Part shown: piece by piece, positions 1-63,890 of the stretch
How the letters are laid out: each line of letters opens with the position of its first letter
Position numbering within the stretch: position 1 is the first letter of the stretch
Assembly (NCBI GenBank): GCA_014610835.1
Contig: QQXM01000022.1
Coordinates: 1 to 63,890 of the forward strand
Reading direction: 5' to 3'
Source: Erysipelotrichaceae bacterium 7770_A6
GTDB lineage: Bacteria; Bacillota_I; Bacilli_A; Erysipelotrichales; Erysipelotrichaceae
DNA: 63,890 nucleotides
The notes under the pieces: generated by a model
What the model was told of the DNA's origin: nothing
The model's input: only the letters and a program-made list of their open reading frames with translations
The model's database searches: none
Position numbers and translations under genes: made by a program

Positions 1-39
1 AAAGAACTTCCTCACTGCCCTTTCGAACAGTGCTCGATG

Positions 40-69
40 AGTATATCATCTTCCCGCTTCCTCTGTCAA
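40..69 (-). promoter_or_regulatory. Strong rRNA-type promoter reading out of the window
   Basis: On the minus strand a perfect -35 TTGACA (64-69) is followed after 18 bp by a -10 TATACT (40-45). The predicted transcript then carries a CACTG/CAGTG hairpin and runs off the left edge. The strength and the leader resemble rRNA operon promoters of low-GC Gram-positives. The target is outside the window, so its identity is inferred. Confidence 0.5.
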
Positions 70-174
70 CATGTTTTTTTGTTTTTTTTTTATTTCCATG
101 TCTCACACTTCTCTGCGGCCTATTGAATATACTCTCTTTCTCCTCTCTTTGCAAGGGGTTTTTCCAAATATTAT

Positions 175-249
175 AAAAAACTGAAGTTTTTGATATCAAA
201 CTCCACATTTCTTTGTCCATGCTGAATTTGTATCTTTACTTCAGTTTTT
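175..249 (-). terminator. Terminator after the tandem lipoprotein genes
   Basis: An 11-12 bp inverted repeat (238-249 and 175-187) with a long loop of about 50 nt ends in a T-run on the minus strand, directly after the stop codon at 251. It closes the operon that begins near 4185. The long loop makes it less certain than the other terminators here. Confidence 0.55.
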
Positions 250-250
250 G

Positions 251-859
251 CTATTTTCCGTATACTTTTTGAAAGATTTCTGCGTACTTTTTATATAATT
301 CATTTCTTTCTGCATCATTCATCTGATTTTTTTCGTTAATGTCGTAACTGTCAGGTAATCCCGATTTGTAATCAACAAGCTTTCCGTTTTTTACGCCAAT
401 CACATTCGGCACAAAAAATGTTAATTCTCCATTTTCATCTTCTCGATAGCTATCAGAGATATACCTTTTCATTTCTTCGAACAGTTTGTCTGATTCATTG
501 TCATTTTTTCCAACATCTTTTGATGCATCTATATAGTAAACAAGAATGTTTGCTTTTTTAGCAACTTCATTCAGTACAGGAACTGCTCTTTCACACCAAG
601 GGCAGCCTACATGTCCAAAATATAGAATCCCACTCCATTGGTTTCTAAAAAACTTACACGCATCTTCAAAACTGATCTCAATAAATGCAGGATCATCATC
701 TTCTAAAAATTCATATTCTTTTATATCAGAGTCATGAATTTCACTCACTTTAATGGATCCATCTTTAAAAAGGCCGTTGTTATCTTTCTCTGATACATTT
801 GAAGTACACCCACATAAAAGAAATACACATATGAAAACGATTAATATTTTTCTATTCAT
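251..859 (-). CDS. Thioredoxin-like lipoprotein with a CPWC motif (copy 2)
   Basis: Secreted, lipid-anchored thioredoxin-fold protein of about 202 residues. A short hydrophobic signal ends in a lipobox (LLCGC), so Cys near residue 17 should be lipidated. The redox motif is GCPWCERAVP around residue 87. A role in extracytoplasmic thiol-disulfide exchange is inferred. An upstream TTG at 865 would add two residues. The ATG at 859 overlaps the stop of the preceding gene (ATGAATAG) and has a GAAAG element at better spacing, so it is preferred. It is a diverged tandem copy of the next gene and ends the operon. Confidence 0.75.
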   Translation of the reverse strand: MNRKILIVFICVFLLCGCTSNVSEKDNNGLFKDGSIKVSEIHDSDIKEYEFLEDDDPAFIEISFEDACKFFRNQWSGILYFGHVGCPWCERAVPVLNEVAKKANILVYYIDASKDVGKNDNESDKLFEEMKRYISDSYREDENGELTFFVPNVIGVKNGKLVDYKSGLPDSYDINEKNQMNDAERNELYKKYAEIFQKVYGK

Positions 860-1469
860 CAGCAACTTTCAAAATAATATCTGTATAAATGTCCTGCAAT
901 TCTTTTTTCTGTTTGTCATTCATTTGAGAAGTTTCATCTTTGATTTCAAAACTGTCAACCAAAGCAGTATGACTGCCAACGACTTTTCCATCCTTAATAC
1001 CTACAACCATAGGCACATACATTTCTTTTTCTCCAGTTTCTTCATCTGTTTTCAGAATGTCCCCAAAATCATTTGTTAGTGTTATATAGTCATCGTGATC
1101 CGGAGATACAGATGCATCTACATAGTAGATAGGAACGCCATACTTTAAAGCAACCTGATTCAATTCAGGAAGTGCTCTTTCACACCAAGGACAGCCAACA
1201 TATCCATAATACACAATTCCTGTACCCTTTTCAGAGAACAAACGAATTGTCTCTTTTAAAGATGTTTCCTTAAAATCACCTATTTCACTTCCAACCCATT
1301 TATATCCTTCTAAATTTGTTTTTACTGAAACAAGCTCGACATTACTTGTAATTGTCAGTTTTTCATCTTTCTGCGTAACAGAAGTAGAAGATGTTTTACT
1401 ACTGGAAGCTGGTGTAGAACAGCCGACTAACATTCCCACTGCTAACAAACTAATTAAAATTTTTTTCAT
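852..1469 (-). CDS. Thioredoxin-like lipoprotein with a CPWC motif (copy 1)
   Basis: Lipoprotein of 205 residues: signal MKKILISLLAVGMLVGC, then a Ser/Thr-rich linker and a thioredoxin-like domain with YGYVGCPWCERALPEL near residues 85-100. The motif lies on the outer face of the membrane and suggests a disulfide reductase or transport-linked thioredoxin. It shares this core with the next gene, so the two arose by tandem duplication. The gene sits 9 bp after the kinase gene and overlaps the next one, so they are probably co-translated. The substrate is unknown. Confidence 0.75.
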   Translation of the reverse strand: MKKILISLLAVGMLVGCSTPASSSKTSSTSVTQKDEKLTITSNVELVSVKTNLEGYKWVGSEIGDFKETSLKETIRLFSEKGTGIVYYGYVGCPWCERALPELNQVALKYGVPIYYVDASVSPDHDDYITLTNDFGDILKTDEETGEKEMYVPMVVGIKDGKVVGSHTALVDSFEIKDETSQMNDKQKKELQDIYTDIILKVADE

Positions 1470-1478
1470 TCATTTTCC

Positions 1479-2399
1479 TCAATCAATCTTCTGTACAACT
1501 GTATTCTGATAGATTGCATCAATTTTTTCGCGTGTTGCCAATCCTTTAGAGTATGCAGTTGCACTTGAACAGGATGCCCCAAACTTTAATGAATCATAAG
1601 AATCTTTTGTTCTCAAATAATTCATCAAGAATCCCGCAATCATAGAATCCCCAGTACCAACCGTATTTACAACAGAATCCTGATCCAGGAATTCACATGT
1701 AAATGTACCATGATCATTCACAAGAATTGCTAGTGTATCTGTTAATACAATGACATGTTTTGCACCTAGTGCATATAGTTTTTTCGCCCCAACAATTGCC
1801 TGTTGATCATTTTCAATTTTAACATTCAGAATTTCTTCTAATTCTTTACTCGTTGTTTTACATAAAAATGGCTTATACTGCAGCATATCCTGCATGATCT
1901 TGACATTTGTATCCAATGAAACCTTCACACCCTCATTAATTAATTTTTTCAGCATTTCTTCTGTTTCATCAATTAACCATTCCTGTGTATTACCTGCTAA
2001 AACAAAGTAGTCCTGTTCATACATGCTTTCCGTCTTTTTCACAAGTTTCTGCATATCTTCATGTGTAATATACGGACCCATTGCGTGAATATCTGTCACT
2101 TCATCTTTTCCATGAAGCTTCACATTCACTCTTGTATGACCATCAGTATACGTAAAGTTTGGATGAATATTTTCATACTTTGCAAGCAAAGAAATATAAA
2201 AGTCTTTCGTGAAACCACCAATAAAGCCAAATGCTTTTGTTGGAATACCAAGGTTATTTAAAACAATAGAAACATTGATTCCTTTTCCACCTGCTTCATA
2301 GTATTCAAGATTAGAACGATTTAATTTCCCATTTTTGATATTTTCATCAAATTCAAGGTAATAGTCTAAAGATGGATTCATTGTACAAGTACAGATCAT
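1479..2399 (-). CDS. PfkB-family sugar-phosphate kinase (1-phosphofructokinase type)
   Basis: Cytoplasmic ribokinase/PfkB-family kinase of 306 residues. It begins with the family signature of FruK/LacC enzymes (TMNPSLDYYLEF), has AGGKGINVS for sugar binding near residue 37 and NTVGTGDSMIAGF near 245 with the catalytic Asp. Fructose-1-phosphate or tagatose-6-phosphate is the likely substrate; no PTS gene is adjacent to decide. It follows pepT by 2 bp in an operon that is otherwise about peptides and secreted thiol proteins. A second kinase of this type lies at 28214-29143. Confidence 0.75.
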   Translation of the reverse strand: MICTCTMNPSLDYYLEFDENIKNGKLNRSNLEYYEAGGKGINVSIVLNNLGIPTKAFGFIGGFTKDFYISLLAKYENIHPNFTYTDGHTRVNVKLHGKDEVTDIHAMGPYITHEDMQKLVKKTESMYEQDYFVLAGNTQEWLIDETEEMLKKLINEGVKVSLDTNVKIMQDMLQYKPFLCKTTSKELEEILNVKIENDQQAIVGAKKLYALGAKHVIVLTDTLAILVNDHGTFTCEFLDQDSVVNTVGTGDSMIAGFLMNYLRTKDSYDSLKFGASCSSATAYSKGLATREKIDAIYQNTVVQKID

Positions 2400-2401
2400 A
2401 A

Positions 2402-3625
2402 TTATTCTCCCTTTGCTACGTCTTGAACAATCGTTAAAATAACAGTTACAGCCTGCTGTAATTCTTCAATACAGCAATATTCATACGGACCGTGGAAATT
2501 GCCTCCACCGACACCAAGATTTGGACATGGAAGTCCACGTAAAGATAATTCCGCACCATCTGTACCGCCTCGAACAGGTTCATGTAATGGTGTAATGCTT
2601 AATTCATCATATGCCTGGAAAGCATATTTTACTGCATCTGGATGTTCATCCAGTACTTCCTTCATATTGTGATATGCATCTTTGATTTCAATAGAACATG
2701 TACCTTCACCATGCATCGCATTAACGAAATCAACAGCCTTTAGCATCCAGCCTTTCATTTCTTCCAGTTTATTACGATCATGATCACGGATAATATAGTT
2801 CAATTCAGCATGTGTTGTGCTGCCTTGCATACCACATAAATGAATAAATCCATCTCTACCTTCTGTATGTTCTGGACGTGCATATTCTGGCAATAACTGT
2901 TGATAGCTGCAAGCAATAGAACCAGCATTAACCATCTTATTTTTAGCTGAACCTGGATGAATTGAAAAACCATTGAATGTTACCGTTGCACTTGCAGCAT
3001 TAAATGTTTCATCACTGATTTCTCTAACTGTTCCACCATCCATTGTGTATGCAAAATCTGCGCCAAACTTTTCAATATCAAAATATTTTGCACCATTGCC
3101 AATTTCTTCATCTGGTGTAAAACCAATCGCAATACGACCATGTTTGATTTCAGGATGATTTTTCAGATATGCAAGTGCTTCCATAATGCTGACAATACCA
3201 GCTTTATCATCTGCACCTAAAAGTGTTGTACCATCGCTGACAAGCAGTGTTTTTCCCTTCAATGCTTTTAATTCAGGGAAATCTTCTACTTTTGTAACCA
3301 TTGCTTCATTCAACACAATGTCATTGCCATCATAGTTTTCAATGATTCTTGGATTCACATTTGTTCCAGAAAAATCAGGTGCTGTATCCATATGTGCAAT
3401 GAAACCAACAGTCTTTGCTGCACCTTCTACATTAGAAGGAAGCCATGCATAAACATAGCAATGTTCATCTAAAGTTACATCTTCTAATCCCAGCTCTTCT
3501 AATTCCTGCTTTAACATCTTAGCAAGATTGAACTGTTTTTCACTGCTTGGTGTTACATTTTCATTGTCTGGATCACTCTGTGTATCCACTTTACAATAAC
3601 GAATCAATCTTTCTACTTCACTCAT
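2402..3625 (-). CDS. pepT: Peptidase T, tripeptide aminopeptidase (M20 family)
   Basis: Dinuclear zinc aminopeptidase that releases the N-terminal residue from tripeptides in the cytoplasm. The 407 residues match the family length. Metal and catalytic motifs are all present: AHMDTAPD (His/Asp), GADDKAG (bridging Asp), TPDEEIG (catalytic Glu pair), YTMDGG and the C-terminal NFHGPYEY histidine. Its ATG overlaps the TGA of the upstream DUF1349 gene (ATGA), indicating translational coupling. A weak M20 relative (Sapep) lies at 43659. Confidence 0.92.
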   Translation of the reverse strand: MSEVERLIRYCKVDTQSDPDNENVTPSSEKQFNLAKMLKQELEELGLEDVTLDEHCYVYAWLPSNVEGAAKTVGFIAHMDTAPDFSGTNVNPRIIENYDGNDIVLNEAMVTKVEDFPELKALKGKTLLVSDGTTLLGADDKAGIVSIMEALAYLKNHPEIKHGRIAIGFTPDEEIGNGAKYFDIEKFGADFAYTMDGGTVREISDETFNAASATVTFNGFSIHPGSAKNKMVNAGSIACSYQQLLPEYARPEHTEGRDGFIHLCGMQGSTTHAELNYIIRDHDRNKLEEMKGWMLKAVDFVNAMHGEGTCSIEIKDAYHNMKEVLDEHPDAVKYAFQAYDELSITPLHEPVRGGTDGAELSLRGLPCPNLGVGGGNFHGPYEYCCIEELQQAVTVILTIVQDVAKGE

Positions 3626-4185
3626 ACTTTCACTTCCTCATCTAATATTGCTTCAGAAAATATACAATCAAATGATGAATTTCTTGGACTGCATGCATAA
3701 ATACCAAGTTTCACTTCATCATTTCCTATGACAAACTCTCTCAAGTCTGAATATCGTTTTCCATTGAAGCTGTACTGCACTCTAACAATACCACCTCTCA
3801 GCCAAATACGATAATACAACCATTGTATTCCAGATCCAATTTCTCTTTCCGAACGATCTGTTCCATCCATATGATTCACACGAACAACGATTTTAGATAC
3901 TTCACCATCCATCATCTCACAACCAACAATCAATTTTCTACCATGCTGATCGTATAAAACAATTCCACATTGATCTAACGTATTTTTATACTGGAAATCA
4001 CATCGGATTGAAAAATGAAAGTTTCCCGTTGGAACGAGTTCCATTTCTACTCCTTCTGCACTTCCTCCAAGTAAATTCAAAGAAGTATGTGGCTCTGTTT
4101 CAATAATAATCTTATCTTCTCTTACAACAAATCGATCTGGCTGATGAACCCATTTTAGCTCTTTTAAGTTTAATTTCTTTTCCAT
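3622..4185 (-). CDS. DUF1349 domain protein
   Basis: A 187-residue protein matching DUF1349, a concanavalin-like beta-sandwich family of unknown biochemical role. No signal peptide or membrane segment is visible, so it is probably cytoplasmic. It is the first gene of the operon with pepT, the PfkB kinase and two lipoproteins, lying just after the hydrogenase terminator. An upstream GTG at 4194 is possible; the ATG at 4185 is chosen because neither start has a strong ribosome site and ATG is the more usual codon. Function unknown. Confidence 0.7.
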   Translation of the reverse strand: MEKKLNLKELKWVHQPDRFVVREDKIIIETEPHTSLNLLGGSAEGVEMELVPTGNFHFSIRCDFQYKNTLDQCGIVLYDQHGRKLIVGCEMMDGEVSKIVVRVNHMDGTDRSEREIGSGIQWLYYRIWLRGGIVRVQYSFNGKRYSDLREFVIGNDEVKLGIYACSPRNSSFDCIFSEAILDEEVKV

Positions 4186-4202
4186 AAACTTCACTTAAAC
4201 AA

Positions 4203-4229
4203 TAACCGTGAACAGTGTCCACGGTTATC
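4203..4229 (-). terminator. Hairpin after the hydrogenase gene
   Basis: A perfect 9-bp inverted repeat, ATAACCGTG and CACGGTTAT with a 9-nt loop, lies 4 bases after the hydrogenase stop. The following T-run is short (TTGTTT), so termination may be incomplete, leaving some read-through into the DUF1349 gene. Confidence 0.6.
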
Positions 4230-4232
4230 AGT

Positions 4233-5708
4233 TTATTCTGCATTCTTTTTGATTTCAATATCAAAATCTTTCATATCAAACAATTCAACTGACTGTTCAA
4301 TTGTTTTCTTGTCTGTCTGAAGGTTTTCCTTAGTCATTCTACCTCTAACAGTAGCTGCATCTGTCATACAGGCAGGCCCAGCAATACATCCGCCTTCACA
4401 GTTCATTCCTTCTAAGATGTCACCATTGAACTTGCCGACTTTCATTAAGAGTAACTGCTTCTTGCATTCAAATCCACCATTTGCAATAACTGCATTATAA
4501 GCAACTGGATCACCAGCTTCCTTTGCAGCCTGAACAACTGCAGCAGCAACACCGCCAGAATGTGCAAAGTTTCTGCCATAGTTAGAAGCATACTTTTCAA
4601 GTGGACTAACTTCAACATCTGCAGGGTTGATTCCCTTAGCAATAAACATTGCAGCTAATTCTTCATATGTAATTGCATAATCACAAAGATCAGAACTTAA
4701 TACTTCGCTCTTCTTAGCAATACATGGTCCAATAAATGCTACGACGCAATCTGGATCATCTGCCTTGATTTTCTTCGCACAAGCCTGCATTGGTGATAAT
4801 GTTGAACTCTTGTTATTTTCATATACCTGTGGGAAATGAATTCTTAGCATATTTACAAATGCAGGACAGCAGGAAGTTGTCAATGGAACACCAGCTTCCT
4901 TGTGTTCTTTCAATTCTTTGTATTCTGTCACTGCAACTGCATCAGCAGCACCAGCCACTTCAACACATTCCTTGAAGCCAATCATTTCAACTGACTTCAT
5001 AACCTGTGCCAGGCTTGTATTTTCAAACTGTCCCTGAATACTTGGAGCAACAATTGCATATACACGCTTGCCTTCACGAATATGATTCATTACAGGAAGC
5101 ACCATGCTCTTATCTTCAATTGCACCAAATGGGCAGGCATTTTCACATGCACCACAGTTAATACACTTCTTTTCATCAATCTTACAAAGATTATTTTCAT
5201 CCCAGCCAATTGCCTGTACTGGGCAATGTGCATAGCATGGTCTTTCAGTAATTACGATGGCATTGTAAGGACAAGCTCTTGCACATGCTCCGCATTCTTT
5301 ACATAACTTATAGTCAATTTCAGAATGATATACACCCATATGCATTGCACCAAAACGGCACGCTGCCATACAGCTCTTTGCCATACATTTACGGCAGTTA
5401 TCTGTTACACGAACTTTCTTGATCGTACATCCATCACATGCAGCATCAATCACCTGAACGATCTGTTCCTTAGCGTGTTCACCTTCTTCAGAAGCATTCT
5501 TGCCCATTGCAAGTCTAACTCTCTGTCTTAATACTTCTCTTTCTTTATATACGCAGCATCTAACTCTAGGAGATGACAATGAAACCAGGTTGTGGGCATA
5601 TGCCTGAATTTCATCTTCATCAACTTCCCCTTTGCTTGCTGAACGACATAATGCTACAAGCACATCAAACTTAAACTGTCTTGAATCATTTGAAAACATG
5701 TTTTCCAT
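4233..5708 (-). CDS. Monomeric [FeFe] hydrogenase, group B type
   Basis: A 491-residue iron-sulfur hydrogenase. The N-terminal third has many Cys clusters, including a ferredoxin-like pair (CKECGACARACP and CINCGACENACP), for electron transfer. The H-cluster ligands are all present: TSCCPAF near residue 280, IGPCIAKKSE near 325, and the EGMNCEGGC motif near 435. TSCCPAF instead of TSCCPGW and the compact layout point to group B rather than the classical group A enzymes. It would take electrons from ferredoxin to make H2, or sense H2. It follows the DJ-1 gene by 17 bp. Confidence 0.88.
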   Translation of the reverse strand: MENMFSNDSRQFKFDVLVALCRSASKGEVDEDEIQAYAHNLVSLSSPRVRCCVYKEREVLRQRVRLAMGKNASEEGEHAKEQIVQVIDAACDGCTIKKVRVTDNCRKCMAKSCMAACRFGAMHMGVYHSEIDYKLCKECGACARACPYNAIVITERPCYAHCPVQAIGWDENNLCKIDEKKCINCGACENACPFGAIEDKSMVLPVMNHIREGKRVYAIVAPSIQGQFENTSLAQVMKSVEMIGFKECVEVAGAADAVAVTEYKELKEHKEAGVPLTTSCCPAFVNMLRIHFPQVYENNKSSTLSPMQACAKKIKADDPDCVVAFIGPCIAKKSEVLSSDLCDYAITYEELAAMFIAKGINPADVEVSPLEKYASNYGRNFAHSGGVAAAVVQAAKEAGDPVAYNAVIANGGFECKKQLLLMKVGKFNGDILEGMNCEGGCIAGPACMTDAATVRGRMTKENLQTDKKTIEQSVELFDMKDFDIEIKKNAE

Positions 5709-5725
5709 AGTGTATCCTCCTCAAT

Positions 5726-6295
5726 TTATTCATTACGGAATGAATGTTCATATTGAATGCCATGTTGTACTTTTTTCATTGCTTCTTCATCAATCAACTG
5801 CTTTAAGATTTCTCTAGCAAATTCTAAAGTAGCACCCATACCCCTGGCAGTAATCAGATTTCCATCCGTAACCGCCAATTCCTGCATATATGTTCCACCA
5901 TACGCACCATCGAAGTCTGGAAAACATGTATAACGTTTCCCTTTCAGCATACCTAAATGGCCAAAAATAGATGGCGCAGCACAGATTGCACATGTCAGTT
6001 TTCCTTCTGAATAGTGCATCTTTATGGCCTCTTTTAAAGAATCAACAGATTCTAGATTCTTTGTACCGACTTTACCACCCGGTAAAATCAAAACATCATA
6101 ATCTTCAGGATCAATATCTATATATCGTTTTTCTGCCTGTAAGACTACATTCTGCGATGTTGTAACAGTGAGCGTTTCATTCATTGAAATCATATCAATG
6201 TGAATACCAGCTCTTCTTAATAGATCAATTACGATCAATCCCTCACATGTTTCAAAGCCATCTGCAAGGAAAATGGCACACTTATTTTCTTCCAT
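5726..6295 (-). CDS. DJ-1/PfpI family protein
   Basis: A 189-residue single-domain protein of the DJ-1/ThiJ class. The nucleophilic elbow cysteine is in CAICAAPSIFG (about residue 100) and the partner acidic residue is in the N-terminal DGFETCEG segment. DJ-1 family proteins act as glyoxalase or deglycase-like stress enzymes or as chaperones; which applies here cannot be read from sequence. It is the first gene of a two-gene unit with the hydrogenase, 17 bp upstream. Confidence 0.8.
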   Translation of the reverse strand: MEENKCAIFLADGFETCEGLIVIDLLRRAGIHIDMISMNETLTVTTSQNVVLQAEKRYIDIDPEDYDVLILPGGKVGTKNLESVDSLKEAIKMHYSEGKLTCAICAAPSIFGHLGMLKGKRYTCFPDFDGAYGGTYMQELAVTDGNLITARGMGATLEFAREILKQLIDEEAMKKVQHGIQYEHSFRNE

Positions 6296-6343
6296 ATGTG
6301 ATTATTTTAACATAACAGCACATTGTTTACTTAAAGAATTTAT

Positions 6344-6370
6344 AAAAAAAGACGATATTTCTACCGTCTT
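6344..6370 (-). terminator. Terminator of typA
   Basis: On the minus strand AAGACG and CGTCTT pair around a 10-nt loop and run into seven T residues. The stem starts at the typA stop codon. It separates typA from the DJ-1/hydrogenase unit. Confidence 0.7.
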
Positions 6371-6371
6371 C

Positions 6372-8213
6372 TTATTCATCAGATTCGTTTTCAATCTTTC
6401 CAAGCTCTCTAGCATGTCTTCTACGATCAATTGCTGTGAGATACTTCTTTCTAACACGAATATCTGTTGGTGTAATTTCAACCAATTCATCATCATTGAT
6501 AAATTCAATTGCCTGTTCCAATGTTAATACCTTTGGCGGAACAAGTTTCATTGCCTCATCGTTACCTGTAGAACGAACAGCTGTCATCTTCTTGTTCTTG
6601 ATTGGGTTAACAGTCATATCCATGTTCTTTGCAGATACACCGATAATCATGCCTTCATATACTGGAGTCTGTGCACCAATAAACAACTGACCTCTATTCT
6701 GAATATTCCAAAGAGCATATGTCATAGCACCACCTGTTTCTGTAGAAATCAAAGCACCATTTTCTCTTTGTGGAATTTCACCCTTCCAAGGTTCATAGTC
6801 AGCAAGACGCTGTACCATTGTACCTTCACCATGTGTCATGTTAATGAAGTCACTTCTAAAACCAATCAATCCTCTAGTTGGAACCATATATGTAATTCTT
6901 GTATATGTACCAACATCTTCCATGTTGTTTAAAAGGCCCTTACGAACATTCAATGCAGAAATAACAGCCCCACTATACTCATTAGGTGCATCAATAACAA
7001 CTTCTTCAACTGGTTCACACGTAACACCATCAATCTTCTTCAAAATAACTTCTGGTCTAGATACTGCAATTTCATATCCTTCACGTCTCATCTGTTCAAG
7101 AAGAACTGTTAAATGCAATTCACCTCTACCAGACACTTTAAATGTATCTGTAGAATCTGTATCTTCAACCTTCAAACCAACGTTAACCTGTAATTCACGG
7201 TCAAGTCTTTCTCTAATATTACGAGAAGTAACAAACTTACCAACCTGTCCTGCAAATGGAGAGTCGTTTACCATGAAGTTCATGGAAAGTGTTGGCTCTT
7301 CAATCTTGATTGCTGGAAGTGGATCTGCTTCTCCAACTGGGCATAAAGTATCACCAATATTGATATCGGAAATACCAGAAATCATGCAGATTTCACCAGA
7401 CTGGATTTCATCTACACTGACTCTAGACAATCCTTTATATACGAAAATCTGGTTTGTTCTTCCCTGATGTGGTGCATCACCATTTGCATTACATACAGTG
7501 TATGTTGTTGCAGCTTTTAATGTACCTTTATAAATTCTACCAATACCTAATCTGCCGATATAGTCATCATATGCCAATGCTGTAATCTGCATCTGCAATG
7601 ATTCGCTTGTTAAGTCTGGATATGCCTGTGCATGGTGTGTAATTGTTTCGAATAATGGAACGATATCTGTGTTTGTATCTTCCCAGTCATAACGAACAAT
7701 ACCTTCTCTTGCACAACCATAAAGAATTGGGAAATCTAACTGATCATCTGTAGCATCAAGTTCAAGCATTAAGTCATAGCATTCATCAATAACTTCTGTA
7801 GCTCTAGCATCCTGCTTATCCATCTTATTGATCAATAAGATTGGTCTTAGACCATTTTCCAATGATTTCTGTAATACGAAACGTGTTTGTGGCATTGGAC
7901 CTTCTGCAGAGTCAACAAGAAGAATAACTGTATCTACTGTCTTAATGATACGTTCAACTTCACTTGAGAAATCTGCGTGGCCTGGTGTATCCACAATGTT
8001 GATCTTGTAATCTTTATACTGTACGGAGCAGTTCTTAGAATAAATTGTAATGCCTCTTTCACGTTCAAGGTCATTTGAATCCATGATACAGTCAACTACT
8101 TTTTCATTGTCCTTAAAGACATGAGACTGCTTAAGAAACGCATCAACTAAAGTTGATTTACCAGCATCTACGTGAGCAATCACCGCAATATTAATAACCT
8201 TCTGATAATCCAT
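6372..8213 (-). CDS. typA: Ribosome-associated GTPase TypA/BipA
   Basis: Translational GTPase of 613 residues, related to EF-G and LepA, that helps ribosome assembly and growth under stress. G motifs are complete: AHVDAGKST (P-loop), RERGITI (switch I), DTPGHADF and NKMD. The C-terminal BipA-specific region is present. An open frame extends upstream to 8270, but the ATG at 8213 has GAAGGTG at good spacing and matches the family N-terminus. Single gene with its own terminator. Confidence 0.95.
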
Positions 8214-8328
8214 ACGTGCACCTTCTTTCTTATCGCTTAAAACGTTACGATTATACGCTTGTTGATGCACAATTTCAATACAAAATCCAAGAATTCAATT
8301 CTCATTTTAAAAAGGATTTTTTTCGTAT

Positions 8329-9657
8329 TTACGCATTCTGTGTTTCAGATGCATGAATATTCTTCATCTTATCAACAAGGATACTTACAAGCATCATACC
8401 ACTAGCAACGATCACCCACCCAAATCCAGAACTATATAAAGGAATCATTTTCAACGCATCAGAAAACACTCCAAATGTAATTCCTAAAGTATCTAATGTA
8501 TGAAGCACACTGAATACTGCAGTACCTAAAACTGTAAATGGATATACATATGAATGATCCACCCACAGTGTATCTGTTAAACCTAATAAAATAAGAACAA
8601 TTGAAACTGGATACACAATATTCAATACAGGTACAGAAATACTCAAAATCACATTCAATCCAAGGTTACACACTAAAAATGAGAAGCAGACGATAGCAAT
8701 GACCCATACTTTATAAGATACTTTCTTAAATAAGATAGAAAAGAATTGAGAAATGGAATTAATTAAACCAACACAGGTTGTTAAGCAAGCTAATGTAAAG
8801 ATTGCTGCCAAAAGAACTGCACCTCCATCACCAAACACCTGCTGCACAATACACCTCAATGTCCATGCACCATTTTCCTGTACTGCATATACACCAGAAG
8901 AACACATTCCCATATATGAAAGCATGATATATACAATTGCTAAGATACTGCCTGCAAATATACCAGCATACACAGTATGTGTAATACGATCTTTCTTCTC
9001 ATTTAATCCAAACGAAACAAGTGTTGTTGAAATCACTAGACCAAAGTTTAATGCTGCAATGGTATCCATTGTGTTATAACCCTCTGTAAAACCTTTTAAA
9101 AATGCAGAAGATTGATAGCTATCTAAGGCAGGAGCAACATTGACATTTCCTTTTGTCATAAAACTGATAAACAAAAGAACAAGCAAAATCAATAAGCTAG
9201 GTGTTAATACCCTCCCAATACGCTGTACAAGTTTTCCAGGATTCAAACACAGCCATAACGCAACAAGAAAGAAAAGAGCAGAGTATAAAACCATCCACAG
9301 CGTACGATTTGCATCGTTTGGCAAATATGGTGAAACCGCCATTTCAAACGGAACAGAAGCTGCACGCGGAATACCTAGACCAGGTCCAATAGAAAGATAA
9401 ATCAATACTGTAAATATGAATGCAAAACGTTTTCCAGCTTTTCCACTTAACTTATCTAATCCATCAAATCTAGCAACGACAATGACTCCAAGCACTGGCA
9501 ATACAACCGCCGTTAATAAAAAGCCAGCCATCGCAGTAAACGTATGTTCCCCTGCATTTTGTCCTAAGAATGGTGGAAAGATTAAATTTCCAGCTCCAAA
9601 GAACAGTGAGAACAACATAAAACTGATAACCACCATATTCTTTTTGTTTAATTTCAT
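8329..9657 (-). CDS. brnQ: Branched-chain amino acid transporter BrnQ (LIVCS family)
   Basis: Sodium-coupled importer of leucine, isoleucine and valine with about 12 membrane segments; 442 residues, family length. The N-terminus FSLFFGAGNLIFPPFLG is the conserved first helix of the family. The open frame reaches 9741, but that extension is the T-box leader read as protein. The ATG at 9657 has a strong GGAGGG site 8 bases upstream. Expression is controlled by the T-box at 9679-9945, whose specifier reads isoleucine. Confidence 0.92.
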   Translation of the reverse strand: MKLNKKNMVVISFMLFSLFFGAGNLIFPPFLGQNAGEHTFTAMAGFLLTAVVLPVLGVIVVARFDGLDKLSGKAGKRFAFIFTVLIYLSIGPGLGIPRAASVPFEMAVSPYLPNDANRTLWMVLYSALFFLVALWLCLNPGKLVQRIGRVLTPSLLILLVLLFISFMTKGNVNVAPALDSYQSSAFLKGFTEGYNTMDTIAALNFGLVISTTLVSFGLNEKKDRITHTVYAGIFAGSILAIVYIMLSYMGMCSSGVYAVQENGAWTLRCIVQQVFGDGGAVLLAAIFTLACLTTCVGLINSISQFFSILFKKVSYKVWVIAIVCFSFLVCNLGLNVILSISVPVLNIVYPVSIVLILLGLTDTLWVDHSYVYPFTVLGTAVFSVLHTLDTLGITFGVFSDALKMIPLYSSGFGWVIVASGMMLVSILVDKMKNIHASETQNA

Positions 9658-9678
9658 TTCTTTTTCCCTCCAGTACAC

Positions 9679-9712
9679 AAAAAAAGATTCATCCCAAAAC
9701 ATGAGACGAATC
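9679..9712 (-). terminator. T-box terminator before brnQ
   Basis: GATTC and GAATC arms, extended by TCTCA/TGGGA-type pairs, form the stem and are followed by seven T residues on the minus strand. It is mutually exclusive with the T-box antiterminator just upstream. Confidence 0.8.
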
Positions 9713-9945
9713 TGATATCCGCGGTACCACTCAATTTGCATAGAAAACTATGCCACTCTACTAGACTCCAACAAGTCCGAAACCTGTAACGTGATTTATT
9801 ACGTGTATACCTACTATATTTCAGCATACAAGCTCAGAAGTGATTTACTGATTTTGTTTCCACTATCCGCTTTCACCAAATGTCGGACTCTCTTATTAGC
9901 TTCTTAGCAAAACAGCGCTCTTCGTCATTGCCTTTGATACTTCAA
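9679..9945 (-). promoter_or_regulatory. T-box leader (probable isoleucine specifier) of brnQ
   Basis: The brnQ leader has the T-box antiterminator motif GAGTGGTACCGCG (RNA sense, 9720-9732), the AGAGAG and GGTGAAAG elements of stem I, and a candidate specifier ATC followed by A (9841-9844) just before CTTCTGAGC. Uncharged tRNA-Ile would stabilise the antiterminator and switch the transporter on. The competing terminator is 9679-9712. The specifier call comes from alignment by eye to known T-boxes. Confidence 0.85.
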
Positions 9946-10049
9946 CTATACTGAAGCAAATATGTACCGTCAATATAAAAAGGATCGAAATAAAGTCCAT
10001 TTTCAAGAATTTCATTCCATCCTTTTTCATTTTTTCATAAATCTATATT

Positions 10050-11213
10050 TTAATTGTTCTTTTTGATAACCTTGTGAATTACAACACTTAACAGAATTGT
10101 AATGATCATACATGGAATTGTATTTCCAACAGGTGTATCAATCTGCATAAAACAGCGATATACAACAAATCCGACAAGCCATAATACAAGATTCAGTACA
10201 TCAAATTCTACATTTCTTTTATCATTCTTTAGAATAAAGAAATCAGCAATCTGGATTGCAATCATAGGAGCAAATACAGAACCAATCAAATACAGGAAAT
10301 CAGTAATGTTATCCATTGGATATACAATTGCCGCAATTGTCCCAACAACAGTTACAACCATTGCTACGTGTTTTCCATTCCACTTTGGCACGATAGATTC
10401 ATTAGAAATACCTGCAGAATAAGCATCCAGGAATGTTGTTGTAACTGTAGAGAATACAATGATCAATAATCCCGCAATACCCAAACCTGCTTTCAACATG
10501 ATCTGTGCAATATCATATTCTCCTGTAAATAAAGCCGCACCTAAACCAATCAAATACATCCAGCAGCTAACGATTCCATACACAATACTACTAACTAAAC
10601 TCGCCTTCACAGGATCTTTCGCTTCACGTGTATAGTCACTGATCAAAGGCAGCCAGCTCAAAGGCATCGCAATTGCAAGTTCAACACCTGCACCAAACGT
10701 CATTGCTTCTGTACATACAACTGCACTGTTTCCATCAAAGAAAATAAATTTGCTAAGCATTAAAGTCAAAACAAATAAAGCAACCATCGCAACTGTATTG
10801 ATTTTTCCAAGGTTTGTAATACCAACACCAATCCATACAAGAATCAAGATACCAATAATCAAACACCAGATCCATGCACCTGTATGCATAATACCATCTG
10901 CCGCAAGTGCACCATCATAAATCATGATTGCTGTCCATCCAACCAGCTGTAATACATTTAGTGTTGCAAATAAAAGACAACCTTTCTGTCCAAAGCTCAT
11001 CTTTGTAGAATCCATCGCACTTAAGCGCATTTTTCCACCAATAACACCAGCCAGGAACAATAAGATACAGCCAATGACATGTCCAGCCACAATGGCTAAA
11101 ATACCATTTTTCAATCCTAAAGGTGCAAGATATGTACCTGTCAGTATTTCTGCAATAGAAACACCTGCACCAAACCAGATCAATGCATTTTCAAACAAAG
11201 AAGTTTTCTTCAT
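10050..11213 (-). CDS. cytX: Hydroxymethylpyrimidine permease CytX (NCS1 family)
   Basis: Membrane permease of 387 residues with about 12 hydrophobic segments, of the cytosine permease (NCS1) family. Its start overlaps the end of thiD (ATGA) and the pair is downstream of a TPP riboswitch, which identifies it as the CytX-type importer of the thiamine precursor hydroxymethylpyrimidine rather than a cytosine transporter. Motifs such as WFGAGVSIAEILTG at the N-terminus fit the family. Confidence 0.85.
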   Translation of the reverse strand: MKKTSLFENALIWFGAGVSIAEILTGTYLAPLGLKNGILAIVAGHVIGCILLFLAGVIGGKMRLSAMDSTKMSFGQKGCLLFATLNVLQLVGWTAIMIYDGALAADGIMHTGAWIWCLIIGILILVWIGVGITNLGKINTVAMVALFVLTLMLSKFIFFDGNSAVVCTEAMTFGAGVELAIAMPLSWLPLISDYTREAKDPVKASLVSSIVYGIVSCWMYLIGLGAALFTGEYDIAQIMLKAGLGIAGLLIIVFSTVTTTFLDAYSAGISNESIVPKWNGKHVAMVVTVVGTIAAIVYPMDNITDFLYLIGSVFAPMIAIQIADFFILKNDKRNVEFDVLNLVLWLVGFVVYRCFMQIDTPVGNTIPCMIITILLSVVIHKVIKKNN

Positions 11214-12019
11214 TGAACATTCTCCTTTGCATATTCATTATCAATCGCGAATGAATGATCCATTGGTCCGGATCCCTTGCCAAGATCAAGCATTGCATTT
11301 AATGCTCCAGAAATATAATCCTTTGCACGTTTTACGGATGTATCCAAATCATATCCCTTTGCAAGATTGGATGCGATAGCACTGGATAATGTACATCCTG
11401 TTCCATGTGTATTAGAGTTGTTAATACGTTTTCCATGAAACCATGTATATGCGTCATCTCTATACAACAGATCATTTGCATCATTGATTTGATGACCACC
11501 CTTTACCAGAGTTGCACATCCAAATTTCTTAGAAATTTTTTCAGCAGCGATAATCATCTCTTCTTCATTTGCAATCTTCATATCCGCTAAAACTTCTGCT
11601 TCAGGAATATTTGGTGTAATGACTGTTGCTAAAGGCAACAATTCTTTTTTCAATGTTTCAATTGCATCATCACTAATGAGTTTTGCACCGCTTGTTGCGA
11701 CCATCACCGGATCCACAACAATATTAGCTGCCTTATATTCCTGTAGTTTTGAAGCAATCATACGAATCAGATCAGAACTAGAAACCATTCCAATCTTCAC
11801 AGCATCTGGATAAATATCTGTAAAGACTGCATCCAGCTGCTCCCCAAGAAATTCTGGTGTTACTTCCATAATTCCTGTAACACCTAATGTATTCTGTGCC
11901 GTTAGTGCTGTAATTGCACTCGTCGCAAATACGTGATTTGCGCACATTGTTTTGATATCCGCCTGGATACCAGCGCCTCCACTGGAATCACTTCCAGCGA
12001 TTGTTAATGCTGTTTTCAT
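11210..12019 (-). CDS. thiD: Hydroxymethylpyrimidine / phosphomethylpyrimidine kinase ThiD
   Basis: Ribokinase-fold enzyme of 269 residues that phosphorylates hydroxymethylpyrimidine twice on the way to thiamine. It starts with ALTIAGSDSSGGAGIQADIK, the family's substrate-binding signature, and has the C-terminal GTGCTLSSAIASN anion-hole motif near residue 210. It is directly under a TPP riboswitch and is coupled to cytX, so the operon imports and activates HMP. No thiE or thiM is in the window. Confidence 0.95.
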   Translation of the reverse strand: MKTALTIAGSDSSGGAGIQADIKTMCANHVFATSAITALTAQNTLGVTGIMEVTPEFLGEQLDAVFTDIYPDAVKIGMVSSSDLIRMIASKLQEYKAANIVVDPVMVATSGAKLISDDAIETLKKELLPLATVITPNIPEAEVLADMKIANEEEMIIAAEKISKKFGCATLVKGGHQINDANDLLYRDDAYTWFHGKRINNSNTHGTGCTLSSAIASNLAKGYDLDTSVKRAKDYISGALNAMLDLGKGSGPMDHSFAIDNEYAKENVQ

Positions 12020-12100
12020 TTTCTATCTCCTTCCTGCATTACTTTTTTAATGCGACATAAGGTGGTGCCCCCAATTTGCCGCCATATTCTGATCAAAAAA

Positions 12101-12130
12101 CAAAAAACTGCAGAAAAACCTAATCTGCAG
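12101..12130 (-). terminator. Expression-platform terminator of the TPP riboswitch
   Basis: CTGCAG arms (12125-12130 and 12108-12113) around an 11-nt T-rich loop lead into six T residues on the minus strand. It sits between the TPP aptamer and thiD and should form when thiamine pyrophosphate is bound. Confidence 0.85.
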
Positions 12131-12150
12131 CTAACATACAATAAAGATAT

Positions 12151-12226
12151 CATCCCTACGTTGGCATTATCCAAATCAGGTTTCAGGGTCAAGGTCGAAC
12201 CTACTCTCAGCCACTCAGCTCCCCAT
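12151..12226 (-). promoter_or_regulatory. TPP riboswitch aptamer upstream of thiD-cytX
   Basis: In RNA sense the conserved THI-box elements appear in order: GGGGAGC, GGCTGAGA, ACCTGAT, GGATAATGCCAACGTAGGGA. This is a full TPP aptamer followed by a terminator. Riboswitches of this kind turn off thiamine genes when thiamine pyrophosphate is plentiful. An open frame across 12016-12270 is this RNA, not a protein gene. Confidence 0.95.
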
Positions 12227-12273
12227 TTTTCAACATGTTTATTATAGTTCCTTTGTAACATGTAAATCAATAA

Positions 12274-13485
12274 TCATTCAATAATCTTTGTTGGTGATGC
12301 ATTTGAGACATAAATCATACTGTCATAAAGCGTTGTAGGTGGCTGAAACATGCGATAGCTAGGAGGCAGGAAACGATTCATGATAGAGTAGCTTTCTCCT
12401 AGTGTTCCCATATAGGTATATGCATCTGCATACCTTTTAATTTCTGTACCTTCTTCAAGAGAAAAAAAATCAATCCAGCACATTTTAAAGCCGGCTAATT
12501 TCGCTGTCTTAGCTAATGGATCATGTGAATAAAATGTCTGTATGGTACGTTTATGATTTCCTTCAGGTAAATTGCATCTTGTCTGATAGAAGTCTGTTCC
12601 AATCACATAATATCTATATTGATTTGATAACAGTTTCCCCATAGAGTCGTAACTTCCCCATTTTGCAACATGTTCATTATGTCCACTGATGAAAATACAA
12701 TCATTTCCTCTTTGCTGTTCCTTTTGCAAAATCCAAGAAACATTTTCAGCCATATACTGATCTCTTAATAAGCTTCCATCAGTATCTTTTCTATGTAAAA
12801 CTTCAACATTCTGTAATAACACATCTACAAAATGAATCATATCACCATTAAACTCTTTCAATTCTAATGTCTTTTTTAATTTCATCAGTAAATCTTTTTT
12901 CTCTTCATAACTATAATTTTGATTCCATTGACCATCTATGATGAAATTATCCAAAAATGATAAATCAACTCCTTCAGCAATACATTCTTTTTTCAACGCA
13001 TCAAAAGAATATCTAATTCTCTGCATATCAAAACCATAAAAATTCAGCTGTTCATCTTCTTCAGCATCATCATTATATTCCCGCATATATTCAATCAATT
13101 GCATCATTTCTTCTGTTTTGTAGATTTGAAAACCAATCTTTTGAACAATTTCTTTCAGTGTTCCTTCTCCACCATGAATATATTGATTCACTTCTTCACA
13201 CCCGCCAAAATCACCTTCTAAAGCAAAACTGTGAACACGATACTCTTCTACAAGTTTTTTGAATACTTCTAACTTTAACTGTTGAAATTCTTTATTTCCA
13301 TGTGTTGCTTCGCCTAAAGCAATGATGTTGAATTCTTGTGGAATAGAGATTTCATCAACACTTTTTGCATACGCTTTAAATTCATTTACATCTAGTGATT
13401 TACCCGTAGTAAATCCACCAAAATAAGTAAACACATATATAGTTGCGATTACAACAGCACTAATTAGCAAAACCTTCTTCTTCAT
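12274..13485 (-). CDS. Membrane-anchored erythromycin-esterase-family protein
   Basis: A 403-residue protein with one N-terminal membrane segment (residues 4-25) and an Ere-like domain (PF05139). Family motifs visible are LGEATHG near residue 58, FALEGDF near 92 and NFYGFDMQ near 150. Ere enzymes open macrolide rings by hydrolysis, but many members of this family have unknown substrates, so macrolide resistance should not be assumed. It lies 6 bp after a small membrane-bound XRE regulator and probably forms an operon with it. Confidence 0.75.
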   Translation of the reverse strand: MKKKVLLISAVVIATIYVFTYFGGFTTGKSLDVNEFKAYAKSVDEISIPQEFNIIALGEATHGNKEFQQLKLEVFKKLVEEYRVHSFALEGDFGGCEEVNQYIHGGEGTLKEIVQKIGFQIYKTEEMMQLIEYMREYNDDAEEDEQLNFYGFDMQRIRYSFDALKKECIAEGVDLSFLDNFIIDGQWNQNYSYEEKKDLLMKLKKTLELKEFNGDMIHFVDVLLQNVEVLHRKDTDGSLLRDQYMAENVSWILQKEQQRGNDCIFISGHNEHVAKWGSYDSMGKLLSNQYRYYVIGTDFYQTRCNLPEGNHKRTIQTFYSHDPLAKTAKLAGFKMCWIDFFSLEEGTEIKRYADAYTYMGTLGESYSIMNRFLPPSYRMFQPPTTLYDSMIYVSNASPTKIIE

Positions 13486-13491
13486 TATTCG

Positions 13492-13851
13492 TTATAACAC
13501 CTCTTTCAATAATTCTTCTGGTGTAATGTGAAACAGCTTCGCTATCGCAATTAAATTAGATGTACTTGGATCTGAAGTTCCATTTTCCCACTTAGATACT
13601 GCCTGACGGCTGACACCGATTGCTTCCGCAACAAATTCTTGTGTCATTTTACATTCTTCTCGATGTTGCTTAATAACTTCCCCAAGACTCTTTTTAATTG
13701 TTGCTTTTTCTTCTCTGACTTCTTTTGTATTTAAGTATTTCTTTAATGCTTTGATGCCAAAAAACAATAAAGTAATAAAACCAGCAATCACAGCTAAGCC
13801 AATCAGCAAAACAATTCCCCAAATAATAACTCCAACAAAACTATACTTCAT
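13492..13851 (-). CDS. Membrane-tethered XRE-family regulator (N-terminal TM, C-terminal HTH)
   Basis: A 119-residue protein with a long hydrophobic helix at residues 5-35, a basic linker, and a Cro/CI-type helix-turn-helix at the C-terminus (MTQEFVAEAIGVSRQAVSKWENG near 72-94). XRE proteins more often carry the HTH first; here the membrane part comes first. It likely regulates itself and the co-transcribed esterase-like gene. The signal is unknown. Confidence 0.75.
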   Translation of the reverse strand: MKYSFVGVIIWGIVLLIGLAVIAGFITLLFFGIKALKKYLNTKEVREEKATIKKSLGEVIKQHREECKMTQEFVAEAIGVSRQAVSKWENGTSDPSTSNLIAIAKLFHITPEELLKEVL

Positions 13852-14100
13852 ATAAATACCTCTCTTTTCGCTGTCATTTTATAATCAAGCATACGATTGC
13901 TTCCAGCAACTATTACGATATTATCAGTTGCATTTAGAAAATACGCTCAAAAACACAATTTTTTCACTTATTCTTTGAGCAAACAAAGTTCTATTTTTTT
14001 CATTACTCAAATATGTGCAAACAATATAATACAATCCATCCCCAATTCCATTACTTATAACATATTTTAACAGCACCAATTTTGAGCAATTAGGGTACAC
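13852..14100. other. AT-rich intergenic region upstream of the XRE gene
   Basis: No open frame with a ribosome site is seen. The stretch is rich in A/T and has a few short repeats of TTTGAGCAA and CTCAAA type. It should hold the promoter of the XRE-esterase unit, but I cannot place -35/-10 boxes with confidence. It abuts repeat copy A1. Confidence 0.3.
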
Positions 14101-14194
14101 CCTGTTTGCTCGTCAAGAAACGCAAAAAATCCGTCAACTTTCTACCAAGATTAGAAAGTTAATGGATTATATTTTATAGACAGTGCGATAAACT
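14101..14194 (-). repeat. Intergenic repeat A, copy A1 (terminator part)
   Basis: Short copy of a repeat family. On the minus strand it gives a 15-bp hairpin (ATCCATTAACTTTCT with AGAAAGTTGACGGAT), then a T-run and the sequence CTTGACGAGCAAACAGG. It directly follows the GNAT gene. The same hairpin, loop and flanks occur in copies A2, A3 and A4. Confidence 0.8.
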
Positions 14195-14206
14195 TGAAGT
14201 TGTTAA

Positions 14207-14689
14207 TTACAGTCTCAGAACAGCGATCAGTTCTTCGCCGTCCATTTCACCGGTTTCTTCGAAACCGAAAGAGCGATACATCTGACGGGCAACTGTATTA
14301 TCGGGTTCATATGATAGCCAACAGTATTCCGCTTCGCCACAAGGCATAGATTTTATGAACTCTAATGCAAGGCTGACCGCTTCTTTTCCGTACCCTCTGT
14401 TTTGATATGCCTTATCGATCATAAGACGCCACAGATTATAGTTTCCCTTTGCAATTTCAGGTGCATCCGTCCAATAATCATCAACATCAAAACCAATCAT
14501 CAGGAAACCTACAGGCTTATCCTCATCATATATACCAAATGGGAATGCATGACCGTTTCCCGTAATTGCAGTATACGCTTCAATGATGCTGATCTCATTG
14601 GCGGCAACGAAGTTCTTCTGCGATTCCGATACCGTCAGTTTCAGGATATCCCAGACATTATTACCATTTACTTTTTCTAAATGAAACAT
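14207..14689 (-). CDS. GNAT-family N-acetyltransferase
   Basis: A 160-residue single-domain acetyltransferase. The acetyl-CoA site is visible in the segment AYQNRGYGKEAVSLALE (near 95-111) and the C-terminal part has YEPDNTVARQMYRSFGFEETGE typical of the fold. The substrate is not predictable. It is a single-gene module between repeats A1 (downstream) and A2 (upstream); the promoter-like end of A2 stands 36-50 bp before its start. Confidence 0.85.
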   Translation of the reverse strand: MFHLEKVNGNNVWDILKLTVSESQKNFVAANEISIIEAYTAITGNGHAFPFGIYDEDKPVGFLMIGFDVDDYWTDAPEIAKGNYNLWRLMIDKAYQNRGYGKEAVSLALEFIKSMPCGEAEYCWLSYEPDNTVARQMYRSFGFEETGEMDGEELIAVLRL

Positions 14690-14720
14690 ATATCTTTACC
14701 TCACTAAATAACGATTAATA

Positions 14721-14899
14721 TTTCTGAATAAAGTATATATGAATAATCAGCGGATTGAAACTTCCTGCCAGTAAATTCCTATATTCAATGTGCAATTGAC
14801 ATCTACCATGTTTGCTCGTAAAAAAGCACAAAAAATCCGTCAGCTTTCTTCCAGAATTAAAAAGTTAACGGATCATATTTTATAAATAGTGCAATAAAT
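14721..14899 (-). repeat. Intergenic repeat A, copy A2 (terminator plus promoter)
   Basis: About 180 bp, nearly identical to A3. In minus-strand order it holds: a terminator hairpin (ATCCGTTAACTTTTT with AGAAAGCTGACGGAT, then T6), the box GAGCAAACA, a roughly 75-bp linker, and a -10-like TATACT (14732-14737). It ends the radical SAM operon and probably starts the GNAT gene. Confidence 0.85.
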
Positions 14900-14905
14900 T
14901 GTAAG

Positions 14906-15814
14906 TTAGCGATTTCTTTTTCCAGTATTCTCTGTCCCACGGATTTCCTCATGATAGAAATAATCTACGATCACCGGATGCCCCTGCAGGACTCTGCCAT
15001 AAGGCATTTCATTATCCACAAAGGCACAATCATACTTCTTAGCCATTTTCTCAGCTTTTACTTCAAGTGCTTCAAAGTAGCTACGGTTATGCTTGTTATA
15101 GATCTCGTCGTAAAGTGGTACAAGATCAGGATATTTTCTGGCGATATAATCCATAATTGTCTTTTTGAAGCCGCCTCGAAGATTGAGATTTTCGAGCCAG
15201 AACAGATCGCACTGATCCCTAACTCGCTCAAAAATGGCTTCAAAGTCCGTGATACCGGGGAATACCGGGGATACGAAACAGACTGTACGGATACCTGCTT
15301 CATATATCTGCTTCATAGCAGCAATACGCCGCTCAATGCTCGAAGCAGAGTCCATATCGTTCTTGAAATTTTCATCCAGTGTGTTGATCGACCATGAAAC
15401 GGTTACTCGTCCAAGCTTTTTCAGCAGATCAATATCCCGTACCACAAGATCCGACTTTGTGCAGATCAGAATATCTGCGTCACTGCCGATCAGCTGCTCC
15501 AGAAGTTTTCTGGTATTTCCAAATTGCTCCTCCTGTGGATTGTAGCCATCTGTCACAGAACCGATGACCACCCGCTGTCCGGCATATTTCTTCGGATTTT
15601 TAATTTCCGGCCAATGCTTCACATCAAGGAAAGTGCCCCATTCCTCCTTGTGCCCGGTAAAGCGCTTCATAAAAGAAGCGTAGCAATACTTGCAGGCATG
15701 TGTACAGCCCACATAGGGATTGACCGAGTAACCGCCTACCGGCAGACTAGACTTAGTCATGATGTTCTTTGTTTCCACCTCACGAATGAGAATTCCATTT
15801 ATTACTTCTTCCAT
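14906..15814 (-). CDS. SPL-family radical SAM protein
   Basis: Radical S-adenosylmethionine enzyme of 302 residues related to spore photoproduct lyase. The cluster motif CTHACKYC (near residue 37) supplies the CxxxCxxC ligands of the [4Fe-4S] cluster; the flanking NPYVGC fits this family. Short SPL-like proteins of this kind are known from mobile elements and their substrate is unknown; a DNA-lesion repair role is only a guess. It overlaps the upstream Gp37-type radical SAM gene by 13 bp. GC content looks higher than in neighbouring metabolic genes. Confidence 0.8.
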   Translation of the reverse strand: MEEVINGILIREVETKNIMTKSSLPVGGYSVNPYVGCTHACKYCYASFMKRFTGHKEEWGTFLDVKHWPEIKNPKKYAGQRVVIGSVTDGYNPQEEQFGNTRKLLEQLIGSDADILICTKSDLVVRDIDLLKKLGRVTVSWSINTLDENFKNDMDSASSIERRIAAMKQIYEAGIRTVCFVSPVFPGITDFEAIFERVRDQCDLFWLENLNLRGGFKKTIMDYIARKYPDLVPLYDEIYNKHNRSYFEALEVKAEKMAKKYDCAFVDNEMPYGRVLQGHPVIVDYFYHEEIRGTENTGKRNR

Positions 15815-16491
15815 GATTTCTGTACCTCTAACACTTTATTAAATTTTTCCGGCATTTCCTGAATCATATTTTCATCCCCTATGATAGGAACAAGGTCTTC
15901 CTTCATAAACACCGGAATGCTGAGCTTATGTGCCTGGTCCGTCAGAGACCATGCCCATTCCTGCTCCGTATGAATCTTCCTGCTCTGAGCTCCGGTCATG
16001 GTGCCCACAACGATCCAGTTGATTCCGGAAAGGTCAACCGTGCCGGGATCATCGAATAACGGTTCAAAAGTAACATGGTAATGTTTTGCTCTGACGTTTT
16101 TACGAAGTGCGTCGATACGCCACAGTTCTGCTTTCCTCGTCACCGTAACGCCAAACCATGCGTTTTCCAGATTGGTATCAAAATCCAGCAAATCAGGTCG
16201 CTTGGTAAGGAACAGGAACTGATGCTGTGGATTTTCACGGATCTTTGCAAATATCTCGTCTCTCCATTCCGGCTTCCATCCGGAGAAATCGCTCATGCCG
16301 GTAAGAAGAAAGTTCTGCGGACGTTTCTTTTCCATCATCTTGAGCTTACCCGGAAAGAATTCAGGGTCAGCGAAGTCATCAATCATATGCCAGCGTTTCA
16401 CATTGTTGCGGGCATAGCAATATGTACACCCCACTGTGCAGCCAATGACGATATTCATGTTCTGAATCTGATCTTTGATACAAATACTCAT
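15802..16491 (-). CDS. Radical SAM-like protein of the phage Gp37/Gp68 family
   Basis: A 229-residue protein of the Gp37/Gp68 (DUF5131) family. It has the CTVGCTYCYARN cluster motif near residue 18 followed by the family's FLTGMSDFSGW and FLFLTKRP segments. The family occurs in phages and islands and its activity is unknown. The ATG at 16491 overlaps the MarR stop (ATGA); a GTG at 16503 is less likely since the GAGGAG site would touch it. It forms a three-gene unit with MarR and the SPL-like protein. Confidence 0.8.
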   Translation of the reverse strand: MSICIKDQIQNMNIVIGCTVGCTYCYARNNVKRWHMIDDFADPEFFPGKLKMMEKKRPQNFLLTGMSDFSGWKPEWRDEIFAKIRENPQHQFLFLTKRPDLLDFDTNLENAWFGVTVTRKAELWRIDALRKNVRAKHYHVTFEPLFDDPGTVDLSGINWIVVGTMTGAQSRKIHTEQEWAWSLTDQAHKLSIPVFMKEDLVPIIGDENMIQEMPEKFNKVLEVQKSWKK

Positions 16492-16925
16492 GACTTCTGC
16501 CACTCCTCAAGATTCATTCTGATGCGGTCGAGGTATTCCTCAAACCGGGTAATTTCTTCCTCTGAAAAACCTTTGTAGTAAATACTGCCCATCTCATCAG
16601 ATACAGAATCGTACTCGCCCTTTAAGGCATGTGCTTTCTCAGTCAGAAACAGGAGTGTTTTCCTTTTGTCCGTTTCAGACTGGACACGGCTTATCAGCCC
16701 TTGATTTTCCATTCTTTCCAGCATCGTAGTAAGAGATGTTATCGCTAATCCGCATTTAGTAGAGAGTGACCTGATTGAGATACCATCCTCCTGCCACAGC
16801 ACATAAAGAATACGCCCCTGTGCTCCATTAAATGCATCAATATTCTTTTCACTGAGAATCTTCTCAAAAATCCGATCTCCAAGTTGTTTTATCTTGGTGA
16901 CAAGAAATCCTCCATTCATTTCCAT
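16488..16925 (-). CDS. MarR-family transcriptional regulator
   Basis: Winged-helix regulator of 145 residues; the recognition region reads IRSLSTKCGLAITSLTTMLERMENQGLI in its centre, the MarR pattern. It leads the operon with two radical SAM proteins and likely represses it. The ATG at 16925 follows an AGGAGC ribosome site that lies inside one arm of a perfect 17-bp inverted repeat (16929-16974). An alternative ATG lies at 16919. Confidence 0.85.
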   Translation of the reverse strand: MEMNGGFLVTKIKQLGDRIFEKILSEKNIDAFNGAQGRILYVLWQEDGISIRSLSTKCGLAITSLTTMLERMENQGLISRVQSETDKRKTLLFLTEKAHALKGEYDSVSDEMGSIYYKGFSEEEITRFEEYLDRIRMNLEEWQKS

Positions 16926-16928
16926 ACA

Positions 16929-16974
16929 AAAGCTCCTATATAGTATTTTTAATAAACTACTATATAGGAGCTTT
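16929..16974 (-). promoter_or_regulatory. Perfect 17-bp inverted repeat covering the MarR ribosome site
   Basis: Arms 16929-16945 and 16958-16974 are exact reverse complements (AAAGCTCCTATATAGTA) with a 12-nt loop. It lies between the promoter-like box in repeat A3 and the MarR start, so it would be transcribed and its 3-prime arm contains AGGAGC. It could be a MarR operator, a hairpin that hides the ribosome site, or both. Confidence 0.7.
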
Positions 16975-17013
16975 ATTGTCAACAGTTTATATGTCTCAAT
17001 AGGTAAATTCCGA

Positions 17014-17194
17014 TTTCTGAATAAAGTATATATGAATAATCAGCGGATTTAAACTTCCTGCCAGTAAATTCTTATATTCAATGTGCAATCAGCCTACACA
17101 CTGTTTGCTCGTCAAGAAGCGCAAAAAAATCCGTCAGCTTTCTTCCAGGATTAAAAAGTTAACGGATCATATTTTATAAATAGTGCGATAAACT
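17014..17194 (-). repeat. Intergenic repeat A, copy A3 (terminator plus promoter)
   Basis: About 180 bp matching A2 almost base for base: terminator hairpin with a 7-T tail, GAGCAAACAG box, linker, and TATACT at 17025-17030. It follows RelE and precedes MarR. Confidence 0.85.
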
Positions 17195-17211
17195 GAAATA
17201 AACGCGTGCTT

Positions 17212-17532
17212 TTATAGCTCGCCTCTCAAACGTGCTTCTATATCAGATGCCGTGTATAACACATCCGTTACAATTACCCTTTCGTCACGGATTGTGTAAA
17301 ATACTGAATAATTATCGACGAGCATTCTACGCAACTCTATCCTCTTTTCCGGCTCAGAATCCATAATCCTAAATCGTTCCGGGAAAGTGTCTAATGTAAG
17401 TATTTCATCAGCAATGCGATTATATTGCCCCATTGCATTATCCGGAGCAAGTAAATCTATAGCAATATAATTGTATATATCTTCCATATCCTGCAAAGCT
17501 TCTTTTGTAATCTCTACCTTATATTGCTTCAT
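17212..17532 (-). CDS. RelE/ParE-family toxin
   Basis: A 106-residue toxin of the RelE/ParE superfamily: N-terminal VEITKEALQDMEDIYNYIA and C-terminal YSVFYTIRDERVIVTDVLY are typical. RelE members cut mRNA on the ribosome, ParE members poison gyrase; the sequence alone does not decide. Its ATG overlaps the antitoxin stop (TAATG), the usual coupling. Repeat A3 follows. Confidence 0.85.
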   Translation of the reverse strand: MKQYKVEITKEALQDMEDIYNYIAIDLLAPDNAMGQYNRIADEILTLDTFPERFRIMDSEPEKRIELRRMLVDNYSVFYTIRDERVIVTDVLYTASDIEARLRGEL

Positions 17533-17834
17533 TAATGCCTCGCTCTAAATGCCACAAACGCACTAGCTGCATCCTCAACATTCCCTTTCTCTATATCCGC
17601 ATATCCTTTTTCTAACTTTTGATGAATCTGTGTAACAGACATCATATCTGCATTCACTGAATTAGCTGCTTTTGGTAATACAACAGAAAAGGGAATTCCT
17701 CCTACTAATGATATTTGTTTTAAATACATATCTATAGCAGTAGCCATTGGTATCCCTAATTGTGCCAATACACTTTCTGCATTTTCTTTTACATCTGGAT
17801 TTACTCTTATATTTAATGTTGTTGTTTTTCCCAT
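17532..17834 (-). CDS. RelB/DinJ-family antitoxin
   Basis: A 100-residue antitoxin with an N-terminal ribbon-helix-helix (TTTLNIRVNPDVKENAESVL) and the RelB/DinJ LGIPMATAIDMYLKQI segment. It should bind the toxin and repress the pair. The ATG at 17834 follows GGAGGTG; an upstream ATG at 17849 lacks a site. A palindrome overlaps the promoter just upstream. Confidence 0.88.
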   Translation of the reverse strand: MGKTTTLNIRVNPDVKENAESVLAQLGIPMATAIDMYLKQISLVGGIPFSVVLPKAANSVNADMMSVTQIHQKLEKGYADIEKGNVEDAASAFVAFRARH

Positions 17835-17858
17835 AGAATACACCTCCACCTCTCTTTT

Positions 17859-17887
17859 ATTGTAACGTCTTTTGCGTTACAAATCAA
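17859..17887 (-). promoter_or_regulatory. RelBE promoter with palindromic operator
   Basis: TTGATT (17882-17887) and TACAAT (17859-17864) are 17 bp apart on the minus strand. TTGTAACG and CGTTACAA (17860-17867, 17875-17882) form an exact palindrome with a 7-bp spacer across this promoter, as expected for autoregulation by an antitoxin. Confidence 0.75.
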
Positions 17888-17907
17888 TCTGTGAAGTATA
17901 TTTTCGC

Positions 17908-18026
17908 TGTCTACGCTTAGCAACTACCATTACTGACAGTCACCCAAGACTCGCTACTGGCGGTTGGTTAGACCTTACCAGACAGGCATTCCACCTGCTA
18001 GACTACTCGCCCTTATCTAGGCGCAC
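17908..18026 (-). mobile_element. 5-prime remnant of a group II intron
   Basis: The minus strand reads GTGCGCCTAGATAAGGGCGA at the presumed 5-prime end (18026), then about 100 nt resembling domain I of bacterial group II introns, including GGTCTAACCAACCGCC and GGGTGACTGTCAGTAATGG. No reverse transcriptase or domain V/VI follows; the RelBE promoter begins instead. Recognition is from memory of intron 5-prime ends. Confidence 0.55.
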
Positions 18027-18040
18027 AATTCCGATTTATA

Positions 18041-18135
18041 TTTCTGAATAAAGTATACATGAGTGATCAATGATATTAGAACATTATTCTAACAATTAAG
18101 ACTTATTTTCAATGAGTAACCATCCTACCTTGTTT
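18041..18135 (-). repeat. Intergenic repeat B, copy B1
   Basis: About 95 bp that recurs as B2 at 24298 with few differences. It contains TATACT followed by TTATTCAG on the minus strand, like the promoter end of repeat A, then a distinct linker with AGAATAATGTTCT, and ends at TTGTTT. It lies between the AEC transporter and the intron remnant/RelBE. Confidence 0.8.
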
Positions 18136-18171
18136 ATACATTTAAACAGCAGGTTTTCCGTAATAATTCAT

Positions 18172-19080
18172 TTACATTCCACAGATTTTCATTACAACTG
18201 GAATTGTAATAACTGACAGCAAAGTTGAAAGGCATACTGTCTGTGCCGCCTTTACTACTGGCTGACCGTACTGTTCGGCAAACATGACTGCCCCATTTGC
18301 AACAGGCATTGATAGAATAATTACTGCAATTCCTTTTGTTAGACTATCCTGTATAAAGCAATTCAAAAAAGGAAAAAAGAAAAGCGGAAGAACTATATCA
18401 ATCAAAAATACAAATTCATAAATCTCTTTCTCAGAAAATATTTCCTTAACAGGGTACTGTGCTATGACTGAACCAATAATCATCATTGCCAGTGGAGTAG
18501 TCATATTTCCAAGCATTTTCAACGGATTCAGAATTATTTCCGGCATCGAAAAACTTGTCAGATAAAAAGCGATAGCCACCAGCGATGAAATGATTCCTGG
18601 AGAACACAAAGATTTCCAATTCATTTTAGTTCTTTGATCACCTTTCCCCATCATGCACATTTTTCCAATACTGAACAGAGAAACATTAAATACCATATTG
18701 ATGATTGCCGTATACAGAATCGATTCATCACCATACAGTGCCTTCATTAAAGGAAAACCCATAAATCCAACATTTGGATACATCATCATAAACAGCCAAA
18801 ATCCAGTATTCTTTTTTATTCTCGCAAGCTTTAAGAAAAGATATGAAGCAACAGGAAGCAAGATGACAAGAATCGCAGTTGCTGTCAGAATATCTTTTAT
18901 TGGAAGACCTTTTCTCTGTGCACCCAGAACTGATGTTAGTATCATACATGGCATCGTTACGTTCAAAACAAATCCATTCAAATCTTTTACTGTACTTTTA
19001 TTTAATACCTTCAGCTTGAGCAGCAGACATCCGATCATCATTAATAAAAATAACTGCATCATCTGATTTATTACAATCAT
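18172..19080 (-). CDS. AEC-family transporter
   Basis: Integral membrane protein of 302 residues with about 10 hydrophobic segments, of the auxin efflux carrier (AEC) family. Signals are the N-terminal LLLKLKVLNKSTVKDLNGFVLNV region and NVGFMGFPLMKALYG near residue 105. Bacterial members move organic or amino acids; the substrate is unknown. It is the last gene after GH1, RDD and EIIC, behind a hairpin at 19108-19131, so expression may be reduced. Confidence 0.8.
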   Translation of the reverse strand: MIVINQMMQLFLLMMIGCLLLKLKVLNKSTVKDLNGFVLNVTMPCMILTSVLGAQRKGLPIKDILTATAILVILLPVASYLFLKLARIKKNTGFWLFMMMYPNVGFMGFPLMKALYGDESILYTAIINMVFNVSLFSIGKMCMMGKGDQRTKMNWKSLCSPGIISSLVAIAFYLTSFSMPEIILNPLKMLGNMTTPLAMMIIGSVIAQYPVKEIFSEKEIYEFVFLIDIVLPLFFFPFLNCFIQDSLTKGIAVIILSMPVANGAVMFAEQYGQPVVKAAQTVCLSTLLSVITIPVVMKICGM

Positions 19081-19107
19081 ATTTTCAATATTCCTTTCTC
19101 ATATAGT

Positions 19108-19131
19108 AAAAGTGGACATCTGTCCACTTTT
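19108..19131 (-). terminator. Intercistronic hairpin between EIIC and AEC genes
   Basis: AAAAGTGGAC and GTCCACTTTT form a perfect 10-bp stem with a 4-nt loop. The T-tract is only the four bases in the stem, so it may be a partial terminator or an mRNA end stabiliser. Confidence 0.55.
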
Positions 19132-19136
19132 CTGTA

Positions 19137-20411
19137 TTATTCTGCTGCTGATTCTTCTTCAAGAGCCTGCTGGTCGCAAACCTTGAAGAATGGATAATAG
19201 ATTAATCCAGTTACAACAATTTCAACGATCTGCAATACAGCACCTCTCCATCCGCAAAGAATTGCCCCGGAGATTACTGCAGGAATCGTATATGGTAGAT
19301 TGACACCATTGATAAATGGAACAAGGCCGCTCCAGACAGATACATAAGTCAGTAATCCCACTGTCAGATTAGACAGAACGAATGGAATCATCATTGTCGG
19401 ATTCAGGACAATTGGAAATCCGAAGAGAATTGGTTCGTTGATATTAAATACAGAAGCTCCAATTCCCAGTTTTCCAAGTGCTTTATATCTTTCTGACTTT
19501 GCACGGAACAAACAGAGCAATGCAAGAGACAACGTAGCTCCACATCCTCCAACTTTAACAAAGAATGCAATAAAGTTATAGTTTACAATATTTGGCATAG
19601 CCAGCCCTGCTGCAAGTGCATCGACATTCTGAGCAGATAATGCATACCATATTGGATTCATTACAGAAGAAACAATTGAACTTCCATGAATACCAAAGCA
19701 CCAGATAACTGCTTCCATCAGCAGAACAAGAAGTGTTGCCGGCAGAGATCCACCAAGTGACTGCAGTGGCTGCTGAAGAACGGTGAAGATGAAATTCTGG
19801 AATGTTTCAAAAGAAGTCAGAGTGAAGATCAGTCTTACAGTATTGAAGATGAGGATGACAAGTAACGCAGGAATAACAGCTGCAAATGCTGTCGTTACAG
19901 CTGATGGAACCGAATCAGGCATTTTAATTGTCAGATTTTTCTGCACACAGAAGCGATACAGTTCCACAGAACAGATTGAACATATGATACCTACGAAAAG
20001 TCCCTGTGCAGCAAAATTTGTAATTGGAAGAACTTTCCCAAAGTCATCTGTTCTATATAAAGGTGTCAGTAAAAACAGCGCTACAAATGACAGACATATA
20101 GCAATCTTGCTGTCTACTTTATAATAGTTTGACAATGATCTTGCAATTCCGACAATGACAAATATTGTCATGACATTGAACGTCATCTGGTATGGAATAT
20201 AGAAGAAATCCATCACTGCTGGATTATCTGCCAGAAATGCAGAATACCAGTCGAATGGAAGACTCGTAAACAGCAGGAAGATTGAACCTGCGATCAATAA
20301 TGGTGTAGAACCAAAGAATCCTTCCTTGATTGCTGAAAGATAGCGATTTGACTGCATTTTTGCAGCGATTGGAGCAATTTTTTCTCCAAGAGTGTCAGTA
20401 AATTTACTCAT
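19137..20411 (-). CDS. PTS EIIC, lactose/cellobiose family
   Basis: Sugar channel subunit of 424 residues with about 10 membrane segments. Typical family segments include MPDSVPSAVTTAFAAVIPA, IHGSSIVSSVMNP and FNINEPILFGFPIVLNP (substrate site). It moves a beta-glucoside or similar disaccharide during phosphorylation by EIIA/EIIB. No EIIA or EIIB gene is next to it, so those must come from elsewhere, perhaps 49773-51031. It is co-directional with the GH1 6-phospho-beta-glucosidase gene and an RDD gene. Confidence 0.9.
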   Translation of the reverse strand: MSKFTDTLGEKIAPIAAKMQSNRYLSAIKEGFFGSTPLLIAGSIFLLFTSLPFDWYSAFLADNPAVMDFFYIPYQMTFNVMTIFVIVGIARSLSNYYKVDSKIAICLSFVALFLLTPLYRTDDFGKVLPITNFAAQGLFVGIICSICSVELYRFCVQKNLTIKMPDSVPSAVTTAFAAVIPALLVILIFNTVRLIFTLTSFETFQNFIFTVLQQPLQSLGGSLPATLLVLLMEAVIWCFGIHGSSIVSSVMNPIWYALSAQNVDALAAGLAMPNIVNYNFIAFFVKVGGCGATLSLALLCLFRAKSERYKALGKLGIGASVFNINEPILFGFPIVLNPTMMIPFVLSNLTVGLLTYVSVWSGLVPFINGVNLPYTIPAVISGAILCGWRGAVLQIVEIVVTGLIYYPFFKVCDQQALEEESAAE

Positions 20412-20421
20412 GTTTCCCCCT

Positions 20422-22345
<1,924 letters not shown>

Positions 22346-22405
22346 CTAAGGAGGTTTGTTTCTATTGCTGAACGCCAATAAGGAACAGTGTTTCAAAAAT
22401 TGCAA

Positions 22406-23314
22406 TTATTCTTCGGCTTCATCCTGAAACAGCGTTTCATCCTGGATGATAGGATTATCTGAATATCGCTTGGATTCAAGAAGTGAGGTAATGCTTTTCT
22501 TCTTTTCGTAGTTCTTCCTATAGTCAAGTTTGAAATATTCTGCATATATGAGATCAAGAATAAAGAAAATAGATATCTGTGTACTGAAATTTCCAAGATT
22601 TGAAAACATATTTTCTTTTGTTGAAATATGTATGACATAGTCCGACAAAGAAGAAAGTGTATTATCTCCAAAAGATGTGATTGCAACGATTGAGACATGT
22701 CTTTTTTTGCAGAACCTTGCAATATCTAACATATCTTTTGTTTCACCTGAATAGGAAATAATGATTGCCATGTCGTCATTATAAAGATTTACTGCATCAT
22801 ATAATGAGTATCTCTGATTTTCTGTAATATATACTGCCTTACCTATTTTCTGCATTTTTTCTTTGAAAGATTCCGCAACACTCAATGCAGTTCCACTTGA
22901 AAATATATGTATTGTTCTCTTTCTTGCCATCAATGAAATTATCTTATTCATCATTCCATAGCTGAATAAAGACATAGTATCTTCAATGGTATCTTTATAC
23001 AGTTCTGAAAGCTTTAACGCTGTCGCAGTAGTAGAATCATCTTCTTCGAACGGAAAATTAACATCGATTTTCCCAAATTGACGATTAATATATTCCTGTT
23101 CATTTACAAATGCTTCTTTAAAATCTTCATATCCATCATATCCAAGCTTTACACACAAACGTACTACTGTTGCTGGTGAAACATATGATTCTTCTGCAAG
23201 CATTCTTACAGAGTAATCGATAATTTTAGTGCCTATTCCTAGTAAGGCCTGAGCAACCTGAATTTCAGTTTTTGTAAAGTTTTCATAACTACGTAATTTA
23301 TCTAAAATCAACAT
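22406..23314 (-). CDS. MurR/RpiR-family transcriptional regulator
   Basis: A 302-residue regulator with an N-terminal RpiR helix-turn-helix (MLAEESYVSPATVVRLCVKLGYDGY split near 40-65) and a C-terminal SIS sugar-phosphate-binding domain (FSSGTALSVAESFKEKM, ISYSGETKDMLD). It probably senses a phosphorylated sugar and controls the downstream GH1-EIIC genes, which start 90 bp away in the same direction. Confidence 0.88.
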   Translation of the reverse strand: MLILDKLRSYENFTKTEIQVAQALLGIGTKIIDYSVRMLAEESYVSPATVVRLCVKLGYDGYEDFKEAFVNEQEYINRQFGKIDVNFPFEEDDSTTATALKLSELYKDTIEDTMSLFSYGMMNKIISLMARKRTIHIFSSGTALSVAESFKEKMQKIGKAVYITENQRYSLYDAVNLYNDDMAIIISYSGETKDMLDIARFCKKRHVSIVAITSFGDNTLSSLSDYVIHISTKENMFSNLGNFSTQISIFFILDLIYAEYFKLDYRKNYEKKKSITSLLESKRYSDNPIIQDETLFQDEAEE

Positions 23315-23431
23315 ATACTATTTCCTGTCTTTTTCTTTATTGTACGCAAATATTCACTTTTATAAAATGTTCTTTTTCAGAATTTCAACCAATATTTTTT
23401 TTGATACATTGATAATAGGAAATCAGTCTCT

Positions 23432-23524
23432 ACCCTGTTTACTCGTCAAGAAATAAAATCCGTCAGCTTTCTTCCAGGATTAGAAAGCTAACGGATTTTA
23501 TTTTTATAGACAGTGCGATAAACT
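23432..23524 (-). repeat. Intergenic repeat A, copy A4 (terminator part)
   Basis: The most perfect hairpin of the family: AAAATCCGTTAGCTTTCT with AGAAAGCTGACGGATTTT around AATCCTGGA, then TTGACGAGTAAACAGG. It directly follows the RibD-like gene, with the same GTTTATCGCACTGTCTATAAA lead-in as A1 and A3. Confidence 0.85.
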
Positions 23525-23532
23525 GGAAGTTG

Positions 23533-24213
23533 TCAGCGAAGCACTTGATAGCGAACTCTAATATAGGAGTCATTTAAAACAGTGCACTCAATGAGTTTCA
23601 ATACGCCCATCTTAGATAGTTCATTTTCTGAAAGAATGGAACTGCCGTCTATTAAAGAAGCGGTTTCTTTGCCGCCAATCAGCACCGGAGCCACAACGAC
23701 ATCAACATAATCAAACAACTTCTCACGAAGGAATAATCCGTTCACCGTTCCGCCGCTTTGAATCGTCAATCTTTCGCATCCATACGACAATTTCAATTCA
23801 TGAAGTGCCTTTTTCAGCGATAGTTTTTCCTGAAAAATAATATGGAGATTGTTTTCCTTAACGTTATATGCCGGATGATTTCTATTTGATGTAATCAGCA
23901 CAAATATCCTAGATTTTTTGCAGAAATAGGTTACACCATGCTCGGTCAAATGGCTGTTATCCAACAAGACAAATGAAACGGGTGTCTTATCAGGAAATGG
24001 CTTTTGGTTTACACCCATTTTTTCCTGTACACGTCCGGTGTTAAAAGACCAAAGGTCGGTTGTCTGCTCAATCTCATAATACTGCGGCAGGCCCTCTTTC
24101 AACCCGCTTATCTTTGGGAAATCCTTATCTACGTCTAAATCATCCGACGCACCAGGGCTTATTTTTCCATCCAAAGACATCAACATAAATAAAGTTGTTA
24201 TTGGTCTATCCAT
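23533..24213 (-). CDS. RibD C-terminal-domain / dihydrofolate-reductase-like protein
   Basis: A 226-residue stand-alone RibD C-terminal domain (DHFR-like fold, NADPH-binding). Motifs: MSLDGKISP near residue 12, LTIQSGGTVNGLFLRE near 155 and VVVAPVLIGGKETASL near 180. In riboflavin synthesis this domain reduces a pyrimidine intermediate; stand-alone copies may do other reductions. The second ATG (24213) is used because GGAGG lies 3 bases from the first. It is a one-gene module between repeats B2 and A4. Confidence 0.8.
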   Translation of the reverse strand: MDRPITTLFMLMSLDGKISPGASDDLDVDKDFPKISGLKEGLPQYYEIEQTTDLWSFNTGRVQEKMGVNQKPFPDKTPVSFVLLDNSHLTEHGVTYFCKKSRIFVLITSNRNHPAYNVKENNLHIIFQEKLSLKKALHELKLSYGCERLTIQSGGTVNGLFLREKLFDYVDVVVAPVLIGGKETASLIDGSSILSENELSKMGVLKLIECTVLNDSYIRVRYQVLR

Positions 24214-24297
24214 CATACTCCTCCGCAAATTCAAATTTTCTGTTCCCTATAAAATTAATTTATTGGGATTTACCAAATCGCCAAACAACGATTTATC

Positions 24298-24396
24298 TTT
24301 CTAACTAAAGTATACATGAGTGATCAATGATATTAGAACATTATTCTAACAATTAAGACTTATTTTCATTGAGCAACCATCCTATCTTGTTTGCTC
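24298..24396 (-). repeat. Intergenic repeat B, copy B2
   Basis: Matches B1 over about 90 bp and then continues into GTTTGCTC, the box that starts repeat A. It therefore links the two families. On the minus strand it ends with TATACT about 90 bp before the RibD-like start. The DNA just beyond (24400-24450) holds AACTGTTA/TAACAGTT, a different terminator stem after the phosphatase gene. Confidence 0.8.
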
Positions 24397-24524
24397 ACAG
24401 AAAAAACTGTTAGTTTTCCAAAAGACAGAAAAATAACAGTTTACTTTTCTTCATTATTATATTTCCTGTTTTTGATAAATCAGTTCTTTCTGCATATCAA
24501 CTACATTTAATAACATACAATCCA

Positions 24525-25124
24525 TCACTTTGGTAATTCTTCTAGTATCCATTTACCATTGTCATATTCAAATCTTGCTATTGATGCATTCGGTATCAGT
24601 GTTGCTAATATATCAGGATTTTTTCTTTCAAGTTTGTCGAGATCTTTTCCAAATAACGCTTCCAGCATGTAATAGAAATATCCTCTATGACTCACAATCA
24701 AAACAACATCATGATCATCACACATATCAACAATCTTTTGATATGTCTCTTGAATTCTCTTTTCAAATGATTCGCGATTTTCCCCTTCAAATGCACTAAA
24801 ATCCTTATTCTTCCAGCAATTTGACATATCTGTATCACCTACACCAGATGCTTCTAGATATCCAAACGACATTTCCTTGAGACCTTTCAGTGGAACCACT
24901 TGATTTTGATGCCCTTCCAGAATGATATTTGCTGTATCCAATGCTCTTTCAGAACTGGAAGAAAATACCTTATCAAAACAAATATCTTTTATTTTTTCTT
25001 TTGTCTTTTCAGCCTGGTGAATACCATTCTTTGTCAAAGGGCTGTCACAAGATCCCTGAGACAAGTTTTTCACATTGAATATCGTTTCACCATGTCTTAC
25101 ATAATAAAATTGAATATGTTTCAT
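24525..25124 (-). CDS. Histidine phosphatase (phosphoglycerate mutase-like) family protein
   Basis: A 199-residue histidine phosphatase. The catalytic motif VRHGETIFN is at residues 9-17, the second conserved region is SSSERALDTA near 58, and the late histidine is in VSHRGYFY near 148. It may dephosphorylate a sugar phosphate or be a broad-specificity phosphatase. It ends the operon of kinase, PTS and esterase genes, 45 bp after the esterase. Confidence 0.82.
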   Translation of the reverse strand: MKHIQFYYVRHGETIFNVKNLSQGSCDSPLTKNGIHQAEKTKEKIKDICFDKVFSSSSERALDTANIILEGHQNQVVPLKGLKEMSFGYLEASGVGDTDMSNCWKNKDFSAFEGENRESFEKRIQETYQKIVDMCDDHDVVLIVSHRGYFYYMLEALFGKDLDKLERKNPDILATLIPNASIARFEYDNGKWILEELPK

Positions 25125-25169
25125 CTTTTCCCCTATGAAAATAAGGCTGCATGAAGCAGCCCTATCAAA

Positions 25170-26276
25170 TTACATTTTCTGAATTTCATCAGCCATGAAA
25201 CCACAGACTTCTTCTGCCTGTACTGTTGAACCAAGATTATCCAGAAAGCCATGATCACATCCACAATACGTTACCAGTTTTACAGAAACGCCAAGTGTAT
25301 TGAATCTTCTGGCAGCATATTCTGCACTCATTCTAAGATAATCAAATTCAGAATTACAGATAACCATTTCAGGAAACTGCTTCAGGACTTCTTCGCTTGC
25401 ACACATTGGTGAAATCAGAGGATCATCCAATGTTGTCTTGCGCTGAATATACAATCCATCTTCACTTGCTTTTTCATGTCCCAGGCGAATACGATCAATA
25501 CGACTGTGGATCACATCTGCCTGTTCATCCAGCATTGGATAAGCATCATATGACCATGTAAATTCTTTTACATCTCTTGGATTTCTTGCATCGAATGAAG
25601 GATACAATTCAAATACTTTAGAAATGATCTTTCTGTCTGAAATATCTTTGATGACACATGAATTTGTCAATCCTCCACCAGCACTGTCACCGGCAACCAT
25701 GATTTTTGTCTGATCAATGTTTAATTCATCTGCATGATCATAGATATAATTCACAGCTGCATAGCAGTCATCGATTGGTCCAGGAAACGGGCATTCAGGA
25801 GCGAGACGGTATTCAGGAAATACCGTTACCGCATGTGCCTTTTCAGCAACCAGTCTCATCTGTTTTTCATAGAGATGAATATCTCCAGCAGTCCATCCAC
25901 CGCCATGCAGATAAATTATTACCGGCAGTTTCTTGCCTTCATCATCTTTTCTTCTGTACATGAAGATGTCGATCATATGATCATCATTTACTGAAATCAG
26001 TCTTTCATCTGTTTCAATTTCAGTTTCTGTCAGTTCATATGTCACCTTGTCTGGACGATATCTTTCATTCAGTAAACTGTATCCACCTTTTGCGCGCTGA
26101 TTGAACATTGCTTTTTTCTTTTCAGCAGTTGCATACAGACGAGGATCCATTACATGCCTGCGGTCATCATCAGGAACCGGCTTGAACAGGATATCAATTC
26201 CATCTACATTTTCTACATATTCTTTTCTATGGATCGCATCCACTAATTCTTTATCGTATTTACGATTATCTGTCAT
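25170..26276 (-). CDS. Alpha/beta hydrolase, hormone-sensitive-lipase-like esterase
   Basis: A 368-residue cytoplasmic hydrolase. The oxyanion-hole motif HGGGW is near residue 124, the nucleophile motif GDSAGGG near 195 and the catalytic His is in CDHGF near the C-terminus. Such enzymes remove acyl groups; with a PTS in the operon, deacylation of an imported acetylated glycoside is plausible but unproved. It follows the PTS gene by 8 bp. Confidence 0.82.
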   Translation of the reverse strand: MTDNRKYDKELVDAIHRKEYVENVDGIDILFKPVPDDDRRHVMDPRLYATAEKKKAMFNQRAKGGYSLLNERYRPDKVTYELTETEIETDERLISVNDDHMIDIFMYRRKDDEGKKLPVIIYLHGGGWTAGDIHLYEKQMRLVAEKAHAVTVFPEYRLAPECPFPGPIDDCYAAVNYIYDHADELNIDQTKIMVAGDSAGGGLTNSCVIKDISDRKIISKVFELYPSFDARNPRDVKEFTWSYDAYPMLDEQADVIHSRIDRIRLGHEKASEDGLYIQRKTTLDDPLISPMCASEEVLKQFPEMVICNSEFDYLRMSAEYAARRFNTLGVSVKLVTYCGCDHGFLDNLGSTVQAEEVCGFMADEIQKM

Positions 26277-26284
26277 ATCAATTC

Positions 26285-28192
26285 CTACTTTTCAGCTTTG
26301 ATGACTGACTTCATATCACTGTCATCTACTACAACATTCTTATATGCATCCGGATTCAGTAAAATAGTGATTACTGTATCATCAATACCTTCTGTTTCAA
26401 ACATTGCCTTCTTATATTCAGCTATTTTTTCACCAGTTCTGACTTTCATGCCTGGCTTTACAAATGTACGGATTCCCATACCATTCAGTTTCACGGAATC
26501 CAGACCAATGTGCACCATTACCTGTTCGCCATTAGAACCATAGATCGTAATTGCATGTTTTGTTGGAGCAACACTATTGATAATTCCTGTGACCGGGGAA
26601 GTAATTACATTATTTAATGGCTTCATTCCAAAGCATGTACCTAATGCACCAGAAGAGAAGATCTCATCCTGAATGTCTTTCATTGCAACATATGTGCCTT
26701 CTGCAGGTGCAGCAATTGATGCATCTCCTGTAACAACCATTTCATCTGTTGTACCAGGTAAAGCTACTGGAGTATCGTCATCATCTTCTCCGTAGATGGA
26801 ATCATCCCACTTTGTTGCAAATACGCCTACAAATGACATTACTGCCATGATGGCAAGAACAATCAATGCATGAATGAAGTTTGAAACATCCTTTTCAGGT
26901 CCTAGAAATAACAGAATGTTTGTTAATGAATATGCACCAAAACCATAAGATTTCAACCCGAAAATACCAGAAATCAGACCAGCTGTTAAAGCTGTAACCA
27001 TATATACTCCATAAATTTTTGGCATTTTATAGTTGATACCATAGACAGTTGGTTCAGAGATACCGAAGAATGCAGATAATGAAGCCGGGAATGCAATACT
27101 CTTTAAATTCTTGTTCTTTGTCTTCAGACCGACAGCAAGGGCAACAAAAGCTGGAGTCAATGTGCAGCAGTAGAACCAGATATTGATCAGATCATCATAT
27201 CCAGCGTCTGCGATAGAAGCCATTGCAATTGGCATCAGTGCCATATGGAACCCAGGCATGAATACACCGACTGTAGAACTGAAGAGAATAATAGCAAATA
27301 CACCAAGCCATGGAACTGTCTTTCTGACCCAGACCATTCCTGCATAGATATAATTTGTAATGAATGCGCCAAGTGGAGCAAGCAGTGGAAGCGTGATTGC
27401 TGACATGATCAGCAACAGTAAGAATGGCTTCAGAACATGTCTGACAGAAACTGGGAGAACCTTCTTCAACAGTGCATCAATTTTTGACATTACGAATACT
27501 GCAAGTACTGGCTGAATGACACTGCTATTATATGTATTCAGCATTGTTGGAATGCCGAAATAGGAAGTGAATGTCTGACCTTCTGCAGTCATAGTGTTTA
27601 CCATATCTACCCATCCAGGATATACAAGGAATGCGCAAAGCACCATCGCAAGTACCGGTTCTGTATCAAACTTCTTTGCGGCAGTATATCCAATATAGAC
27701 TGGAAGGAAATAGAAAATCGTCTGCTGAAGATTTGTCAGGATCGTAATCGTAGAACTGTCCGCAGCCATTCCACACCACTGAAGGACCAGAATAAATACG
27801 CCAAGAAGACCTGCTGCAAGCAGTGCTGGAATGATTGGTGACATGATACCTGCCATCATCATAAGGAAGTTTGCAAATTTACCAAGTATTCCTTTACCGG
27901 AAGATGAAGTTCCCTTGGATCCTTTTAGATCTCCTACCTGCTTCTGTACAGCAGAGAATACATCTTCAATTGTCTGTCCGATAATTACCTGGACCTCTTT
28001 GCTTGATTCCTGAACCGATAGTCCAAGAACGCCTTTTGTTGATTTGAGACCATCCTGATTTACTCTAGACAGATCTCTTACGTTTACACGCAGTCTTGTT
28101 GCACAGTGATTTACAAATTCCAGGTTTTCCTTTCCACCCAGAAGAGTAATGATCGTTGTTGCAAGTGTGTCAAAATTAGAATTGTTCGACAT
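26285..28192 (-). CDS. PTS beta-glucoside-type EIIBCA
   Basis: A 635-residue three-domain PTS permease. EIIB: phospho-Cys in NHCATRLRV near residue 28. EIIC: about 10 membrane segments, residues 105-460, with GISEPTVYGI. EIIA: residues 490-635 with the phospho-His in VMVHIGLDSV near 570. The order B-C-A is that of BglP-type permeases for beta-glucosides; sucrose/trehalose-type relatives cannot be excluded. It shares an operon with a 1-phosphofructokinase-type kinase, an esterase and a phosphatase. Confidence 0.9.
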   Translation of the reverse strand: MSNNSNFDTLATTIITLLGGKENLEFVNHCATRLRVNVRDLSRVNQDGLKSTKGVLGLSVQESSKEVQVIIGQTIEDVFSAVQKQVGDLKGSKGTSSSGKGILGKFANFLMMMAGIMSPIIPALLAAGLLGVFILVLQWCGMAADSSTITILTNLQQTIFYFLPVYIGYTAAKKFDTEPVLAMVLCAFLVYPGWVDMVNTMTAEGQTFTSYFGIPTMLNTYNSSVIQPVLAVFVMSKIDALLKKVLPVSVRHVLKPFLLLLIMSAITLPLLAPLGAFITNYIYAGMVWVRKTVPWLGVFAIILFSSTVGVFMPGFHMALMPIAMASIADAGYDDLINIWFYCCTLTPAFVALAVGLKTKNKNLKSIAFPASLSAFFGISEPTVYGINYKMPKIYGVYMVTALTAGLISGIFGLKSYGFGAYSLTNILLFLGPEKDVSNFIHALIVLAIMAVMSFVGVFATKWDDSIYGEDDDDTPVALPGTTDEMVVTGDASIAAPAEGTYVAMKDIQDEIFSSGALGTCFGMKPLNNVITSPVTGIINSVAPTKHAITIYGSNGEQVMVHIGLDSVKLNGMGIRTFVKPGMKVRTGEKIAEYKKAMFETEGIDDTVITILLNPDAYKNVVVDDSDMKSVIKAEK

Positions 28193-28213
28193 ATATTATC
28201 TCCTCTCATTGTC

Positions 28214-29143
28214 CTATATCGAATTATTTTTTGAAACCTTCATCTGTGGAAGATATCCTTCAATATCGCGCATTGTGATATCTTCGATTTTGCTGGCTGT
28301 GGCATTACCAGCTGCACCACCCCACTGCAGTGCTTCTTCACTGGAATATCCCTGTGACAGCTTTCCAATAAAGGAAGCAAGCATTGCATCTCCTGCGCCT
28401 ACCTTATTGACAAGTACTGTACGAGGCTGATCCAGTCTGAAGATACCATGTGCATTGGATAATACTGCTCCATCTTTTCCTAACGAAACAAGGATATTTT
28501 CAATTCCTATTTCATTTGCCTTTTTCAAATATTCATCAATATTTGATTCATTGATTTCATCATTTTCAAAAAGCAGCTGAAACTCATACAGGTTAGGTTT
28601 GATCAGATATGGTCTGCATTCTTTCAGCTGTTCCATTGTGATCTGTTCCATATCGATCACAACTTTTGCGTTTCTCTGATGCACTGCCTGAGCCAATGCA
28701 GTAACAAAATCATCCGGAAAGCCATGCATCACAGAACCAGAGATGATCACAATATCATCTGCATTGATCTTTGCAATTTCATCAAGCAGAAGCTGAACAG
28801 TACAGTCATTTGCTACTGGTCCGCTGCCATTGACACATAATGCCTTCTTCCCATAGTTTGCCTTCATGTTGATACGATTCATTCCATCCACTGGAATTGG
28901 AATCATTTCAATATTTGGATCTTCTTCAAAGGAATCCTGAATGTACTGACCTGTAAATCCACCAAGTACTGCAATTGCCTTAGATGGAATATTCATTACA
29001 CTTAGGATCTTAGAAACATTCAGTCCCTTTCCGCCTGCCTTGTAGATTTCGTGACTTCCTCGATTTACTTCATCTACCAACAGTGTTTCATTCAATGTGA
29101 TAAAGTAATCGATCGCAGGATTTAATGTAATTGTATATATCAT
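28214..29143 (-). CDS. PfkB-family kinase (1-phosphofructokinase type)
   Basis: A 309-residue PfkB kinase. The N-terminus TLNPAIDYFI is the FruK/LacC signature, AGGKGLNVSKIL lies near 37 and NKVGAGDAMLASF near 247 with the catalytic Asp. It would phosphorylate fructose-1-phosphate or tagatose-6-phosphate. Gene order (divergent DeoR regulator, kinase, PTS) is that of fru operons, yet the PTS is of the beta-glucoside type, so the sugar is uncertain. Confidence 0.82.
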   Translation of the reverse strand: MIYTITLNPAIDYFITLNETLLVDEVNRGSHEIYKAGGKGLNVSKILSVMNIPSKAIAVLGGFTGQYIQDSFEEDPNIEMIPIPVDGMNRINMKANYGKKALCVNGSGPVANDCTVQLLLDEIAKINADDIVIISGSVMHGFPDDFVTALAQAVHQRNAKVVIDMEQITMEQLKECRPYLIKPNLYEFQLLFENDEINESNIDEYLKKANEIGIENILVSLGKDGAVLSNAHGIFRLDQPRTVLVNKVGAGDAMLASFIGKLSQGYSSEEALQWGGAAGNATASKIEDITMRDIEGYLPQMKVSKNNSI

Positions 29144-29191
29144 ATGAATCCTCGTCTTTCTGATTCTATTTTACGTTTCGTATCAGCTAAT

Positions 29192-29270
29192 TCAATCATA
29201 TTATGACCATTTCAATCAAATACTCATTACATTTTATACATTAAACACTTATAATGATTATATCAATCAA
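29192..29270. promoter_or_regulatory. Candidate DeoR operators between divergent genes
   Basis: The heptamer TCAATCA occurs three times (29192-29198, 29212-29218, 29263-29269) in the 152-bp gap between the kinase and the DeoR regulator, with inverse TGATTAT copies nearby. Repeats of this kind are usual in DeoR-family operators; binding is inferred. Confidence 0.5.
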
Positions 29271-29295
29271 AAGAATGATTATTTGAAGGAGGAAT

Positions 29296-30033
29296 ATGAA
29301 CAAACAGCTAAGATGGTCCCAGATTACTGAACTATGCAAACAGAAAGAAATCGTATCTGTCACGGAAATTGCAGATGCGCTACTGATTTCTCCAGCGACC
29401 GTAAGAAGAGATCTTCAGGAAATGGAAGATCTTGGCATGATTATTCGGACTCACGGAGGCGCTAAAATTACTGGAGATCAGACAGAAGAGCCTTCCATGA
29501 TACTGAAAGCAGAATCCAACTCATCCGAAAAAAAACAGATCGCATATGCTGCAGCAAAGCTTATCAAAGACAATCAGATGGTATATCTGGATGCAGGAAG
29601 TACTACATATGCAATGATTGAATACATTACTGCCAAAAATATTACGATAGTCACTCCAGGGATTCCTCATGTAGAACTTCTCGGAAAGAAAGGAATATCA
29701 ACGATCATGCTTGGGGGAATCGTTCGATGGAGTACACAGGCCATCACAGGAAAACAGGCAACAAAACAACTGAATGATTACTATTTTGATGTCTGCTTTA
29801 TTGGAACAAACGGCATTCATGAACAGATTGGTTTTACAACAAGCAATGAAATGGAAGCAGATACGAAGGCTCTGGCAATTCATCATTCAAAACAAGCTTA
29901 TATTTTGGCAGATGAATCCAAATTCAATCGTCTATGTCTTGTTCAATTTGCCAAACTAGATGAAGCCATTGTCATCTGTAACAATACAAGAAATTTTGAC
30001 GAGCAGAAAATAAACTGTATAAAACTGCAGTAA
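29296..30033 (+). CDS. DeoR/GlpR-family transcriptional regulator
   Basis: A 245-residue DeoR regulator. The N-terminal HTH (SVTEIADALLISPATVRRDL near 20-40) is followed by IIRTHGGAK and the sugar-phosphate-sensing domain (YLDAGSTTYAMIEYI, GGIVRWSTQAITG, FIGTNGI). A strong GGAGG precedes the ATG. It is divergent from the kinase-PTS operon and likely represses it until the sugar phosphate accumulates. Confidence 0.9.
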   Translation: MNKQLRWSQITELCKQKEIVSVTEIADALLISPATVRRDLQEMEDLGMIIRTHGGAKITGDQTEEPSMILKAESNSSEKKQIAYAAAKLIKDNQMVYLDAGSTTYAMIEYITAKNITIVTPGIPHVELLGKKGISTIMLGGIVRWSTQAITGKQATKQLNDYYFDVCFIGTNGIHEQIGFTTSNEMEADTKALAIHHSKQAYILADESKFNRLCLVQFAKLDEAIVICNNTRNFDEQKINCIKLQ

Positions 30034-30145
30034 CAATTGTCTGCAGTATAGCATATGCTTTAGATTACTCTCAATTTGAAAACCAATAAATTTTGATTAT
30101 GAGGATTGAAGTCAATGCTTATTTCTTTCCCTGAAATCAGCATGA

Positions 30146-30301
30146 GAAAAGCATCTGTCGGAAATGGCAGGTGCTGATATTCATCGTATCGGTGACGCTG
30201 CAATCGGTGGAATGGGTGCAGAAAACTTAATGCATTACAGTGAAGTCATTCGTGGAAAACGTCATACAATCTTGCGTATGGCCAGATCTATCTATCGATA
30301 A
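30146..30301 (+). pseudogene. C-terminal remnant of a TIM-barrel-type enzyme gene (DUF7916-like)
   Basis: About 51 codons encode KHLSEMAGADIHRIGDAAIG followed by a tail ending in RGKRHTILRMARSIYR and a stop. This looks like the conserved C-terminus of a roughly 300-residue family (DUF7916-like; recalled, not searched). A stop at 30143 cuts the frame upstream and no N-terminal part is seen. It keeps a terminator at 30314-30347. Confidence 0.5.
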
Positions 30302-30313
30302 AACAAAATATAT

Positions 30314-30347
30314 TAAAGGCTTGAGACTACAAAGTTTCAAGCCTTTT
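30314..30347 (+). terminator. Terminator after the gene remnant
   Basis: AAAGGCTTGA and TCAAGCCTT pair and lead to TTTT on the plus strand. Together with the remnant it marks where a complete plus-strand gene once ended. Confidence 0.65.
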
Positions 30348-30378
30348 GATTGTGATCTTTTCACTCCTTACTGGCATT

Positions 30379-30978
30379 TTATTTTCCAACATCGATCAGT
30401 ACCGCTCTGCATGGGGAACCATCTACGCCAGATAGATTCAATGGAGCTGCATTCAAGAAATAAACTCCTTCTGAAACTTCTGATAAACGAATTCCTTCAA
30501 GTAATACTACATTTGCTCCTAATAATATAAGATGCACTTCCATTGGCGCATTTTCAGGACCAACCGTTTGAGATTCATCCCCAAGCAGTAAGATTCCATC
30601 CTCAGCAAATACCTTAGCTGCTTCTACTGAAACTTCAGCATCTCCTTTAATTAAAATTCTCTTTGCGGCTTGTAAATTCTGATTCTTAGCATTTTCAAGA
30701 ATTTCTACAGCAGCTTCACCAGAGACAATTCCATGATATTCTACAACACATGCCATTCCAATCAATGCAGCTAAACTGATAGAGTCAACAGTTTTTCCAT
30801 CCTTGATGAAATGAAACGGTGCATCGATATGTGTGCCATTATGTGCACACATACTAAATGCTGTTAAGTTATACAAGTCACCATTTTCCATTGAACAAAG
30901 AGTCTTTTTTTCAGGTATTGGATCACCAGGATATATCTGACAATTGAATATTTCTTGGGAAATATCATGAATTTTCAT
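30379..30978 (-). CDS. Cyclase-family protein (kynurenine formamidase-like)
   Basis: A 199-residue metal-dependent hydrolase of the cyclase family (PF04199). The metal-binding motif HNGTHIDAPFHF is near residue 46; the N-terminal DISQEIFNCQIYPGDP is also typical. Members open amide or lactam bonds, for example in kynurenine formamidase, but substrates of most are unknown. It follows the small pyrophosphatase gene by 27 bp. Confidence 0.85.
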   Translation of the reverse strand: MKIHDISQEIFNCQIYPGDPIPEKKTLCSMENGDLYNLTAFSMCAHNGTHIDAPFHFIKDGKTVDSISLAALIGMACVVEYHGIVSGEAAVEILENAKNQNLQAAKRILIKGDAEVSVEAAKVFAEDGILLLGDESQTVGPENAPMEVHLILLGANVVLLEGIRLSEVSEGVYFLNAAPLNLSGVDGSPCRAVLIDVGK

Positions 30979-31005
30979 TTTCTATTCTCCTTCACGCACT
31001 CTAAT

Positions 31006-31344
31006 TCACCTGACTATGATGTGTTCAAAATATCGTTTCTGAAATTCCACCAAAGCATTGATTGCATCATCAGAATACTCTTTATTTTTGGAAACTATGA
31101 TCAATTTATCGTCATCATCATCCACTCTATGGATAATGGCAATACATTTCCCCTTAAACGCCTTCACAGGTTTAAACACACCTAGTAAATAACAATCCAA
31201 TTCTTTCCCATCTCCACTGGTAGTGTCCGGTACATATCCATAGTTCACCAGATAAATAAATCCATATTCAGGATGTTTACTGCCAAGTTCTCGATCAATT
31301 ACGATATTTAATGAAAATTCGAGCAAGAAATCCTGCTGATTCAT
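31006..31344 (-). CDS. Short family I inorganic pyrophosphatase
   Basis: A 112-residue protein with the core of a family I pyrophosphatase: RELGSKHPEYG near 19, VNYGYVPDT near 34 and GDGKELDCYLLG near 45 with the acidic metal ligands. Typical bacterial enzymes have about 170 residues; a short class of about 110 exists, so this need not be truncated. No clear ribosome site precedes the ATG, and a TnpB element begins about 100 bp upstream, so its promoter may have been disturbed. Confidence 0.75.
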   Translation of the reverse strand: MNQQDFLLEFSLNIVIDRELGSKHPEYGFIYLVNYGYVPDTTSGDGKELDCYLLGVFKPVKAFKGKCIAIIHRVDDDDDKLIIVSKNKEYSDDAINALVEFQKRYFEHIIVR

Positions 31345-31412
31345 CTGCGGGATGAATTGCTGATGAATTCAATATTTCCGCATAAATAAGCGATTTTATG
31401 TACTTGCTATGG

Positions 31413-31418
31413 TATAAT
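31413..31418 (+). promoter_or_regulatory. Extended -10 element of the TnpB gene
   Basis: TGG-TATAAT (TG at 31410-31411, TATAAT at 31413-31418) is a perfect extended -10 some 24 bases before the TnpB ATG. No good -35 is visible, which extended -10 promoters do not require. Confidence 0.55.
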
Positions 31419-31441
31419 ATCAGTGTAGAAAAGGATACCTT

Positions 31442-32602
31442 ATGCCACTTAGAAAAACCAAGAAAACTTCTGCTGAAATAATACGAAAAGCTTACAAATT
31501 CCAGGCTGTTCCTACAGAGGAACAGAAGGCTATGTTTGCACAGACATTTGGCTGTGTGCGTTATCTGTACAACAGAATGCTTGATGACAAGTCAAAAGCA
31601 TATAAGTATTTTGGTGAGAATTTGAATCTTACACCAGCGTGGTATAAGCATATTTCGTGCTGTCGCTGGCTTGCAGATGTAGATGCTCTTGCATTAGCTA
31701 ATGTGCAGCTTAATCTCAACACTGCATTTCAGAATTTCTTCAACAAGCGTGCAAAGTATCCAAAGTTCAAAAAGAAGAGTGACCATCATGATTCCTATAC
31801 AACAAATGTTGTGAATGGAAACATTTCTTATCGTACATCTGATAAATACATGTATGTCACTCTTCCAAAGATCCCCGGTGAGCTGATGGTCAAAAATCAT
31901 CGTCCTGTCAAGCAGGACGGCAAGCTCAAAAGTGTTACGGTTTCACGAGAACCAAGTGGAAAGTACTATATTTCATTTTTATTTGAATATACCAAAGTAA
32001 AGGCAGTACACGATATTGATCCAGATAATGCAATCGGGTTAGATATGTCCATGCGTAGCTTTTACGTTGATTCTGATGGTAATGAGGTTGATTCACCGCA
32101 TGCATATCTGCATGTACAGGATAGACTTGCCAGAGAGCAGCGTAAGCTGTCTCACATGAAGAAAGGCTCTTCTAACTATCAGAAACAAAAGCGGAAGGTT
32201 GCTAAGTTGCATGCAAAAGCCACGTATCAGCGTAACGATTTTCTGCATAAGCTGTCACGAAAATTAGTAGATGCCTATGACATTGTTGGAATCGAAGATC
32301 TTGATATGAAAGGCATGTCACAGGCATTGAATTTTGGAAAGAGTATTTCTGATAAGGGATGGGGAAGGTTCACGCGTATGCTTGTTTACAAAGCGGAAGC
32401 TTGTGGAAAGCGTGTCATCAAAATTGATAAGTGGTTCCCGTCATCCAAGATGTGCCGTGAATGTGGCTGTCTCAGTAAGAAAACTAAGGACTTGTCTGTT
32501 AGAGAATGGACATGTCCGCATTGTGGTGCAACACATAATCGTGACTATAATGCGGCTGTCAACATCAAAAACGAAGCAGTAAGAATCTACTGCACATGCT
32601 GA
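31442..32602 (+). CDS. tnpB: IS200/IS605-family TnpB, RNA-guided nuclease
   Basis: A 386-residue TnpB with an intact RuvC fold. The catalytic acids are Asp in GLDMSMRSF (near 200), Glu in VGIEDLDMKGM (near 281) and Asp in HNRDYNAAVN (near 368); the zinc finger CRECG...CPHCG lies between the last two. TnpB proteins cut DNA guided by an omega RNA from the element's right end. No TnpA is next to it, so it may be a stand-alone element moved in trans. Full length, no frameshift. Confidence 0.93.
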   Translation: MPLRKTKKTSAEIIRKAYKFQAVPTEEQKAMFAQTFGCVRYLYNRMLDDKSKAYKYFGENLNLTPAWYKHISCCRWLADVDALALANVQLNLNTAFQNFFNKRAKYPKFKKKSDHHDSYTTNVVNGNISYRTSDKYMYVTLPKIPGELMVKNHRPVKQDGKLKSVTVSREPSGKYYISFLFEYTKVKAVHDIDPDNAIGLDMSMRSFYVDSDGNEVDSPHAYLHVQDRLAREQRKLSHMKKGSSNYQKQKRKVAKLHAKATYQRNDFLHKLSRKLVDAYDIVGIEDLDMKGMSQALNFGKSISDKGWGRFTRMLVYKAEACGKRVIKIDKWFPSSKMCRECGCLSKKTKDLSVREWTCPHCGATHNRDYNAAVNIKNEAVRIYCTC

Positions 32603-32835
32603 TATTTTTTATTATTTCGCCCGCTGGGACAGCGGCGTAAGCCTGAAATACACTGCATGGATAACAGCAAGACCATGCAGAAAACTACGGTCCTATGCAT
32701 CCACTCACAGAGGTGACACTCTGTGTATGTAACACATAGCTAACATACCGGTAACACAGGAAAAGTTCCGGTGGCAGAGCCACCTGGAAGCTCGGTTACT
32801 TGTAGCCGAGTAGTTCACTTCTTTTCCTAGATATT
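32590..32835 (+). ncRNA. Probable omega RNA / right end of the TnpB element
   Basis: The 230 bp after tnpB have no frame but hold a chain of hairpins: CTGCATGG/CCATGCAG (32651-32680), CACAGAG/CTCTGTG (about 32705-32724), GGTGGC/GCCACC and CTCGG/CCGAG (to about 32812), ending TAGTTCAC. This is where TnpB omega RNAs lie, with the guide taken from flanking DNA just beyond. The exact right end is not certain. Confidence 0.7.
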
Positions 32836-32884
32836 CTTTATGATTCATATGATTTTTTCATTCTTTTGAGTACACTTTTATTTA

Positions 32885-32942
32885 TTAAGTATACATGAAT
32901 CATTCATAGCACTAAATAAATTTGGAAAGTTAACGGTTTTAC
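32885..32942 (-). repeat. Degenerate copy of the intergenic repeat family
   Basis: Directly after the XRE gene the minus strand reads AACCGTTAACTTTCC, half of the repeat A hairpin, and then ATTCATGTATACTTA, its promoter-like end. The linker and second hairpin arm are missing. The TnpB right end is about 50 bp away. Confidence 0.5.
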
Positions 32943-32943
32943 T

Positions 32944-33363
32944 TTATTTTTCTTCTATTTCAACCATATTTTCACTATAGTTGTCTACAATATTTTCTGA
33001 TGCAATCACACTGAATACAACAATTGCCAAGATATAAAAAACTAGAATTACAAACAAAATAATGCAAACCACTTTCCAGATTTTTTTACTATGTTGATTC
33101 TTCATTGCCAGCTGTTCACTGATTTTAGCTAGTTGCTGAGCAACTGCACTCTTATCTGTCTCTTCAACGATTTCTTCTCCAAGTAATGTACTTACATCCA
33201 TATCCAAAACATCCGCAATTTTACAAAGAACATCTGCATCAGGTACAGAAAGACCTTTTTCCCATTTACTGACTGTCTGACGCACAACATTCAACTTTAT
33301 CGCAAGTTCTTCCTGTGTATATCCTTTTGCTTTTCGCATTGTTTTTAGATTTTCATGAAACAT
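32944..33363 (-). CDS. XRE-family regulator with C-terminal membrane anchor
   Basis: A 139-residue protein: N-terminal HTH (YTQEELAIKLNVVRQTVSKW near 16-35), acidic linker, and one membrane helix near 100-122. The ATG at 33363 has AGGAG 9 bases upstream; the TTG at 33369 would be too close. Compared with the regulator at 13492 the domain order is reversed. Target genes unknown. Confidence 0.8.
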   Translation of the reverse strand: MFHENLKTMRKAKGYTQEELAIKLNVVRQTVSKWEKGLSVPDADVLCKIADVLDMDVSTLLGEEIVEETDKSAVAQQLAKISEQLAMKNQHSKKIWKVVCIILFVILVFYILAIVVFSVIASENIVDNYSENMVEIEEK

Positions 33364-33441
33364 ATTCAAAATCTCCTTTTTGTTAGTATCATCCTATACA
33401 AATATGCCTGTTGCGGAAAGCAACACATAGTAACATTTGAT

Positions 33442-34188
33442 TCAAGCATTTATCAATTTCAAGAATTTCTTTTCATTCATGATTTCATTTGTCAGATATT
33501 CACCATCATAAAACAATGCATATGTTGTAATTGGAGATGGAACATTTCTAGCCTGTTCTTTCCTTGTAATATGAATCACTTTGAATGGAATATTATTTTC
33601 TTTCGCTGTCTTTTCTACAATGGGAACATATTTTGCATTGAACGGGCATTGGTTTGTATAGTAAAGAACGTATCCACTTTCATTCACTCGAGGATGTTTT
33701 GCACATTCCATAAACTTTGGTTTTTCTACGCCACTGAAAAAAGATAAATACCATAGCTGAATTCCATGGTCTGTTTCATCACATACTGTAAAACCCTTAT
33801 ATTTCAAAAACTTTGGATCCGCAAGATATGACTTTTTCTTTGCAGCACTAAGAATACATAATCCTTTTTTACCTTTTTCTTTACTGTCTTTGATACATGC
33901 TTCAAGCAAATCATTTGCATATCCATGCCCCTTGAATGCACCCGATACCCATAAACAATCAATATACATATATTCTTCAGCATCAATTGGATTCCATGCA
34001 TTCTCTGCAGGAATATATTCAATAAAGCATTTCCCACGCTCAACACTTTTCAAAAACACAAGATCATCATCAAATCTTTGCATAAGCCATGCTTTTTTAG
34101 ATGACACTTGCACATCTTTATTATTAGAAATGGCACAACAGATATGTTCTTTCTCAATATTTTCTTTCGTAACTCTGATATATTCCAT
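33442..34188 (-). CDS. GNAT acetyltransferase with C-terminal YoaP-type domain
   Basis: A 248-residue two-domain protein. The GNAT domain (1-130) has VSGAFKGHGYANDLLEACI as acetyl-CoA loop; the C-terminal domain (160-245) fits the YoaP extension (YYTNQCPFNAKYVP, then VIHITRKEQARNVPSP), which resembles a thioredoxin-like fold. Substrate unknown. It is a single gene, with AAAGTATATGAG, similar to the repeat-family promoter end, just upstream. Confidence 0.8.
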   Translation of the reverse strand: MEYIRVTKENIEKEHICCAISNNKDVQVSSKKAWLMQRFDDDLVFLKSVERGKCFIEYIPAENAWNPIDAEEYMYIDCLWVSGAFKGHGYANDLLEACIKDSKEKGKKGLCILSAAKKKSYLADPKFLKYKGFTVCDETDHGIQLWYLSFFSGVEKPKFMECAKHPRVNESGYVLYYTNQCPFNAKYVPIVEKTAKENNIPFKVIHITRKEQARNVPSPITTYALFYDGEYLTNEIMNEKKFLKLINA

Positions 34189-34248
34189 ATGTAGTTAACA
34201 CTCCAAAATAAAGTATATGAGATTTCTTATATTTTTTAAACAATCTCC

Positions 34249-34274
34249 AAAAAAGGAAAGCATCTCGCTTTCCT
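34249..34274 (-). terminator. Terminator of the M81 peptidase gene
   Basis: AGGAAAG and CTTTCCT pair with a 7-nt loop and are followed by TTTTTT on the minus strand, 8 bases after the stop at 34283. Confidence 0.75.
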
Positions 34275-34282
34275 AAATGAAC

Positions 34283-35743
34283 TTACTTTATAAAATATAA
34301 ATCTTCAAATTCATCCATTGGCCACATTGGTCTAGCAATCATCTTAAATGGAATTCTTTCGCTTCTCTGAATTGTTGGACCATCCGATAAAGCCATGATA
34401 TGGAATTTCGTTTCAGGAATTAAATATGTATCTAAATAACCCATTTTCACAACTACGATATCATAATCGTGAAAAGGTGCATTTGCAGCATCAAACTGTT
34501 CCATCGTACCATATTGAATATTATCATTCATAATAATTACATCAATATTAGTATCCTTGATATTAAACAAATATGATTTACCTAAATCAAAATCTGAACT
34601 AAATCCTTTTTGTTGTTTACCGATTGCCTTTAATGTTCCTTCTAATGTAGTAGACTTACTATTCTCATCTTCCTCAACCCCAACATTTAAAGTCAGTTTA
34701 TCACCAGTTTTACATTTGGAAATGATGTCATAGCTCTTTGGATCATTAATACCTGCAAATAAAACCTTCTTATCCGTTTTATGTTTCAGCATTTCTCTTA
34801 AAACAATTGTATTCTGTCCATATCCACCAGCACCGCAGTTATCTCCAGAGTCAGTAATAACGACTGTCTTCTCTGGATAATTCAATGCAGTTTCAACAGA
34901 TTTATCTACTTCATCAAAGTTACCAGTAAATTTAAACTCATGACGATGATTCCAAGTATACTGACTGATTCTATCAGCCACTTCATTACAGTAATCAATA
35001 TCATTCATTGTATTAGGAACTACAACAACCGCAGCACCAAGTTTGTCATCATCGTGTCTGATAAATCCTACATGGAAGGAAGTAGAAAATACTCTTGGAT
35101 CCTTTTCTGCTTCATCAAGCAGTTGATTAATGGAGCGAACGGGTTCATTCGCAGAAACACTTCTTTCTCCACCTACCATAATTGGAAGTTTTCGAATGAT
35201 TGGTTTCATCACTCTACGATGCAGCATTAAATCACATAACAGTTCTGCCACTTTTCTTCTAGTTTCAACTGTATCAAAATGAGGTGATTCACGGAAGCAT
35301 CTAACAATATTTAATTGATTTGATAATTCTTCTGTTAAATTACCATGAGGATCCATGACCATTGCAATTGGCATATACTTACCAACGATTTTTCTCATCT
35401 CTTTCACCAAGTAATGCTCACCAGAAATACAATCCAGTCCATCTACACCACTTGCTCCATGGAACTGTAGATAAATACCATCAATTTCAGATAAATGTTC
35501 TTTCAATGGATTTAATATACATTCACAGATATAATCAAATGTTTCTTTACCAATCATTCCATTTGGAGAAGTATTTGCATATAAGGAAGGAATAACTTCA
35601 ATATCATTCTTGTTAAAAATATCTTCTACTTTCATTGCTTTTACACAATCATCTCCATACAGAAAATGGAAGTCATCTCGATTCACAATATGACTGATAT
35701 GTTCATTACATTCTGCATTAAAATGCGCCACAAAAACTTTCAT
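34283..35743 (-). CDS. M81-family metallopeptidase (MlrC-like)
   Basis: A 486-residue protein of the MlrC family, first known from microcystin breakdown. The N-terminus has VAHFNAECNE with a likely metal ligand; further conserved parts are GIYLQFHGA near 97, VMDPHGNL near 133 and VITDSGDNCGAGGYG near 285. It probably hydrolyses small peptides in the cytoplasm; real substrates in gut bacteria are unknown. Monocistronic with its own terminator. Confidence 0.85.
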   Translation of the reverse strand: MKVFVAHFNAECNEHISHIVNRDDFHFLYGDDCVKAMKVEDIFNKNDIEVIPSLYANTSPNGMIGKETFDYICECILNPLKEHLSEIDGIYLQFHGASGVDGLDCISGEHYLVKEMRKIVGKYMPIAMVMDPHGNLTEELSNQLNIVRCFRESPHFDTVETRRKVAELLCDLMLHRRVMKPIIRKLPIMVGGERSVSANEPVRSINQLLDEAEKDPRVFSTSFHVGFIRHDDDKLGAAVVVVPNTMNDIDYCNEVADRISQYTWNHRHEFKFTGNFDEVDKSVETALNYPEKTVVITDSGDNCGAGGYGQNTIVLREMLKHKTDKKVLFAGINDPKSYDIISKCKTGDKLTLNVGVEEDENSKSTTLEGTLKAIGKQQKGFSSDFDLGKSYLFNIKDTNIDVIIMNDNIQYGTMEQFDAANAPFHDYDIVVVKMGYLDTYLIPETKFHIMALSDGPTIQRSERIPFKMIARPMWPMDEFEDLYFIK

Positions 35744-35817
35744 TATTATCTTTTCCTCTTCATTTTTATTTAAGAAATATCTTTATCATTATTATAAGAT
35801 ATATTTATCACTGTTTT

Positions 35818-36396
35818 CTACCACTCCTTCACTAATTTCAAACCTTCTTTAATAGCATTCTGTACTTTTTCTTCAATCTCATCTAAAGAAACATAGTCCA
35901 TATTCTGTGTTGCAATCACATCCATTGGACCAATGCCCCATAGCCAGCTAAGTGCTTTTAAATGTGGGGTGGCCTGTTCTAAAGGATCACCTGTAGCGAT
36001 ATCCATGCCACGTGTTGTAATGTATAGAAGTTTCTCAGCACGACAGTTTCCATAGCATGTTTTATCATTGCTTTTAAAAGTGACATCAAATATGGAACAA
36101 AGTTCTAAAAAATTCTTTAAAGCTGCTGGATATGACATATCCCAGAATGGTGCCGCAATCACTATTCTATCTGCATCACGAATTGTTTCTGCCCATGACA
36201 GTGACATAGAATCATAATCACCATGCGTTCTTTTTTGAATCAAATCTTCTTGCACAATTGTTAAAGGAAGCTGATTCAAATCATATTTGATAATTTCATA
36301 TCTTTCAGACAGCTTATCAATGATTGGTTCTGCAATTCTACGTGTTCTAGATTCCTTGCCACGCATGCATGCATCAATATAAACTAAAGATTTCAT
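35818..36396 (-). CDS. FMN-dependent NAD(P)H oxidoreductase (azoreductase-like)
   Basis: A 192-residue flavodoxin-fold protein of the AzoR/NQO type: YIDACMRGKESRTRRIAE at the N-terminus (phosphate of FMN), IVIAAPFWDMSYPAALKNFLE near 84 and YITTRGMD near 124. It should reduce quinones or azo compounds with NAD(P)H. The ATG at 36396 has GAGGAC 8 bases upstream; an ATG at 36411 is in frame but has a weak site. Confidence 0.82.
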   Translation of the reverse strand: MKSLVYIDACMRGKESRTRRIAEPIIDKLSERYEIIKYDLNQLPLTIVQEDLIQKRTHGDYDSMSLSWAETIRDADRIVIAAPFWDMSYPAALKNFLELCSIFDVTFKSNDKTCYGNCRAEKLLYITTRGMDIATGDPLEQATPHLKALSWLWGIGPMDVIATQNMDYVSLDEIEEKVQNAIKEGLKLVKEW

Positions 36397-36427
36397 TATA
36401 TTTGTCCTCATTTCTCTCTATCATTTA

Positions 36428-37102
36428 TTATCCATTATTCCATCGATAATGTCCTCTAATATCATCATGTTTTTCTAAAAAATCTTCTTCATATGTTTTC
36501 TGAAAAGGATTGGCATGATGAATAACATAAGGAACGCCATGTTGATTTCTTCTGTCAGATACAATAGCGATATGATTTTTAAATATGACAATATCTCCAC
36601 CCTGCCATTCGCTGATCTTTGAAATATCTGTCGTTAAACTTTCTGCATTCAAATTAAAAAATACATACAGATTCTTCACTCTTCTAAAATCTATATTCTG
36701 ATCTGGAATTTCAATATCATACATATCTCCATGTATTTCAATATCATTCGATACAAGCTCCATCAAATCATATCCAGCTTCTTTCAATGCATACGCAACA
36801 ACATCTGTACAGACACCACATCCATCATTGGGATATCCACCAGCATAATATGCACTCTTATACTTTGGATGTGTATTTACATAATTGATAGCGCCTTTTA
36901 AGATATCCACTTGATCATCCATTTCATCACCATCTTTATCCAGTGGACTGTGATATTGTGCAATGTCATCTCCTCTCCAACGTTCAGCTAATCTTTTAGA
37001 AGATGTATGCTGATAGCGCATACAAAAAAGAGCAGAATACAATAGAACTACAATCAACAAACACAAAAACGCATTTCTAATCATTATTTTTTTATTTTTC
37101 AT
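36428..37102 (-). CDS. DUF1287 family membrane-anchored protein
   Basis: A 224-residue protein with one N-terminal membrane segment (about 5-25) and a DUF1287 domain, related to NlpC/P60-type folds. Conserved pieces are YPNDGCGVCTDVV (likely Cys nucleophile) and DIVIFKNHIAIVSD (likely His). It probably acts on the cell wall outside the membrane. GGGGG precedes the chosen ATG; an ATG at 37114 is in frame. Confidence 0.8.
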   Translation of the reverse strand: MKNKKIMIRNAFLCLLIVVLLYSALFCMRYQHTSSKRLAERWRGDDIAQYHSPLDKDGDEMDDQVDILKGAINYVNTHPKYKSAYYAGGYPNDGCGVCTDVVAYALKEAGYDLMELVSNDIEIHGDMYDIEIPDQNIDFRRVKNLYVFFNLNAESLTTDISKISEWQGGDIVIFKNHIAIVSDRRNQHGVPYVIHHANPFQKTYEEDFLEKHDDIRGHYRWNNG

Positions 37103-37159
37103 ACCAACCCCCATTTTTCATCTACCTATTCATCTTTTTATATTTCAAATTTTTCAAAC

Positions 37160-37187
37160 AAAAAACGCAGTGTCTTCCACTACGTTT
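37160..37187 (-). terminator. Terminator of the TlpA redox operon
   Basis: AACGTAGTG and CACTGCGTT pair with a 5-nt loop (one wobble) followed by TTTT on the minus strand, just after the TlpA stop at 37193. Confidence 0.7.
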
Positions 37188-37192
37188 ATCTT

Positions 37193-38086
37193 TTACTTTG
37201 CTGCACTGTCTGCTGCAATCACAGATTCAATCTGCTTCATTAAAGCATCATAGTTTTCCTGATTATCAACACCACCAAGTAATGGATCACCTACGATCTT
37301 ACCATTTCTATCAACAAGAACTGTTGTAGGGAATGCCATGATATTAGATGCATATTGACCTACGTCACAAGAAGAATCAATTGAAAGATTACGATACTTT
37401 GCACCTTGCTGTTCTAAAACTTTCTTGGCATCTTTGATTGCAGATCCACTTCCATTAAATGTATCTGTATTGATACCTACAACTTCTCCACCCTTTGCTT
37501 TGATTGCTTCATTCAATTCATTCAACTTTGGAAGTTCTTCAACACAAGGTTTGCATCCAGTAAACCAGAAATTCAACACTGTGACTGCATTCTTAGAGAA
37601 AAGACTCTTATCTACTTTATTACCATCAAAATCTACACCAGATAAATCCGCAAATGAACTTTCACTAGAACTTTCTTCACTGGATGCAGATGTACTCTGC
37701 TTGCTTTCAAGTTCAGCAATCTTCTTTTCAATTTCACGGATCTTTTCAAGATCTTCTGTTAATGTTTTATATTCTTCTTCCGTAAATTCATCTTTGTTTC
37801 CTTCAACCGCAGATGCCAGGTATTCTGCATAATCTGCACTAGGATCCGCATTTCCCTTATTCATCATATTAAACGCCTTATCCCAGGCTTCCTTATGATC
37901 CGCAAACAATTGATTTTCCTGCTGATATAAATCATTCAATTCAGGATCCGTTTCTCCTGCTGTTTCAGAAGATGAGGAAGATTGTGTCGTATTGCTTACA
38001 GCACTGTTTGTTTTTGTGGAACAAGCTGTAAGTGCTAATACTGCACTTAAAGTAACGATCTTAAAAATGTTTTTTGATAAATTCAT
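37193..38086 (-). CDS. TlpA-family thioredoxin-like lipoprotein
   Basis: A 297-residue lipoprotein: lipobox LTACS at the N-terminus, a Ser-rich linker, an unusual acidic helical region (50-130), and a TlpA/thioredoxin domain from about 150 with WFTGCKPCVEELP as redox centre and AFPTTVLVDRNG later. It likely reduces disulfides at the outer membrane face, fed by the polyferredoxin membrane protein encoded 4 bp upstream. Confidence 0.88.
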   Translation of the reverse strand: MNLSKNIFKIVTLSAVLALTACSTKTNSAVSNTTQSSSSSETAGETDPELNDLYQQENQLFADHKEAWDKAFNMMNKGNADPSADYAEYLASAVEGNKDEFTEEEYKTLTEDLEKIREIEKKIAELESKQSTSASSEESSSESSFADLSGVDFDGNKVDKSLFSKNAVTVLNFWFTGCKPCVEELPKLNELNEAIKAKGGEVVGINTDTFNGSGSAIKDAKKVLEQQGAKYRNLSIDSSCDVGQYASNIMAFPTTVLVDRNGKIVGDPLLGGVDNQENYDALMKQIESVIAADSAAK

Positions 38087-38089
38087 GTT

Positions 38090-38971
38090 TTATTTCTCCT
38101 TTAACTTATTTTTATCTTTTGATACATCTTTTCCCATAAATTGATAATGGATTGCATTTTTCGGACACACTTTCATACATGCCCCACATCGAATACATTC
38201 CGGATGATTTGGTGTCTTCAATACATTCACATCCATTTTACAAGCTTTTGTACACTGCTGACATCCAACACACTTATCATGTTCTACCTGAATACTAAGC
38301 AATGACACTTTATTAAATAAAGAATAAATTGCCCCAAGTGGGCAGATCCACTTACAGAATGGACGATAGAATAGAATACTCAACACAATCACACTCACAA
38401 GAATCACACTCTTAAATGTAAATAATTTTCCAAGAGCAGAACGAATTGCCGCATTTCCAAGTGATAAAGGAATTGCCCCTTCCAATACACCTTGTGGACA
38501 GATATATTTACAGAAGAATGGATTTCCCATGCCAATAGAGTTTGTCATCAACACTGGAAGAAGAATCACGAACACTACAAGGATAACATATTTGAGATAT
38601 CGTAGTGTCTTAAGTTTTTCTGTAGAAAACTTCTTTGTTGGAATCTTATGCAGTAAATCCTGAAACCATCCAAACGGGCAAAGAAATCCACAGATAAATC
38701 TACCAAGCGTTACACCAAGAAGAATAAAGAATCCTGTGATGTAGTATGCAAATTTAAAATGTGATGATCCGACAACTGCCTGAAAAGATCCAATTGGACA
38801 GGCACCGCTTGCCGCAGGACAGGAGTAACAATTCAATCCTGGAACACATATCTTCTTTCCATTCCCTTGATATATTTTTCCTTTGAAAAAATTAGGAAGA
38901 TGAATATTTGTCAATAATGTTGCCAATCCCTGTATCCATCCACGGAATTGCGCTATTTTTTTTGATATCAT
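38090..38971 (-). CDS. Polyferredoxin-type membrane protein (4Fe-4S, NapH-like)
   Basis: A 293-residue membrane protein with about five helices, CxxxCP motifs in loops (CYSCPAASGACPIG, CGFLCPFGW, CKYICPQG, CKWICPLG) and two [4Fe-4S] ferredoxin motifs at the C-terminus (CVGCQQCTKAC, CIRCGACMKVCP). It should pass electrons across the membrane to the TlpA lipoprotein. The frame is open to a GTG at 38998; the ATG at 38971 is preferred from the family N-terminus, but the start is uncertain. Confidence 0.85.
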   Translation of the reverse strand: MISKKIAQFRGWIQGLATLLTNIHLPNFFKGKIYQGNGKKICVPGLNCYSCPAASGACPIGSFQAVVGSSHFKFAYYITGFFILLGVTLGRFICGFLCPFGWFQDLLHKIPTKKFSTEKLKTLRYLKYVILVVFVILLPVLMTNSIGMGNPFFCKYICPQGVLEGAIPLSLGNAAIRSALGKLFTFKSVILVSVIVLSILFYRPFCKWICPLGAIYSLFNKVSLLSIQVEHDKCVGCQQCTKACKMDVNVLKTPNHPECIRCGACMKVCPKNAIHYQFMGKDVSKDKNKLKEK

Positions 38972-38981
38972 TTTATTTTTC

Positions 38982-39131
38982 TTATCCAATTCCAACACAC
39001 TCCAGACATATTTTTACTGCTTTGTTCAGCACAACATCAACTTCACCTCTAAAAACCCCATATGTAATCATCATTACACCTGTAATCAATAATACAATTT
39101 GTATTGTTTTCTTATTTTTCAAGATATTCAT
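38982..39131 (-). CDS. CD1871A-family small CXXC membrane protein
   Basis: A 49-residue protein, MNILKNKKTI then a hydrophobic helix, YGVFRGEVDVVL and the C-terminal CLEC motif. It matches the CD1871A family, which co-occurs with polyferredoxin and TlpA genes. AAAGGAGC lies just before the ATG and the stop is 11 bases before the polyferredoxin ATG, so it opens this three-gene redox operon. It may relay thiols or assemble the system; function unproved. Confidence 0.85.
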   Translation of the reverse strand: MNILKNKKTIQIVLLITGVMMITYGVFRGEVDVVLNKAVKICLECVGIG

Positions 39132-39163
39132 GCTCCTTTCACTTTTCATCGACCTATTATGTT

Positions 39164-39181
39164 ATACACTATAGGGTGTAA
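39164..39181. promoter_or_regulatory. Palindrome between redox operon and two-component genes
   Basis: TACAC-TATAGG-GTGTA is a small palindrome in the 80-bp divergent gap. It is a good candidate for the binding site of the response regulator encoded next to it. Binding is inferred from position and symmetry. Confidence 0.4.
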
Positions 39182-39211
39182 AATCTGTGTTAAGCAAATG
39201 GAGAAAATATT

Positions 39212-39889
39212 TTGAGATTATTAATTGTTGAAGATGAAAAAAAATTATGCGATACAGTCGCAAAAAGCTTATATTCTGCTGGATATGAAGTGGATACATG
39301 TTATGACGGGAATGAAGCATCTGATTATATCATGGCAGAAAACTATGATCTGATTGTTTTAGATTTAAATCTACCTGGAAAAGATGGTATGGAGATTTTA
39401 AAAGAACTAAGAGAAACAAACGAAGAAACTAAAGTTTTGATTCTATCCGCAAGAAGTCAGATTGCTGATAAAGTAGAAGGATTAGATGCAGGTGCAAATG
39501 ACTATCTGGAAAAACCATTTCATTTACAAGAACTAGAAGCAAGAATCAGAAGCCTGACAAGACGAAAATTCGTACAAAAGGATGTATGCCTCCATTGTGG
39601 TGAAATCAAATTCAACACAAAAAAACGTGAAGCGTATGCAAAAGATGAATTTGTTTCATTAACAAGAAAAGAAAATGGAATCTTAGAATATCTGCTTCTG
39701 AATCAAGGTCGACCTGTTTCTCAAGAAGAACTCATTGAACATGTATGGGATGCATCCGTAGATAGCTTCAGTGGTTCTATTCGTGTACATATGTCATCCC
39801 TTAGAAAAAAACTAAAAGCAGTTCTTGGATATGATCCAATCATCAATAAGATTGGTGAAGGTTATACAATCGTGGAGAAAAAACAATGA
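39212..39889 (+). CDS. OmpR-family response regulator
   Basis: A 225-residue regulator: receiver domain with acidic pocket (VEDEKK), phospho-acceptor Asp in LIVLDLNLPGKDG near 50, Lys in LEKPFHLQELEAR near 102, and an OmpR/PhoB winged helix (LTRKENGILEYLLLNQGRPVS). It starts with TTG, set by GGAG 8 bases upstream. It overlaps the kinase gene and lies divergent from the redox operon, its likely target. Confidence 0.93.
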   Translation: MRLLIVEDEKKLCDTVAKSLYSAGYEVDTCYDGNEASDYIMAENYDLIVLDLNLPGKDGMEILKELRETNEETKVLILSARSQIADKVEGLDAGANDYLEKPFHLQELEARIRSLTRRKFVQKDVCLHCGEIKFNTKKREAYAKDEFVSLTRKENGILEYLLLNQGRPVSQEELIEHVWDASVDSFSGSIRVHMSSLRKKLKAVLGYDPIINKIGEGYTIVEKKQ

Positions 39890-41019
39890 AAAAACTATCC
39901 CTGCAATGGAGACTAACCATTATAACAACTTTATTTATTGCATTGATCTGTGGATGTCTGACAATGTTCATTTATCAGAATGGTATCTACTACATGGATG
40001 ATCTACAGAATACAGTAGAAGGCAGTACAGATAAAAATTCAAATAATCTTTACATCAGCATTCCAGATGATGTATGGGATGATTTCGCAGACAATTTTTC
40101 CATTCAGGTAAACAACAATAAGACTGACTACAGAAATAAAAGTTTACAGATCTCATCCATCCTGTCTCTTCTAGGTGGTGTCATTACATATTTCATCAGT
40201 GGACGTGCCCTCAAACCACTTTCTGATTTTTCCAATAAAATTGAAGAAGTACAGGCGCAGAATCTATCTGATTCAAGAATTGAAGAAAACAAAGTCAAAG
40301 AACTCAACCAACTCAGTGTTTCCTATAATAAAATGTTAGATCGATTATCTGCGGCATTTGAAGTTCAAAGACAATTCACAGCCAATGCCGCACATGAACT
40401 TCGCACACCGCTTGCTCTAATGCAAGTCCAACTTGATGCCTACAATTCAACAGAACATCCAAACAATGATGCCTCTGCAAATCAAACAATTCAAATGGTC
40501 ACAGAGCAAAATGAACGTCTAACTAAAATGGTAAAAACACTTCTAGATATGAGTGAGCTGCAAACTATTGCACGAGATGAAACCATTGATTTAGATGCTC
40601 TGATTGAAGAAGTACTTGTTGATCTAGAACCACTCGCACAAGAAAAAAACATTACACTCAACAATCAATGTAATGAAGTAAAACTCTTAGGCAGTGATAT
40701 TCTCATCTATCGACTAGTCTATAACTTAGTAGAAAATGGAATCAAATACAATCGAATCAATGGTTCTGTAACTGTTAAAGCATTTACAAAAGATCAACAC
40801 ATTTATTTAACTGTTACCGATACAGGTAATGGTATCCCAAAAGATCTAAGAGAAAGAGTATTTGAACCATTCTTCAGACTAGATAAATCAAGAAGCAGAG
40901 AACTTGGTGGTGTTGGACTTGGTCTAGCACTCGTACATGAAATCGTAAGAGTACATGATGGCACTATTCAAGTAAAAGATAACCCTGCTGGTGGTACAAT
41001 TTTTGAAGTTATTTTCTAG
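39886..41019 (+). CDS. Sensor histidine kinase
   Basis: A 377-residue membrane kinase with two transmembrane helices (about 8-28 and 88-108) around a short external loop, HAMP-like linker, H-box AAHELRTPLALMQ near 165, N-box NLVENGIKYN near 283, and G-boxes DTGNGIPKD and GGVGLGLAL. It overlaps the response regulator stop by 4 bp. A thiol or redox signal is plausible from the divergent TlpA operon. Confidence 0.93.
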   Translation: MKKLSLQWRLTIITTLFIALICGCLTMFIYQNGIYYMDDLQNTVEGSTDKNSNNLYISIPDDVWDDFADNFSIQVNNNKTDYRNKSLQISSILSLLGGVITYFISGRALKPLSDFSNKIEEVQAQNLSDSRIEENKVKELNQLSVSYNKMLDRLSAAFEVQRQFTANAAHELRTPLALMQVQLDAYNSTEHPNNDASANQTIQMVTEQNERLTKMVKTLLDMSELQTIARDETIDLDALIEEVLVDLEPLAQEKNITLNNQCNEVKLLGSDILIYRLVYNLVENGIKYNRINGSVTVKAFTKDQHIYLTVTDTGNGIPKDLRERVFEPFFRLDKSRSRELGGVGLGLALVHEIVRVHDGTIQVKDNPAGGTIFEVIF

Positions 41020-41020
41020 C

Positions 41021-41052
41021 AAAACCTGTTTTATATGACAGGTTTTCTTTTG
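41021..41052 (+). terminator. Terminator of the two-component operon
   Basis: AAAACCTGT and ACAGGTTTT pair around an 8-nt loop and lead to CTTTTG on the plus strand, two bases after the kinase stop. Confidence 0.8.
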
Positions 41053-41146
41053 ACAAAAACACAAACCTGTCTATGCACCACTGCCTTCTAAAAATATGCA
41101 TGGTAATATTTATATAGAAAATACATATTCATAAGAGATCATTCAT

Positions 41147-41815
41147 ATGACAAATATCAATGCAATTCCTGAAATTGGAGGATAATTACGTAAAAATATA
41201 TTACGACTGCCAACAGCAGTATCCCAGGCAAGCGGCATTATCATCAATGGCCGTAAAATTAGAAGTTTTGTTTTCACAACAGACTTGGCAATCATTCGCA
41301 ATTGTGATGCAGATGCAGTATTTGCGGTATATCCTTTTACACCACAACAATCAATTAGCGATGCCATAATTAAAGCATCCTATATTCCTGTATTCTGTAG
41401 TGTTGACGGAGAGACCACAAAAGGACTTCACACTGTTTCCTTAGCAAAAGATGTTGAGTGTCAAGGTGCAATGTGTGTTGTTTTAAATACACCTACTTCC
41501 GATTTGAATTTACTTGCCGTTTCGAAAGCTGTCGATATTCCAGTCATTATCACGATCACAAAAGAAGATACTGATGTTCGTGCACGCTTAGATGCTGGTG
41601 CGTCCATTTTAAACGTTTCCTGTGGAACAAAAACACCAGATGTTGTTAAGAAAATACGTACTTCTTATCCAAATGTACCAATCATTGCAACAGGTGGAAA
41701 AACAAACGAAACAGTCCAGACAGCGATTGAAGCTGGAGTAAATGCAATAACCTATACACCACCATCTACACAAGAACTATTCAAACATGTCATGATTGGA
41801 TATCGAGAGGAATGA
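41147..41815 (+). pseudogene. TIM-barrel-like gene with an in-frame stop near its 5-prime end
   Basis: From ATG 41147 the frame codes 12 residues ending IPEIGG, then TAA (41183-41185), then continues open to 41815 with conserved-looking protein (VFTTDLAIIRNCDADAVFAV, then IIATGGKTNETVQTAIEAG, a phosphate-binding-loop pattern). The in-frame continuity says it is one gene interrupted by a stop. A 176-residue part starting at TTG 41285 could still be made. The enzyme class is unknown to me. Confidence 0.55.
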
Positions 41816-41833
41816 TAAAAAAGATGAACAGGA

Positions 41834-41870
41834 AAAAGAGAAGAACGCTTGCAGACAGTTCTTCTCTTTT
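41834..41870 (+). terminator. Terminator after the TIM-barrel-like gene
   Basis: AAAAGAGAAGAAC and GTTCTTCTCTTTT form a perfect 13-bp stem with an 11-nt loop. It can act in both directions, but no minus-strand gene ends close by. Confidence 0.8.
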
Positions 41871-42007
41871 ATATAACTGTACTTCCTGTATTGCTTGCAT
41901 CAATACATTCAGCCAGTTCACTATATCCCTATACAACAGTTTTACGAAAGAAAGGGGATCTGAATTTGCAACAGGGATTGGGAAAGTTAAATTTATTTCT
42001 ACTATAA

Positions 42008-42883
42008 TTATTCAATTGGTTTTAAATAGAATCCACCGTAGAAGTTCTCAGTTTTCATAACATTCACAATTACATGTGGATCAACACTACGCATCAAAGC
42101 AACAATATCACTCACTTCATAGCTGCTGACAACTGTATGAAGCAAAGAAATCTTCTTACTAGAATAACCACCAATGCCATCTACACGGCTCAACCCATGA
42201 CGATAGTTTTTCACAAGAGCACTAATAACTTCATCTGGTTTTGCAGTAGTAATCTGCAGCGTAACACGCGCATAGCGATTATAGAAAGTATCAATTGTTT
42301 TTGTTGAGATGAACTGGAAGAGAATAGAATATCCAGCATCTTCCCAGCCAAACATCATTCCAAATATCATCAATAATATTGCATTGAATATAAATACATA
42401 GCTGAAGATTGATTTATTTTTTTTATTACTGATGTACAATGCAACAAAGTCAGTTCCACCTGTTGATGCATTTGCCTTTAATGCAATGACTGTCATCAAT
42501 CCATATAAAAGTCCACCAAAAATAATATTTAATAATCGATCATCAAATACTGCTCCAAAGTGTAATACTTTCAAGAAAAATGATGCTAAGGCAACTTGCA
42601 GCAATGAGAAAAAAGTAAATCTTTTACTAATGCTTTTACTGCAGAATAAAGCAACTGGAATATTCAAAGCCAACATACCTAATGATGTTGAAAATGTAAA
42701 TCCAAAGAAAGTACTAGTAATTTTCTCAATCAAGATTGCTACACCAGTAAAACCTGAACTCAGTAGATTTAAAGGTCTCATGAAAATCTGAATGATTGCA
42801 GCCTGCATAAATCCTGCCAATATCACCGCAAATAACGTCACCAGATTTCTAAATTCCTTATACTGATTCAGTTCTTTTAACAT
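42008..42883 (-). CDS. YitT-family membrane protein
   Basis: A 291-residue protein with five to six membrane helices (DUF161) and a C-terminal soluble DUF2179 domain (from about 215, DEVISALVKNYRHGLSRVDGIGGYS). Family function is unknown; PII-like folding of the C-terminal domain suggests ligand sensing. It is the last gene of the long cluster and overlaps cutC by 7 bp. Confidence 0.85.
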   Translation of the reverse strand: MLKELNQYKEFRNLVTLFAVILAGFMQAAIIQIFMRPLNLLSSGFTGVAILIEKITSTFFGFTFSTSLGMLALNIPVALFCSKSISKRFTFFSLLQVALASFFLKVLHFGAVFDDRLLNIIFGGLLYGLMTVIALKANASTGGTDFVALYISNKKNKSIFSYVFIFNAILLMIFGMMFGWEDAGYSILFQFISTKTIDTFYNRYARVTLQITTAKPDEVISALVKNYRHGLSRVDGIGGYSSKKISLLHTVVSSYEVSDIVALMRSVDPHVIVNVMKTENFYGGFYLKPIE

Positions 42884-43620
42884 ACGCTATTCACAATCTT
42901 TCTAACAAGTTCTTCACTAACAACATCATAGTCATTTTCATGTGGTGCAGCAGCATAACAATAATTCACATCCTCACCACTCGTTGTTGGATCATTTCTC
43001 CAGCTCTTGCATGAACTATGTACTTGAGAAATGTCTGTTTTTTCCATCATTTCAAGTGCATTGGAAGCATTCATACCACTACCCGCAAGAATCTGGATCT
43101 TGTCACCATACTTTTTTTGCAAATGTGCAATCATGTCAATACCATCCATTGCTTTTGCTTTTAAACCACTTGTCAATACACGATCTACGTGTAAGGAAAT
43201 CAATGTTTCCATTGCTTCATCTGCATTCTTTACACAGTCAAATGCACGATGGAATACAACTTCACCATTGTATTCTTGAATAATGTCGATGATCTGCTTT
43301 GTCTGTTCGACATCAATTTCACCATCTTTTGTTAAACATCCAAAAGCAATACCATCTGCGCCATTTTCCATCATCAAACGAGTATCACATAACATTGTTT
43401 CAAACTCTTCATCTGTATAGCAGAAGCCAGCACCACGTGGTCGAACCATTGTAATGACTTTTAAATTTGTATTCTTCTTTGTCAAAATCAAAGAAGCAAG
43501 AGATGGTGTTAAACCACCCAGATATAAAGCACTGTTTAATTCGATTCTAGATGCACCGCCTCTTTCACTTGCCAAAGCGTCATCATAAGAACCGCAACAA
43601 ACTTCAATCATTCTTTCCAT
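42877..43620 (-). CDS. cutC: CutC-family protein
   Basis: A 247-residue TIM-barrel protein of the CutC family: EVCCGSYDDALASERGGASR at the N-terminus, MVRPRGAGFCYTD near 58, FHRAFDC near 123 and ILAGSGMNA near 175. The name comes from copper homeostasis in E. coli but the link is weak, and the biochemical role is unknown. It belongs to the long PTS/peptidase cluster, 38 bp after the dipeptidase gene. Confidence 0.88.
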   Translation of the reverse strand: MERMIEVCCGSYDDALASERGGASRIELNSALYLGGLTPSLASLILTKKNTNLKVITMVRPRGAGFCYTDEEFETMLCDTRLMMENGADGIAFGCLTKDGEIDVEQTKQIIDIIQEYNGEVVFHRAFDCVKNADEAMETLISLHVDRVLTSGLKAKAMDGIDMIAHLQKKYGDKIQILAGSGMNASNALEMMEKTDISQVHSSCKSWRNDPTTSGEDVNYCYAAAPHENDYDVVSEELVRKIVNSVC

Positions 43621-43658
43621 ACTACCTCTTTTATCAAAACTTCATTCCATGCAGGGGA

Positions 43659-44774
43659 TTATAATCCCTGCATCAATTCATATAATGCATACGCATAAAT
43701 CTGTGTATTCTTTTCAATATCACAAATACGCATCCATTCATTTGGAAGATGTCCAATGCCCTTCTGTCCCTTAAAGCTAGGACCAAATGGAACGATATTC
43801 TTTACAACCTTGGCATATGTACCGCCAGTTGTCGTTACAGCACTTCCATCTTCATCCATAATCGTTTCATATGCTTTTTCTAATGATTTCACTAAATATG
43901 TATCTTTAGGGAAATATACTGGATCAATATTGTTAAGAAGCTTCACCTTTAAATGTTCGCTCTCTAATTTTTTCAAAGCAGTTTCCATTTCTTCTAAGCT
44001 ATATCCAGCAGGATAACTAGAAACCAGGCTTACACCAACTTGATCCTCATCATGCATCAATTCCACCTTACGAACCTGATTCTTGCCAAATTCTTCATTG
44101 CTGTAATCAACACCAAGACTGATTGATAAATCACTCTGATTTAAAATAAACTGATTCATGAATGTAAATAATTCATCGATATGTTCTTTTTCTGTTGTAT
44201 AAGCAAATTCAGCTCTGCCACGTTCTGCATACACAACAGGATACTTACAGTCAGGTGTCCATCCCATCAAAGGATATTTATGGTCTTTGAAATACCATTT
44301 CATATCTTCCATACCAGTTTCTTCATTTGTACCGAAGATAATCTTTACTTTGATTGGGAATTCATAATTTAGATCTTTTAAAGTCTTCAAAGCATACAGG
44401 CAGCTGAAGATTGGCCCTTTATTATCAAGAACACCTCTTGCATAAAGATAACCATCAATTTCCGTTGTATGGAATGGATCTGTTTTCCATGTTCCATTAA
44501 TATCAACAACATCTAAATGCCCAACACACGCAATATAGTCTTCTGTATCAGGTCCATAAGAAACAATACCAACCTGATTCTCAACATTTTCAACTTCAAA
44601 TCCAAGAGCAGAAGCAAGCTCTAAAGCTTTATTCAAACAATCAACAACTCTTGTACCAAATGGACAGTCTTCTGTTGCGGTGTCTCTTCTAGAATCATAA
44701 TTACATATTGTTTTAATATCTGTAATCAATGATGGAAGATTCTCAGCAACCTTCGCAATAATCTTATCTTTCAT
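43659..44774 (-). CDS. Sapep-type Mn-dependent dipeptidase (M20)
   Basis: A 371-residue M20 peptidase close to Sapep/PepV. Metal motifs are complete: CVGHLDVV, GVLDNKGP, FGTNEETGMED, TPDCKYPVVYAERG and a late His in GIGHLPNEW. The usual Sapep length is about 450, so the lid domain is compact. It cleaves dipeptides in the cytoplasm. Its ATG overlaps the stop of the glycosylasparaginase gene (TAATG), so the two are translationally linked. Confidence 0.85.
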   Translation of the reverse strand: MKDKIIAKVAENLPSLITDIKTICNYDSRRDTATEDCPFGTRVVDCLNKALELASALGFEVENVENQVGIVSYGPDTEDYIACVGHLDVVDINGTWKTDPFHTTEIDGYLYARGVLDNKGPIFSCLYALKTLKDLNYEFPIKVKIIFGTNEETGMEDMKWYFKDHKYPLMGWTPDCKYPVVYAERGRAEFAYTTEKEHIDELFTFMNQFILNQSDLSISLGVDYSNEEFGKNQVRKVELMHDEDQVGVSLVSSYPAGYSLEEMETALKKLESEHLKVKLLNNIDPVYFPKDTYLVKSLEKAYETIMDEDGSAVTTTGGTYAKVVKNIVPFGPSFKGQKGIGHLPNEWMRICDIEKNTQIYAYALYELMQGL

Positions 44775-45736
44775 TATTCTTCAACTGGTGCCATTCTTAC
44801 ACGCATATATTCATCAAGCCATTCTTTGCTTGCTACTTCAAATGTGCAATGTCCATCTCCTTGACGTGTAACAAGATAAACTGTAGGTTCTACATCACTT
44901 GTCGCAACGGAGAAAGAGAATCCATCGATATTTGTAGCACATCCAAATTCCCCCTTGTTGTTCATCGCAACAACAGATAAATCACCCGCAACTGTTCTTC
45001 TCTTCTTCAGACTTGCATCTAAGTCATTCACTGCCTTTTCACAAGCTTCTTGTGGAGTTAAACCTTCCTTCATTAAACGAACGATTTCATAAGAAATGCA
45101 TCCCTTCATCAAGTCTTCACCTAAACCAGTAGCAGTTGCACCACCAACTTCACTATCTGCATAGAAACCAGAACCAACAAATGGAGAGTCACCAACACGG
45201 CCTGGCTTCTTCATAAACAAGCCACTTGTAGAAGTACCCGCAACAACTGTACCATTCTCATCAAGACAAACCATACCTACAGTATCATGTCCATCATATG
45301 GCTTTAATTCCTGTGCCTGCTGTTCCAATTCCTTCTTCTTTTTACGATAGAAAGCTTTTGCACGATCTGTTAACATTTCTTTTTCTTCAAAGTGATGTTC
45401 ACGTGCATACTTCTCAGCACCATAGCTGACAAGAATATTATTTACTTTTTCTTCACTTAATTTTTTAGCGATACTGATTGGATTTGCAAAATCTTTGATT
45501 GCACAGATAGCACCTACATCAAATGTATCACCATCCATATATCCAGCATCCAATTCAACAACCTGATCTTCATTTGGAAGACCACCATATCCTACAGATT
45601 TATAGTACGGGAAATCTTCAACAGCTTTAATTGCTGTTTCGATTGCATCAGATGCTTTTCCATTCTGATTTAACTGTTCAAATCCTTGTTCAATACCTTC
45701 CTTAGCCATACGCCAAGTCGCAATAATTCCATGCAT
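44774..45736 (-). CDS. N4-(beta-N-acetylglucosaminyl)-L-asparaginase (glycosylasparaginase)
   Basis: An N-terminal-nucleophile hydrolase of 320 residues. It self-cleaves before Thr in the motif HDTVGMV (near 157), and GRVGDSPFVGSGFYAD plus GGATATGLGED follow as in known glycosylasparaginases. The enzyme splits GlcNAc-Asn, the stub of N-glycans, into aspartate and an amino-sugar. Plain asparaginase or isoaspartyl peptidase activity is the alternative. It lies in a PTS operon near nagA, which supports the glycan role. Confidence 0.85.
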   Translation of the reverse strand: MHGIIATWRMAKEGIEQGFEQLNQNGKASDAIETAIKAVEDFPYYKSVGYGGLPNEDQVVELDAGYMDGDTFDVGAICAIKDFANPISIAKKLSEEKVNNILVSYGAEKYAREHHFEEKEMLTDRAKAFYRKKKKELEQQAQELKPYDGHDTVGMVCLDENGTVVAGTSTSGLFMKKPGRVGDSPFVGSGFYADSEVGGATATGLGEDLMKGCISYEIVRLMKEGLTPQEACEKAVNDLDASLKKRRTVAGDLSVVAMNNKGEFGCATNIDGFSFSVATSDVEPTVYLVTRQGDGHCTFEVASKEWLDEYMRVRMAPVEE

Positions 45737-45749
45737 AATTTATATCTCC

Positions 45750-46814
45750 TTATTTCATCGATACTTGATCGAATATTTCACTGTTGATTTCTTCAACCAG
45801 CTTCGTTAATAATATAATACAATTCTCAACATCTTTCATGCTGATCATGCTTGAATTTGTATGCATATAACGAATTGGAATCGATAATGTCATGTTAATA
45901 ACACCTGCATTTGTTTTATGAATATTTCCAGAATCTGTACCACCCTTATTAAATACAGCGTACTGATGCTGAATGTCATATTTCTTACAGATATCTTCTA
46001 CATACGCAACAAGTTTTCTAGGTGCAATCGAGTTAGAATCAATCATACTCAATACCACTCCATCCCCTAAACGACAGATATTTGAATCCAGTGGTGTATC
46101 TCCCGCAAGTGTTGTATCAATCGCAAAACAGATATCTGGTCTAACACAATCCGTTGCTGTACGTGCACCCCTCAATCCTGGTTCTTCCTGTACTGTATTG
46201 GCAAGATACAAAGGTGTATGTTTTTTATTTTCTAATGCCTTTGCAACTTCAATCATGATATATGTACCAACTCTATCATCAAATGCTTTATTGACGACAC
46301 GATCTGTATGATTCATGATCTGGAAGTGAGGCATTGGAACAACCATATTTCCTTCTTCAATCCCTAAATCAACAAGCTGCTGTTTATTTTCTACGCCCAT
46401 ATCTAGATACAACTCAGAAATATCCATTGTCTTGCTTCTAAGATCTTGTGGTAAGCCATGTGTAGCTCTACTGCCCATCAATCCATAGAACTGTTCTCCA
46501 TTGCGATTAACAACTTTAAACCATTGTCCAGGAAGCATATGGCTCCACCATGATCCAATCGGCTGAAGTCTGATAAATCCTTGATCATCAATGGATTTGA
46601 TCATAAATCCAACTTCATCCATATGTGCCGCAATCATCACTTTAGGACCATTTTCATCTGCACACTTTTCACCAACAACACTGCCAATTCCATCTTGATA
46701 ATATTTAAGATTTAATTTCTGATACTCAGATTTCACAATGTTACTGACTTCATCTTCATATCCACTGATACCAGCCACACTGCTGATTTTATCTAATAAT
46801 TCTAGATTAGACAT
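45750..46814 (-). CDS. M42-family aminopeptidase (catalytically complete)
   Basis: A 354-residue M42 peptidase (glutamyl aminopeptidase/TET type). All expected ligands are visible: His and Asp in AAHMDEVGFM, Asp in AFDDRVGTY, Glu pair in VQEEPGLRGA, Asp in IDTTLAGD and His in IRYMHT. M42 enzymes assemble as dodecamers and trim short peptides. ATG 46814 has GGAG 6 bases upstream; it overlaps the end of the preceding, inactive-looking paralogue. Confidence 0.9.
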   Translation of the reverse strand: MSNLELLDKISSVAGISGYEDEVSNIVKSEYQKLNLKYYQDGIGSVVGEKCADENGPKVMIAAHMDEVGFMIKSIDDQGFIRLQPIGSWWSHMLPGQWFKVVNRNGEQFYGLMGSRATHGLPQDLRSKTMDISELYLDMGVENKQQLVDLGIEEGNMVVPMPHFQIMNHTDRVVNKAFDDRVGTYIMIEVAKALENKKHTPLYLANTVQEEPGLRGARTATDCVRPDICFAIDTTLAGDTPLDSNICRLGDGVVLSMIDSNSIAPRKLVAYVEDICKKYDIQHQYAVFNKGGTDSGNIHKTNAGVINMTLSIPIRYMHTNSSMISMKDVENCIILLTKLVEEINSEIFDQVSMK

Positions 46815-47829
46815 GATGTTCTCCAAATCCAAAGTCAGTAATCATTTCATTATTTAAATGAAGAATATAGTCTGTTAATGTATGTACAAGTGCATCAATA
46901 TCATTGATTGCAACCATTTCATTTGCACTGCCAGTATTTCCACATGCAATGCCTACAGCTACTGTTGGGCAGCCTTTCACTGTTTTATGGATAAAAGAAC
47001 TATCATTTCCAATCATTCCAAAGTATCCATTCGCACTTGTGAATCCCTTGAAATCATTGATTAATCTTTTGCTAGGAATCATACCTTTATCATACATTCC
47101 AACAACAACGCCACCATTCAATTTTGCATTTGGCTTTCCATTATCAAACACGCACAATGCCAATGCTGCATCTGGCTGAATTGTATATGTTGCTGTCTTT
47201 GTTCCACGGAAACCAATTGTTGATTGACTCATTGCACCAATTGCTAAATTGAAATCTAATTCATGTTCTTTTAAGTTTTCAACAACTTCCATACATACTT
47301 CATTTAGTACTCTAGGATTCAAAGCCTTTGCATACACTATATTATTTTCAACAAAGAAATTAGAAGCATAGCTTACTAAATCACCAGGCAATACCTTAAG
47401 ATCAGCCTTATCTGTATATCCACAGTCAATCACAAGATCATGAATACTCTTTGCTTCACTTCCACCTTCTAGAACATTTTTTCGGTTAGTAATCACACCT
47501 GTGATCATAGAATGATCGCGGCATAAAATTGTTACCCTCTGGTGTAGTAAAGAAGATACCGCAATATCTTCCAATGTAATAAATGTGAGTGTACCATCAT
47601 CATTCACTTTAGATACCATCATTCCACATTCATCCATTGGACAGGCAATCATAAATATTTTTGCATTTTCATGCTTGCTCTTTTTGTAAGCAAAAATACT
47701 GCCTAAATTATCTCTAACAATTTGATCAGCATTTTCTGCAAATGCTGGCTTCATGATTTCAGCTACATCCTGTTCATTGGAACTAACACCAAAGCAGTTG
47801 CATAACGTTGTTAATCTATCTAAATTCAT
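46807..47829 (-). CDS. M42-family pseudopeptidase (metal ligands lost)
   Basis: A 340-residue protein with the M42 fold but no catalytic set. Aligned by eye to the next gene: AAHMDEVGFM is ACPMDECGMM (His to Pro), FDDRVG is LNPRVL, QEEPGLRG is QSTIGFRG (both Glu lost), the Asp of AIDTT is Cys and the His of YMHT is Gly. The frame is intact with AAGGAG before ATG 47829. It may form a mixed complex with the active M42 enzyme or bind peptides. Confidence 0.8.
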   Translation of the reverse strand: MNLDRLTTLCNCFGVSSNEQDVAEIMKPAFAENADQIVRDNLGSIFAYKKSKHENAKIFMIACPMDECGMMVSKVNDDGTLTFITLEDIAVSSLLHQRVTILCRDHSMITGVITNRKNVLEGGSEAKSIHDLVIDCGYTDKADLKVLPGDLVSYASNFFVENNIVYAKALNPRVLNEVCMEVVENLKEHELDFNLAIGAMSQSTIGFRGTKTATYTIQPDAALALCVFDNGKPNAKLNGGVVVGMYDKGMIPSKRLINDFKGFTSANGYFGMIGNDSSFIHKTVKGCPTVAVGIACGNTGSANEMVAINDIDALVHTLTDYILHLNNEMITDFGFGEHHV

Positions 47830-47850
47830 TTTATCTCCTTCGAAAATAAA

Positions 47851-47872
47851 GGCCATATGATTCATATGGCCC
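47851..47872 (-). promoter_or_regulatory. Intercistronic hairpin before the peptidase genes
   Basis: GGGCCATATG and CATATGGCC form a 9-bp perfect stem (loop AAT) between the GrdB-like gene and the M42 pseudopeptidase. The tail TTTATTTTC is a weak T-run. It may reduce transcription from the PTS genes into the peptidases or mark an mRNA end. Confidence 0.6.
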
Positions 47873-47881
47873 TTGTAATAA

Positions 47882-48406
47882 TTAATAACAAACTTTAGTT
47901 TTAATTTCTGCTAAGTCACCGCTGTTATTAACGCTTGCCTGCATTAATGAACATAAGTTTGCAATACTATCATTTAAGCCCGTTCCGCCCTTTTTTGGCA
48001 TAACTACAATTGGAGTTTTGTCTTTGTATTCAGCGATTACATCGCTTACTTCTTTACTCATCATCGCACATGATTGAACGGATGTGTGTGTTAAGATACT
48101 TGCACTGATTTCAGCAGCCATCTTTCCATAGTCAGCATACTGGAAGCATGGTCCGCACAATACGAAGTCCGGATTTAGCTTCTTGACCATAGCTGTCATC
48201 TTAGTAACGACTTCTTGTTCGTTTGCTAAGAAATATTCATTACCACAATATAATGTAGCGACTACCTGTGCATCAATCTTATTGAAGTGTGGCTGTAAAG
48301 AGGATGCGAATCCAATTCCGCCCTTTGTTGCTGTTAATCCGACATTTGGATTTGTTTTTCCACCGGCTCCAGCTAAGCCCTGGTCAAATATCAATATTAC
48401 TTTCAT
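47882..48406 (-). CDS. GrdB-like protein (glycine/betaine reductase component B family, N-terminal part)
   Basis: A 174-residue protein resembling the N-terminal region of GrdB-type reductase subunits: the pattern VVATLYCGNEYFLANEQE then FVLCGPCFQYADYGKMAAEI. Full GrdB subunits are about 430 residues with a selenocysteine; here the gene is short, with no in-frame TGA. A reductase role is therefore unlikely, perhaps a binding subunit. It lies between the EIIC and M42 genes. Confidence 0.6.
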   Translation of the reverse strand: MKVILIFDQGLAGAGGKTNPNVGLTATKGGIGFASSLQPHFNKIDAQVVATLYCGNEYFLANEQEVVTKMTAMVKKLNPDFVLCGPCFQYADYGKMAAEISASILTHTSVQSCAMMSKEVSDVIAEYKDKTPIVVMPKKGGTGLNDSIANLCSLMQASVNNSGDLAEIKTKVCY

Positions 48407-48416
48407 ATCTTTTCAC

Positions 48417-49769
48417 TTAGTCTAAGCTTAAATCATCGAATGATAGATCATCTAATTCGTCTGTCTGATTCTTTGTTTCAGATTCTTCAGATAAATACTT
48501 AGAATCAAGCATACGGAAGAATGGATAGTAGATAGCGAAGTCCATTGCTAACATAACAATCTGTACAACAGATCCCATGAAGCTTCCTGTTACTAACCAG
48601 CCAGAGAATACGATTGGAGTTGTCCAAGGCAGCTGTGCACCATTTGTAATTGGCATGATGTGTGTAACTGTAGCAATATAACCAAGAATTGTATTTGCAA
48701 CAGGTGTCAGGATGAATGGAATCGCCATCAATGGGTTTAATACGATTGGTAAACCAAAGATGATTGGTTCGTTAATACCGAAGATACCAGCTGGAAGAGA
48801 AAGTTTTCCAAGAGTCTTCAAACGACTTGACTTTGCGAAGAAAGCCATCATGATAACGAGTGCTAATGTGGATCCACCACCACCGAAGTTACAGAAGAAA
48901 TCTGAGAATCCGGAAGTGAAGATGTTTGTCATTTCAAGACCAGCCTTAGCTGCTTCGTAGTTTTCAACAGTTAATACCTTGTGGATAGGAGCGAAGATTG
49001 TGTTTGTAACTGCTGGACCGTTGATACCGAAGAACCAGAATAATGTGGATAAGAACTGATAGATAACTTCAAATCCACCTAAACGGCCTAAACCAACAAG
49101 TGGTGCCTGTAATACCTGATAAATGAAGTAATGAGCATATTCGAAAGATGTGAAAGAGAAAACAATACCTAATAAGAAGAATACGATCATTGTAATTCCT
49201 GCAGGAATTAATGCTGCGAAAGATTCCATAACTGCTGGTGGAACACCATCAGGAAGCTTGATTACAAGATTCTTCTTCATTGCCCATGAGAAGATTTCTA
49301 CTGCGACAATCGCTGTAATCATTGCTAAGAACATACCAGCTGTTCCTAGGAATGTGAACTTGAATCCGCTAACTTTAATTGCTTCAGAAAGACCTTCAGC
49401 TTCAACCATTGAATACTGAGGTGTGATAATCAAGAAGGATACTAATGCAACAACTGCACCAGCAATTCTGTTTTCTAAACCCTTTTCTCTAGAATAGCAG
49501 TAACCAATACTGAGTACGCCTAATAAAGCAACACAGTCAAATGAGATTGCTGTTACGCGACCAAGATATCCATCCCAGCCAGCACCGAAAATACCAGCCA
49601 TGAATTCTTCATATCCCGCAATTGGGAAGTTAGAAATAAGTAAGAAGATTGAACCAACAATTGTAATTGGTACTGTAATTAAGAAACCATCTCTGATTGC
49701 TGACAATACTTTATTCTTTGACAAAACATTGGCAACAGGCATCAGAAATTTTTCTAGTTTTTCCATCAT
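48417..49769 (-). CDS. PTS EIIC, lactose/cellobiose/chitobiose family
   Basis: A 450-residue membrane subunit with about 10 helices. Family marks include KLPDGVPPAVMESFAALIPA, FGINGPAVTNTIFAPI and FGINEPIIFGLPIVLNP. With EIIB (49773) and EIIA (50726) it makes a complete transporter. The sequence class covers cellobiose, lactose and chitobiose; the operon context (glycosylasparaginase, peptidases) suggests an amino-sugar or glycoamino-acid substrate. Confidence 0.9.
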   Translation of the reverse strand: MMEKLEKFLMPVANVLSKNKVLSAIRDGFLITVPITIVGSIFLLISNFPIAGYEEFMAGIFGAGWDGYLGRVTAISFDCVALLGVLSIGYCYSREKGLENRIAGAVVALVSFLIITPQYSMVEAEGLSEAIKVSGFKFTFLGTAGMFLAMITAIVAVEIFSWAMKKNLVIKLPDGVPPAVMESFAALIPAGITMIVFFLLGIVFSFTSFEYAHYFIYQVLQAPLVGLGRLGGFEVIYQFLSTLFWFFGINGPAVTNTIFAPIHKVLTVENYEAAKAGLEMTNIFTSGFSDFFCNFGGGGSTLALVIMMAFFAKSSRLKTLGKLSLPAGIFGINEPIIFGLPIVLNPLMAIPFILTPVANTILGYIATVTHIMPITNGAQLPWTTPIVFSGWLVTGSFMGSVVQIVMLAMDFAIYYPFFRMLDSKYLSEESETKNQTDELDDLSFDDLSLD

Positions 49770-49772
49770 AAT

Positions 49773-50096
49773 TTATTTTGCCCCCTTTTCCTTGTAGAGT
49801 TTGAGAGCTCTCTTAAGAACTCTTTCTCCATCGACGTTTCCGTAATCAACGCTGTCAATTACTTCAACGATGTGTTCTGCACCATATCTTTCGTTTACTT
49901 TTTCATACAAATGCTTAACCTGAGGTCCCAATAGAATAACTTCTGGATTGTATTCATGAACTACTGTGTCCATGTTAGAATCTGAGAAAGCCTTGATTTC
50001 AATTGGTAAGCTGTGTGCGTCAGCTACTTTTTGCATTCTGCTTGCCAGTAAACTTGTAGACATGCCTGCATTACAGAATAAATAAAATCTTTTCAT
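49773..50096 (-). CDS. PTS EIIB, lactose/cellobiose family
   Basis: A 107-residue EIIB with the phospho-Cys in FYLFCNAGMSTSLLASRM at residues 3-20. It hands phosphate from EIIA to the incoming sugar on EIIC, 3 bp downstream. The ATG at 50096 fits the family start; the open frame reaches 50129. A TTTCCTA/TAGGAA site lies 66 bp upstream, so a second transcript may begin here. Confidence 0.9.
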   Translation of the reverse strand: MKRFYLFCNAGMSTSLLASRMQKVADAHSLPIEIKAFSDSNMDTVVHEYNPEVILLGPQVKHLYEKVNERYGAEHIVEVIDSVDYGNVDGERVLKRALKLYKEKGAK

Positions 50097-50161
50097 AATA
50101 GTATTACCTAACCTTTCTGCATATATCATAAATTTTCAGAAGTACTTGTTTTCACAATCTA

Positions 50162-50180
50162 TTTCCTATTAGCTAGGAAG
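50162..50180. promoter_or_regulatory. Candidate regulator site TTTCCTA-N5-TAGGAA (second copy)
   Basis: TTTCCTA (50162-50168) and TAGGAAG (50174-50180) with a 5-bp spacer. The same site stands at 53532-53550 before the PRD regulator, 3.4 kb away. It lies in the gap before EIIB. Shared operators for the PRD activator are the simplest reading. Confidence 0.65.
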
Positions 50181-50209
50181 TTTTGATACCCCTTTCATTT
50201 CTTATATGA

Positions 50210-50722
50210 CTATGCTGCTAAATCAATGACTTTTGTTTGAAAAATCAAGTCATGTAATAAGCGGAAATCTCTCCATTTCAATAAAATAAACCCTAGATCC
50301 AATGCAGATAATACATTGATCAATAATGTGAAGAGCTTCCATGCTTCATTTGGATACATGATCATCAATACACTTCGAATGTTTACAGATGGAATATAAA
50401 ATGCACCACCAATCAATAAACATCCAACAAAGAAACGCAGAAATGTTCTTGGAAATGAAATTTCATTTTCATGGATATCCACTGTCTTTAAATGCATTGC
50501 ACGCATCATGAGTGTCTGTCCTTTCCATACTTTCAATGGAACAAGAACATAATAGAGAAATGCAACCAGCAATGAAGCAATTGCCAATGCAATATGCACA
50601 GAATATTCACCACTTGTAAAATGACCAATTGCATTTGTCATCAAATTAATAAGGACAGCTGAAATATACCAGTCTGTCCCAAAGGCGAACACTCTTCTTA
50701 CAACGTAAGCAAAAGTTTTCAT
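50210..50722 (-). CDS. RDD-family membrane protein
   Basis: A 170-residue protein with about four membrane helices; the RDD signature appears as RRVFAFGTDWYISAVLI near 8-24. It lies between the EIIA and EIIB genes. Function of RDD proteins is unknown, but three copies in this window accompany lactose/cellobiose-type EIIC genes, so a role with this transporter class is suspected. Confidence 0.8.
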   Translation of the reverse strand: MKTFAYVVRRVFAFGTDWYISAVLINLMTNAIGHFTSGEYSVHIALAIASLLVAFLYYVLVPLKVWKGQTLMMRAMHLKTVDIHENEISFPRTFLRFFVGCLLIGGAFYIPSVNIRSVLMIMYPNEAWKLFTLLINVLSALDLGFILLKWRDFRLLHDLIFQTKVIDLAA

Positions 50723-50725
50723 ATT

Positions 50726-51031
50726 TTATTTATTTTTATATAAGTTGATCAATTTTGTAGCTAAAAGCTTTGTTGTTTCTGCAGCCATCAACTGGTCTTC
50801 AGCATGCATCAAAAGTAATACAACTTCAACTTTTTCACCGCTAGCTTCCTGCTGAATCAAAGAAGCATGTACCTGGTGTCCTCTTGTGTAGCAAGCATCA
50901 CCTTCTGCAATCAATTCTTCTGCACGTTCGAAGTTACCCTTTTCAGCTTCTTCGATTGCCAGGATATAATCACTCTTAGCTTCTCCTACTGCAGAAATAA
51001 TCTTAAAACAAACTAATTCCATATCTTCCAT
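50726..51031 (-). CDS. PTS EIIA, lactose/cellobiose family
   Basis: A 101-residue all-helical EIIA; the phosphorylated His is in LLLMHAEDQLM near 75 and the Asp at 79 is the usual metal ligand of the trimer. It takes phosphate from HPr and gives it to EIIB. GGAGG lies just before its ATG. It is flanked on both sides by RDD genes. Confidence 0.93.
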   Translation of the reverse strand: MEDMELVCFKIISAVGEAKSDYILAIEEAEKGNFERAEELIAEGDACYTRGHQVHASLIQQEASGEKVEVVLLLMHAEDQLMAAETTKLLATKLINLYKNK

Positions 51032-51044
51032 AACATATCCTCCT

Positions 51045-51587
51045 TTACTTTTCTATTACCATGCTATGTGCAATACTATCGTGAATGGCTGTACCTTTTT
51101 TCACTACCATATAACAGGAAATGATCAAAATAGCCACTTTCACCCAATTCAATACCGTTCCAGCTACATCAAACGTGTACATCGTTATCATCTGCGTTAC
51201 ATAATTTCCCGCAAGCATCAATGGACTCTCTAAAAGCAGCAAGCCAACAATCTGTCTTTTTGCTAGATCTTTTGCATTCAACGCTTCACCATTTTCATCT
51301 GTAATTTTTAGTGATAAGAATTTCTTGCCAAGCGTCTGCCCTTCAAACTTCAAAGGAATTACGTAATAATAAACAATCCCAAATAAGATTCCCAATACAC
51401 CAGCCAGCAAACCATATGGCTTTTCAAATAACAGAATATCTGTATTGATTGTCTTTTCTCTTGTCAGAACATTCCACAGCCATCCAACTGGGATTGCCGC
51501 AAATACCCATCCAAAATACCAGTCAATCAGAAATGCGAAGATTCTTTTGTTTAATGGTGCTTTTTTTATTACTTTTCTTTTTGCCAT
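51045..51587 (-). CDS. RDD-family membrane protein
   Basis: A 180-residue membrane protein with a clear RDD signature, NKRIFAFLIDWYFGWVFA near 13-30, and GQTLGKKFLSLKITDENGE near 85. It is the first gene after the PRD activator (8 bp gap). The second RDD gene, 2 genes on, is more diverged; they need not be direct duplicates. Confidence 0.85.
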   Translation of the reverse strand: MAKRKVIKKAPLNKRIFAFLIDWYFGWVFAAIPVGWLWNVLTREKTINTDILLFEKPYGLLAGVLGILFGIVYYYVIPLKFEGQTLGKKFLSLKITDENGEALNAKDLAKRQIVGLLLLESPLMLAGNYVTQMITMYTFDVAGTVLNWVKVAILIISCYMVVKKGTAIHDSIAHSMVIEK

Positions 51588-51595
51588 ATATCTAC

Positions 51596-53488
51596 CTACT
51601 TTGTCATTAATTCCATCAATTCATTTACGTTTTGTGCAACTGTAATCTGTGATAACAATACTGGATCATCACAGACATTAGAGAACCAGTCAAAGAAGAT
51701 ACGCAAGATATCTTTATCTTCTTCTTTTACTGCTAACAGCATTACAAATTTAACTTTAAAATTTCCCCATTGTACTGGTTTTTTCAAAGAAGCAACCGCA
51801 ACAGTTGTTTTAATCGTGGAATACTTCAGAGGATGCGGTATCGCAAATCCATAGCTCAATGAAGTCCATGCCATTTTTTCTCTTTCAAATGTAGATTCCT
51901 TAAATACTTCACTGACTCTGCCTGCACCATATAATGCATCGCAAAGCTGATTGATAACATCTTCATAAGATTCACATTCTAAATCCTTAAAGAAGAATTC
52001 ATCTGTCAATAAGTGCTGCATCTGGTCACTAAACTCTAGCGCCTGTCGCTGATGATCTAAATCATTGATTAAACGGAATATTTTATATTCATCATCTTCA
52101 TTAAAGAACATGCCTATGATGACCGTCGGAATATCCAATGTATGCTTTACATTCACTGTACTGATAATGATGTCTGGTTTTAATCGCTTAATAACATTTT
52201 CTTCATACACTCTTACAGTTGCATCAATGACTAGTCGATCTCCAAAGCGATGTTTGATTTTATCTGCACACATGCTTGTCATCAATTGATTGTTTGGTTG
52301 AATCAGTACCGCATGATAATAGTGCTGATGAAGATTCAATCTGTCATATGCTGCACCTAAATGAATTGCCAGAAAACCAATTTCATCTTCTACCATCGTT
52401 ACATGCATATAATCTTCGATGATCTTTCCAACAAAGACACTGACATCAAATACCATCGGATATTGTTTTTTCACATCATGCAGATACACATTTTGAATTG
52501 TTGTATTTGTCTCCAGTCGTTTTAGAAGATGCTGAATATGAATCAGTAAGCCATCTTTGAAGAATTCATCATTTGAGAAATCAACATCATACACTTCATT
52601 AATACCAACAATAATTCGATTCAGTAAGACAACTGAGTTATCCAGAAAACTTGTATCACTGATATATCGATTATGTTGTCTTCCCATCAAAAGTCTTGCC
52701 AGCAAAACAATTTCATTTTCATTGATTTCACATCTCAAAAATTTCGTAATCTTAGTAAAAAATTCATGTGCAATCTGATACTCAACTGTCCCTTTGATAC
52801 GCTCATCATCAGCACCCATATCAACACAATTGAAATCCATCATTCTCTGAATTCCTACACCAATATGAATCATTAACATAGGAATTGTTTCTGCACGCAA
52901 TTTGTAATTGTATGTATTTAAAGTTTCCTCTAAAACTTTGGACACTCTCAATAAATCGAAATCTGGAAATAATCCAGCAATCTTATTGATATTAATAAAG
53001 TCACCTTTTGTTTCATGTACAAGAATATCTTTATGAAACTGTCGTTTGCTTTCTTCACTGCCTTGCAAAGAAATGACTTCACCATTTTCAACAATCGATA
53101 AATCTGGATACGCTTCTAACATTTTACGAATATGTTTGATATCATTACGAATTGTAAATGTGCTGTAATAGATTTCATTCTGCAAATCAATGATGTTTAT
53201 TTTTTTATAGAGGAATAAACGTTTGATTAAAAAATTACAGCGTTCTTCTAATGACTGTGGTATCAGATCATCATTCTGTATTTGATTCACTCCAGAAGCA
53301 TCTTCTTTCAAACGATAGCCATAGCGAACACTCGCTTCAATTGCATCTTTTAATTCACAATTGATTGCATTAATATCGCTACGAATTGTTCGATCAGATA
53401 CTTCTAGAATCGCTGAAAGTTCTTTTCCTGTTACCCAATCTTTTCTCTCACTTAAAATATCAACAATTTTAATTTGTCTTGTTTTCAT
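51596..53488 (-). CDS. PRD-containing transcriptional activator with EIIB- and EIIA-like domains
   Basis: A 630-residue BglG/MtlR-type regulator. Order: HTH (WVTGKELSAILEVSDRTIRSD near 18), second HTH, PRD1 (MLMIHIGVGIQ near 205), PRD2 (IGFLAIHLGAAYD near 365), an EIIB-like domain, and a fructose-type EIIA domain with His in AIPHPLKYS near 555. Its activity should be set by phosphorylation from the PTS. It opens the long cluster it likely controls. Confidence 0.9.
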   Translation of the reverse strand: MKTRQIKIVDILSERKDWVTGKELSAILEVSDRTIRSDINAINCELKDAIEASVRYGYRLKEDASGVNQIQNDDLIPQSLEERCNFLIKRLFLYKKINIIDLQNEIYYSTFTIRNDIKHIRKMLEAYPDLSIVENGEVISLQGSEESKRQFHKDILVHETKGDFININKIAGLFPDFDLLRVSKVLEETLNTYNYKLRAETIPMLMIHIGVGIQRMMDFNCVDMGADDERIKGTVEYQIAHEFFTKITKFLRCEINENEIVLLARLLMGRQHNRYISDTSFLDNSVVLLNRIIVGINEVYDVDFSNDEFFKDGLLIHIQHLLKRLETNTTIQNVYLHDVKKQYPMVFDVSVFVGKIIEDYMHVTMVEDEIGFLAIHLGAAYDRLNLHQHYYHAVLIQPNNQLMTSMCADKIKHRFGDRLVIDATVRVYEENVIKRLKPDIIISTVNVKHTLDIPTVIIGMFFNEDDEYKIFRLINDLDHQRQALEFSDQMQHLLTDEFFFKDLECESYEDVINQLCDALYGAGRVSEVFKESTFEREKMAWTSLSYGFAIPHPLKYSTIKTTVAVASLKKPVQWGNFKVKFVMLLAVKEEDKDILRIFFDWFSNVCDDPVLLSQITVAQNVNELMELMTK

Positions 53489-53531
53489 ATATGCATTGTA
53501 AAACGATTTCCTGATATGCTTCGGTTACATT

Positions 53532-53550
53532 TTTCCTAGCAGTTAGGAAA
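53532..53550. promoter_or_regulatory. Candidate regulator site TTTCCTA-N5-TAGGAAA (first copy)
   Basis: A perfect 7-bp inverted repeat with a 5-bp spacer, 44 bp before the PRD regulator start. Its twin is at 50162-50180. Autoregulation plus activation of the EIIB-EIIC part would follow. Confidence 0.65.
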
Positions 53551-53635
53551 TTCCCTTCTCCATGAATCAGTGTAAATGAAAGAATTTCTAAAAAGAATAT
53601 GATAATTAAAGCATTTTCTTTGATTTTTATAGAAA

Positions 53636-53678
53636 CAAAAAAAGCACATATCGCATCATACAACGCAATACATGCTTA
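53636..53678 (-). terminator. Terminator of nagA
   Basis: AGCATGTATTGCG pairs, with several G-U wobbles, to the GCGATATGTGCT arm and is followed by seven T residues on the minus strand, 13 bases after the nagA stop. Confidence 0.7.
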
Positions 53679-53690
53679 GAAATATATCGT

Positions 53691-54830
53691 TTATTTACAA
53701 GCTTTTCCTCTTGCATAAGTCTGTACAACATCATAGTTGTCATTCAATACCACAAGATCAGCATCATATCCTGTACAGATCTTTCCTTTATGATCATCAA
53801 TCTTTAATGCTCTTGCTGGGTTTAATGTACATGCATTGATTGCATAATCTACAGGAACACCAGCCTGCTCAATGACAATCTGAAGACCACGGTTAACACG
53901 TAATGTACTGCCAGCTAAATTCTTAGCCTCTACTAGATGTGCAGAACCATCAGGGTATACTTCAATTTCCTGTCCACCAAACATCATTCTGCTTCCAATT
54001 GGGCAACCCTTTGCCATTAAAGCATCAGTAATCATAATGACATGATCTCTTCCCTTAGCCATAAAGAAGTTATTCAAAGAATTCACATCAGAATGACATC
54101 CATCACAGATAACTTCACCATATACATCTCTAAAACGCATCGCAGCACCAACCAATCCAGGATTTCTATGATGGAATGGTGTCATACCATTAAATACATG
54201 CGTCATTGACATAGCACCATGTGCAATTGCCATTCTAGCTTCTTCAAAAGTAGCACCAGAATGTCCTTGAGAAACTAATACACCATGTTGTGCACAATAT
54301 TCAGTTAATGCAAAATCTTTATCATGTTCACATGCCATTGTAATGACTTTGATCATACCTTTTGCATCTTCCTGATATTGTTTAAATTCTTCAACATTCG
54401 GTGCAACACAATACTGTTCAGGCTGCGCGCCTTTATACTTTTGATCTAGATAAGGTCCCTCAAAGTGAATACCAATAATTTCTGCACCTTCATATCCTTC
54501 TTCAACAACTCTAACAACATTCTTCAATGCATTTGATAATACTTCATGACTCTGTGTAATTGTTGTAGGGCAGATACTCGTTACACCTTCAGAAGTAATT
54601 TCTTTCATCCAGTGACGAAGACCTTCTGGTGTACCATCATTTGTATCCCATGTATGGTAGCCATGTGTATGGATATCAATAAATCCAGGAAGGATTCTAT
54701 CATTATCATAATCAACATCCACTGCATTTGTACCATATGGATAGATATCAACAATTTTCTTATCCTCAATTTTCACCTGTGCCGGCATAAACTGTCCAGC
54801 AATCCAAACTCTTTTACTTTGAATAATCAT
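53691..54830 (-). CDS. nagA: N-acetylglucosamine-6-phosphate deacetylase
   Basis: A 379-residue amidohydrolase that removes acetate from GlcNAc-6-phosphate. Motifs: GFIDIHTHGYHTWDTND near 55, HFEGPYLDQKYKGAQ near 125, GHSGATFEEA near 195, THVFNGMTPFHHR near 215 and MITDALMAKG near 270. The ATG at 54830 has GGAGG 7 bases upstream; the open frame to 54920 has no such site. It lies between the GlcNAc-type PTS and the glycosylasparaginase cluster, with terminators on both sides. Confidence 0.95.
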   Translation of the reverse strand: MIIQSKRVWIAGQFMPAQVKIEDKKIVDIYPYGTNAVDVDYDNDRILPGFIDIHTHGYHTWDTNDGTPEGLRHWMKEITSEGVTSICPTTITQSHEVLSNALKNVVRVVEEGYEGAEIIGIHFEGPYLDQKYKGAQPEQYCVAPNVEEFKQYQEDAKGMIKVITMACEHDKDFALTEYCAQHGVLVSQGHSGATFEEARMAIAHGAMSMTHVFNGMTPFHHRNPGLVGAAMRFRDVYGEVICDGCHSDVNSLNNFFMAKGRDHVIMITDALMAKGCPIGSRMMFGGQEIEVYPDGSAHLVEAKNLAGSTLRVNRGLQIVIEQAGVPVDYAINACTLNPARALKIDDHKGKICTGYDADLVVLNDNYDVVQTYARGKACK

Positions 54831-54894
54831 ATGTATTCCTCCAGTTAATTTCATTATACGCTTGAAATCTTTAAATATAACCCATCCTTCTTTT

Positions 54895-54944
54895 AAAAAA
54901 GCTATAACAGCTTTGAACAATCTGTTCTACTGTTATAGCCTTTT
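54895..54944 (-). terminator. Terminator of the GlcNAc-type PTS operon
   Basis: AAGGCTATAACAG and CTGTTATAGCTTTTTT form a 12-bp stem with a T-tail on the minus strand, 39 bases after the EIIBC stop. It separates that operon from nagA. Confidence 0.8.
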
Positions 54945-54982
54945 CCTAAAATGAAAGGGATTATTAAGCAATAATACTTAAC

Positions 54983-56455
54983 TTATTTGCAAAGTTTCTT
55001 GAATTCGTCAGCAACGAACTGTACCTGCATACCAATAACTACCTGTACATTGTTCTTGCCTGGGTGCATAACACCAGAAACTCCTGCAGACTTGATTTTC
55101 TTATCATCAACAAGGCTATCATCCTTAACTGTTAAACGAAGTCTTGTGATGCAGTTGTCGATTGTAACAACATTTTCTTTTCCGCCAAGACCTTCAAGAA
55201 TTGTCTGAGCAACTGCTGTGAAGTCATTGTTAGCAAGTGTAGCGCTCTTTTCAGCGTCATCTGCTTCATCATCGTCTTCACGACCAGGTGTCTTAAGATC
55301 CCACTTGAGGATAGCGAACTTGAATACGAAGTAGAATACTAAGAATGCTGCGATACCTAAAGGAATGATCATCCAAGTATTATGAGCTGCTGGTAAAGAA
55401 GCAGAGAAGATTAAGTCAGTTAGACCTGCAGAGAAGCTGAAACCAGCTCTGAATCCTACGAAGCATGTAATGACTGTGAAGATACCATATAAAGCTGCAT
55501 ATACAACATATAGAGCAGGTGCTAAGAACATGAATGCGAATTCGAATGGTTCTGTAACACCACATACGAATGCGGAGATAGCAGCAGACATAACGATACC
55601 AATAGCAATCTTCTTCTTGTTATCCTTAGCTGTCTGAATCATAGCTAGAGCAGCACCAGGAATACCGAACATCATACATGGGAAGAATCCAGACATGTAG
55701 ATACCGAGATCCCAAGAAAGATTAGCAGAAGCTGTTGTATCACCAGCCCAGAAGTGATTAAGGTCACCAAGACCGATTGTATCAAACCAGAATACGTTGT
55801 TTAATGCGTGATGTAGACCTGTAGGGATGAGTAATCTGTTGAAGAAAGCATACAAGCCAGCTCCAAAGTAACCCATAGAAGCAATACCATTACCTAATGC
55901 AACTAAGCAATTGAATAAGATAGGCCATACGAATAATAGAACTACAGAAGCAAGAATTGAAACAACACCAGCTACGATAGCAACACATCTCTTACCAGAG
56001 AAGAAAGCTAACCAGTCAGGAAGTTTAGCGTTCTTGAACTTGTTATAGCATGTAGAACCGATGATACCAGCAAGAATAGCAATGAATGGGTTAGCAATCT
56101 TACTAAATGCGATTGTTGTGATTTCATCCAATGTCATGATTGTGCTGACTGTACCAACAGCGAGTAAGTTAGTGATCATGAGCCATGATACTAATGCAGC
56201 TAATGCACCAGTTCCATCATGGTCATCAGTCATACCGACACCAATACCGATAGCGAATAGCCAAGCCATGTTATCGATGACTGCGCCACCTGCCTTAACT
56301 AGAAAGAAACCGATCTGCTGTAGAAGGCCAACAACGTCTCCGCCTTGCATAGTAGATGGACATAATGCATATCCAAGACCCATCAAAATACCACAGATAG
56401 GAAGACATGCTACAGGAAGCATTAACGCTTTACCTAATTTTTGTAGAAATTTCAT
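54983..56455 (-). CDS. PTS EIIBC, glucose/N-acetylglucosamine family
   Basis: A 490-residue permease with an EIIC channel (about 10 helices, residues 1-380) that begins KFLQKLGKALMLPVACLP, and a C-terminal EIIB domain with the phospho-Cys in TIDNCITRLRLTV near 435. VTEPFEFAFMFLAP is the EIIC substrate motif. The neighbour nagA favours GlcNAc; glucose is possible. EIIA is on the separate gene upstream. ATG 56455 follows GGAGAG. Confidence 0.9.
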   Translation of the reverse strand: MKFLQKLGKALMLPVACLPICGILMGLGYALCPSTMQGGDVVGLLQQIGFFLVKAGGAVIDNMAWLFAIGIGVGMTDDHDGTGALAALVSWLMITNLLAVGTVSTIMTLDEITTIAFSKIANPFIAILAGIIGSTCYNKFKNAKLPDWLAFFSGKRCVAIVAGVVSILASVVLLFVWPILFNCLVALGNGIASMGYFGAGLYAFFNRLLIPTGLHHALNNVFWFDTIGLGDLNHFWAGDTTASANLSWDLGIYMSGFFPCMMFGIPGAALAMIQTAKDNKKKIAIGIVMSAAISAFVCGVTEPFEFAFMFLAPALYVVYAALYGIFTVITCFVGFRAGFSFSAGLTDLIFSASLPAAHNTWMIIPLGIAAFLVFYFVFKFAILKWDLKTPGREDDDEADDAEKSATLANNDFTAVAQTILEGLGGKENVVTIDNCITRLRLTVKDDSLVDDKKIKSAGVSGVMHPGKNNVQVVIGMQVQFVADEFKKLCK

Positions 56456-56534
56456 TATTCCACTCTCCTTTTCTTCTTTTGAATGCTTAATTCCCTTTTT
56501 TATACTCAAACGTAAATATCTACGCTTTGTATAC

Positions 56535-57017
56535 TTACTTTGTGATGGAGATTACTTCATCTCCAACCTTTACATCTTTACCAGCAAATCCTTCAACTGC
56601 TGTAAAGCTAGGTGTATTTGTAATAATAACTGGAATAATTGTGTTGAATCCAGCTTCTTTTACCTTATCTAGATCAACTTCAATCATTAGATCTCCAGCC
56701 TTCACTGTATCCCCCTGTTTTACGTGACCAGTGAAGCCTTCACCCTTCATACTGACTGTATCAATACCAATGTGTACCAATACTTCAACACCATTTTCAT
56801 CAACCAATCCAACGGCATGATTTGTTGGAAATACCATTGAGACTGTACCGCTTACTGGAGCAACAACTTTTCCATCTGTTGGAATAATTGCAACACCTTT
56901 ACCAATCATTTCTTCTGCGAATGTTGGATCTGGTACATCTTTCAATGCAACTGTTGTTCCATTAGCTACTGCATGTACTGAATACTTTGTTTCTTTTTTC
57001 TTAAAAAAATTAAACAT
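56535..57017 (-). CDS. PTS EIIA, glucose family (Crr-like)
   Basis: A 160-residue EIIA-Glc: GKGVAIIPTDGKVVAPVSG near 40, first His in FPTNHAVGL near 70 and the phosphorylated His in VEVLVHIGIDTV near 90. It feeds the EIIBC protein encoded 79 bp downstream. It follows the antiterminator gene by 6 bp, within the same RAT-controlled transcript. Confidence 0.93.
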   Translation of the reverse strand: MFNFFKKKETKYSVHAVANGTTVALKDVPDPTFAEEMIGKGVAIIPTDGKVVAPVSGTVSMVFPTNHAVGLVDENGVEVLVHIGIDTVSMKGEGFTGHVKQGDTVKAGDLMIEVDLDKVKEAGFNTIIPVIITNTPSFTAVEGFAGKDVKVGDEVISITK

Positions 57018-57023
57018 TTGTTT

Positions 57024-57863
57024 TCACTCCTTGTTTGTATTTAACAATCTGCGAATATGGATTGCCATATAAACCATTTCTGCTTCTGTCAGTTCTTTTC
57101 CTGTTGCTTCTTTTATAGAAGAAGATATCTTTCTACAACAATCAATTTCTTTTTCACACTGCCGTTTGATTGTCTGAATGATCAACAGATCTTCATCTTT
57201 CAGCATCTCATTTCGATATACTCTTTGTAGAAGGAACTTCACATGTGTCAGTAATCTTTCATAGTTCAAAGATTTTTCATCAACCTTAAGATTAAATTCA
57301 TGATGAATCAAATCCAGGATCTTATGAATTTCTGTTGGAAATTTCGCTGCATCTGAAATCGATGTATCGTACTCTGAATTCACAAAGTGCAATGCGATAA
57401 ATCCAGCTTCATCTTCTGTCAATTGCACATCAAATCTTTGTTTAATCAGATCAAGTGCATAACAGCCAACCTGAAATTCCGAAGGATAGTAACGTTTGAT
57501 TTCCCATAATAATGGATTTGTAAAATCAATGTTCTGCTTTTGTCTTTCAATTGCGAAGTTAATGTGATCTGTTAATGTTACATACACACTGGAGTTTAAG
57601 TTCACCGCAATCTTTTCCTTTGCGTAACTAACAATATCCCCTACAACTTCTGCTTCTTCTAAAGGCACACGAAGTAACAACTGCTTTAACTGCTCAGCAT
57701 CATTTTGATCCTCTAATTTAAAGATTTTCTCCACTTTGCTTTCATCAATATCATTTCCACTTTTCGCACCAAAACCAAGACCTCTACCCATTAAAATGAG
57801 TTCAGCACCTTCATCATCAATTGTAGAAACGATATTATTGTTAATCACTCTATCAACAATCAT
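57024..57863 (-). CDS. BglG/LicT-family transcriptional antiterminator
   Basis: A 279-residue RNA-binding antiterminator: N-terminal CAT domain (residues 1-55), PRD1 (near 70-165, His in LTDHINFAI) and PRD2 (His in AGFIALHFV and MVYMAIHIRRL). PTS phosphorylation of the PRD histidines switches RNA binding. A RAT-terminator pair lies in its own leader, so it controls its gene with the EIIA and EIIBC genes. Confidence 0.92.
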   Translation of the reverse strand: MIVDRVINNNIVSTIDDEGAELILMGRGLGFGAKSGNDIDESKVEKIFKLEDQNDAEQLKQLLLRVPLEEAEVVGDIVSYAKEKIAVNLNSSVYVTLTDHINFAIERQKQNIDFTNPLLWEIKRYYPSEFQVGCYALDLIKQRFDVQLTEDEAGFIALHFVNSEYDTSISDAAKFPTEIHKILDLIHHEFNLKVDEKSLNYERLLTHVKFLLQRVYRNEMLKDEDLLIIQTIKRQCEKEIDCCRKISSSIKEATGKELTEAEMVYMAIHIRRLLNTNKE

Positions 57864-57901
57864 ATCTACCCTTTCAAACTTATTAGGATTATTATAACGA
57901 A

Positions 57902-57949
57902 AAAACCAGATACACGTACTCTAAAACTAGCACATCGATATCTGGTTTT
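57902..57949 (-). terminator. Leader terminator controlled by the antiterminator
   Basis: AAAACCAGATA and TATCTGGTTTT form an 11-bp stem with a 26-nt loop and a T-tail on the minus strand, 40 bases before the antiterminator ATG. Its 5-prime arm shares bases with the RAT, so the two structures exclude each other. Confidence 0.9.
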
Positions 57950-57969
57950 GCCTTCTTCAGTAACAATCC
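57944..57969 (-). promoter_or_regulatory. RAT site (LicT/BglG-type antiterminator target)
   Basis: The RNA has GGATTGTTACTG, a 4-nt middle, then GGCAAAACC, the LicT/SacT-type RAT consensus. It overlaps the terminator stem. Binding of the protein encoded just downstream would stop termination when the sugar is present. Confidence 0.92.
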
Positions 57970-57988
57970 GAATAACTTTGTTACACAT

Positions 57989-57994
57989 ATTATA
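57989..57994 (-). promoter_or_regulatory. -10 box of the antiterminator-PTS operon
   Basis: TATAAT on the minus strand, about 20 bp before the RAT. Its -35 is weak (TTTTGA-like at 18-19 bp). The transcript would start near 57982 and carry the whole RAT. Confidence 0.5.
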
Positions 57995-58065
57995 CACATA
58001 TTCTTCACATCAAAATTATGAAAAATTATCTATTTTTAATGAATTTTTTAGATTTTCTTACTATT

Positions 58066-58082
58066 TTGAAAGCGAATTCATT
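58066..58082. promoter_or_regulatory. cre-like catabolite repression site
   Basis: TTGAAAGCGAATTCATT fits the CcpA cre consensus WTGNAARCGNWWWCAWW at every position. It overlaps the MerR stop and lies about 75 bp upstream of the antiterminator operon's -10. Control by CcpA is inferred. Confidence 0.55.
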
Positions 58083-58962
58083 TTTTGTCTTCATATGTAT
58101 AATCACGATTCCAGTATAAGAAATAATTCAAGGCTGACATCACAACACTCAAAATCAGAAATGTAATGATAATAATGATTCCTTCTTTTGATGAGAATAA
58201 ATCTGAACCTCTTGTAACAAGAATAAATACCATCCACAAGATTGAAGGCCAGAAAACACGCAGAATTCTGATCCATTTTTTACGACCATGCTTATATTCT
58301 TTTTCATCACTATATTTTCTTGTACAACGAATCACAGCTACTGGTATACCAGCAACACGTGTATAGTTTCTTTCTGCTGTATACGTAACGCCATCCATCA
58401 CGAATTCAGGATACATGCCTTCTTTTGTAATAATCAATTCTCTATCTTTTTTCATTGCATATGCATATAGAGCATTCGCAAAGCTATAACGATCTGTGAT
58501 TTCTGTATCTGGTGTGAACGTAAAAACTCTTTCATGTTCATGTTGAATGACATCTTTATAGTCATTGATCCAGCTTTGGAAGAAATGAGATGGCTCTTTT
58601 GACATACTCTCTAGATATTCATCTACATTAATATCATTGAGTGTCTGACTGGATTCTTTGATTTCTTTACACACTTCAATTGCATATTTTGTTTCTGCCA
58701 GCTTTTGTTTTAATAAATATTCCTGGTCTTCCAGCGATTGATTCAAGTCTTTTTCATTGTGCAGTATTAATTTGATTTGTTCCACAGGCATATCAATCAT
58801 ACGTAGCATTTTAATGATCTTTAGTTTTCGAATATCCTCTGCATTATATTCGCGATATCCATTATTTGCATTCCGTACAGGTTGAACAAGTTCATATTTT
58901 TCATAAAATCGGATATTCTGACTTGAAATTCCTGTGATTTTTTCAACTTCTTTGATATTCAT
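58078..58962 (-). CDS. MerR-family regulator with C-terminal membrane segments
   Basis: A 294-residue regulator: MerR helix-turn-helix (MNIKEVEKITGISSQNIRFY at the N-terminus), coiled coil to about 120, a middle domain, and two hydrophobic helices near 230-280. The ATG at 58962 follows GGAGG; the open frame to 59022 is the promoter. The membrane end suggests it senses envelope stress or a lipophilic ligand. No other gene is obviously in its unit. Confidence 0.85.
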   Translation of the reverse strand: MNIKEVEKITGISSQNIRFYEKYELVQPVRNANNGYREYNAEDIRKLKIIKMLRMIDMPVEQIKLILHNEKDLNQSLEDQEYLLKQKLAETKYAIEVCKEIKESSQTLNDINVDEYLESMSKEPSHFFQSWINDYKDVIQHEHERVFTFTPDTEITDRYSFANALYAYAMKKDRELIITKEGMYPEFVMDGVTYTAERNYTRVAGIPVAVIRCTRKYSDEKEYKHGRKKWIRILRVFWPSILWMVFILVTRGSDLFSSKEGIIIIITFLILSVVMSALNYFLYWNRDYTYEDKK

Positions 58963-58991
58963 ATTTGTTGCCTCCATCATTTGACAACCAG

Positions 58992-59022
58992 ATCCTAGAC
59001 CTTCTACAAAGTATAAGGTCAA
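58992..59022 (-). promoter_or_regulatory. Classical MerR-type promoter
   Basis: TTGACC (59017-59022) and TAGGAT (58992-58997) are 19 bp apart, too long for normal use, and the spacer holds the dyad GACCTT-N11-AAGGTC. This is the arrangement that MerR proteins untwist to activate. It precedes the MerR gene itself, so autoregulation is likely. Confidence 0.8.
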
Positions 59023-59038
59023 TACTTTTCAAGTAAAT

Positions 59039-59161
59039 TATGAAAAAAGCCATCGCTGTTGGAATGGATGCAAATCCGAATGTCAAAGCCAATAATCCTT
59101 GTGGAAGTCCGTTCAAGACAACGCCAATAATCGCAAGAATGTCTGTTAAGATGTTTGCCAT
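59039..59161 (-). pseudogene. N-terminal remnant of an NCS2/solute-carrier-23 permease gene
   Basis: 41 codons from ATG 59161, with GAGGGG upstream, encode LAIIGVVLNGLPQGLLALTF and FASIPTAMAFF, which resembles the first membrane segment of NCS2-type permeases. The similarity then stops and the frame runs into the MerR promoter. It is divergent from the LysR gene. The family call is from memory. Confidence 0.45.
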
Positions 59162-59302
59162 AACCCCTCTTTCTGCATGTTTTCATGCAATCTTCTCTAA
59201 ACAAAAACATTTGTATTATAAGCAAAACAAAAATATAATAATATTACTGTTTTTACTTATAAAGTATAATATTTTTATTATACATATTAAAAGGAGAATC
59301 CA

Positions 59303-60175
59303 ATGACGTTAGAATCCTATCGTAATTTCGTTGCCATTGTTGACTGTGGAAGCATTTTAGCCGCATCAAAGCAGTTACTCATTGCACAGCCTTCTTTAAG
59401 TAATCAGTTAAAGAATATTGAACGTACCTATGGTGCACAGCTCATCAAACGGGGAAGCCGTTCAATTGAACTCACAGAAGCTGGACGCATCTTTTATACA
59501 AAAGCACGTGAAATCTGTCGTATCGAAAACAGTATCAGCATATCTTTACAATGCCAGCAGACAGGTTACACAGATCAATTGAAAATATCCATTCCTGCAG
59601 GAAATTCCATACATTACATTCATAGACTATTTGAAGACTTTGTTAGTCATCATCCAGAAATCAACTATGATGTATATGAAATCGCAAGTGACTTCGTTGT
59701 TCCAAACGTTTTAAATGGAATTACTGAAATTGGTCTAGTTCGTGCAAGTATTCCACAATTTGGTACACTAGAAACTTTCCCATATGAAAAGGATGATATC
59801 GTAGCTGTCATACCACCAGATCATCCTCTTTCAAATGAGACGAAACCAATTGAAATCAACGAATTTTCAGGTCATCCACTTTCCATTCCATTTGATATTT
59901 CCAATATTATATATACAGTCTTTGGTCAACATGCTTTAGCACCAAACATTTCTATCATCACATCAATCAATGAAACTGCTATTGAATGGGCAAGAACATT
60001 CAATGCAGTTGCACTCATTCCATATTCAGATGCTGATATCTCAAAAACAAGTGATATGGTTGTACGTTCAATCAATGATCCCGGTATGTTCATCACAAGT
60101 GTGTTTCTCAAGCGAAAAGATCATACATTATCAAAAGCAGGCAAACTATTCTTACAAGAAATTGGAATACTTTAA
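59303..60175 (+). CDS. LysR-family transcriptional regulator
   Basis: A 290-residue LTTR: N-terminal winged HTH (FVAIVDCGSILAASKQLLIA, then QPSLSNQLKNIERTYG) and a two-lobed ligand-binding domain from about 90. AAAGGAG precedes the ATG. LysR genes often control the divergent gene; here that gene (permease) is only a fragment, so this regulator may be left without its first target. Ligand unknown. Confidence 0.9.
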   Translation: MTLESYRNFVAIVDCGSILAASKQLLIAQPSLSNQLKNIERTYGAQLIKRGSRSIELTEAGRIFYTKAREICRIENSISISLQCQQTGYTDQLKISIPAGNSIHYIHRLFEDFVSHHPEINYDVYEIASDFVVPNVLNGITEIGLVRASIPQFGTLETFPYEKDDIVAVIPPDHPLSNETKPIEINEFSGHPLSIPFDISNIIYTVFGQHALAPNISIITSINETAIEWARTFNAVALIPYSDADISKTSDMVVRSINDPGMFITSVFLKRKDHTLSKAGKLFLQEIGIL

Positions 60176-60176
60176 C

Positions 60177-60203
60177 AAAAAAAACCGCACATGCGGTTTT
60201 TTC
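60177..60203. terminator. Bidirectional terminator between LysR and flavoprotein genes
   Basis: AAAACCGCA and TGCGGTTTT form a tight hairpin with A- and T-tracts on both sides. It serves the LysR gene on the plus strand and the convergent flavoprotein gene on the minus strand. Confidence 0.85.
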
Positions 60204-60208
60204 ATCTT

Positions 60209-61582
60209 TTATTGAAAGCTTTCTGTTATCTTTCTAGCAACATACACACCACTTGCACTTGCATGTGATAATGAATGCGTAACACCAGAACAATCTCCAA
60301 TCACATATAAGCCTTTATGCTTTGTTTCAAGATTGTTATCAACATCAACATCCATGTTATAGAATTTTACTTCTACACCATATAACAATGTATCATCACT
60401 CGCTGTTCCAGGAGCAACTTTATCTAATGCATAAATCATTTCAATAATATCATCTAATTGACGCTTTGGAATGACAAGAGATAAATCACCTGGTGTAGCT
60501 GCTAATGTAGGCGTCAAGAAGGAACCATCAATACGATGCTTGTTTGATCTTTGTCCACGAATCAAATCACCGAATCTTTGAACAATAACGCCTCCACCTA
60601 ACATATTAGATAAACGTGCAATACTTTCACCATATTCATTAGAACTCTTGAATGGTTCAGTAAATTTATTAGATACAAGTAATGCAAAGTTTGTGTTGTC
60701 TGTATATAAAGCTGGATCATTATAAGAATGTCCATTCACAGTCACAATCCCATTTGTATTTTCATTTACAACAACACCTCTAGGGTTCATACAGAATGTA
60801 CGCACTTTATCCTGGAATTTTTTTGTACGATACACAATTTTGCTTTCATACAATTCATCTGTTAATTGTGAAAATACCAGACTAGGAACTTCAACACGCA
60901 CACCAATATCCACACGATTAGATTTCGTTTCAATGCCTAGATCAGAACAAATCGTCTGCATCCATTTACTTCCACTTCTGCCTGTAGAAACAATACATTT
61001 CTTACCAAAATAAGAAGTTCCATTTGTGATTACTTCATATTGATCATCTACATGATTGATTTTATCAACTTTAGACAAGAAATAGAAATCAACCTTGTCT
61101 TTTAATTCATTGTATAAATTCTTTAATACAATGTAGTTAATATCTGTACCTAAATGACGAACACTCGCATCTAATAAATGCAGATCATTCTGCATACACA
61201 ATTTTTTGATAGACGTGTTCGCTGTTGTATACAATTTTGTATCTTTTCCACCATGAGAACAGTTAATTTCATCTACATAATGCATTAGATCCAAAGCTTC
61301 TTTTCTGCCAACGTATTCATATAAATTTCCACCAAATTCATTTGTAATGTTATATTTTCCATCACTAAATGCACCAGCACCACCAAATCCATTCATGATG
61401 GCACATGTTTTACAATGAACACATGTCTTAATATTTTTTCCATCAATTGGACATTTTCTCTTTTCTAAAGTATTCCCTGATTCAAACACCGCAATTTTTA
61501 AATTGTCGTTGTTTTTTACAAGCTCATACGCAGAGAAAATACCACCAGGCCCTGCTCCAACAATCATTACATCATATAGCAT
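60209..61582 (-). CDS. FAD-dependent oxidoreductase
   Basis: A 457-residue flavoprotein. The N-terminal dinucleotide fold VMIVGAGPGGIFSAYELV binds FAD; a Cys-rich stretch CPIDGKNIKTCVHCKTC follows near 42-58; the C-terminus has YVIGDCSGVTHSLSHASASG, the second FAD motif. This type is widespread and uncharacterised; a role in tRNA or thiol redox is only speculation. It is the last gene of the guanine-riboswitch transcript or lies just after it (16 bp gap). Confidence 0.8.
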   Translation of the reverse strand: MLYDVMIVGAGPGGIFSAYELVKNNDNLKIAVFESGNTLEKRKCPIDGKNIKTCVHCKTCAIMNGFGGAGAFSDGKYNITNEFGGNLYEYVGRKEALDLMHYVDEINCSHGGKDTKLYTTANTSIKKLCMQNDLHLLDASVRHLGTDINYIVLKNLYNELKDKVDFYFLSKVDKINHVDDQYEVITNGTSYFGKKCIVSTGRSGSKWMQTICSDLGIETKSNRVDIGVRVEVPSLVFSQLTDELYESKIVYRTKKFQDKVRTFCMNPRGVVVNENTNGIVTVNGHSYNDPALYTDNTNFALLVSNKFTEPFKSSNEYGESIARLSNMLGGGVIVQRFGDLIRGQRSNKHRIDGSFLTPTLAATPGDLSLVIPKRQLDDIIEMIYALDKVAPGTASDDTLLYGVEVKFYNMDVDVDNNLETKHKGLYVIGDCSGVTHSLSHASASGVYVARKITESFQ

Positions 61583-61598
61583 AGATTCAACAATTCTC

Positions 61599-62930
61599 CT
61601 ATTTATTTTCAGATTTTACTTCCATATTTTTTGGAAGAATCAAATTTAAAACAATCGCTACTACAAATACTACTGCTACAACATTTGTCGCAAATACAGA
61701 CTGTACAACTTCTGGAAAATATGCCCACAATCCAATTTCACTAGATGTTGTAAATCCAATACCAATTGCTAATGATAAAGAAACAATAATGCTGTTTCTC
61801 TGGTTGAAGCCTGCTTTTGCCAGCATTTCAACACCAGAAAATAAAATCGTTCCAAACATCATTAGTGTACATCCACCCAATACAGATTCAGGCAAAGATG
61901 CAAAGAAGTTTCCAATTGGTGGAAGCAATCCAGCTAGAATCATAGCAACTGCACCAGTAGCTATTGTAAAACGATTCACTACTTTTGTCATGTTAATTAA
62001 ACCAACATTTTGTGAAAAAGAAGTTACAGGTGGACAACCAAACAAGGAAGAAATTGTTGATGCAAATCCATCACAAGCCAAAGAGCCTGAAATTTCATGA
62101 TCCTGAATATCTCGCTCTAATCCGCCAGCAACCAATGCAGTTGTATCACCAATCGTTTCAGCAGCAGATACTAAGTAAATAATACAAACAGAAACAATTG
62201 CACCAATATTAAATACTGGTTTAAATGGCAAAAATTCAGGTAAAGAAATCAAACCATCCGCAAAAATAATACTTAAATCAACTTTTCCCATAAAGATTGC
62301 AACAATATATCCAACTGTTAACCCCGCTAAAACTGATAACTGTTTTAAATATCCTTTTGCCTTGATATTCCATAAAAGACAAGTTGCTAGTGTAACTGTT
62401 CCTAAAAGCAGATTCTTAGGTGCACCAAAATCATCTGCATATCCACCACCAAAAGAACGCGCACCAACAGTAAATAATGAGAAACCAATCGCAGTAACAA
62501 CGCATGCGGCTACAATTGGAGAAATCAGTTTACGCCAGTATTTTGCAAAAAGTCCTAATGTTCCTTCAAAAATACCACCAATCATGACACATCCAATGAC
62601 TGTTGGATAACCATAGTTTGCAGCAATCGTACTTAAAATTGTAACGAATGTGAAACTTACACCCATAACAATTGGTAATTTAGAACCAACTTTCCACACT
62701 GGATATAATTGAATCATTGTAGCAATTCCCGCAACAAACATTGCATTCTGTACCAGCATAGCAATTTCAGCTGTACTTAGAGCAGGCTGCGCAGCTGCAC
62801 AAATAATTGCAATTGGAGACAAGTTTGCCACAAACATTGCCAATACATGCTGCAAGCCAAAAGGAATCGCTGTTTTTAGAGGTACTTGCCCATCTAACTG
62901 AAATACATTTTCGATTTTTTTATCACTCAT
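61599..62930 (-). CDS. NCS2-family xanthine/uracil permease
   Basis: A 443-residue nucleobase permease with about 14 membrane segments. Family marks: PFGLQHVLAMFVANLSPI at the N-terminus, SAAETIGDTTALVAGG near 260 (substrate site) and GCPPVTSFSQNVGLI near 300. The purine riboswitch and adjacent xpt point to xanthine or guanine import. ATG 62930 is preferred to GTG 62939, which would overlap the xpt stop. Confidence 0.9.
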   Translation of the reverse strand: MSDKKIENVFQLDGQVPLKTAIPFGLQHVLAMFVANLSPIAIICAAAQPALSTAEIAMLVQNAMFVAGIATMIQLYPVWKVGSKLPIVMGVSFTFVTILSTIAANYGYPTVIGCVMIGGIFEGTLGLFAKYWRKLISPIVAACVVTAIGFSLFTVGARSFGGGYADDFGAPKNLLLGTVTLATCLLWNIKAKGYLKQLSVLAGLTVGYIVAIFMGKVDLSIIFADGLISLPEFLPFKPVFNIGAIVSVCIIYLVSAAETIGDTTALVAGGLERDIQDHEISGSLACDGFASTISSLFGCPPVTSFSQNVGLINMTKVVNRFTIATGAVAMILAGLLPPIGNFFASLPESVLGGCTLMMFGTILFSGVEMLAKAGFNQRNSIIVSLSLAIGIGFTTSSEIGLWAYFPEVVQSVFATNVVAVVFVVAIVLNLILPKNMEVKSENK

Positions 62931-62938
62931 ATAATCCA

Positions 62939-63508
62939 CTATTCCGCAAATGTGATCTTTCCATCATCAAATGAAGTAATGTTAGCTAAAGAATAGAAAT
63001 CATACCCTTTGTTCACGATATAGTCATGTCCGGACTGGAATGATTTTTCAATCAAAATACCAACACCAGCAAGTTCTGCATTTGTCTGCTGAATAATTTT
63101 TTCAACACCTCTAAATGCTTCCCCGTTCGCTAAGAAATCATCAATAAACAATAGCTTATCGTTATCATCGATAAAACTTCTTTCAGCACAAAGAGTATAC
63201 TGTTTGTTTTTTGTATAAGAAAATACTTCAGAAGTTAAAGGATTTGCCATTGTACTTGGCTGTGCTTTCTTCAAGAATAACAGTGGAACATTCAATTTCA
63301 AAGCACACATCATCGCAGGAGCAATCCCGCTAGATTCCACCGTAATTACTTTTGTAATTCCTTTATTTTTAAAATGGTTATAGAATTCCTCACCTATTTG
63401 GTCCATTAAAACCGGATCAATCTGGTGATTGATAATCGCGTCCACCTTTAAAATGTTACCTTCCAATATCTTTCCTTTGTCTAAAATCGCATCTACCAAT
63501 AATTTCAT
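62939..63508 (-). CDS. xpt: Xanthine phosphoribosyltransferase
   Basis: A 189-residue PRTase that turns xanthine and PRPP into XMP. It has VDAILNHQID-like start (DAIINHQIDP near 25), the ESSGIAPAMMCA segment near 60, and the PRPP loop LLFIDDFLANGEAFRG near 123. Length fits Xpt. It is the first gene behind a guanine riboswitch, followed directly by the permease: purine salvage. Confidence 0.93.
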   Translation of the reverse strand: MKLLVDAILDKGKILEGNILKVDAIINHQIDPVLMDQIGEEFYNHFKNKGITKVITVESSGIAPAMMCALKLNVPLLFLKKAQPSTMANPLTSEVFSYTKNKQYTLCAERSFIDDNDKLLFIDDFLANGEAFRGVEKIIQQTNAELAGVGILIEKSFQSGHDYIVNKGYDFYSLANITSFDDGKITFAE

Positions 63509-63582
63509 ATCTATGCCTCCACATTCAATTTATAGATACATCCCTATTTGCATTTTTAAATGACAAGTATATATTCAAAAAC

Positions 63583-63609
63583 GAAAAAAACTTCTGTAAA
63601 TACAGAAGT
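63583..63609 (-). terminator. Terminator of the guanine riboswitch
   Basis: ACTTCTGTA and TACAGAAGT form the stem (5 to 9 bp with a tiny loop) followed by seven T residues on the minus strand. It lies between the aptamer and xpt. Confidence 0.85.
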
Positions 63610-63626
63610 AAATGAAAAAAGTTCCA

Positions 63627-63690
63627 TCGTAGTCAGGCTATTACGGCAGCCTGGTAGAAACGCTTTCACCACATCTGAAAGTATATACGA
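63627..63690 (-). promoter_or_regulatory. Purine riboswitch, guanine type, upstream of xpt
   Basis: In RNA sense: P1 TCGTATA, then AGATGTGG, GTTTCTACC and GCCTGACTACGA, the conserved purine aptamer core. The J3/1 base before TACGA is C, which marks the guanine/xanthine class rather than adenine. Guanine binding should favour the terminator and shut off xpt and the permease. An open frame across it (63560-63793) is not a gene. Confidence 0.92.
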
Positions 63691-63773
63691 CTTGTATTCA
63701 AAACATGAAAATTATAAAGACTCCACTAGTAAAAGTAAAGAAATACATTACACAAAAGCATTTTGGAAACACG

Positions 63774-63890
63774 ATGAATATTCCGTTCATTAAAAAGAAG
63801 ACTGCCAATACCAATGTCATTAAGTTAAGCAAAATCAATAATATAGGGTTTTACCTGGCAACAGGTAAGGCTCTTTTTTTGATGAAATAT
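63774..63890 (+). CDS. Possible start of an unidentified gene, cut by the window edge
   Basis: 39 codons open from ATG 63774 with a start MNIPFIKKKTANTNVIKLSK; the ribosome site is weak (TGGAAA). TTACCTG/CAGGTAA with a following T7 run (63854-63880) could instead be a plain terminator, which would argue against coding. I do not recognise the product. Confidence 0.2.
   Translation, partial: MNIPFIKKKTANTNVIKLSKINNIGFYLATGKALFLMKY

Follow-up and report, generated by a model that had tools for sequence, protein, structure and literature searches.

Why would a bacterium keep a full-length M42 aminopeptidase gene whose catalytic residues have been replaced, directly beside an active-type paralogue? 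The question is raised by two adjacent genes, M42-1 and M42-2, in a 63,890-nt stretch of DNA from Erysipelotrichaceae bacterium 7770_A6 (contig QQXM01000022.1), which was analyzed whole and is called the window here. The first-pass annotation had described M42-1 as a pseudopeptidase encoded next to an active paralogue and had proposed a role for it in a mixed complex.

46807..47829, minus strand: M42-1, pseudo-aminopeptidase, 340 aa (ORF, Pfam, BLASTP, site alignment and AlphaFold2 model)
47834..47839, minus strand: ribosome-binding site AGGAGA of M42-1 (GAAGGAGATAAAATG), 4 nt 5' of the ATG
45750..46814, minus strand: M42-2, active-type M42 aminopeptidase, 354 aa from the ATG at 46814, all ligands and the loop His present
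46807..46814, minus strand: 8-nt overlap of M42-1 and M42-2, the ATG of M42-2 lying within the last codons of M42-1

M42-1 and its former active site

The M42-1 reading frame starts with the ATG at 47829, its stop codon ends at 46807, and its 340 codons contain no internal stop; the full-length frame, the good ribosome site and the overlap with M42-2 were all as first described. Both proteins matched the Pfam M42 family, with E-values of 1.6e-39 for M42-1 and 3.5e-91 for M42-2. M42-1 scored 136 bits against PF05343 (cut-off 23.2), its residues 43-315 covering positions 1-290 of the 292 in the profile, and the domain search detected no DNA-binding domain or other added domain in it. The two proteins were 26-27% identical (BLASTP, 26% over 347 columns, E=9e-27). 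AlphaFold2 models built from 12-sequence alignments had pLDDT values of 87.9 for M42-1 and 84.8 for M42-2. The M42-1 model had the whole M42 fold with a TM of about 0.9 to dodecameric TETs; it matched TET 5ds0 with a Z of 42.9 and an rmsd of 1.9 over 330 residues and 1y0r with a Z of 40.1, and its Foldseek matches included 9a5r, the B. subtilis YtoP-YsdC complex. M42-1 therefore shares its whole fold and length with the M42 TETs PhTET1-3, TmPep1050, S. pneumoniae PepA and B. subtilis YsdC (Z 38-43, TM 0.82-0.91), but unlike them it is without all the metal ligands, the general base and the loop His, while the Asp of the HxD motif is kept.

In PhTET2 the metal ligands are H68, D182, E213, D235 and H323 and the general base is E212 (PMC8993905, PMC3511314). 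M42-2 kept all of these, with H64, D179, E211, D233 and H318 as ligands and E210 as the base. When M42-1 was aligned to the PhTET2 sites, the five ligand positions H, D, E, D and H were occupied by P, N, T, C and G and the general-base position by Ser in place of Glu, so that across the six catalytic positions the series H, D, E, E, D, H has become P, N, S, T, C, G. D66, the Asp of the HxD motif, was still present. The first-pass annotation had counted five ligands and two catalytic Glu as replaced; the ligands were correct, but one of the two Glu is itself a ligand, and six positions, not seven, have been lost. Judged by these residues, M42-1 is an M42 protein by descent and fold but no catalytic M42 aminopeptidase.

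Conservation and origin of the dead gene

The first 60 relatives contained one orthologue, in G002, which was 41% identical, shared the losses and had the same neighbour gene. When 316 genomes of the order were searched with a profile, eleven dead members emerged, M42-1 of the window included, and two more distant ones (G186 and G189) were recognised within the same operon. A contig scan returned only four dead loci, each the counterpart of one already known, the relatives being Solobacterium and Erysipelotrichaceae assemblies. When the profile was run on 395 genomes of the class, scores dropped from 447 bits for known dead members to 253 bits for an active one with nothing between, matches below this gap being judged by score and not residue by residue. 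The dead orthologues belonged to 13 species with seven genus codes (g1, g18, g37, g39, g53, g61 and g75), and in all 13 the dead gene lay directly 5' of an active-type M42 gene, which was frameshifted in G186. The first-pass annotation had pointed to conservation of the pair with the same losses in other genomes as a check on its proposal, and the 13 species, with full-length frames and no decay, bear this out.

Comparisons of close species gave the dead gene a dN/dS of 0.06-0.14 and its active partner one of 0.05-0.07, some dS values being near saturation. These low values indicated that the dead gene is under strong purifying selection, which in genus g53 is somewhat weaker than on the partner. 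It is hardly credible that the gene is a decaying duplicate. In one genus its amino-acid sequence did change faster than the partner's (identities of 77-80% and 88%), but decay is contradicted by the purifying selection and by intact orthologues, full length and free of stops, in 13 species.

In every one of the 12 dead/active pairs whose partner is intact, the genes overlapped by 8 or 11 nt (three of these junctions were read by eye), whereas five active/active junctions had gaps of 12-48 nt. Gene overlap favours coupled translation, an established form of bacterial gene organisation, and its recurrence at 8 or 11 nt points to coupled translation and matched amounts of the dead and the active protein. 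In G186 the active partner was split by a single frameshift (L083, about 7560) next to an intact dead gene, which may be a sequencing error or a real loss.

The same kind of losses in 13 species indicated that those of M42-1 were no chance event. The general base, the adjoining Glu ligand, the first His and the bridging Asp were gone in 13/13 orthologues; the last His was kept by G315 only and the third carboxylate by G186 and G189 only. The old ligand positions drifted among P/N/S/A at H64, N/Y/Q/A/S at D179, C/T/N/D at D233, and G, rarely H or D, at H318. An alignment error was considered as the source of the losses and rejected, since in all 13 species the same columns are affected between conserved flanks, and every M42-2 retains the residues. 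The first-pass annotation had also allowed for metal ligands at other positions; these were looked for in the dead clade, and no new conserved His, Cys, Asp or Glu was present in the old site. The remaining D66, E67, D276 and H281 were invariant in the active partners too.

Ser203, at the former general-base position, was invariant in 13/13 dead orthologues (the next position being T or V), as were Ser278 and Phe279 beside the old pocket, and the pocket-wall motifs QS(T/V)IGxRGTxTA and GNDGSFIHK ranked among the most conserved of the clade. This conservation could mean that the dead protein is still an enzyme with metal-free chemistry, for example through Ser203 with His281 and Asp276, both of which are invariant. 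We regard this as very improbable, because the active partners show the same invariance of Asp276 and His281, which thus need no new role, and because the old ligand positions drift freely, unlike a new active site. The invariant residues and motifs, together with the intact fold of the model, would also suit a dead protein that acts alone, its remodelled and metal-free pocket binding a peptide, an amino acid or a sugar-amino acid, so that it serves the operon as a scavenger or regulator with no contact to M42-2. This appears unlikely, although it is the alternative to which we give most weight: such a protein would not need M42-2, yet the dead gene was never found without it; the conserved frame overlap suggests matched amounts; and there is no DNA-binding or added domain.

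In a maximum-likelihood tree of 75 M42 proteins the dead proteins formed one branch with support of 100/100, requiring one change. Closest to it came active M42s that are unpaired, along with the first genes of active/active tandem pairs (G071, G085, G140, G203, G204, G218 and G244), the tree giving no order among them. The partners of the dead genes formed a clade with the second genes of active/active pairs (100/98). Since active first genes of similar tandem pairs are among the relatives of the dead clade, it was probably in an already existing pair that catalysis was lost. Most simply, the tandem pair predates the loss, as the shared operon also suggests, and the loss of the metal site would be a single event, most simply placed within that pair. 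Two first M42 genes of otherwise active pairs, in G140 (D182 to Q; L078 1890-2957) and G244 (H323 to Q; L162 404-1474), both draft genomes, lacked one ligand each, possibly through independent early losses. The family thereby offers a series from unpaired active through paired active and partly damaged to fully dead.

As far as their sequences tell, then, the dead M42 is conserved, selected, without a metal site and genetically inseparable from its active paralogue in the genomes examined. The reading of M42-1 as a pseudopeptidase and conserved partner draws its support from phylogeny, from purifying selection, from the adjacency found in every case and from the presence of the pair as all or none.

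Proposed assembly with the active partner

We somewhat favour the reading that M42-1 is the catalytically dead genetic partner of the adjacent M42-2 and co-assembles with it as a non-catalytic subunit of a shared particle. The dead M42 would join the active enzyme most likely as dead:dead homodimers placed with active:active homodimers in one TET-like particle, as in PhTET2 and PhTET3, and the dead subunits would shape the chamber or substrate access. Among the points against this reading, the dead gene is intact in G186 where the partner is frameshifted, and many relatives have the operon without either M42.

The first-pass annotation had noted that mixed M42 dodecamers are known, and this is correct for PhTET2 and PhTET3, two M42 paralogues that were reconstituted in vitro into one heterododecamer built from homodimers, according to the accessible part of that report (PMC4220976). 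We propose such an association of two M42 paralogues for the pair here; unlike in our case, no dead subunit is reported there, and the same part of the paper describes no overlapping gene pair (PMC4220976). The B. subtilis M42 paralogues YtoP and YsdC were crosslinked in cells (PMC10090944, PDB 9a5r), and they resemble the present pair as paralogues, but no dead subunit is described there, the two cases being compared by description (PMC10090944). Published mixed M42 complexes make a mixed particle with a dead subunit plausible, and by this analogy M42-1 could, as first suggested, have a structural or substrate-selecting role in a dodecamer that mixes both proteins.

The loop His (H123 of PhTET2) bears on how such a particle might be arranged. 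It is reported to lie near the active site of the adjacent subunit, at a position common but not universal in M42 (PMC8993905). The residue was absent in 13/13 dead proteins and present in 12/12 partners. Among active/active pairs it was present in 6/6 second genes and missing from 7/7 first genes, and it was found in the unpaired relatives G309, G223, G194 and G138. Since only the active side retains the His, a dead:active heterodimer would strip the live site of it. This weakly favours active:active homodimers, which would share a particle with dead:dead homodimers or form particles of their own; the argument is a weak one because the published loop position varies. TET assembly is reported to be metal-dependent (PMC4220976), which presents a difficulty for incorporating a subunit without ligands. 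A more specific account, which we consider possible but doubtful, is a hetero-TET containing entire dimers that never bind metal, its chamber, pores or specificity being set by the dead subunits; it would have evolved stepwise inside an active-active pair, by loss of the loop His, then of single ligands, then of the whole site, the genes becoming overlapped.

Dead subunits are well known in other peptidase families, such as M16. The M16B heterodimers reviewed in PMC12731061 (alpha/beta-MPP, TTHA1264/TTHA1265 and SPH2681/SPH2682) resemble the present pair in combining a metallopeptidase with a homologue without the metal motif (MPP) and, in bacteria, in being encoded by neighbouring genes. They differ from M42 in their unrelated fold and family, the substrate being enclosed by two clam-shell halves and not by a tetrahedral chamber. 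In the literature searched, which left out most subscription papers, we found no M42 pseudopeptidase described and no dead-subunit case for the tetrahedral M42 peptidases. The pair offers a simple two-gene system in which to study the contribution of an inactive subunit to a peptidase cage and the function of TET-type peptidases in bacteria.

The operon around the M42 pair

The following genes surround the pair in the window.

47882..48406, minus strand: GrdB-related protein without selenocysteine, NF041545 (226 bits, cut-off 175)
48417..49769, minus strand: PTS EIIC, lactose/cellobiose family (domain match)
49773..50099, minus strand: PTS EIIB, lactose/cellobiose family (domain match)
50726..51031, minus strand: PTS EIIA, lactose/cellobiose family
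44774..45736, minus strand: N-terminal-nucleophile hydrolase ('asparaginase 2'), closest to glycosylasparaginase (1p4k, 2.4e-55, against 1.7e-34 for the best isoaspartyl peptidase)
43659..44774, minus strand: M20 dipeptidase, PepV/Sapep type (family match)
42877..43620, minus strand: CutC family protein (domain and family match)

Across genomes the operon comprised PTS EIIB and EIIC and the GrdB-like NF041545 gene, usually with glycosylasparaginase-like, PepV-like and CutC genes. It was accompanied by the M42 pair in all 13 genomes with a dead/active pair, as well as in G071, G085, G140, G218 and G244 (the second gene of G244 being cut by the contig end). Both M42 genes were absent from the operons of G050, G051, G092, G106, G184, G185, G187, G188, G192, G208, G219, G261 and G262 and from the second operon of G140. 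No operon with only one M42 gene was detected among those compared; the operons of G209 and G238 were cut by contig ends. G203 and G204 kept an active M42 pair elsewhere, and G218 had a further GrdB-like gene, in other surroundings and without M42s.

The dead protein might instead partner the GrdB-like protein or a PTS component. In most operons the GrdB-like gene was the one immediately 5' of the dead gene, and its tree distances correlated with those of the dead gene about as well (r=0.894) as did those of M42-2 (r=0.905). We judge such a partnership improbable, because many operons contain the GrdB-like gene and the PTS without any M42 and because the active pair of G203 and G204 sits away from the GrdB-like gene. 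The correlation of tree distances was unusable as proof of interaction, as the PTS and GrdB-like genes correlated equally well.

The glycosylasparaginase-like enzyme with the adjoining PTS and PepV-like dipeptidase suggests use of N-glycan-core glycopeptides. We infer that the operon imports and degrades a glycosylated amino acid or peptide, and that its use would be extended to longer peptides by the M42 pair; with M42-1 and M42-2 in one particle, the pair would trim peptides or glycopeptides delivered by this operon. This would give the M42 pair a part in how Erysipelotrichaceae use host-type glycopeptides. In the accessible part of PMC6960285, the fucosyl-GlcNAc-Asn pathway of the L. casei alf-2 cluster involves the glycosylasparaginase AsnA2, and PepV was tested and found dispensable. 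As here, a glycosylasparaginase and PepV are studied together for a host-derived glycoamino acid, but the alf-2 cluster has the AlfH permease and a fucosidase where the present operon has a PTS and no fucosidase, and in that part no M42 pair or GrdB-like protein was seen (PMC6960285).

The GrdB-like gene (47882-48406) was the constant core of the PTS operon, whether the M42 pair was there or not. In two g53 genomes a DUF7916 gene (L071 7690-8649) was inserted between it and the dead M42, and the same operon also contained a MupG-like 6-phosphomuramidase gene. At 50210-51587 of the window two RDD-family membrane proteins flanked the PTS EIIA gene, an arrangement that recurred in L071.
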